IMG/VR virus record: IMGVR_UViG_3300025640_000049
Span: 1 to 27,640 of that record
From: a virus
Direction: 5' to 3' (one strand)
DNA length: 27,640 nucleotides
Shown here: piece after piece, positions 1-27,640 of the stretch
How positions within the stretch are numbered: the stretch's first letter is position 1
Layout: each line of letters begins with the position of its first letter
Notes under the pieces: generated by a model
What the model saw: the letters and a program-made list of their open reading frames with translations, nothing else
Told to the model about the DNA's origin: nothing
The model's database searches: none
Translations under genes and position numbers: made by a program

Positions 1-649
1 CGTTAGAGCCATTCACTGCACCTTTCCATAGGTCATAGAATATACCAGAGACACCATTAGCTGTACTCTCTACGAATACGGCTGTGCCTTTCTTGTTAGG
101 TACGGCTTGCGTCATACCATTCCAGTTCTCTAGGGCTGTGGACTTCTGCCAGAAGGCAAGTTCTGAGGCGTGTATGTGCGTAAGTGTTTCACCACGTCCA
201 ATACTCTCACCACCAGCTGTAGCAACCACATAAGAACTATCAAGAACGTCAAAGGTCAACTCTCTGCGAGATGAATACTTTGTGTGCGGCTTGAGTAGTT
301 CTGGGCAGTTCTCATGGTAGCGTTTAGTCATGTCAAACAGTGCTCTTGTACTGTCAGAGTGGTGTGTAACCACCATTGCCTTACATGCTTTGCGCTGGGA
401 AACATTAAAGTAAAGATAGCCGCCTACATACGTCGATAGACCCTGCTGTCTAGCCTTCAGAATTATGATGCGAACCTTGCCCTCAGTAGCCATCTGTTTA
501 TCTACAGCTTCTTGTAGGATAACTTGAGCTGGCTTTAGTTTGAGGGGCTTGATGTCTCCATCTTTGGTTCTGATCTTGAGTGCTGACTTAGAGTAGAAGT
601 CAAATTCGTCATATAGTTTGCGGCGTACTTGTTTAAGTTTCGTTTCCAT
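1..649 (-). CDS. terL: Terminase large subunit, N-terminal part (runs off left edge)
   Basis: This is the packaging motor ATPase/nuclease that translocates DNA into the prohead. I translated 216 residues from ATG 649-647; the frame is open to the window edge. It shows a Walker A-like motif KARQQGLST at residues 65-73, in which the usual Lys before Ser/Thr is Leu, as in some divergent phage terminases. A Walker B-like stretch, LTHIHASELAFW, is at 156-167, followed by ESTANG at 194-199, which matches the coupling motif position. The nuclease domain lies outside the window. The start overlaps the end of the small-terminase gene by 17 nt, a normal TerS-TerL arrangement. The ATPase fold assignment rests on the motifs and their order; the exact terminase subfamily was not determined. 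Confidence 0.88.
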   Translation of the reverse strand, partial: METKLKQVRRKLYDEFDFYSKSALKIRTKDGDIKPLKLKPAQVILQEAVDKQMATEGKVRIIILKARQQGLSTYVGGYLYFNVSQRKACKAMVVTHHSDSTRALFDMTKRYHENCPELLKPHTKYSSRRELTFDVLDSSYVVATAGGESIGRGETLTHIHASELAFWQKSTALENWNGMTQAVPNKKGTAVFVESTANGVSGIFYDLWKGAVNGSN

Positions 650-1136
650 CGTCGGTTTGCTCTTCCTCTGTGTCACTTACTAAAAGCGACTCCAAGAAGG
701 CTTCTGCTTTACCAACAGTGACTTCGCTCTTTGATACTGGTTTTGTCTTAGTAAAGTCTAAGACCATTCTTGCGGCTGTTAGTTTGTCTCGGTTCTGCGC
801 TGGTTCACGCATGATCTCGACTGCGGTTTTAAGTGCTTCAACAGCGTACTCGTCATCAATATTGTTTTCTTTAGCCATGATAGCTACAATCCTTTCAGCG
901 TCTTTCTGTGCCTGTTTTCGGATAGGAGTAATGGCTTCTAGTGTGTAGCCATCTGGAGTGCCTACTGGCCTTCCTCCATTCTTACGTTTTTTGGTTGACC
1001 ACTGCTTGCGTAGTGCCCTTCCTTCCTCGGTTTGCATTAACTTTGTGAAGTAGTTGTTCTCTTTTGGAGTTGCCTTCTTTGGATACTTCAGTTCCTTCTT
1101 TGGCGACTTCTTTCTTGGTTCCTTGGGTGCTCCCAT
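633..1136 (-). CDS. terS: Probable terminase small subunit
   Basis: The 167-residue protein lies directly upstream of and overlaps terL, the usual position for the DNA-recognition subunit of the packaging motor. Its N-terminus is very basic (many Lys/Pro in residues 1-30). The middle (about 60-135) is helical with a pattern such as AVEALKTAVEIM and DKLTAARMVLDF, like small terminases with a helical oligomerisation core. The C-terminus is acidic (DTEEEQTDDGNET), a common TerS tail. The start at 1136 is supported by an AGGAGA ribosome site 6-7 nt upstream. The first 155 nt also encode the C-terminus of another ORF in a different frame. Function is inferred mainly from position and composition. 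Confidence 0.7.
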   Translation of the reverse strand: MGAPKEPRKKSPKKELKYPKKATPKENNYFTKLMQTEEGRALRKQWSTKKRKNGGRPVGTPDGYTLEAITPIRKQAQKDAERIVAIMAKENNIDDEYAVEALKTAVEIMREPAQNRDKLTAARMVLDFTKTKPVSKSEVTVGKAEAFLESLLVSDTEEEQTDDGNET

Positions 1137-1326
1137 TGTGCTCTCCTAGTATGCTTGAGATTATAGAGTGTGTATTTGGACACTGCTTGCAAAACACTAT
1201 GTCGATAAAGGAATACTTCATCTCCTTTAGTATCTGTGACTTTTGATCTTTGGTTAAAGACGATGCTTTTATAGTCTCTATAGCTTCTAGGTACGGCACT
1301 AGGTCATACGCTGTTTTTACTATCAT
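982..1326 (-). CDS. Unknown protein overlapping the small-terminase start
   Basis: The ORF encodes 114 residues that I do not recognise. A good AAGGAG ribosome site lies just before ATG 1326-1324, and nothing else fills 1137-1326, so at least the first 60-odd residues probably represent a real gene (MIVKTAYDLVPYLEAIETIK..., helical, with a CKQC pair near residues 46-49). The last 50 residues are low-complexity Lys/Glu/Thr-rich and are read from the same DNA as the terS N-terminus in another frame, a 155-nt overlap. Alternatives are that translation is meant to shift frame into terS, giving a longer terminase small subunit, or that a host-strain frameshift has extended this ORF. Function unknown. 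Confidence 0.55.
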   Translation of the reverse strand: MIVKTAYDLVPYLEAIETIKASSLTKDQKSQILKEMKYSFIDIVFCKQCPNTHSIISSILGEHNGSTQGTKKEVAKEGTEVSKEGNSKREQLLHKVNANRGRKGTTQAVVNQKT

Positions 1327-1334
1327 ATTGGCTC

Positions 1335-1365
1335 CTTGAAATAATAAAGCCCCATTACTGGGGCT
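1335..1365 (-). terminator. Hairpin terminator after the large virion protein
   Basis: On the minus strand the stem AGCCCCA/TGGGGCT (7 bp, loop GTAA, positions 1348-1365) is followed by the T-rich stretch TTATTATTT. It sits 9 nt downstream of the stop of the 1141-residue gene and upstream of the terminase group. It may attenuate rather than fully stop late transcription, because the terminase genes continue in the same direction. Confidence 0.6.
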
Positions 1366-1373
1366 GTATGTTG

Positions 1374-4300
1374 TTATGCTGATAAGATACCTTCTTGTGG
1401 ACTGAGTATTCCTTCAGTTGGCTCTTCGTCCTCGCCACTTTCCTTTGCAACCATAGCTGAAACTATAGCTAATATTGTTGCGAAAGAACTTGAGTAGAAC
1501 CTAATTTGCTTGTTGCCAGCTTTTTTAAATTCATCCCTGATGACTTTAGTTGTCTCAGGCATTAATTCTTTGGCAAGTTTTGGATTGAACATATAGACCC
1601 ACACTGGATCAACAGCGGCCTCTGCAAAGTTCATGGCATATTTCTGGTATTTTGGAAGACCTTCTGAAACAACATCAGCCGCCTCTCCTTTAGTCATAGT
1701 AGGATTATTAGACATTAGTTCTTCAATACGAGTTGAAAATGACCTTATAGCCACTGTAGATTTTGGGTTGTTTTCAGCATAAGCCTTTATATTCCACTGT
1801 AGGTTGTTGATCTCGTCAAATATAGGGCTGTTGTCTTTTAACTGGTGGTATTCCATCAAGACTGGCGCAATGATACTGCCTGTAAAAGTCCCATCTCCAT
1901 ATTTGTTCATCTGCCCAGTAAAAGCATTTTTACCTAATTTTGAATATGGTTTAGATATACCTTTTCCAGTAAGATTGCCCTGAGTAACTCCATGCGCCAC
2001 CTCATGTAAAAGAGATTTTATGGCTTCAATTTCTGTAACTCTTTTTAGCTTTTTAGTTTCTTTATTTAAACCCTTTGAGGCATTTGGAACCATAGTAAAT
2101 ATTGTACCGCCAGCACCACCTTTGTTATTATAGTCACTAAAGAAAGCCTGTGTAGTTGGCTTGATTGTACCATAACGAAACTTAGCATCCTCTCGCATCC
2201 TACTTATACTTTTAAAAAGGTTGACTTGTAGGCCTAGCTTCTTAGCCGCGTCTAGTGCTGAAGCCCAGTCTTGGATACCATTTTCATACTTTGTACCTTT
2301 CTTGCCAATTTCAATTAAGGCTTCGGCTTCTGGTAATTCTGCTTTTACTTCAGCTGGTGAGGGTGGTTTAGTTACTACTGGTTCTGGTGTTCCAAGTACC
2401 CCTTGTCCTCCGCCATCTCCCACGTTGGGTTCTTGCTGAGTTCCTCCGCCAGTCTCTTTTGGATTTGGGGGGTTAGTGGGTGTTGGTTCCAAGACAGGAG
2501 GTGTCGGTGATACCGATGTAGGTGGTGATCCTGTTGTTCCTGTATCGCCATTTGGTTTATCAACTCCTGTGTTTATAGCCGCTTGTTGTGAAACGACACG
2601 GGTATGATACGGCATTAGGTACTTATCTGCAAGTTTTTCGTTAGAAAGGTTCTTTCTTGCACGATCAACAAGTGACTGTGATGCTGTCTTAGGGTCTTTT
2701 CCAAGACTTAGCTGATATTCACTTAATGAGTTGTTAAGAACTAGCCTATCACTGTCAGAAACAGCTTTATCTTTATCTAGCTTATCAATCAGGTTCTGCA
2801 CAAACTGTCTATTGTCATCAATCCCTTGTTGAACCTCTGGACTACGCTGTGGTGGTGCAGGGGGTGTAGGTGAAGCTGGTGACGTAGGTGCGGCTGGATC
2901 AATTTTTGGAAACTTAAAGCCACCTTTAATTACACCGACAGTATAAGACAATGTTTGGTCGCTGTCTGGCATCTTGCCAGTCTTTAGGTGTGATTTGTAA
3001 GCATTTAGTGCCCTGCGAACATCAGCATCTGCACCTTTTGCAAGACGTCTATTAATGACACGCATGATTTCAGCATCTATCTGTGCTGGTGTCATGTCTC
3101 CAAGATTACCAACCTCACGTAAGCCTTCAAATGCTATCCCTCTAGGGGACGTTGGATTAGGGTGTAAGCCCTCTTCATACATTTTGACAAACAAGGCTTG
3201 CTTTCCTGCATCTGCTTTAGCTTTTGCGGTAGCTATCTTAGCGTTGTTTGCCGCTGTCTGGGCATTTTTTAGACGCTTTGTCCTGCCTTCAACAGTAATT
3301 CCAACAGGTGTAGACATACCAGTAGACTTTTTGTTCTTTTTAACAAAGCGGTTCACTTTAGACCTACGGCCTGTGACTGCATCAATTGCACGTCCACCAG
3401 CAACTAAAGGTACTTGTGTTAATAAAGATGAACCACCTGTTCCAGCAATAGCACCTAAGTTTAACATAGTGCCTATTGATCTTGCAGGATCGTATGATTT
3501 ACCAATTTGTGGTATTGGGTTGAAGTTGTCAGTAAACTTTGAAAAGCCACCTTTAAGACCAGCGGCATATAGTTCTGTAACAACATTTGATTTATAAAGT
3601 GACTGAACAAGCTGTTGGCCTTCTAATGCCTTGCCTACAGTGTCTTTTATAAATTTAATGTCTTCATTAGAAACTACAGTACCTACTTTGGTATTGGCGT
3701 TTTTAATTGCTTGGTTAAATCTTTCTAAGGTTGCAGTATCTGCACCTTTAAGAACTTCTTTTCGAAGGATTTTTGCGGCAGTGTTTATATCAGTAGTATT
3801 CTTTGATCTAGCTGTGTCTAAGGCAGTGTTTGCACCCTTTTTTGATGTGGGATCAATGTTTTTTAGGTTAAGACCCTCATCACTAGCAATTTCATTTAGC
3901 ATCCTAGCAACATCGCCAGCCGCTTGGTCAACTTCTGGATCAAGTTCTTGGCGTGGTTTGAAGACAACTTCACCAGTCTTACTAACTGTAGATATAGCTG
4001 TGTTTACACCGCCAGCAGATGCTCCACCAATGATGCCTTCACCAACTGCTTGTCTTGGGTCAATATTAAGACCAGCTTCAGTGTTTACTGATGTACCTGT
4101 CTGCTCAACGACACTCTGTAAAGACTCTGTGCCAAACTCTTTGAGGGCTGTTGCAAAAACCTTACCACTACCTAGTCCCAAAGAGTCCAGAAGTGCTATT
4201 CCAGCGGTTGTAGTCGAAGCATACAAGAAGTCATCTTTGTTAGGCTTTTCTCTACCTTGGTTTCTTGCGCGTTCTTCTGCAATACCGCCAAGATGCTGTA

Positions 4301-4799
4301 CGGCACTGACAACAACAGGTGCGGCTATACCACCTATGAGTGACCCTGCTGGGCTAAACATAGACCCAACAGCCGCGCCACCAACCCTTGCTAACTGCTG
4401 ACCAGCAAACTGTGCACCTTGCTCTAATGCCGCTTTTGGTAAGTACCTGTATGCGTAGGAGCCATCTTCATCACCTTCAATAAACTTAGCAGATGCTGAC
4501 TCATAGCCTTCTGGGGCTTCAGTTAAGTTTGTTAGAAACTCACCAGTCTTTTCAGCACCCAATACTCTAGCAGTTGTACCCATAGCATCCAAAGGTGCGT
4601 CTACACCCTGCAATAAAGCCTCTTTAAAACCACCTGTAGGGCTGTTGATACCAGTGTTATTACTGTTATCAACTGATGCTGGCTGTTCTTGTCCAGTATC
4701 TCCTAAGTGTTCCTTTAAAGCCGCTAATGCGCCTTCCTGTGTTTCACCTGTGATGTCATATACTTTACCATCTGGTGCGGTAATCTCGAATGTTGGCAT
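1374..4799 (-). CDS. Giant virion/ejection-type protein with zincin-like HEVAH motif
   Basis: This 1141-residue protein opens with MPTFEITAPDGKVYDITG, a short start module I recognise from large phage internal or ejection proteins. Residues about 130-200 are Gly/Ala-rich and hydrophobic (GGAAVGSMFSPAGSLIGGIA), a possible membrane-active segment. Alpha-helical Lys/Ala regions follow, then two Pro-rich linkers near 632-655 and 755-822. The C-terminal domain carries SLLHEVAHG with HEVAH at 932-936, the HExxH zinc-binding signature of metallopeptidases. A hydrophobic stretch (ATILAIVSAMVA) lies near 1105-1120. Size and position beside other virion genes suggest an internal protein delivered into the host at infection. 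Peptidase activity is inferred from the motif; I did not identify the third zinc ligand. Confidence 0.75.
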   Translation of the reverse strand: MPTFEITAPDGKVYDITGETQEGALAALKEHLGDTGQEQPASVDNSNNTGINSPTGGFKEALLQGVDAPLDAMGTTARVLGAEKTGEFLTNLTEAPEGYESASAKFIEGDEDGSYAYRYLPKAALEQGAQFAGQQLARVGGAAVGSMFSPAGSLIGGIAAPVVVSAVQHLGGIAEERARNQGREKPNKDDFLYASTTTAGIALLDSLGLGSGKVFATALKEFGTESLQSVVEQTGTSVNTEAGLNIDPRQAVGEGIIGGASAGGVNTAISTVSKTGEVVFKPRQELDPEVDQAAGDVARMLNEIASDEGLNLKNIDPTSKKGANTALDTARSKNTTDINTAAKILRKEVLKGADTATLERFNQAIKNANTKVGTVVSNEDIKFIKDTVGKALEGQQLVQSLYKSNVVTELYAAGLKGGFSKFTDNFNPIPQIGKSYDPARSIGTMLNLGAIAGTGGSSLLTQVPLVAGGRAIDAVTGRRSKVNRFVKKNKKSTGMSTPVGITVEGRTKRLKNAQTAANNAKIATAKAKADAGKQALFVKMYEEGLHPNPTSPRGIAFEGLREVGNLGDMTPAQIDAEIMRVINRRLAKGADADVRRALNAYKSHLKTGKMPDSDQTLSYTVGVIKGGFKFPKIDPAAPTSPASPTPPAPPQRSPEVQQGIDDNRQFVQNLIDKLDKDKAVSDSDRLVLNNSLSEYQLSLGKDPKTASQSLVDRARKNLSNEKLADKYLMPYHTRVVSQQAAINTGVDKPNGDTGTTGSPPTSVSPTPPVLEPTPTNPPNPKETGGGTQQEPNVGDGGGQGVLGTPEPVVTKPPSPAEVKAELPEAEALIEIGKKGTKYENGIQDWASALDAAKKLGLQVNLFKSISRMREDAKFRYGTIKPTTQAFFSDYNNKGGAGGTIFTMVPNASKGLNKETKKLKRVTEIEAIKSLLHEVAHGVTQGNLTGKGISKPYSKLGKNAFTGQMNKYGDGTFTGSIIAPVLMEYHQLKDNSPIFDEINNLQWNIKAYAENNPKSTVAIRSFSTRIEELMSNNPTMTKGEAADVVSEGLPKYQKYAMNFAEAAVDPVWVYMFNPKLAKELMPETTKVIRDEFKKAGNKQIRFYSSSFATILAIVSAMVAKESGEDEEPTEGILSPQEGILSA

Positions 4800-4810
4800 A
4801 TCTGTACCTA

Positions 4811-6427
4811 TTATTTCTGTTTAGTTACTATTGAATAGCCTCCAACCACAGCTGGCTTAGACTTGTCAGTTACAGGCTCTGGAACATCGACACCTTGCAT
4901 TCTGTACCACTCGCGTTGTTGTGCTTCTACAGCGGCAACAGCTTTCTTGTATTGTACTTCTATTGCATTTAGGTTCTTAACAAACTGTGCTCTTGATGAA
5001 GACTGTTTTAATGAACCTAGTGATTTTCTTAATAGTGCAAGTTCTATGTTTGAAACCTGACCTAAAGCACCACCAGTTGGTGAATCATCACGCATCTTTT
5101 GTAGCCTGTCAAACCCGATAGATGCTTCAATTGTATCAATAGCGTTTGCTGTATCATGTGCATCTGTACCAGCTACGTGAGACATAGCATAACCAAAGAG
5201 ACCAGTATTGTTGTCAAATGGGTTAAATGCACTTTCGTTTGCTAACCTACCTTTGATGTCAGTAATGGCAGTCAATGCGGCCTGTTTATAGACAGCACTA
5301 GGCATACCCATTGCTTTCTTATTTTTGTCAGCCTTGTCTTTTTGTGCTTGTATTCTGGCTTCAGCAAGTCTTGTTGCCTCTGCTTTGTTGAATGCGTCAG
5401 TCTCTGCCTGTCTGTTAGCATCTTTAATGTTACCAAACTCGTCTGTTGCGGCTTTCATTGCACCAGAGAAACCTTGAGATGACCCACCAACAATAGCACC
5501 ACCGATACGCATAAGTGCTTCGTTCCTGTTGATCTTACCAAAAGGCATAGCAGAACCACGGGCGTTTGCAGACACTGCGCTACCTTTGCGATCATTAGAG
5601 GATGTAGTATCAGTGTTTAAGATGCCGTTACCTTTAGGTTTAGTCCCGTCTTTGGTATTCAATACGCCCTCTGGTACATCTGTCTGTGGTATTTCCATGT
5701 AAGGGTCAAGACGAGCACCTACAGGCATCTCAGAGTCTGGCATAATGGAGCCATTTGGCATTCTATGGTGTCCATCTGGAGTGGGTGTGTATGGGTATAG
5801 GTTCTCTCCAGCTACCATGTCATCTATAGGATCATCCTGTTTTACATTAGGTATGTCCATGTAGGGGTCTAAACGTGCGCCTGTAGGCATTGGTGACGTA
5901 AAATCAGCAAGCAACGGAGGCTCTTCAACTTTATCTAGCTGTCCAAAATCATTTTCTTCTGGGTTGTTGTAAAGAACAGGTTCAGTGTACGCAGACGGGA
6001 CTTTATTACCATCATCGAAAAGAGTAGTGGTAGGGTCTTTCTGTGCCCGACTTACTGCGGCAAGAGACTTAGCACGTTGGTCTAGTGCATAATCTTCACC
6101 AAACTCTTCAGCGTCTTTTTTTTGTTGGTCTATAACTTCGCCGCGAGTTGGGTCACTAAGTATACCTTTTAAGAAATTATTTCTTCGAGGTGCTTCTAAC
6201 TCTTCAAGTGCCGTCATTTCAGGGTCTTTGGCTACTTCTAAAAAAGAGTTTGCCATATACACAAGTGTCTTTGGGTCGTTCTTGTATTTTTCGTATATTT
6301 CTGGATTAGTAATTTTTAAGCTGTCAATGTTTTGTTGTATAACGCTGTTTGAGTTACCTGTATTTAACACTGGAGGCATCGGTGGACTATAGTTAGGGTA
6401 GCTTTGTGATAGAACTGGTTGTCTCAT
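4811..6427 (-). CDS. Probable virion (internal/ejection) protein with internal repeats
   Basis: The 538-residue protein is not recognised by family. It begins Pro-rich (MRQPVLSQSYPNYSPPMPP), then a charged helical part. Two copies of a segment with the pattern MP-x-GARLDPYM-x-IP start at residues 180 and 234. A Lys/Ala/Gln-rich helical stretch follows (about 335-375), then a helical C-terminal domain. A very strong AAAGGAGG ribosome site precedes the start. It lies 11 nt upstream of the giant zincin-motif protein and just downstream of the Gly/Asn-rich gene, in the place where podoviruses keep internal or ejection proteins, which is the basis for the role given. The function is inferred from location and composition. 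Confidence 0.65.
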   Translation of the reverse strand: MRQPVLSQSYPNYSPPMPPVLNTGNSNSVIQQNIDSLKITNPEIYEKYKNDPKTLVYMANSFLEVAKDPEMTALEELEAPRRNNFLKGILSDPTRGEVIDQQKKDAEEFGEDYALDQRAKSLAAVSRAQKDPTTTLFDDGNKVPSAYTEPVLYNNPEENDFGQLDKVEEPPLLADFTSPMPTGARLDPYMDIPNVKQDDPIDDMVAGENLYPYTPTPDGHHRMPNGSIMPDSEMPVGARLDPYMEIPQTDVPEGVLNTKDGTKPKGNGILNTDTTSSNDRKGSAVSANARGSAMPFGKINRNEALMRIGGAIVGGSSQGFSGAMKAATDEFGNIKDANRQAETDAFNKAEATRLAEARIQAQKDKADKNKKAMGMPSAVYKQAALTAITDIKGRLANESAFNPFDNNTGLFGYAMSHVAGTDAHDTANAIDTIEASIGFDRLQKMRDDSPTGGALGQVSNIELALLRKSLGSLKQSSSRAQFVKNLNAIEVQYKKAVAAVEAQQREWYRMQGVDVPEPVTDKSKPAVVGGYSIVTKQK

Positions 6428-6439
6428 TATAATCCTCCT

Positions 6440-7480
6440 TTATCTCATGTGTGGGTTTGCTGTTGCACCTACAGTTGGCCTATAGAATGATGTTTGCGGT
6501 GTTTGCTGTGGGAAATACTCTTGCTGAAAACCAAAGCCAGCCATACCACCACCTAGTGCGGCGGCATACGGATTATTCATGTTAGCTTGTACGCCATTAC
6601 CAGACGAGTTTGGAGCCTTACCCAAGATACCTGATTGATAGCCTTTACGCTGATTCATCTCAAAGTCACGTTGGTCTTCAAATCGTTGCCTCTGGTCATT
6701 AAGGTTTGCTTGGTTGTAACCTTGTAAACTGTTACCAGCGTTCATACCGAAGTTAGCACCTTGTCCTAGAGTATTCATACCAACACCGTAAGCACTTTGG
6801 ATGCTTTGGTTTGCCTGTCCAGCACCTTGCAATGCAGAACCTTGGTCACGGAACTGTTGTGCCTGTTGGCCTAGACTACGGTCAATAAGACTATTCTGGA
6901 TGTTTGTAGCTACATCAGCACGTCTGTCGTCATATGCTCGGTTAGCTACTGCTTCCGCTACACCAGCGCGACTAGAGTTCATGTTACCAGAACCCATTGC
7001 CGCCATGTCTATGCCAGTCAAAGTGTTCTCTTGTAGGTTACGACGGTCATCACGCATTGCGGCGTCTACTAGACCACCAGAGTTTGCTGATGCGTAGTTC
7101 ATAGCGTTGCCAAGGCGGTCTTGCTGTGCCGCTTCTGACATCCCTTGATACTGTCCGTACAATGAGTTGGCGTTGTTGCCAAAGCCAGCTGTATTGCCCA
7201 TCATGGCATTACCACTGTTCATCATATTAGTACCATAGCCGCCCATAGTATTAGCTGTGCCTGTCTGGAACTGGTTAGGTGCGGCGTATGTTTGTCCTTG
7301 GTAGGCTCCAGTGTTTAAGACACCACCTAACGCACCTTCAGAACCAGATAAGTTATTATCCACGTATGGTTTGTATTGGTTAAACGCCGCCATCTTTGCG
7401 GCATTTGCTTTGTCCATAGATTTTGATTGCATCTTTGAGCCAAGTAAGCTGGCTCCAGCACCTATAATTGCGCCCCACAT
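6440..7480 (-). CDS. Gly/Asn/Gln-rich ejection-type virion protein
   Basis: The 346-residue protein starts MWGAIIGAGASLLGSKMQSK, a Gly/Ala-rich hydrophobic N-terminus seen in DNA-transfer or internal virion proteins of podoviruses. The rest is extremely rich in Gly, Asn, Met, Ala and Gln (for example NTMGGYGTNMMNSGNAMMG) with a helical charged region at roughly 140-205 (AAMRDDRRNLQENTL). It lies in the tail/internal-protein block between a small structural gene and the 538-residue protein, with an AAAAGGAA ribosome site. The likely role is a component of the DNA-ejection apparatus. The composition makes homology hard to judge by eye, so the assignment rests on N-terminal character and context. 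Confidence 0.65.
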   Translation of the reverse strand: MWGAIIGAGASLLGSKMQSKSMDKANAAKMAAFNQYKPYVDNNLSGSEGALGGVLNTGAYQGQTYAAPNQFQTGTANTMGGYGTNMMNSGNAMMGNTAGFGNNANSLYGQYQGMSEAAQQDRLGNAMNYASANSGGLVDAAMRDDRRNLQENTLTGIDMAAMGSGNMNSSRAGVAEAVANRAYDDRRADVATNIQNSLIDRSLGQQAQQFRDQGSALQGAGQANQSIQSAYGVGMNTLGQGANFGMNAGNSLQGYNQANLNDQRQRFEDQRDFEMNQRKGYQSGILGKAPNSSGNGVQANMNNPYAAALGGGMAGFGFQQEYFPQQTPQTSFYRPTVGATANPHMR

Positions 7481-7497
7481 ATAATATTCCTTTTATT

Positions 7498-7779
7498 TTA
7501 TACAGCTATCCACGCTGTGCCGTTGTAGACAACAAGTTTAGATACGCCTGATCCTATTGGTTCCCAAGGTGATACGGCATAACGCACCATGCCCTTTCTT
7601 GGGTTGGTAGGTTCTCTGTCGGTTACTTGGATACTTGCGTCTGCTAATGATTTTATAGACGCTTCGATTTCTCTGAGTTCCTCTTGCAAATAGTTTGCTA
7701 AGAACTCTGGAGATAGTGTTGGTGCTTGGCGTCTAACGTAAGTAGACACCAGCATATTAATCTTATCTGAGATAGCCAT
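7498..7779 (-). CDS. Small structural-module protein, function unknown
   Basis: The 93-residue protein sits between the tail hub-like and the Gly/Asn-rich gene, 4 nt from the former, with a clear AGGAG ribosome site. Residues 1-50 look helical (MLVSTYVRRQAPTLSPEFLANYL, then EELREIEASIKSLADA). Residues 60-93 look like a beta module ending KLVVYNGTAWIAV, a phrase commonly found at the end of small phage tail or fibre-associated domains. A minor tail or fibre-connector role is possible but unproven. Confidence 0.65.
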   Translation of the reverse strand: MAISDKINMLVSTYVRRQAPTLSPEFLANYLQEELREIEASIKSLADASIQVTDREPTNPRKGMVRYAVSPWEPIGSGVSKLVVYNGTAWIAV

Positions 7780-7783
7780 ATTG

Positions 7784-9388
7784 TTATCTCCTACCAGTCA
7801 CAGTGATCTCGACATCCATACCTGTAAAGTTGAAGTCCTTGTCTACTCCAGCTGTCATTTTGTACGACAAGTATCTGCCAGCCATACGGGTATCCACTTT
7901 GTAGTTGTATAGGGCATCAAAACTTACATCAGACCCATAGTTAGGGGTGGCGTGTGGTAAATCTGCGGCTCCAAAAGTAAAGACAAAGCTACCTTCTGAA
8001 CTGTCTGTAGAAATCTGTGGTGTAATCTTAGATATAATCTTATAGCCAGTCAGGGGTATACCTTGGTCATCAAGGTCAAGACCTACGCGTTCAAGGAAGA
8101 ACGGCTTGGATACATCTGTGTCTATAGATTGCGACAGTGATCCTTTTTCAATCAAGTCGATACCGTAGACTTTACTGTTGGCTACTCCATCTCCAGCTTT
8201 TGCTAGAACAAGTGGATGCCTTTGGTATGGGCTTTCTTGGGTGTGGTACGATCCACCTATGTTGTCGTAGGTAGTCGTTGCATCTGCGTATGTAGACACA
8301 GAGTTTACGTTGGCTTGTGCCCCTGCAACTACGTTAGGTAAATCATAGAATGACCATATGTCTTCTTTGTAGTTGTAGACAGCGGCTCGGTTACATGCGT
8401 CACCCTCTGCATAGACAGCCATATCGTCACCCGTGTGGTAACAGAAGTATAACTCTTCAAGCAGGGAGTTATGTAAGACAAAACACTGTTCAGTCTTTGA
8501 GTTGTCTAGGCCGTTGAAGATATACTCACGGATTCTACCGTCACATATAGACTGTCTGGTGTTACCATCAGTCACGTATATGTCATCTCTATCGAAGACA
8601 TAGTGTTTACCTTCAACCTCTTGGATGCAGTTCTGGTTGATTACCCCAGCATCGTCGAATAGTTTTCTAAAGTTAAAGATAAAAGCACCACCGACAAACT
8701 CCATCATCCACACTTGGTCTTGTGAGTAGACAAGGAAGTTGGAGCCTAAAGTAGCACCATCAACTATGGGGGTCTTCATTTGCACTAGGTCATTGAATCC
8801 AGCACTGTTGGTAAGGTCTGAGGCATCCCATGTACTAGGGACTTGGTTAGCTAACACGGGGTCACTAAAGCGAACCCTGTTAGGGAAGTCCGTACCACTC
8901 TCTACTGTGCCTAGTGCAAGTAAGAAGTCACCATATGATCTCATGGCTGTCGTGGTTACGCCACTAGGCCAGTTGGTCAATGCAGTAAAGTTAGTTGCGC
9001 TGGGTACTCTATGTACTGGCACAGTGTTTGATCTGTTGATATACTGAACGTCTGCAAGTATTGTAGCTGTCACGGGTGTAATAGGGGATGCAGACAAAGA
9101 ACTGTTGAACTTCTGTGCTAGGACGCCATTAGACATCTCATAGATGTCGAAGGTATCATCCACCACTATGACTGTATCAAAACCCGTGAGGGCATCAATG
9201 CCGTATATGAACTTAGGAGTAATTGATAGGTTGCCTGAGATGCTCCTGTAAATTGGTGCTCTAGTTACCTTGGCTTCATTGAACCTGACGTTCTTGGCTC
9301 TGGTGTAGGCATTGATGGGTAGGCTGTATGGGTCAATGTCTGTAATGACACCAACAGACCCAAGCCCACGTATTGGGAGGTTAGTCAT
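7784..9388 (-). CDS. Tail hub / DNA-stabilisation-like protein
   Basis: The 534-residue protein begins MTNLPIRGLGSVGVITDIDPYSLP and continues as repeated beta-strand blocks, for example FLVYSQDQVWMMEFVGG, IQEVEGKHYVFDRDDIYVTDG and YNYKEDIWSFYDLPN. This beta-propeller-like pattern, with short 'your data, then device' strands, is what I associate with P22 gp10-type packaged-DNA stabilisation or tail-tube proteins of podoviruses that bridge portal and tail needle or fibres. It has no signal peptide or membrane segment. It is transcribed directly after the collar-type fibre gene, consistent with the tail module. The family assignment is by pattern and context, not alignment. Confidence 0.65.
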   Translation of the reverse strand: MTNLPIRGLGSVGVITDIDPYSLPINAYTRAKNVRFNEAKVTRAPIYRSISGNLSITPKFIYGIDALTGFDTVIVVDDTFDIYEMSNGVLAQKFNSSLSASPITPVTATILADVQYINRSNTVPVHRVPSATNFTALTNWPSGVTTTAMRSYGDFLLALGTVESGTDFPNRVRFSDPVLANQVPSTWDASDLTNSAGFNDLVQMKTPIVDGATLGSNFLVYSQDQVWMMEFVGGAFIFNFRKLFDDAGVINQNCIQEVEGKHYVFDRDDIYVTDGNTRQSICDGRIREYIFNGLDNSKTEQCFVLHNSLLEELYFCYHTGDDMAVYAEGDACNRAAVYNYKEDIWSFYDLPNVVAGAQANVNSVSTYADATTTYDNIGGSYHTQESPYQRHPLVLAKAGDGVANSKVYGIDLIEKGSLSQSIDTDVSKPFFLERVGLDLDDQGIPLTGYKIISKITPQISTDSSEGSFVFTFGAADLPHATPNYGSDVSFDALYNYKVDTRMAGRYLSYKMTAGVDKDFNFTGMDVEITVTGRR

Positions 9389-9406
9389 GGGCTACTTACT
9401 CCGTTC

Positions 9407-10144
9407 TTATGTTTTCATTATGTATGCTAGGGCATAGTAAGGGGGAACTGTGTCTACAGTTGCCGTATGGTTGTGGTTGCCCTGTGTGGATATACTGTGG
9501 GTATGGGAGAAAGACCTGTCGCCACTAACATGCTTTATGCTTTCTAGTGTCTCATTTATCTCATTAGCTCCTGTACCAGCGATTAGTCTGCCTGATACTG
9601 ACGTCCCAAAATTTGACCCACTGTTACCCCAACCATCTCTAGGTATTGTAACTGCTGTTGAACCAGTGTTACCGCCGTGGTTATGACCGCCAGCACTGTT
9701 AGTTGTTATAGAGTCTGTAGTAGAACCACCAGTAGCGTTGACACCATAGGATGAACCAGCACCCACCACAAACCGATTACGAAGGTCTGGGGTACTGTTG
9801 GAACCATTACATAAGACCCAACCAGAAGGGATCGCTGAGACTGCCCCAGACCACATTATGATACCACCAGTAGGCACTGCCGCACCTCCAGCTAGGGTAT
9901 TCATCTGTGCTGTCGTGGCAGTCAATCCGTCTAGCTTATTGATCTCTGATGTAGACGCTGTGACACCATCGAGAACATTGAGTTCTGTGTGTGATGCCGT
10001 GATTGCTCCAGTGACGTTCGGTAACGTGGAAAGAAGGGTGCTCTTGATTAATCGTAAGTGGTCGTCAGCTTGCGCCAAGCCGTCTGTGGAGGCTGGGTTT
10101 GAGGAGACTAGGGAGTTAATGTATGTGCCTGTTTCAAGTGCCAT
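9407..10144 (-). CDS. Tail fibre with collar domain
   Basis: The 245-residue protein is the first gene of the leftward late block. Residues 1-50 form a typical fibre attachment start (MALETGTYINSLVSS...DDHLRLIKS). Residues 51-86 carry three repeats of the TELNVLDGVTAST / SEINKLDGLTATT / AQMNTLAG type, a trimeric fibre motif. Residues about 91-131 are a phage tail collar domain: PTGGIIMWSGAVSAIPSGWV, then LCNGSN, then TPDLRNRFVVGAG. The C-terminal part is Gly/Ser-rich with three HxH motifs (H154-H156, H214-H216, H224-H226), which in T4-type fibre tips bind metal, and ends PPYYALAYIMKT, the usual end of collar fibres. It is likely a host-recognition protein at the virion surface. The ribosome site is a weak CAGGAA. 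Confidence 0.85.
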   Translation of the reverse strand: MALETGTYINSLVSSNPASTDGLAQADDHLRLIKSTLLSTLPNVTGAITASHTELNVLDGVTASTSEINKLDGLTATTAQMNTLAGGAAVPTGGIIMWSGAVSAIPSGWVLCNGSNSTPDLRNRFVVGAGSSYGVNATGGSTTDSITTNSAGGHNHGGNTGSTAVTIPRDGWGNSGSNFGTSVSGRLIAGTGANEINETLESIKHVSGDRSFSHTHSISTQGNHNHTATVDTVPPYYALAYIMKT

Positions 10145-10229
10145 ATCTAGGGTTCCTGACTATTGAGTAGCGGTGCTACGGGGCTAGCTATGCTAGTGTT
10201 TCTGGGGATGGCTCTTGTTTCGAAGGCCG

Positions 10230-10254
10230 AACAACAACAACAACAAGAACAACC
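10230..10254. repeat. (AAC)n microsatellite
   Basis: Five tandem AAC units at 10230-10244 are followed by AAG-AAC-AACC. The run is flanked by the inverted 6-mers GAAGGC (10221 area) and GCCTTC (10258 area), which would place the repeat in a loop. It lies about 90 nt upstream of the tail-fibre start, within the presumed late leader RNA. Confidence 0.7.
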
Positions 10255-10465
10255 TTTAGCCTTCTTTTTGAAATTGATGTTATTTTAAGGGTACGGGGGG
10301 TCTAATTTCCTGTGAACCTATAAAAAACTAGGGTGTATCTTGTGTAACCTGTTGTTTTCTATGGATAAGCAGGGTGCAAGGATGATGTATCCCTCGTCGA
10401 CTGCCAGTATAAATAGGAAAGACAAACGATAGACATTAGACATTGATGGGATTTTTATCTGGTTG

Positions 10466-10477
10466 TGCCATATATGC
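10466..10477. repeat. 12-nt repeat, copy 1 (TGCCATATATGC)
   Basis: Exact copy of the sequence at 10936-10947, with the palindromic core CATATATG. A protein-binding site is possible; see copy 2, which abuts a promoter-like -35 box. Confidence 0.6.
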
Positions 10478-10500
10478 TTTTAAGCAAACATTGGGACATC

Positions 10501-10579
10501 CTCAGTCAACCCAAGACAACACAGGTAATCATCCTTCCCTGGTCAACACAAGGACAAGTGCCTGGTCAACATCAGGATA
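10501..10579 (+). repeat. Three imperfect GTCAAC direct repeats
   Basis: Units begin at 10501 (CTCAGTCAACCCAAGACA), 10538 (CCTGGTCAACACAAGGACA) and 10561 (CCTGGTCAACATCAGGATA). The last two share CCTGGTCAACA exactly and are 23 bp apart. They lie just left of the CTATAG array. Operator, integrase arm-site or origin iteron are the possible roles; nothing in the sequence decides between these. Confidence 0.6.
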
Positions 10580-10601
10580 ACTCCAGACACTATAGACATC
10601 T
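10578..10601 (+). promoter_or_regulatory. Candidate phage-RNA-polymerase promoter
   Basis: TAACTCCAGACACTATAG (10578-10595) matches the T7 class promoter from -17 to +1 at 13 of 18 positions by my count, including the complete CACTATAG initiation part. The phage encodes its own T7-type polymerase, which must have promoters. The specificity of this polymerase is unknown, so the match is only suggestive. The direction would be rightward. Confidence 0.35.
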
Positions 10602-10644
10602 ACCATCATCCTCATCTATGACAATCAATAGAGAGACAATCAGT

Positions 10645-10772
10645 CTATAGTCATCCTTAGTATCTATAGTCATCTATAGTCGTCCTAGTCTATGGTTTCT
10701 TTATTGTTTGTCAGGTAGAGGATGCTCCTTAGTCATCTATAGTCATCTATAGTCATCTATAGTCATCTATAG
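10645..10772. repeat. CTATAG repeat array with 10-bp tandem core
   Basis: The core is four perfect tandem copies of AGTCATCTAT at 10731-10770, giving CTATAG at 10737, 10747, 10757 and 10767. A second pair lies at 10664 and 10674 and a single copy at 10645 (another CTATAG belongs to the promoter-like site at 10590). The 10-bp spacing puts each palindromic CTATAG on the same DNA face. CTATAG also resembles the start-site half of T7-type promoters. Candidate roles are regulator or replication-initiator binding, or repeated polymerase contacts. Confidence 0.85.
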
Positions 10773-10935
10773 TGTCTCGGCCTTGGGATCATCAGTCACT
10801 CAAGGGAAGTCTGAGGGAGCTGTAGTTCAACCAAGGCCTTCACTAGCCTTATAGTCTGGCTTGTGGTCTCTATCGTCGGTGTTCTTGTGTCTTTCTGTCT
10901 TAAAGGGTGACACAAGTATTCCTTCAGTAATTAAT

Positions 10936-10947
10936 TGCCATATATGC
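10936..10947. repeat. 12-nt repeat, copy 2 (TGCCATATATGC)
   Basis: Exact second copy of the 10466 sequence, ending 1 nt before the -35-like TTGACG. A regulator bound here could cover the early promoter. Confidence 0.6.
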
Positions 10948-10948
10948 A

Positions 10949-10977
10949 TTGACGGGGGACGTATCTTTTGATATTCC
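10949..10977 (+). promoter_or_regulatory. Possible sigma70-type early promoter
   Basis: TTGACG at 10949-10954 is separated by 17 nt from TATTCC at 10972-10977. The -35 is close to consensus but the -10 is poor. It is placed about 180 nt upstream of the first early gene, and would let host RNA polymerase start the rightward genes before the phage polymerase is made. Confidence 0.4.
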
Positions 10978-10998
10978 TTGGGTACACTGAAGGCATTT

Positions 10999-11057
10999 GC
11001 CCGACGACTAAAGATGGGCGACAGGCCGCAAGGTGTGGCAGGGGACTGTAACTCCCT
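10999..11057 (+). other. Chain of three hairpins with tRNA-like piece in early leader
   Basis: Consecutive stems are GCCC/GGGC (10999-11019), GCC/GGC with loop GCAAGGTGT (11025-11039) and GGGGA/TCCCT with the 7-nt loop CTGTAAC (11041-11057). The last looks like an anticodon arm with GUA (Tyr), the middle one like a 3-bp D arm, with one A between them as at tRNA position 26. No matching acceptor stem or TTCGA T-arm follows, so this is not a complete tRNA gene. CTCCCTCCACCA at 11052-11063 also resembles a tRNA or tmRNA 3' end. It may be an attachment-site remnant or a leader RNA structure. Confidence 0.4.
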
Positions 11058-11127
11058 CCACCAAAGCGGATCAGATCGCAAGACCAGAGCCAACAACAGG
11101 CCGAGGGATTAGTCAGACAGCAAGTGA

Positions 11128-11146
11128 CCTTCTTAACCAAAGAAGG
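11128..11146 (+). promoter_or_regulatory. Hairpin covering the first early ribosome site
   Basis: CCTTCTT (11128-11134), loop AACCA, AAGAAGG (11140-11146) gives a perfect 7-bp stem. The 3' arm is the Shine-Dalgarno sequence of the gene at 11156, so folding would hide it and limit translation unless opened. Confidence 0.5.
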
Positions 11147-11155
11147 AACTAAAGA

Positions 11156-11419
11156 ATGACAAATGAAACTAAATTCTCGCTAACATCCTCTTACATGAGT
11201 GACATACAGATACAGAACATGGCAGAGGTTGCTATTGTATCTTATGAGTTCACCGCAAGCTGGGCGGTTGCTTATACAGCCGCTTTAGAATTTGCGGCTG
11301 ACGAATGGCACACAAAAGCAACCCCATCACAAGTAATGGCGGCTGTTAGCCTTGCCAAGACTGGCTGGGAAGGCATCCGCTCTAGTGTAAAGACCTCTTT
11401 AATGGGGGCGAACCAATGA
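11156..11419 (+). CDS. Early gene 1, unknown
   Basis: The 87-residue protein is not recognised. It is mixed helical (IQNMAEVAIVSYEFTASWAV, then YTAALEFAADEWHTKATPSQ), without signal or strong membrane segment. It is the first gene of the rightward operon, preceded by AAGAAGGAAC in a ribosome-site hairpin. The next gene starts within its last codons (ATGA overlap), so the two are translationally coupled. Its position makes it a candidate host-takeover or anti-defence factor, by analogy with leading genes of T7-like phages; that role is inference only. Confidence 0.75.
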   Translation: MTNETKFSLTSSYMSDIQIQNMAEVAIVSYEFTASWAVAYTAALEFAADEWHTKATPSQVMAAVSLAKTGWEGIRSSVKTSLMGANQ

Positions 11420-11802
11420 GCACTAGCGAAATCAAAAGCAACATCATCAGAGACCTACAGGGCATAGATCAGGCCGTTGATAGCCATGTACTTGTAATGG
11501 CTGGGGACAACCACACAATCAGAATGTTCTCTTGCTGGCTCGATGGGTCTTACTTAGGTGAAGACCACTACAGACAGAACCTAAAGCGAATAGGTGAGTG
11601 TTTAGACAGCCGCAAGAAACTACGCTCATTCGTTATCGAACAGTTTACTAAGTACATTGCACACGATGCACAGTGTTCATATGGATATGCTCAGAAAGTT
11701 ATCGTTGATTATTTAGGAACTGAACTACTCCACAACCTTAACTCTGAATTGATTGACTATGTTACAGAGTTTTATGATGCACATGTGGGAGAAGTAGCAT
11801 GA
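11416..11802 (+). CDS. Early gene 2, unknown
   Basis: The 128-residue protein is unrecognised and acidic overall (pattern GIDQAVDSHVLVMAGDNHTI then DYVTEFYDAHVGEVA at the end). It overlaps both neighbours by 4 nt (ATGA), so it belongs to one tightly coupled transcript with the genes at 11156 and 11799. It has no motif I can name. Confidence 0.75.
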   Translation: MSTSEIKSNIIRDLQGIDQAVDSHVLVMAGDNHTIRMFSCWLDGSYLGEDHYRQNLKRIGECLDSRKKLRSFVIEQFTKYIAHDAQCSYGYAQKVIVDYLGTELLHNLNSELIDYVTEFYDAHVGEVA

Positions 11803-12116
11803 GCAACCCAACACAGCTTACAGCAAACCAAACAGCCGCAATGATAACACTTGTCAAAGCTGGCATGAGCAACACTGGTGCTAAGTGTATCAACGACATG
11901 ATGGACGACCCAATGCCAGTAGTACAAGCAAGTGATCTTGTAGAAGCTGGCTGGTCACAGAAGCAAGCCGAAGGTACATTTGGTTCACTTGTTGCCAGTG
12001 GTCATATCTTCCATGACGAAGGCGGTAATGCCGCCAATGATCTTTATATTCTCGAAGGTGAAGAGGAAGAGTTTGACAACCTTCGTGAGTTCTTTGTTGA
12101 AGAGGTGACACCATGA
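11799..12116 (+). CDS. Early gene 3, unknown, possibly winged-helix-like
   Basis: The 105-residue protein has a weak helix-turn-helix feel: TAAMITLVKAGMSNTGAKCI, then VVQASDLVEAGWSQKQAEGT, then a strand-like ASGHIFHDEG. The C-terminus is strongly acidic (LEGEEEEFDNLREFFVEEV). ATGA overlaps join it to both adjacent genes. I cannot assign it to a family. A small acidic regulatory or host-protein-binding role is possible but unproven. Confidence 0.7.
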   Translation: MSNPTQLTANQTAAMITLVKAGMSNTGAKCINDMMDDPMPVVQASDLVEAGWSQKQAEGTFGSLVASGHIFHDEGGNAANDLYILEGEEEEFDNLREFFVEEVTP

Positions 12117-12226
12117 GACATCTAATCAACCGCATGTTAACTCCAGACGCCCTAGCATCATTCGCTTTGTTGTCTGGCATCATCCTCACAGTTCTAGCAG
12201 TCATATACGGCTACGGCAGTTACTGA
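12113..12226 (+). CDS. 37-residue single-pass membrane protein, unknown
   Basis: This short ORF begins MRHLINRMLTPDALAS and ends with a hydrophobic segment (FALLSGIILTVLAVIYGYG) then SY. The start ATG overlaps the stop of the previous gene (ATGA), a coupling that supports translation. One membrane-spanning helix with a basic N-terminus is predicted by eye, so the N-terminus is probably inside. Function unknown. Confidence 0.6.
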   Translation: MRHLINRMLTPDALASFALLSGIILTVLAVIYGYGSY

Positions 12227-12238
12227 GCCTACTTGTGT

Positions 12239-12258
12239 CGCCATGCTTCGGCGTGGCG
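12239..12258 (+). other. UUCG-tetraloop hairpin between early genes
   Basis: CGCCATGC-TTCG-GCGTGGCG forms an 8-bp stem with one T-G pair and a stable C(UUCG)G loop. No T-run follows, so it is more likely an mRNA stabiliser or processing site than a terminator. A second small stem (AGTGG/CCACT) follows before the next ribosome site. Confidence 0.55.
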
Positions 12259-12301
12259 CATCAAGTGGACTTAGCCACTGAACAACTGAAGGAACAGAAG
12301 A

Positions 12302-12592
12302 ATGGCAAAATATGTAGTAATAGCAAACCTAACAATTGCTGATCAAACAAAATTGGGCTTTGAATTTAAGTCTAAAATTGTGTCTAATTATTGGAACCCA
12401 TCGACAAAAGATAATCCTAATAAACCTCTAATTCCGCTTTATGGTAATGAGCCAAAATTGTTTGACAACATTACTTCTGCTGACGCATTCGCAGAAAGAT
12501 TGCGTAGGTATAGATTTGATGGTCAGCAAATTACAGTGGCTTGGTTTGAAGCTGTTGAATACACTGTTTCATTTGAAGAGGTGGCGGCATGA
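12302..12592 (+). CDS. Early gene 5, unknown
   Basis: The 96-residue protein (MAKYVVIANLTIADQTKLGF start, VAWFEAVEYTVSFEEVAA end) is unrecognised. It reads as a beta-rich small domain, AT-rich relative to its neighbours. The leader AACTGAAGGAACAGAAGA before ATG resembles the leaders of the genes at 11156 and 13019. The following gene overlaps its end by 4 nt. Confidence 0.75.
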   Translation: MAKYVVIANLTIADQTKLGFEFKSKIVSNYWNPSTKDNPNKPLIPLYGNEPKLFDNITSADAFAERLRRYRFDGQQITVAWFEAVEYTVSFEEVAA

Positions 12593-12927
12593 GACTTTAC
12601 ACAAGCCCCAAGGGCGAATGGTCAGGAACACAGGCAGACGCAAAGAAGCTAGGGGCATTCGTTGAGGCTGATGTTCCCACATCTAAGGCTGATCTGCTGG
12701 CTTTCTTAAATGACCACAGCGTCATGATTAATAAGCTAAAGGAGCTAGGCTACGAAGCACCACAGCCAACCACAGCACCAGTCCAACCGAAGGAACTCAA
12801 AGGCGGTTCTTGGGACGAGTACAACGCCATTCGCAACCATTTGGAAACGTGCGATGCCAAAGCATTAAACACGGCTCTCACCATCATCACTGGACGCCTT
12901 GGCGACCTACTTGAGAAGGCCAGCTGA
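12589..12927 (+). CDS. Early gene 6, unknown
   Basis: The 112-residue protein starts MRLYTSPKGEWSGTQADAKK and contains a Pro/Thr-rich linker (APQPTTAPVQPKELKGG, about residues 62-78) between an N-terminal helical half and a C-terminal helical half (YNAIRNHLETCDAKALNTAL). Such a two-part layout suggests two small domains. It is coupled to the previous gene (ATGA). Function unknown. Confidence 0.75.
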   Translation: MRLYTSPKGEWSGTQADAKKLGAFVEADVPTSKADLLAFLNDHSVMINKLKELGYEAPQPTTAPVQPKELKGGSWDEYNAIRNHLETCDAKALNTALTIITGRLGDLLEKAS

Positions 12928-12997
12928 TTGCATCAGTTAGCCCAGCGTCAAGGCGTTGGGTTTGCTCATGCAATCAAGCATGAACTAGCGAAGCTAG
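12926..12997 (+). other. Nested hairpin RNA element before the gene at 13019
   Basis: An outer stem GATTGCAT/ATGCAATC (12926-12933 with 12968-12975) encloses an inner stem CCCAGCG/CGTTGGG (12941-12960). A third stem CTAGC/GCTAG with GAA loop (12985-12997) follows directly. No T-run is present. It begins on the stop codon of the previous gene, so it is likely an intergenic processing or translation-control structure. Confidence 0.55.
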
Positions 12998-13018
12998 AAC
13001 TAAAGAAGGAACAAAAGA

Positions 13019-13234
13019 ATGATTACTAATTATACCCCACAGTCAACAATCGAAGCCATGCAAGTCGCCTTGTTCCGCAGTCTAACCGCCAGATCAATAG
13101 ACAGGGCACAGGCCGCCGCTACACTAGCACAATCAATGGCAAGCAACCTGACACAACAGGAACTAGAGCAAGCTAAGGCTGGAGCTATAGACATGGCAGT
13201 CCGTGAGCAACAAGGGAGAAAGTCCAATGGGTGA
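13019..13234 (+). CDS. Early gene 7, unknown, helical
   Basis: The 71-residue protein is Ala/Gln-rich and helical throughout (MITNYTPQSTIEAMQVALFR... AQSMASNLTQQELEQAKAGA). Its last residues QQGRKSNG are encoded by a sequence that is also the ribosome site of the next gene. The AAGAAGGAACAAAAGA leader is shared with other early genes. Function unknown. Confidence 0.7.
   Translation: MITNYTPQSTIEAMQVALFRSLTARSIDRAQAAATLAQSMASNLTQQELEQAKAGAIDMAVREQQGRKSNG
13211..13229 (+). repeat. Translation-start module, copy 1
   Basis: CAAGGGAGAAAGTCCAATG encodes the end of the 13019 gene, supplies the ribosome site (AAGGGAG) and gives the ATG of the next gene. An identical 19-nt copy lies at 13404-13422. 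Confidence 0.85.
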
Positions 13235-13433
13235 AGTAATACAAATGAATGCTGATTATGTACTAGGGATGCAGTCAGCAAGGGAAGCAGTAGCGTCAGG
13301 CGACATCTACTGTCTTGAAAGTGCGCTAATGCTTTACGAGCAAGACCCAGCGGACAGTGAGTTTCAAAGGGGACACCACAGGGCACTTATAAACCTACAT
13401 CAGCAAGGGAGAAAGTCCAATGACCTTTCTTGA
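13227..13433 (+). CDS. Early gene 8, unknown
   Basis: I chose ATG 13227 (68 residues, MGEVIQMNADYVLGMQSARE...) over the in-frame ATG at 13203 because AAGGGAG lies at a good distance before 13227 and none before 13203. The protein is helical with an acidic-to-neutral profile (YCLESALMLYEQDPADSEF). It ends LHQQGRKSNDLS, the same QQGRKSN peptide as the preceding gene, because the integrase start module is a copy of its own. It overlaps the integrase start by 14 nt. Function unknown. Confidence 0.7.
   Translation: MGEVIQMNADYVLGMQSAREAVASGDIYCLESALMLYEQDPADSEFQRGHHRALINLHQQGRKSNDLS
13404..13422 (+). repeat. Translation-start module, copy 2
   Basis: Second exact copy of the 19-nt module, ending on the integrase ATG at 13420. 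Confidence 0.85.
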
Positions 13434-14313
13434 GTTAGTCCACATGGACGCAAAGCTAATCTGGGACGGGGAAGCCCACCGAGCCCGAAGCATCACCAAA
13501 GCCGAGCGATTTTCCTCTTTCTCTGATTATGACACTAGAGCCATAAGCGACTTTAAGCCTAGCCATATACACCGCTTCTTTGACAGTCTTGCGGAGCAGG
13601 GGTTGTCCAATAATACAATAAATCACTATGGGGCTATGATAGTTAAGGTGTTCTCTCATGCAGTCTCTGAAGAGCACATTAGCCATGTACCCAAGTTCAA
13701 GTATCGCAAGGTCAAAGGCAACAAAAGACCATTGTACTTTACAAAGTCTCAAATAGATTTAATGTCGTCCTACTTTCGAAACAGTGCTGACTTCAGAGAC
13801 TTAGAGTTCTACTTGATTATTGGCATTCACACTGGGATGCGAATAGGGGAGATCAGAAGCATAAACGAAAGCACATTAGTTATTGATGAAACTGGCGGTT
13901 ACTCAGTTTATTTAGCTGACACTAAAAACGGCGATAGTCGTACTGTGCCTATCAATGACGAAGCCCTAAGAGCCATTAGGAAACTAGGAACTGATGTTTC
14001 AAAGAACTGGAACAGCAAGTTGTTTTATCGGGGGTGGAAGCACATGAGAAGGGCAGTGCTTAATGATGACAGCCGTTACACGTTTCATACGACTAGACAT
14101 ACCTGTGCAACCACGCTGGCTAACAGTGGGGCTTATAACACGGACATCATCGGAAAGTTTTTAGGACACCGAGACCTAAACACGACCCGTAAATACATCA
14201 AGACTGCACCAGAGACCTTGAGGTCTATGGCAGAACTAATGAGAGGAGAGAGAAGCAAAACTATTACACCACTACAAGCCAAGCAGACTGACCTGTTTGG
14301 ACTGGAAATTTAA
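13420..14313 (+). CDS. int: Tyrosine-family integrase
   Basis: The 297-residue protein is a site-specific recombinase that would join phage and host attachment sites. The catalytic set is complete: R141 in HTGMRIGEI, K169 in ADTKNGD, H223 and R226 in HTTRHTCATTL, H250 in FLGHRD and nucleophile Y259 in TRKYIK, 9 residues after H250 as usual. The SAM-like core-binding domain occupies about residues 40-95 (KPSHIHRFFDSLAEQGLSNNTI). There is only a short region before it, so a long arm-binding domain may be absent. It precedes the RNA polymerase gene, as in P-SSP7-type cyanophages and some pelagiphages. It implies potential lysogeny; no adjacent tRNA-like attachment site is obvious. Confidence 0.95.
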   Translation: MTFLELVHMDAKLIWDGEAHRARSITKAERFSSFSDYDTRAISDFKPSHIHRFFDSLAEQGLSNNTINHYGAMIVKVFSHAVSEEHISHVPKFKYRKVKGNKRPLYFTKSQIDLMSSYFRNSADFRDLEFYLIIGIHTGMRIGEIRSINESTLVIDETGGYSVYLADTKNGDSRTVPINDEALRAIRKLGTDVSKNWNSKLFYRGWKHMRRAVLNDDSRYTFHTTRHTCATTLANSGAYNTDIIGKFLGHRDLNTTRKYIKTAPETLRSMAELMRGERSKTITPLQAKQTDLFGLEI

Positions 14314-14331
14314 AAGGGAAGTAAAGTAACA

Positions 14332-14508
14332 ATGACAAATAAAGTAAACAATGTGAGCATTGTAAGAAAGATTAATATGTGGTCTGAAAACACAGCCGCT
14401 CAAGAGGGAAACAGTAGCAGTAGCAATGGTTTCTTTGGAATTCGTATGTCTAGCTGGGGAAATCCACAGACTGCCCCACCTGTTAAAGTAGGGGGAGCCA
14501 ACACATGA
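14332..14508 (+). CDS. 58-residue protein of unknown function upstream of RNA polymerase
   Basis: The short ORF reads MTNKVNNVSIVRKINMWSEN..., with a Ser-rich stretch (GNSSSSNGFFGIR) and end PPVKVGGANT. It has an AAGGGAAG ribosome site about 10 nt upstream and its stop overlaps the RNA polymerase start (ATGA). It fills the gap between integrase and polymerase exactly, and the coupling favours a real gene. No family recognised. Confidence 0.6.
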   Translation: MTNKVNNVSIVRKINMWSENTAAQEGNSSSSNGFFGIRMSSWGNPQTAPPVKVGGANT

Positions 14509-17084
14509 GCAACGATAGCAACACACAGGCAAACCCTATCTCAGAAGCCTACAACGAGACCATGAAACAAGATGGCAAACGTAAGTTTAACGAGAAGTAT
14601 CAACAGGCAGAAAACGTAACAGAGCAAGCACCAGAATATAGCCAACTAAAGCAAGTCTTAGACTTAGTGGCTGATGGTTTATCCAAAGACATCGAGGAAG
14701 CCAGAAGAGGCAAAGGACGCCGCCCAACGTGGCTAAACGACCTTATGCACCTTGACCCTAGACAGCTGGCACTCATTGGTCTCCAGAGTTGCTACAATGC
14801 AGTCTTGAAAGACAGTACGCTCAGTAGTGTAACTCAAGAAATAGGCAGTCTTATAGATCGTGAATGTTTAGCGTTGGAGTTGCTTCATAGCGATGATGAG
14901 GAAGCCAACAGGAACAACAGACAAATAGTAAAGATGGTGTCTGAAGCCCACACGTCAGCACATGTCAGGCTGAAGGCTCTCAGGAACATAGCGTCTAAGA
15001 ATGGCACCAAGTCTATATACTTTGGCATCGAAGAGAAAAAGGGTGATCGCAAGATGCACATGAAGCGGAAGACAGCCAACGCCGCTCCAGTCATCTCAGC
15101 AATCTTTCAGTATTGTCATGTCTTCCAAAAGGACACTCAGTACACCACTCCAAAAAACAGTATCACTCGTTTGTCTTTTACTCAGGAAGCCCAGCGCGAA
15201 ATTGAGAGAAGCAAAGAGTATCTCCAATGGTCACAACCGCTTCTAAAGCCTATACCAATGGACACACCGAACCCTTGGCAGGGCTTCCATACAGGGGCTT
15301 ATAAGGACTGGAGACTAGCAGAGGTTGTCAAACTCGTTAGAGGGGCTTCCAGCAAGCAGATTGAGGCCATAGAACACAGTTTCAAGGGTGAAACTCCAGA
15401 ACACTTTAGAGCACTCAATGCACTGCAAGAAACGAGGCTGTGTATCAACGAGGAAATGCTTGAAGTTGTCGAGTGGTGCTGGGAGACCAGACAGTCATTC
15501 GGTAAGTTTCCAAAGCGAGATAAACCTGAGTTTCCGAGGCTTCCAGAGGATCACATGACAATGGATCAGGAGCTGAAGAAAGCCATTAAAGAAGACCAGC
15601 GTGAATGGCGAAACACTGACCGCAGGGTAAAGGGTGCTGAAGCTGTCATGAAGCAAGACCTTCAGATTGCTAATGAACTTGCAGTCCATGATTACTTTAC
15701 GATCCCATGGGCATGTGATTTCAGAGGCCGCTTCAACATGGTTCCGTCTTTCAACTACCACAGAGACGACCACATTAAGTCACTCTTTCAGTTTCAGAGA
15801 GGCCGTGTTGTCGATGGGCAAAACATTAGATGGCTAAAGATACACATTGCTAATTGCTCTGGCTTTGAGAAGATCGACAAAGCACCTCTTGATGGACGTG
15901 TGGCATGGTTTGACAAGAATGAGGGTGTACTCTTGGACATGGCTAAAGACTACAAGAACAGTCTGGGTCAATGGTCAGGTGCGGATTCTCCTTTTCAAAT
16001 GCTCGCGGCTATCTTTGAGTATTCCAGATACCTTGATGAAGGTGATGATTTTGTTGGCTTTATACCAATTTCACTTGATGGGACTAATAGTGGTGTTCAG
16101 CATTACAGTCTTTTGACACGTAGTGAAGAGGGTGCTTTGGTAAACTTAGTTCCACAAGACACAATGGCTGACCTTTACCAAACTGTTGCTGACAAAGTTA
16201 CACAAAGGCTTGTTGTTGATTTAGACGACCCTAGTGCCTTTGGTAGCAATGAGATCACCAAGGCTGAACTGGCGCGTATTTGGCTAGACTTTGGTATTAC
16301 CAGAGGAAATCAGAAGAGGGCTTGCATGACCTACCCATATTCATCGGTTGTCGCTGGAATGACTGGTCAATACATGGAAGACGTTATGAAGCCTTTGCAA
16401 CGATCTGTGTCTTATGGTGAACTAAAGGAACACCCGATTGCTAGGACAAATAAAGAGCGAAAGGTTGCGTCACGTTACCTTGCTGGTCACAGCTACGACA
16501 GCATTGTGGAGACCTTGCCTAAAGCGGCTGAAGCTATGAAGTGGATACAGTCGTGCACCAATGTTATCAGCAAGCAAAACAAGCTGGTCAACTGGACTTC
16601 GCCTAGTGGGTTTAGGGTCTTCCATAACTATCTAAAGAGGGACAGGGTAGAGACTAAGATATTCTTGTTTGATACAGCTGTAGGCGAGAGAACTAGGTCT
16701 AAGGTCTCCTTATCGCTAGATACAGGTAAGGTGGATGTCAGGAAGAACACAGCATCTGTAGCGGCTAACCTCATACACTCGCTTGACGCCTCTGGCATGG
16801 CTAAAACTATAGTCAAACTGCTAGACGCTGGAGCGACTAATGACTTCTTTATGATCCACGATAGCTTTGCAATCTCTGGCGATGTAGACGACCTCTACTA
16901 CGGTGTCCGTGAAGCCCACATTGAGATGTATGATGCTGAGAACCTGTTGCTAAAGTGGCAAGAGGAACTGAGGCAACAGCTGGATCATCCGTTCGACTTT
17001 GAGAGGTCTGAAGTCAATCCAATGCCCGAAATGGGAAACCTAAACCTACAGCTAATAAGGGACAGTCAATTCTGCTTTAGTTAA
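14505..17084 (+). CDS. T7-type single-subunit DNA-directed RNA polymerase
   Basis: The 859-residue enzyme (T7 polymerase has 883) transcribes phage genes from phage-specific promoters without host factors. The palm motif ISLDGTNSGVQHYS holds catalytic D525 (T7 D537). The fingers motif NQKRACMTYPYSS gives K604 and Y612, matching T7 K631 and Y639 at identical spacing. ANLIHSLDASGMAKTIV and MIHDSF carry H785 and catalytic D786 (T7 H811 and D812). The N-terminal promoter-recognition region is present but divergent, so specificity cannot be read off. It is coupled to the small upstream gene and followed by two hairpins, the second a clear terminator. Confidence 0.97.
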   Translation: MSNDSNTQANPISEAYNETMKQDGKRKFNEKYQQAENVTEQAPEYSQLKQVLDLVADGLSKDIEEARRGKGRRPTWLNDLMHLDPRQLALIGLQSCYNAVLKDSTLSSVTQEIGSLIDRECLALELLHSDDEEANRNNRQIVKMVSEAHTSAHVRLKALRNIASKNGTKSIYFGIEEKKGDRKMHMKRKTANAAPVISAIFQYCHVFQKDTQYTTPKNSITRLSFTQEAQREIERSKEYLQWSQPLLKPIPMDTPNPWQGFHTGAYKDWRLAEVVKLVRGASSKQIEAIEHSFKGETPEHFRALNALQETRLCINEEMLEVVEWCWETRQSFGKFPKRDKPEFPRLPEDHMTMDQELKKAIKEDQREWRNTDRRVKGAEAVMKQDLQIANELAVHDYFTIPWACDFRGRFNMVPSFNYHRDDHIKSLFQFQRGRVVDGQNIRWLKIHIANCSGFEKIDKAPLDGRVAWFDKNEGVLLDMAKDYKNSLGQWSGADSPFQMLAAIFEYSRYLDEGDDFVGFIPISLDGTNSGVQHYSLLTRSEEGALVNLVPQDTMADLYQTVADKVTQRLVVDLDDPSAFGSNEITKAELARIWLDFGITRGNQKRACMTYPYSSVVAGMTGQYMEDVMKPLQRSVSYGELKEHPIARTNKERKVASRYLAGHSYDSIVETLPKAAEAMKWIQSCTNVISKQNKLVNWTSPSGFRVFHNYLKRDRVETKIFLFDTAVGERTRSKVSLSLDTGKVDVRKNTASVAANLIHSLDASGMAKTIVKLLDAGATNDFFMIHDSFAISGDVDDLYYGVREAHIEMYDAENLLLKWQEELRQQLDHPFDFERSEVNPMPEMGNLNLQLIRDSQFCFS

Positions 17085-17102
17085 TACTTATGTCACCCTT
17101 CA

Positions 17103-17149
17103 GAAGCCCCTAGAGTTACCTCCCTGTTACTAAGGACTCTAGGGACTTC
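17103..17149 (+). other. Long hairpin after RNA polymerase gene
   Basis: GAAG-c-CCCTAGAGT pairs with ACTCTAGGG-a-CTTC (13 pairs, one mismatch, 19-nt loop). No T-run follows directly. It is likely an mRNA 3'-end or processing element upstream of the terminator at 17166. Confidence 0.55.
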
Positions 17150-17165
17150 TCCTCCTCCTAAACTT

Positions 17166-17198
17166 AAAGCCATCCATAGATTCTATGGGTGGCTTTTT
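17166..17198 (+). terminator. Rho-independent terminator
   Basis: AAAGCCATCCATAG and CTATGGGTGGCTTT form a 14-bp stem (one T-G pair) with loop ATT, followed by a T-run. It separates RNA polymerase from the ssDNA-binding gene, so the latter needs read-through or a promoter of its own in 17199-17218 or inside the hairpin region; none is evident. Confidence 0.85.
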
Positions 17199-17218
17199 AA
17201 CATTAGAAAGACAAAAGT

Positions 17219-17761
17219 ATGCCTAAGAAACCAAAGATAAACTTTCAGACTCCTGTAGGAGTTGCTAAGTATCCACACTTGAACAAACCAGACACAGCCT
17301 TTGACTCTGAAGGTAAATACAAAGCAGAACTATTAGTGTCTCAAGATGAAGCCAAGCCTCTTATTAAGTTGATAGAGGATGCGGCTAAAGAAGAACATGG
17401 GTCAGCTAATTATAGAGTTCCCTATCAGACAGATGAAGAGACTGGGGAAGTAGCTTTTAAACTACAGTCTAAGTATCAACCGAAATTCTACGATACAGCT
17501 GGTCAACTAGTGCCAGAAGGTAAAGAACCAAGGATAGGCGGTGGTAGCCGATTGAGACTTAAAGGCTACCTAAATGTCTATAAGGTATCTGGTCAGGCTG
17601 GTGTGTCTATACAGCTTACGTCCTGTCAAATAGTTGAAGCAATGCAAGGCATGAATGGAGCTGGCTTTGATGCTCTTGAAGAGGGTGGGTTTACTATAGA
17701 CACATCAGCAATTGATGCACCTTTTGAAGCAATAGAAAACTCTGATAACTTTGACTTCTAA
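17219..17761 (+). CDS. Single-stranded DNA-binding protein, T7 gp2.5-like
   Basis: The 180-residue protein coats ssDNA at the replication fork and in recombination. It starts MPKKPKINFQTPVGVAKYPH and has a core of OB-fold strands (KAELLVSQDE, AFKLQSKYQPKFYDTAG, RIGGGSRLRLKGYLNVYKVS, GVSIQLTSCQIVEAM), the pattern of the phage DUF2815/gp2.5 group. The C-terminus is acidic and ends in Phe (ENSDNFDF), as in T7 gp2.5, where that tail contacts polymerase and helicase. It is first in the replication block after a terminator and its end overlaps the resolvase gene by 11 nt. Confidence is high from fold pattern, tail and context. Confidence 0.88.
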   Translation: MPKKPKINFQTPVGVAKYPHLNKPDTAFDSEGKYKAELLVSQDEAKPLIKLIEDAAKEEHGSANYRVPYQTDEETGEVAFKLQSKYQPKFYDTAGQLVPEGKEPRIGGGSRLRLKGYLNVYKVSGQAGVSIQLTSCQIVEAMQGMNGAGFDALEEGGFTIDTSAIDAPFEAIENSDNFDF

Positions 17762-18182
17762 TCATAGATACCGAGGTATCAAAGAAGGCTACAGGTCTGG
17801 TCTTGAGGCTATAATTGCTGAAGAACTAAGGCGACTAGGTATACCATTTACCTACGAGAGCCAAAAGCTGACCTACACCATCCCTAGTCGAACCGCCAAG
17901 TACACCCCAGACTTCATTCTCCCGAAGGCTGGTGGTGTCTGGTTCTTAGAGACTAAGGGGCGATGGGTCACAGCTGATCGACAGAAACATGTGTTAATCA
18001 AACAGCAACTACCTCAGATTGATCTTAGGTTCTTATTTAGTAATGCAAATGCCAAGTTGTATAAAGGGTCTAAGACTTCTTATGCAGACTTTTGCACAAA
18101 GAATGGGTTCGCATGGGCACACAAGCGGATACCAGATGAGTGGATTGAAGAGTGTCATTTAGGCATGAAGCAAGCCAAATAA
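17751..18182 (+). CDS. Endonuclease I / Holliday-junction resolvase, T7 gp3-like
   Basis: The 143-residue protein matches T7 endonuclease I (149 residues) along its length by recall: GYRSGLEAIIAEELRRLGIPF, then AKYTPDFILPKAGG, WFLETKGRW, KLYKGSKTSYADFC and RIPDEWIEE. Catalytic positions are conserved: E19 in RSGLE, D54 in TPDF, E67 and K69 in LETKG. It cleaves branched DNA, resolving packaging intermediates and helping degrade host DNA. It overlaps the ssDNA-binding gene by 11 nt and is followed by a terminator hairpin. Confidence 0.95.
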   Translation: MTSNHRYRGIKEGYRSGLEAIIAEELRRLGIPFTYESQKLTYTIPSRTAKYTPDFILPKAGGVWFLETKGRWVTADRQKHVLIKQQLPQIDLRFLFSNANAKLYKGSKTSYADFCTKNGFAWAHKRIPDEWIEECHLGMKQAK

Positions 18183-18192
18183 AGAGAGCAAG

Positions 18193-18219
18193 GGGCGGTC
18201 TTAGGATCGCCCTTTTTTA
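18193..18219 (+). terminator. Rho-independent terminator
   Basis: GGGCGGTC-TTAG-GATCGCCC is an 8-bp stem with one G-T pair, followed by six T. It sits between endonuclease I and the primase-helicase gene, suggesting partial attenuation within the replication block. Confidence 0.9.
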
Positions 18220-18237
18220 TTTTAAGGGAAGCAACAA

Positions 18238-19824
18238 ATGAATGAACAAGAAGAGAGCACCTTTGTGTCTCACGAACAATGCGATGCCTGTGGGTCATCG
18301 GATGCAAACAGCCTTTACAGCGATGGACATATGTTCTGCTTTAGTTGTCTAAAACACACCCCAGCTGAAGGTGAAATAGTACCTGTCGAAAAGACAAATG
18401 CAGCCAACTCTTTTTTGAACGGTGACTTCATGGAATTAAGGTCACGAAAGTTGACTGAAGCTACATGCCGTAAGTTTGGATACTTTGTAACAAAAGACAG
18501 CAAAGGTGAACCAATACAGGTGGCGAACTTCAAGGATGCTAAAGGTAAAACTGAAGGTCAGAAGATACGCACTAGAGACAAGCAGTTTCCTACACTTGGT
18601 AAGATTACTGGTCTGTTTGGAATGCACCTGTGGTCAGCTGGTAAGAAGCTAGTCATTACAGAAGGCGAGATAGACGCCATGAGCGTCAGCCAAGTGCAAC
18701 AGCATAAATTCGCTACAATATCTGTGAGGAATGGCAGTGCTGGGGCTAAGAAAAACCTGTTGGAAAACATTGATTACCTCAACAACTTTAAAGAGATAAT
18801 CTTGATGTTTGATCAGGATGAAGCTGGACGTAAGGCCGCCATTGAGTGCGCTGAAGTCTTGCCTATCGGTAAAGTTAAGATTGCTGTCTTACCACACAAG
18901 GATGCCAATGAATGCCTTGTCAAAGGTGAGGCTGGTGCAATCATTAATGCTATACATCAGGCGGCTGATTATAGGCCAGATGGTATAGTCCAGATGTCTG
19001 ACATGAGAGAGACTGTAGCAACTCCAGACGCTGAAAGTCCAATGAAGTACCCATATCCAAGAGTAAACAATATGCTCAAAGGAATACGACAAGGCATTGT
19101 GACTATCGTGGCTGGTAGTGGCACAGGTAAGTCTACATTAATTCGTGAGATTGCATACAACCTACACATGACAGGAACACGGGTTGGCATGTTGATGCTA
19201 GAAGAAAGCACCAAGCGTACAGCCCAAGGTCTCGTAGGTCTCCACATCAATAGAAACATTGTGATTGATGAGGATGCGGCAACACCAGAGGAGATCAAGA
19301 CAGGCTTTGACGACTTACTATCCCATGGTCAGATTTATCTCTTCGATCACTTTGGGTCATTTGACATAGACACCATTTGTAATCGTATCAGGTACATGAA
19401 ACATGGACTTGGATGTGATGTCGTCTTTTTAGATCACATTAGTATTCTCGTTAGCTCGTATGCTGGTGCATCAGACAACGAGAGAGTGCTCATAGATCAC
19501 ATTATGCACACTCTGACAGTCCTGTGTACTGAGTTGGACTTAGCATTAATCCTTGTGTCACACTTAAAGAGGCCAAACTCCGAAAGAGGTCACGAAGGTG
19601 GCGACAGAGCACAGCTGTCACAGTTGAGAGGTAGCCACAGTTTAGCACAGCTGGCGACTGCTTGTATTGCTATGAATGTGGACAGCGAAGACCCAACATC
19701 AGGCAAGCGAGAACTTGTCGTATTAAAGAATAGGCATACAGGATTTGTAGGCCAAGCGGATGAACTTCAGTACAACCGCGAAACAGGCAGACTTACTGCC
19801 ACTGATAGTAACTTCGGTTTCTAA
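18238..19824 (+). CDS. Primase-helicase, T7 gp4-like
   Basis: The 528-residue bifunctional protein makes RNA primers and unwinds DNA at the fork. It has an N-terminal zinc-ribbon, C15-C18 and C34-C37 (CDACG ... CFSC). The TOPRIM primase domain shows E142 in ITEGEIDAM and DxD-type acidic residues D192/D194 (MFDQDEAG). A DnaB-type RecA helicase domain has Walker A GSGTGKST at 293-300 and the loop motifs VFLDHISILVS and LILVSHLKRP. Length is close to T7 gp4 (566). It is encoded after a terminator with an AAGGGAAG ribosome site. The family assignment is secure. Confidence 0.96.
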   Translation: MNEQEESTFVSHEQCDACGSSDANSLYSDGHMFCFSCLKHTPAEGEIVPVEKTNAANSFLNGDFMELRSRKLTEATCRKFGYFVTKDSKGEPIQVANFKDAKGKTEGQKIRTRDKQFPTLGKITGLFGMHLWSAGKKLVITEGEIDAMSVSQVQQHKFATISVRNGSAGAKKNLLENIDYLNNFKEIILMFDQDEAGRKAAIECAEVLPIGKVKIAVLPHKDANECLVKGEAGAIINAIHQAADYRPDGIVQMSDMRETVATPDAESPMKYPYPRVNNMLKGIRQGIVTIVAGSGTGKSTLIREIAYNLHMTGTRVGMLMLEESTKRTAQGLVGLHINRNIVIDEDAATPEEIKTGFDDLLSHGQIYLFDHFGSFDIDTICNRIRYMKHGLGCDVVFLDHISILVSSYAGASDNERVLIDHIMHTLTVLCTELDLALILVSHLKRPNSERGHEGGDRAQLSQLRGSHSLAQLATACIAMNVDSEDPTSGKRELVVLKNRHTGFVGQADELQYNRETGRLTATDSNFGF

Positions 19825-19865
19825 AAACTCCCAAACCAAAACATTAGTAAAGCAAAGGAACACGT

Positions 19866-20159
19866 ATGCGTGGTTTATCAAGCACGTCCAGAGAGGCGTA
19901 TGCAAACACAGATTTAACAAAGAATACTAGGATGGTCTTTGATGTCATCCAAGCGGCTGGAGACAAAGGTTGCATCAGTGCACAAGTACAACTTGCACTC
20001 AAGCACATGCCGTATGGCTCAATCACCAACCACTTTAAATGGCTAAAAGACGCTGGGCTTATCGAAGTCATAGGGAAGCGCAAAAGTCCGTATGGACGCA
20101 ATCAGCAAATCTTCAAAGCAACAAGACAACTAAATGCACAAGGGGAGCTATTCAGATGA
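19866..20159 (+). CDS. Winged-helix-like DNA-binding protein
   Basis: The 97-residue protein has a winged helix-turn-helix pattern: MVFDVIQAAGDKGCISAQVQ, then MPYGSITNHFKWLKDAGLIE, then a wing (VIGKRKSPYGRNQQIFKA). It lies between helicase and MazG genes, with AAAGGAAC as ribosome site. A role as a transcription or replication regulator is likely, but the target is unknown. It is the only obvious DNA-binding regulator in the window and so the only candidate here for a control protein, though its place inside the replication block does not look like a lysogeny repressor. Confidence 0.65.
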   Translation: MRGLSSTSREAYANTDLTKNTRMVFDVIQAAGDKGCISAQVQLALKHMPYGSITNHFKWLKDAGLIEVIGKRKSPYGRNQQIFKATRQLNAQGELFR

Positions 20160-20518
20160 AAACTACAGGCATCCATGAATACACAATGAACCAATATCAA
20201 GCAGATGCGGCTAAAACCATGATTTACAAATGGAAGGTCATCTACCCAGCACTGGGTCTGGCAAATGAAGCTGGGGAAGTCCTTGGTAAGATCAAGAAAC
20301 TCATCAGAGATAACGATGTAACTTTTGATGGCATGAACACAATCCCAGCGCAGAAGAAAGCAGAGATTGCAGATGAGCTAGGAGATGTCCTTTGGTACAT
20401 TGCGGCACTATCGAAAGACCTTGGCATCACTTTGAATGAGGTCGCCGCTATCAACCATGAGAAGCTACAGTCACGACAGAAACGTGGTGTCTTGAAGGGC
20501 TCTGGTGACAAGCGATGA
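20156..20518 (+). CDS. MazG-like nucleotide pyrophosphohydrolase
   Basis: I take ATG 20156 as start (120 residues, MKTTGIHEYTMNQYQADAAK...), not the in-frame ATG 39 codons upstream, because AAGGGGAG precedes it and the ATGA overlap with the previous gene fits. The MazG motif is present: E38-x-x-E41 in ANEAGEVLG and E74-x-x-D77 in ADELGDVLWY. The family hydrolyses NTPs or dNTPs to monophosphates. In phages it is thought to alter host nucleotide or alarmone pools, but that role is debated. It sits directly before DNA polymerase, consistent with nucleotide metabolism. Confidence 0.88.
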   Translation: MKTTGIHEYTMNQYQADAAKTMIYKWKVIYPALGLANEAGEVLGKIKKLIRDNDVTFDGMNTIPAQKKAEIADELGDVLWYIAALSKDLGITLNEVAAINHEKLQSRQKRGVLKGSGDKR

Positions 20519-22284
20519 GTAGGTGGTGTTTTGATATAGAGAGCAATGGTCTCTTAGATGAAGTCCACAGTATCTGGTGCATTGTTTGCCGCGAGGTAGA
20601 CACTGGTGTTGTACGTTCTTTTACCGATGATGAGATTGATCACGCACTTGATCTGTTAGCCAATGCTGATGAAATCATTGGTCACAACATCATCGACTAC
20701 GACATTCCAGCGATACAGATTGTCTATCCTAACTGGACAACTAAGGCCAAGGTAACTGACACCTTAGTTCTCTCAAGATTGATACATGGCGACATGTTCA
20801 ATGAGGATGCTGAACGTAACTTCAGTGTCTCAAAGTTTCCTAAGAAACTCTGGGGAAGCCACAGCCTAAAGGCATGGGGTTTGAGACTTGGTGATTTTAA
20901 AGGTGAATACATTGGTGGGTGGGGTGGTTTCTGTGAAGAAATGCTTACTTACTGCATACAAGACACCCAAGTGACTGACACTCTTTACAAGAAGTTGATG
21001 AAGACGGAGCCTAGTAAGAAGTCTATCGACCTTGAGCATCGCATGGCATCTATATGTCGTGAGATTGGCAACAACGGCTGGACTTTCGATGAGAAGAAAG
21101 CTGGTGAACTGTATGCTGAACTTGCACAGAAACGTCATGTCATTGAGGAAGACTTAAAGGAACTGTTTCCACCTTGGGAAGTGACTGAGGATTTCTATCC
21201 TAAAGCCAACAACAAGACCCGTGGGTATGTGAAGGGTGAACTGTTTGTCAAATCAAAGACAATCTACTTTAACCCAGCGTCTCGCGTCCACATCCAGAAG
21301 TGTCTTGTGGACAAGTACAAGTGGAAGCCAAAAGAGTTCACACCTAATGGTCAGGCTAAGATCGATGAAACTATCTTGGCTAACCTCCCATATCCAGAGG
21401 CAAAGAGGCTTGCTGAGTTTTTCTTAATACAGAAGAGGATTGGCATGTTAGCAGAAGGTGCTGGGGCATGGCTAAAGAAGGTAAGTCCTGATGGCAGACT
21501 ACGACACCGACTAAATAGCAACAACTGTGTTTCGGGTCGCGCTACAGCTACATCTCCAAATCTACAGCAAGTCCCAAGTTCTGGCTCACCTTATGGCAAA
21601 GAGTGCCGAGAGTTGTTTACAGCACCAAGGGGCTGGGTAATCTGCGGTACGGATTTGTCGGGCATCGAGTTGCGCCTACTTGCTTCATACCTCCACCCTT
21701 ATGATGGCGGCGAGTATTCAAAGCAAATACTTGAGGGTGACATCCACACCTATAATCAACATGCGGCTGGTTTAGCTACTCGGTCTCAGGCAAAAACATG
21801 GGTGTACGCCGTGTTATATGGCGGAGGTGATAGACTGATAGGTGCTATTGCTGGCGGTGGTGCAAAGAAGGGTAAACAACTAAAGGACAACTACGATCAT
21901 GCTGTCCCAGCGTTTTCTACCTTAAAGAGAAACCTAAAGACAGCGGCTAAGAGAGGTCACATCAAGGCACTCGATGGGCGCAAACTAAGGGTCAGGTCGG
22001 AGCATCGTTGCCTCTCGCAATTATTACAGTCAGCTGGGGCAATCGTAGCAAAACAGTGGGTCATGATGACCTACGACAAAATCAAAGAAAAGTATGGCGA
22101 CAAAGTATTCATCATGGGCTGGATTCATGACGAAATGCAGATCGCCTGTATATCAAAGGGGATAGCACACGATGTCGGAAATATCGCTGGAGCAATGGCA
22201 CAAGAAGCTGGCGTTGCTCTCGGACTTAACATTGCCACTCAAGCAGAATATTCCGTGGGAAGAACTTGGTCTGACACTCACTGA
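20515..22284 (+). CDS. Family A DNA polymerase with 3'-5' exonuclease, T7 gp5-like
   Basis: The 589-residue polymerase (T7 gp5 has 704) replicates phage DNA. The N-terminal exonuclease domain has D7 and E9 in CFDIESNG, then IGHNIIDYDIP and the YCIQDTQVTDTLY motif. The polymerase domain has motif A, GTDLSGIELRLLASYL with D380, motif B, RSQAKTWVYAVLYGG, and motif C, GWIHDEMQI with D539. Both catalytic aspartates and the proofreading acids are present, so it should be fully active. The short length suggests a reduced thumb or lack of the thioredoxin-binding insertion. It overlaps MazG by 4 nt; its 3' end overlaps another ORF. Confidence 0.97.
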   Translation: MSRWCFDIESNGLLDEVHSIWCIVCREVDTGVVRSFTDDEIDHALDLLANADEIIGHNIIDYDIPAIQIVYPNWTTKAKVTDTLVLSRLIHGDMFNEDAERNFSVSKFPKKLWGSHSLKAWGLRLGDFKGEYIGGWGGFCEEMLTYCIQDTQVTDTLYKKLMKTEPSKKSIDLEHRMASICREIGNNGWTFDEKKAGELYAELAQKRHVIEEDLKELFPPWEVTEDFYPKANNKTRGYVKGELFVKSKTIYFNPASRVHIQKCLVDKYKWKPKEFTPNGQAKIDETILANLPYPEAKRLAEFFLIQKRIGMLAEGAGAWLKKVSPDGRLRHRLNSNNCVSGRATATSPNLQQVPSSGSPYGKECRELFTAPRGWVICGTDLSGIELRLLASYLHPYDGGEYSKQILEGDIHTYNQHAAGLATRSQAKTWVYAVLYGGGDRLIGAIAGGGAKKGKQLKDNYDHAVPAFSTLKRNLKTAAKRGHIKALDGRKLRVRSEHRCLSQLLQSAGAIVAKQWVMMTYDKIKEKYGDKVFIMGWIHDEMQIACISKGIAHDVGNIAGAMAQEAGVALGLNIATQAEYSVGRTWSDTH

Positions 22285-22549
22285 GAAAAACGATTACTTA
22301 GAGAACTTATTGCTTCTCTTTATAATCATTGATCGTGCGTGGCGAAAGCCATTCACAGTCAAATCAGACTTCGCAAGAGTAGGAGCACTTCACGTTGCCA
22401 TAGCGGCAAGTGAAGGCTTCATAACAAATCAATTAGATGAAGATAGCTGGGGTAATCGTTGGTTCGTAACCCTAGACGGACAGGATATACATGATGAAAT
22501 CTCAAGAACTCTTAAACAAGTCATTTACGCGCCCCACATTACTCATTGA
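22172..22549 (+). CDS. Unknown protein between DNA polymerase and exonuclease
   Basis: From ATG 22172 the ORF encodes 125 residues, the first 38 of which overlap the polymerase C-terminus in another frame. AAAGGGGA before this ATG supports it, but a later start is possible. The region 22285-22490 has no other gene, so at least that part is coding. It contains a hydrophobic stretch (NLLLLFIIIDRAW) then PFTVKSDFARVGALHVAIAA and a C-terminal WFVTLDGQDIHDEI. I recognise no family. The end overlaps the exonuclease gene by 59 nt. Confidence 0.65.
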   Translation: MSEISLEQWHKKLALLSDLTLPLKQNIPWEELGLTLTEKNDYLENLLLLFIIIDRAWRKPFTVKSDFARVGALHVAIAASEGFITNQLDEDSWGNRWFVTLDGQDIHDEISRTLKQVIYAPHITH

Positions 22550-23258
22550 TGGTGACTTGTATCTCTTTAGATCGGCTATTGCTGTCGAACATGAGATAGA
22601 TTGGGGTGATGACGTATGGTCATTATCTACAGACCTCAAAGCGGCAAAGAAACTATTTACGTCTATGGTCGATGAGTTCAAAAAAGAACTGGTTGTAGAA
22701 GATGTGATAGTCACAATATCAGGCCAAAAGAACTTCCGTAAAGACGTGCTAGAAACATACAAAGGCGGACGTAAGAAAGTCCGTAAACCAGTCGGCTACA
22801 AAGCCCTCGTTGCGTGGGCTATGGAAGAATACGATAGCATTATGGTGGATTGCTTAGAAGCTGATGATGTCATGGGCATCATGGCCTCTCTACCAAACAC
22901 CGAAGCAATCATTGTGTCTGATGACAAAGACATGAAGACCATCCCCTGTAAACTCTACAGACCAAACGACAATGAACGGCTGGTCATTAGTGATATGGAA
23001 GCCAACAGAAACTTCCTTATCCAAGCACTGATGGGTGACATGACAGATGGTTTTGGGGGGTGTCCAAAAGTGGGCATCAAGACAGCTGAAAAGATACTGG
23101 GAAACCACCCGACTTGGGATGCTGTCGTCAAACAATATCAAAAAGAAAAACTATCAGCGGACTACGCGCTGACACAGGCTCGTATGGCTCGGATTTTACG
23201 CTGTACTGACTGGGATAACGAGAAAGGTGAGGTCATACTATGGAAACCGACAAGATAG
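22491..23258 (+). CDS. 5'-3' exonuclease, FEN/T7 gp6-like
   Basis: The 255-residue protein (T7 gp6 is 300) belongs to the PIN/FEN exonuclease superfamily: D20 in LLIDGDLYLFR, acidic cluster E123, D125, D126 in CLEADDVMG, and D144/D145/D147 in VSDDKDMKT. The helix-hairpin-helix like PKVGIKTAEKIL follows. It removes RNA primers and degrades host DNA to nucleotides for recycling. Ribosome site is GGACAGGA. It overlaps the preceding unknown gene by 59 nt and the DUF3310 gene by 19 nt. Confidence 0.88.
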   Translation: MMKSQELLNKSFTRPTLLIDGDLYLFRSAIAVEHEIDWGDDVWSLSTDLKAAKKLFTSMVDEFKKELVVEDVIVTISGQKNFRKDVLETYKGGRKKVRKPVGYKALVAWAMEEYDSIMVDCLEADDVMGIMASLPNTEAIIVSDDKDMKTIPCKLYRPNDNERLVISDMEANRNFLIQALMGDMTDGFGGCPKVGIKTAEKILGNHPTWDAVVKQYQKEKLSADYALTQARMARILRCTDWDNEKGEVILWKPTR

Positions 23259-23497
23259 AAGATGCTGTCAACAAGCCACCTCATTACAACTCAGGATCAA
23301 TCGAATGCATCGACGCAATGCAAGCGATGGCAGATGGCTCTCTAGTCTGGGGTCACAATGCTTACCTCTGGCAGAATGCTTTTAAGTACCTGTGGCGTTG
23401 GCCTTACAAGAAAAAACCCGTCGAAGACCTAAAGAAGTGCCGTTGGTACTTAGATCGACTTATTGAACTCATTGAAGAAAAAGAAGAAACACCATGA
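23240..23497 (+). CDS. DUF3310-type small protein
   Basis: The 85-residue protein has the DUF3310 pattern: NKPPHYNSGSIECIDAMQAM, then AYLWQNAFKYLWRWPYKKKP and EDLKKCRWYLDRLIELIEEK. This domain occurs in many phages near nucleotide metabolism genes and, as I recall, in T7 gp1.7, a nucleotide kinase. The isolated domain's function is not established. It lies between exonuclease and ribonucleotide reductase, coupled to both (19-nt and 4-nt overlaps), which supports a nucleotide-related role. Confidence 0.85.
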   Translation: METDKIEDAVNKPPHYNSGSIECIDAMQAMADGSLVWGHNAYLWQNAFKYLWRWPYKKKPVEDLKKCRWYLDRLIELIEEKEETP

Positions 23498-25461
23498 ACA
23501 ATTTACTACCTACTGACTACCAAGCCTTCATACACACCAGCCGCTATGCCAGATGGCTAGAAGATGAAGGAAGACGTGAGAGCTGGACTGAGACTGTCAG
23601 CCGATACATGGACAACGTGGTTAAGTCCCGTGTGAGCCGTGAGATTGCCAATGAGATTGAGCAAGCAATATTAAACTTAGAAGTGATGCCATCTATGAGG
23701 TCATTGATGACAGCTGGTAAGGCATTATCGAGAGACAACACAGCTGGATACAATTGCTCCTATACACCTATAGATCACATGAGATGCTTTGACGAAGTTC
23801 TCTTTATTCTACTATGTGGCACTGGTGTCGGCTTCTCTGTTGAAAAGAAGTATGTTGATAGCTTACCAGACGTCCCTAGACTAACAGCTGGTGATTACAG
23901 AATTGTTGTAGAAGACAGCAAGGAAGGCTGGGCAAAGGCATACAGAGAACTCATTGAAGAGCTATACAATCACGGCAATATACCGACATGGGATGTCTCT
24001 AATGTTAGACCAGCTGGTGCACGTTTAGAAACCTTTGGTGGCAGAGCATCTGGTGCTGAACCATTGGTTGAACTGTTTGAACACACCATAGAAACCTTCA
24101 AGAAAAAGCAGGGTAGCAAGCTGTCGTCTTTAGATGTCCACAGCATCATGTGCATGATTGGCTCGATAGTTGTGGTTGGTGGGGTGCGACGTTCAGCGAT
24201 GATCAGCCTAAGTGATCTATCGGATGACGAGATGAGAACAGCCAAGTCTGGCGAATGGTACATCAACAACCCACACCATGCACTTGCTAACAACTCTGTG
24301 GCCTTCGAAAGTAAACCCAGCGGTGTAGACTTCATGAAGGAATGGGCGTCACTAGCGGCCTCTGGTTCTGGTGAACGTGGTATCTTCAATAGACAGGCGG
24401 CTAGAGACAAAGCTAAACGCGATGGTATTAGAGATCACATGTGGGAGTTTGGCACGAATCCTTGCAGTGAGATAGTGTTACTTGGGCAACAGCTTGAGGA
24501 ATATGAAGACCCTGAGACTGGTGAAACTAAGACTAGAGGCATTGTTGGTACTGGTGGTCAATTCTGTAATCTTACAGAGGCTGTCATTAGGGCTACAGAT
24601 ACTGAAGCTGACATCTCGAATAAGATACGTCTTGCAACTATCTTAGGTACTATCCAAGCAACCTTAACTCACTTCCCTTACTTACGTGACTGTTGGACAA
24701 ACAATACAGAACGTGAGGCACTCTTAGGTGTATCTATGACAGGCATCATGGACTGTACGCTGACTAATGGTAAAGAAGATGGACTTGAGGGTAGGCTAGA
24801 TACATGGCGTAGTGTTGCTAGAGAAACTAATAACTACTTTGCAGATGAGTTAGGTATTAACAGGTCGGCGGCGTGTACGGCGGTCAAGCCAAGTGGTACG
24901 GTTTCCAGTCTTGTAGATAGCAGTAGCGGAATACATGCGAGACACTCTGAATACTACATCAGAACTGTCCGTGGAGACAACAAAGACCCACTGACACACT
25001 TCTTAGCAGATCAAGGAATACCATCAGAACCTTGTGTCATGAAGCCAAACACTACGACTGTTTTCAGTTTCCCCATGAAGTCACCAGAAGGCGCAGTCAC
25101 ACGTCACGATATGACAGCGATAGAACAGCTGGAGATGTGGCTAACGTACCAGCGTCACTACACAGACCATAAGCCATCAGTAACTGTATCAGTCGGAGAT
25201 GAAGAATGGGCAGAGGTAGGTGCGTTTGTCTACAAGCACTTCGATGAGATGTCTGGTGTCAGCTTCTTACCTCGCTTTGACCACACGTATGCTCAAGCAC
25301 CCTATCAAGACATCAGCGAAGATCAGTATGAGGCCGCATTCTTCGCAATGCCTAGTAAAATTGATTGGTCTCGATTGTCTGATTATGAGACTGAGGACAC
25401 AACTAAAGGTTCGCAAACTTTAGCATGTACTGGCGGAACTTGTGAGATTGTAGACATCTAA
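23494..25461 (+). CDS. nrdJ: Class II (adenosylcobalamin-dependent) ribonucleotide reductase
   Basis: The 655-residue enzyme makes deoxyribonucleotides in one chain using vitamin B12. By comparison with the Lactobacillus leichmannii RTPR, I assign C88 (in YNCSYTP) and C358 (QFCNLTEA) as the redox pair, C324 as thiyl radical in NPCSEI with N322 and E326, and C645 and C650 (ACTGGTCEIVDI) as the C-terminal shuttle pair. Their spacing of 5 equals that in RTPR. Other landmarks are FILLCGTGVGFSVEKK and AVKPSGTVSSLVD. No NrdB-like partner or separate small subunit is nearby. Class II reductases are frequent in marine phages; the host must supply cobalamin. A terminator follows. Confidence 0.93.
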   Translation: MNNLLPTDYQAFIHTSRYARWLEDEGRRESWTETVSRYMDNVVKSRVSREIANEIEQAILNLEVMPSMRSLMTAGKALSRDNTAGYNCSYTPIDHMRCFDEVLFILLCGTGVGFSVEKKYVDSLPDVPRLTAGDYRIVVEDSKEGWAKAYRELIEELYNHGNIPTWDVSNVRPAGARLETFGGRASGAEPLVELFEHTIETFKKKQGSKLSSLDVHSIMCMIGSIVVVGGVRRSAMISLSDLSDDEMRTAKSGEWYINNPHHALANNSVAFESKPSGVDFMKEWASLAASGSGERGIFNRQAARDKAKRDGIRDHMWEFGTNPCSEIVLLGQQLEEYEDPETGETKTRGIVGTGGQFCNLTEAVIRATDTEADISNKIRLATILGTIQATLTHFPYLRDCWTNNTEREALLGVSMTGIMDCTLTNGKEDGLEGRLDTWRSVARETNNYFADELGINRSAACTAVKPSGTVSSLVDSSSGIHARHSEYYIRTVRGDNKDPLTHFLADQGIPSEPCVMKPNTTTVFSFPMKSPEGAVTRHDMTAIEQLEMWLTYQRHYTDHKPSVTVSVGDEEWAEVGAFVYKHFDEMSGVSFLPRFDHTYAQAPYQDISEDQYEAAFFAMPSKIDWSRLSDYETEDTTKGSQTLACTGGTCEIVDI

Positions 25462-25469
25462 AGAAAACG

Positions 25470-25510
25470 AAAGCCCAACTAGCAAAAAGTTATCTAGTAG
25501 TTGGGCTTTT
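25470..25510 (+). terminator. Rho-independent terminator after the reductase
   Basis: AAAGCCCAACTA (25470-25481) pairs with TAGTTGGGCTTT (25498-25509), 16-nt loop, followed by T. It separates the reductase from three small genes. Confidence 0.85.
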
Positions 25511-25543
25511 GACATCTAAAAATAATATAAAATGGAGAGGTGA

Positions 25544-25750
25544 ATGAACAGAGAAGAACTGTTGTTGATACAGCACAAATCCGTGGCAGATGCTGAAAAC
25601 AAAAGAATGAGAGAAACATTCAGAATTAATAGTTACGCATTTGGGGACAACTGGGATTGGCATAGAGCACGTCAGGTCAGTGGCTCTAATGGCGGTAGAA
25701 AAAACGCCCAGAGACCTTGGGCAAAGAAAGAGAGCAGTGATGAAAGATAG
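25544..25750 (+). CDS. 68-residue protein of unknown function
   Basis: The ORF starts after GGAGAGGTGA. The protein is charged (EELLLIQHKSVADAENKRMR, then RARQVSGSNGGRKNAQRPWA) with a basic middle and acidic end (KKESSDER). It is a possible small nucleic-acid-binding protein by composition only. It is coupled to the zinc-ribbon gene (11-nt overlap). Confidence 0.7.
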   Translation: MNREELLLIQHKSVADAENKRMRETFRINSYAFGDNWDWHRARQVSGSNGGRKNAQRPWAKKESSDER

Positions 25751-25934
25751 TGTAACGCATTGTCCAAAGTGCATGGTGAAGACTAAAGTAATCGAAACCA
25801 TCCCCCACTTCAAATATGGCTACCCAAGCAAAAGAAGGCAACGACAGTGCCCTCAGTGTGGGATGCGAAGGATGACAGTAGAAATACCGATAGAGCAGGG
25901 GGATAAGTATTTCTCATGTTCACAGTCGAAATAG
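25740..25934 (+). CDS. NrdR-like zinc-ribbon mini-protein
   Basis: I choose ATG 25740 (64 residues, MKDSVTHCPKCMVKTKVIET...) because an AAAGAGAG site precedes it and it overlaps the previous gene closely; the ATG at 25641 would add 33 residues of unlike sequence. The pattern CPKC, TKVIET, a spacer, SKRRQRQCPQCGMRRMTVEI closely resembles the zinc ribbon of NrdR, the bacterial repressor of ribonucleotide reductase genes (CPxC, TKVxDSR, RRRxCxxCxxRFTT). NrdR's ATP-cone domain is missing. It lies one gene after the reductase, so it may bind DNA near reductase control sites or act as a decoy; this is inference. Confidence 0.7.
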   Translation: MKDSVTHCPKCMVKTKVIETIPHFKYGYPSKRRQRQCPQCGMRRMTVEIPIEQGDKYFSCSQSK

Positions 25935-26176
25935 AGTCAAACTATACCAAAGTTGTCTCAGTAGATGCAGATGGTAGGTTTGAAGATGTAGAGATGTATC
26001 TTGAGGACGATGGGACTTGTTTCATTAGACAGTTCTGTGATGAACTAAATGAGTTCCAATTAGTAGCCATCAACTACAAACAAGTATTAGACCTAATGGC
26101 CTCTTTAGATGCCCATGATGGTGTTTATATAACTGAGGTGGGTGGAGAGCAGGGAAGTCATCTCAAGGATGTCTAG
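25916..26176 (+). CDS. 86-residue acidic protein, unknown
   Basis: The last rightward gene is acidic with strand-like spacing: MFTVEIESNYTKVVSVDADG, EDVEMYLEDDGTCFIRQFCD, FQLVAINYKQVLDLMASLDA. It overlaps the zinc-ribbon gene by 19 nt. A small immunoglobulin-like or OB-like fold is conceivable; no family recognised. An inverted repeat GGAGAGCAG/CTGCTCTCC (26144-26152 and 26180-26188) covers its end. Confidence 0.7.
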   Translation: MFTVEIESNYTKVVSVDADGRFEDVEMYLEDDGTCFIRQFCDELNEFQLVAINYKQVLDLMASLDAHDGVYITEVGGEQGSHLKDV

Positions 26177-26261
26177 CTACTGCTCTCCGTTGTTACCAAA
26201 GTAACGAAGGTAATATGCACTATATTGAATAACATGTAAATGCTGGTGTATCAATTTGACT

Positions 26262-26311
26262 CCAAAAAAACACAGATCGTCCGACATAAGACAGCGATCT
26301 GTGTTTTTTGG
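26262..26311. terminator. Bidirectional hairpin terminator at convergence
   Basis: CCAAAAAAACACAGATCG pairs with CGATCTGTGTTTTTTGG over a 15-nt loop. Read from either strand, the stem ends in a U-run, so it can end both the rightward replication transcript (last gene 26176) and the leftward lysis transcript (endolysin stop 26325). Confidence 0.9.
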
Positions 26312-26324
26312 TCATTTTAATGTA

Positions 26325-26837
26325 TTATTCTGCCATTTCCATAGCCTGATGGAGTGTCTCAGTGTTCCTTCTGCTCCATCCTCTACCGAAATGCTTGAAG
26401 TCATCTAGGCTCTCATAGAATGCCTGTCTGACTGTGTAGACGTAGTCGATGATGAACTTAGGGTCTTTCTCAGCTACTAGGCCAAGCGTCTGGTTACCTA
26501 TAGCTCCGTCTTGAGTAGCACCTACTGCTCTTTGGATGGCTTTAGCAGGGCGACCAGAACCGCTGTTCACAGCCCAGTCAAATGCACACCAGTCAACACC
26601 AGAAGGCAGTTGGTCGCCTTTAACTCGATCCCAGTAGTTCTTTTTGTATATCGGAGCGACATCATCAGGCGTAAGATCACGCATCTCTTGTTCGGTCACT
26701 GGTCGATCCATCCAGTCCTCATAGACACGTCTAGTCACACCAAGGTTTGTCATACCTCCGCGATCATGCTTCGAGTTTACATAGCCCCCTTCGTGTTCAA
26801 GAAGCATTGCTAGACACTTATCAAAGTTACTCTTCAT
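26325..26837 (-). CDS. Endolysin, glycoside hydrolase 108 (N-acetylmuramidase)
   Basis: The 170-residue enzyme cuts peptidoglycan at lysis. The GH108 signature is present: LLEHEGGYVN with catalytic E16, then DRGGMTNLGVT, KKNYWDRV and WCAFDWAVNSGSG. The C-terminal half (AIQRAVGATQDGAIGNQTLG onward) resembles the peptidoglycan-binding domain that usually follows. There is no signal peptide, so it depends on a holin. It overlaps the holin stop by 4 nt (ATGA) and ends before the bidirectional terminator. Confidence 0.92.
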   Translation of the reverse strand: MKSNFDKCLAMLLEHEGGYVNSKHDRGGMTNLGVTRRVYEDWMDRPVTEQEMRDLTPDDVAPIYKKNYWDRVKGDQLPSGVDWCAFDWAVNSGSGRPAKAIQRAVGATQDGAIGNQTLGLVAEKDPKFIIDYVYTVRQAFYESLDDFKHFGRGWSRRNTETLHQAMEMAE

Positions 26838-27181
26838 TTCTTAAAGCCTTTCATGGTTCTCACGCCAAAGCTGGCGGCTATAGACGCATACAGTGACCAT
26901 TGGAACCACTGTGGGGCGGCTTCTAGGTTGGCAAAGCCTTCCTTCATGTATGGCTGTAGAGGTGGAACAAACGAGCAAGCGACAATAGCTATGAAACATA
27001 TAGTCCACGCCTCGTCTTTCCAGCTGTTGTCACTGGCTTTGATAGCCGCTTGTTCCCAGCTGATCTCACCAGTGGCAATCTTCATCTTAGTTTCGGCTTC
27101 AGCCTTCTTAACGACAGTCTTTGAATCTATGACTGCCCCAGCAAGGTCAGCTACCTTGCCTAGTAATCCTAGTCCCATCAT
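26834..27181 (-). CDS. Holin, GTA-type 3TM family
   Basis: The 115-residue membrane protein has hydrophobic segments near residues 1-20 (MMGLGLLGKVADLAGAVI, weak), 55-80 (DEAWTICFIAIVACSFVPPL) and 90-110 (WFQWSLYASIAASFGV), and the SWKDEAW motif typical of the 3TM holin family found in gene-transfer agents and marine phages. It forms membrane lesions that release the endolysin. It is coupled to both neighbours by start-stop overlap, making a compact lysis cassette. Confidence 0.82.
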   Translation of the reverse strand: MMGLGLLGKVADLAGAVIDSKTVVKKAEAETKMKIATGEISWEQAAIKASDNSWKDEAWTICFIAIVACSFVPPLQPYMKEGFANLEAAPQWFQWSLYASIAASFGVRTMKGFKK

Positions 27182-27498
27182 CAGTAATCATCCTTCTTTT
27201 TGATATTAGTAAAACCAAAGAAAGCTGTGACTATACCGACCACTGCTATGCAGTAAGTAGGGGCGATAGCTGTGAGGTTTTCAGAGGCTACTGTTTGCCC
27301 AACTACGTTACAACCAATGATCATCACAGGGTAAAGCAATAGGCCAGCTAATGAGAACCACACCATCTTACGCTGTTGATCTCTTTTGCTGTTCTCATCT
27401 TCAATTTGCATTCTCTTGTCATCAAGTAACAGCTTGTCCCACTCGGTCTTGTCTATAGCACCACTGCCATCAACATCTGCTTTTTCAAACTCTGTCAT
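27181..27498 (-). CDS. EF-hand membrane protein in lysis cassette
   Basis: The 105-residue protein has one canonical EF-hand calcium loop at residues 8-19 (D8-V-D10-G-S12-G-A-I-D16-K-T-E19: all ligand positions correct). A charged helical linker (about 20-44) follows, then two membrane segments, SLAGLLLYPVMIIGCNVVG near 48-67 and APTYCIAVVGIVTAFFGF near 79-96. It lies directly upstream of the holin with a 1-nt overlap. A second holin or antiholin controlled by calcium is a possible reading; nothing proves it. Confidence 0.75.
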   Translation of the reverse strand: MTEFEKADVDGSGAIDKTEWDKLLLDDKRMQIEDENSKRDQQRKMVWFSLAGLLLYPVMIIGCNVVGQTVASENLTAIAPTYCIAVVGIVTAFFGFTNIKKKDDY

Positions 27499-27509
27499 AT
27501 GTGAAATCC

Positions 27510-27640
27510 TTAGTTTAGTGGATTGTTCGCAAGGCTGTCATAAGCCTTCCAGATGTCGTCTATTTCCGTTTGATAAACATCCAGCTTGTCGCCGATTTGA
27601 TCCGTGATTGTACTCGACTTTTCAACTTTAGAACGTAAGT
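27510..27640 (-). CDS. C-terminal end of an unidentified gene (runs off right edge)
   Basis: The last 42 residues are visible: LRSKVEKSSTITDQIGDKLD, then VYQTEIDDIWKAYDSLANNPLN and stop TAA (27510-27512). The sequence is helical and charged, coiled-coil-like. It is the first visible leftward gene of the lysis side, 11 nt before the EF-hand gene. It could be a spanin-like or structural protein, but the fragment is too short to tell. Confidence 0.7.
   Translation of the reverse strand, partial: LRSKVEKSSTITDQIGDKLDVYQTEIDDIWKAYDSLANNPLN

Follow-up and report, generated by a model that had tools for sequence, protein, structure and literature searches.

Downstream of a class II ribonucleotide reductase gene (nrdJ), the virus record studied here, from a marine phage, encodes a small protein that resembles the zinc ribbon of NrdR. 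The question raised by this locus is whether such a shortened protein is a phage NrdR that acts on the neighboring reductase gene or on those of the host, or whether it has another use. The record is a 27,640-base stretch of DNA, hereafter called the window, and carries a gene for a T7-like RNA polymerase. This single-subunit enzyme (positions 14505-17084) is 29.6% identical to the best phage isolate among the matches listed and, as judged by its sequence, appears to represent a divergent T7-like lineage. No Rfam family reached its gathering score in the window.

The ribbon gene and its neighbors

The ribbon open reading frame translates to MKDSVTHCPKCMVKTKVIETIPHFKYGYPSKRRQRQCPQCGMRRMTVEIPIEQGDKYFSCSQSK, followed by a stop codon, and the CPKC and TKVIET motifs quoted in the original prediction are present in it. 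Proteins of 64 amino acids that are 86-100% identical to the window ribbon are encoded on 28 viral contigs. The 29 copies of the gene, window included, comprise 22 distinct nucleotide versions with a mean pS of 0.39 and a pN of 0.037, giving a pN/pS of about 0.10; the gene is under purifying selection. The 28 viral relatives and the low pN/pS place the reading frame beyond chance, and it is a real gene.

The features of the locus are collected in Table 1. The ribbon gene shares 11 nt with a 68-aa ORF upstream and 19 nt with an 86-aa ORF downstream, and the overlaps suggest that all three are translated as a unit. PADLOC returned no match for the ribbon or for either of its two neighbors. The stop codon of nrdJ and the start of the ribbon gene are 278 nt apart, and this gap holds most of the 68-aa ORF together with a terminator-like hairpin, which was folded in the window copy and judged from sequence in the relatives. 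The nrdJ product is 65% identical to the class II reductase of Roseobacter phage CRP-235.

Table 1. Features of the ribbon locus, in window coordinates
Feature	Position	Strand	Basis
nrdJ, for a 655-aa class II ribonucleotide reductase (RTPR type) in which no ATP cone was found	23494..25461	+	profile searches
Terminator-like hairpin after nrdJ and ahead of the small operon; in some relatives only	25468..25511	+	folding, z -4.9
68-aa ORF; no Pfam, PHROG or PADLOC match; probably in the same operon as the ribbon gene	25544..25750	+	
NrdR-type zinc-ribbon protein without ATP cone, 64 aa	25740..25934	+	ORF, profiles, predicted fold, selection
Zinc knuckle 1, CPKC, residues 8-11	25761..25772	+	translation; both Cys invariant in 26/26 aligned
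Residues 19-21 (E-T-I); 19 and 21 align with NrdR base-reading D15 and R17	25794..25802	+	alignment
Residues 32-35 (RRQR), aligned with NrdR R26-R29	25833..25844	+	alignment
Zinc knuckle 2, CPQC, residues 37-40	25848..25859	+	translation; alignment
86-aa ORF; no significant family match; in 28/28 close loci	25916..26176	+	

Some relatives depart from this arrangement. A 112-aa ORF with a GTG start lies between nrdJ and the 68-aa ORF in loci L010 (5410-5748) and L023 (5451-5789), where other relatives have a 20-nt spacer or the hairpin. The nrdJ of L026 (3790-5784) has two in-frame stops, at codons 533 and 537, and that of contig G001 (locus L004) was matched in pieces; both come from the same metagenome, and the broken genes may reflect error or real decay.

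Kinship to NrdR and the conserved residues

The original prediction had proposed kinship to the NrdR zinc ribbon, and this was borne out by Pfam, by sequence profiles against the PDB and by the predicted fold, each of which gave NrdR as the best match. In the Pfam search the top match of the window protein was the NrdR N-terminal ribbon, PF22811 (E 4.3e-5), at 23.8 bits against a gathering cut-off of 27.2; ISL3 was second (E 0.0043), with other families behind. The cut-off was passed by L026 and by the ribbons of Roseobacter phages CRP-901 and CRP-902 (34.5, 33.2 and 29.8 bits among the three), and L027 lay below it at 20.2 bits. All 26 aligned members of the family matched PF22811 at E<=0.01, compared with 9 for the next family and 6 for PF04606 (Ogr/Delta). 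The Ogr/Delta-like zinc finger proteins are small phage zinc-binding transcription activators; the family was not among the best 25 of 33 Pfam families for the window protein. The full-length NrdR model TIGR00244 scored 18.6 bits against a cut-off of 124.65 and was covered at positions 2-42 of its 147 only, the ribbon domain being 42 positions long.

Searched against the PDB, family profiles of 7 and 26 members retrieved NrdR at 1.1e-5 and 6.4e-6, respectively, and the first non-NrdR protein at 0.049 and 0.068. Against an NrdR profile built in this analysis, none of 1000 cysteine-preserving shuffles reached the score of the window ribbon, and 1 of 1000 equaled it when the neighbors of the knuckles were kept as well; for the CRP-901 and L026 ribbons no shuffle in 1000 did so under either scheme. 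The structural model of the window protein is of medium confidence (pLDDT 77.7, pTM 0.50) and shows a ribbon of three strands, with a helix after it at residues 51-62. A Foldseek search of the PDB gave no match at E 0.001; its first 13 matches had E 0.011-0.069, the leading 12 being NrdR chains and the last one chain B of a Soj-NrdR model. The first five entries from VIA-align were likewise NrdR ones, including Soj-NrdR, with Z-scores of 4.6-5.6, a level little higher than the 4.0 of unrelated folds; ribbons of RNA polymerase I and TFIIS complexes reach 3.4-4.0.

The window protein is thus very probably akin to the NrdR ribbon, and sequence and model predict that it has the N-terminal zinc ribbon with two CxxC motifs found in full NrdR. 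Membership of ISL3, Ogr/Delta or some other zinc-ribbon family, the likeness to NrdR then being due to chance, would fit the score below the gathering cut-off and the second place of ISL3. Against it, L026, CRP-901 and CRP-902 pass PF22811 and the profile, PDB and fold searches all favor NrdR, and we regard it as highly improbable and already disfavored.

CRP-901 and CRP-902 encode distant relatives of the window protein (37% identity, E 4e-9 and 6e-8); further ones are encoded on 27 viral contigs of CRP-901/902 type and on three more contigs. The two Roseobacter phage genes are unannotated in GenBank (OQ401623.1, 687-854; OQ401624.1, 613-783). A genome-contig scan with the family alignment (two short peptide patterns only) found no bacterial relatives.

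The predicted loss of the ATP cone held: the domain model, PF03477, had no match anywhere in the window at E<=10, while the control was positive in 13 of 14 genomes. Because the cone serves dATP/ATP sensing and tetramer formation, its absence should leave the ribbon without NrdR-style nucleotide control, and regulation of that kind would be impossible for it.

Roles for individual residues were carried onto the phage ribbons by alignment with NrdR. In Streptomyces coelicolor NrdR, R12, R26-29 and R37 touch DNA phosphates, and D15 and R17 confer sequence specificity (PMC9110341); the R17A and D15A/R17A variants do not bind DNA, and D15A binds more strongly and less specifically (PMC9110341, section 10). 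In Escherichia coli NrdR, residues 39-45 join the ribbons in pairs, and salt bridges involve R27, R29 and E42 (PMC12176259). Invariant in all 26 phage members are the four cysteines, R33 (R27 in NrdR), R35 (R29), R43 (R37), T46 (T40) and E48 (E42). The sites of D15 and R17 hold D and R in 15 members and E and I in 11. Counted by locus, E19 and I21 occur in the window and in 27 of the 28 close loci, D and R being found in L026; the CRP-901-type loci keep both residues in 29 of 29, L058 being excluded from the count as it ends at a contig edge. At the site of R28 the window clade carries Q, A or H, and the CRP-901 type carries R. For comparison, 578 NrdRs of Rhodobacteraceae were found and 80 kept, and one of these, which has no M start, was dropped. 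The remaining 79 all have D15, R17 and the RRRR phosphate-contact motif, which in the window ribbon reads RRQR, and in all 79 the pairing residues R27, R29 and E42 are likewise invariant. In sequence, the window clade has thus retained the pairing and backbone residues and altered the base-reading ones. Conservation of R27 and R29 is no proof of pairing, since both also contact phosphates.

With the NrdR ribbons (PF22811; E. coli, PDB 9gex and 9fxk; S. coelicolor, PDB 7p37) the phage protein shares two CxxC knuckles 24-25 residues apart, a TKVI(E/D) stretch as in E. coli, an arginine run before the third cysteine, the equivalents of R37, T40 and E42 and, by prediction, a three-stranded ribbon. 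It differs in having a short predicted C-terminal helix instead of the ATP cone, in having E for D15, I for R17 and Q for R28, and in that no NrdR box was found by the phage reductase gene. The window protein is not an NrdR, since it has neither the ATP cone nor the box-reading residues.

We favor the reading that the window protein is a stand-alone, probably paired ribbon of NrdR type that binds DNA with changed or low specificity, and give this a probability of about 0.5. Such a ribbon would have descended from the DNA-binding domain of NrdR or would share ancestry with it. Residues and model suggest that two ribbons would join through the third β-strand and the R27/R29/E42 salt-bridge set and would grip the DNA backbone through the conserved arginines. 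Base reading would be altered by the D15 to E and R17 to I substitutions, and because of these the window clade probably does not act at NrdR boxes and would have another or a low DNA specificity. The phage would be likely to use it constitutively, as a DNA-binding or regulatory protein produced alongside the replication genes. We infer zinc binding, pairing and DNA binding for this protein, and likewise whatever effect it may have on host genes.

The same residues would allow a different role, in which the ribbon would pair with the ribbons of host NrdR, spoil its tetramer on DNA and so lift the repression of host reductase genes, to the benefit of phage DNA synthesis. The invariant pairing residues, shared by the phage members and the Rhodobacteraceae NrdRs, and the altered base-reading residues of the window clade would suit such a dominant-negative protein. 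Points against it are that D15 and R17 are retained in the CRP-901-type ribbons, that a proline (P50) follows the pairing strand in the phage family, and that the window phage supplies its own nrdJ. The analysis leans toward the DNA binder of altered or low specificity, and antagonism of host NrdR is a tentative second choice.

The reductase gene and NrdR boxes

As predicted, the ribbon gene stands close after a class II nrdJ, and nrdJ lies upstream of it in all 28 close loci, two of which are cut by a contig end; the weight that this pairing had been given was not supported by comparison with other phages. The spacer between nrdJ and the small operon was measured in 27 loci, leaving out L004. 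It is 20 nt long in 13 of them, 78-82 nt with the hairpin sequence in seven loci and the window, and 354-423 nt in seven. None of nine other window genes tested was found in the 49 loci L030-L078, some of which are overlapping copies and many of which are short. The complete genomes of CRP-901 and CRP-902 and the 42-kb contig G006 yielded no reductase with the nrdJ protein, PF02867, TIGR02505, PF00268 or PF13597, of which PF02867 is weak for the window type of nrdJ (5 of 5 known nrdJ contigs matched, one above the cut-off).

The comparison was extended to 15 named phages with cone-less NrdR-like ribbons, namely CRP-901, CRP-902 and thirteen others. Searches with reductase models detected a reductase in one, the class II enzyme of S-CRES2, and found none in the records of the other 14. 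Conversely, a ribbon was present at E<=0.1 in none of six nrdJ-bearing marine phages tested. On these counts a tight link between ribbon and reductase was rejected. One observation counts against that rejection: in the partial record of EBPR siphovirus 2, a 104-aa gene labeled "RNR alpha" lies close upstream of the ribbon, with two genes between, although no reductase model matched the record. In the reading we favor, the nrdJ neighborhood is local gene order with no regulatory pairing.

It had also been proposed that the ribbon might bind NrdR boxes, the consensus of which is ACACWATATWTWGTGT. With this consensus the window contained no site at up to three mismatches, against 2.2 expected, and palindromes of box geometry were no more frequent in it than by chance. 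With 400 nt searched ahead of each nrdJ, 11 phages (the window plus 10 relatives) gave best sites of 5-6 mismatches, at the level of shuffled sequence, and a box was found in none; a weighted scan for single and tandem boxes upstream of the same genes likewise gave nothing above shuffles. In raw counts, a few 3-mismatch sites occur elsewhere: at least five across 47 kb of CRP-901, two in the stretch of CRP-902 and one in L026.

The same 400-nt rule found a site at up to three mismatches at four of nine host reductase genes, where 0-4 of 200 shuffles did as well. Another gene, the fifth, had a 4-mismatch site (15 of 200 shuffles) and a 2-mismatch site about 650 nt upstream, and the remaining four had no box-like site within 400 nt upstream. 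Six of the nine regions on their own are a biased sample, five of them having been picked for a site already seen there, and their 5 of 6 does not serve as a rate; the other three listed genes complete the nine. The rule is therefore informative yet blind to about half of the host genes (5 of 9 missed). The nrdR loci made a poor positive control (3 of 80), and in whole host genomes the box pattern was about as common as its reversed control (17+15/25+26, 38+33/35+38, 11+11/9+7 and 26+19/16+19). The search for boxes thus came up empty at the phage nrdJ and gave sites at some host genes; the sites at those four host genes would also suit antagonism of host NrdR.

These results bear most directly on the idea of a functional phage NrdR, one that would act through boxes, free of nucleotide control, to repress the phage nrdJ or the nrd genes of the host. 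The ribbon is of the NrdR type, nrdJ stands upstream of it in every close locus, the gap to the small operon is just 20 nt in nearly half of the loci measured, and weak boxes could escape a rule of such limited sensitivity. The box counts of the window and of the nrdJ upstream regions speak against such a repressor, as do E and I at the sites of D15 and R17. Moreover, NrdR sits on its two boxes as a tetramer built of alternating ribbon pairs and cones, the latter being absent here, and CRP-901 and CRP-902 have the ribbon with no reductase found. The weaker host control made this reading slightly likelier than it had been, and it is still very unlikely. Binding at NrdR boxes, as originally proposed, is disfavored for the window clade by its altered base-reading residues and by the failure to find a box by the phage nrdJ.

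Ribbons of other phages and possible roles

Cone-less ribbons occur in CRP-901 and CRP-902, RcZahn (gp96), S-CRES2, the uncultured MedDCM-OCT-S31-C1, Motura and others, as small ribbon-only or ribbon-led proteins. Like the window protein, the ribbons of the 15 named phages have PF22811 as their best Pfam family, and an ATP cone was found in none of them. All pass the PF22811 cut-off except MW202675, which lies below it. They differ from the window protein in that the R17 site still holds R in 13 of the 15 (H in MedDCM-OCT-S31-C1, E in Montmirail), in that some have a longer C-terminal part, and in that 14 are in records with no detected reductase, whereas the window has nrdJ.

Two candidates were dropped from this count: Pan4, whose ORF does not have the ribbon pattern, and Acinetobacter phage MD-2021a, which has a full-length NrdR with a cone. 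The MD-2021a contig (L094, CAKLQH020000023.1) carries this nrdR beside ribD, glnK and amtB and is apparently bacterial DNA in a phage collection. Also outside the count are near copies (S-CRES1, Yong-M2-251, AC844P1/P3 and a second Motura record), unannotated fecal "Bacteriophage sp." records, and matches from Listeria, Enterococcus, Staphylococcus, Geobacillus, Alistipes, Bacteroides, Parabacteroides and Helicobacter.

Individual ribbon genes have varied settings. RcZahn gp96 (L081, 2977-3192), which is labeled Ogr/Delta-like, scored 39.0 bits with the NrdR ribbon and 14.1 with Ogr_Delta in Pfam; its gene overlaps that of ThyX by 8 nt. In S-SRP02 and MedDCM-OCT-S38-C3 (L084, 4001-4600; L085, 5001-5558) the ribbon heads a protein of 185-199 aa whose C-terminal part had no Pfam match at E<=0.05, and the S-SRP02 gene comes after genes for RusA and a single-stranded DNA-binding protein.

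Such ribbons have already been named by machine. BFVD gives "Transcriptional repressor NrdR-like N-terminal domain-containing protein" for 6 of the 50 matches listed, that of Motura included, and in GenBank two genes of MedDCM phages are called "NrdR", as is one S-SRP02 gene in a note. In published work, "Transcriptional regulator NrdR" appears in a table of PMC8790148, a virus gene is labeled NrdR in PMC5894146, and nrdR is listed in a table of sporulation genes in PMC10294663. In the available text of the open-licence literature (including these three, PMC11092137, PMC6775973 and PMC8601537) we found no study with a cone-less phage ribbon as its subject.

The varied settings of the ribbon genes, near ThyX, primase, polymerase or helicase genes, would suit a zinc-ribbon adaptor for a protein, such as the phage or host RNA polymerase or the replisome, or for RNA, the likeness to NrdR then being ancestry only. 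The resemblance of the fold to the ribbons of RNA polymerase I and TFIIS complexes points the same way. However, the conserved positions are those that contact the DNA backbone and that pair in NrdR, and sequence profiles single out NrdR, so we consider an adaptor unlikely. The presence of ribbons in phages with no detected reductase would fit antagonism of host NrdR. A broader form of that idea, which we hold to be doubtful, is that on repeated occasions phages have retained nothing of NrdR but its pairing and gripping half, as a dominant-negative protein; it would break the tetramer that bends nrd promoters, and host reductase genes would be locked on during infection.

If the ribbon binds DNA without the cone, as in the reading we prefer, the DNA-binding half of NrdR would work alone, off nucleotide control and with a rewired reading of bases. 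Should host NrdR be its partner instead, it would give the phage a route to opening the host dNTP supply, and were the dominant-negative reading true, the loss of D15 and R17 in the window clade would make of the ribbon a pure poison of the host repressor. In either case, an "NrdR" label that a machine has put on a small phage protein can mislead, for the sensing domain is missing and, in the window clade, the box-reading residues are altered.
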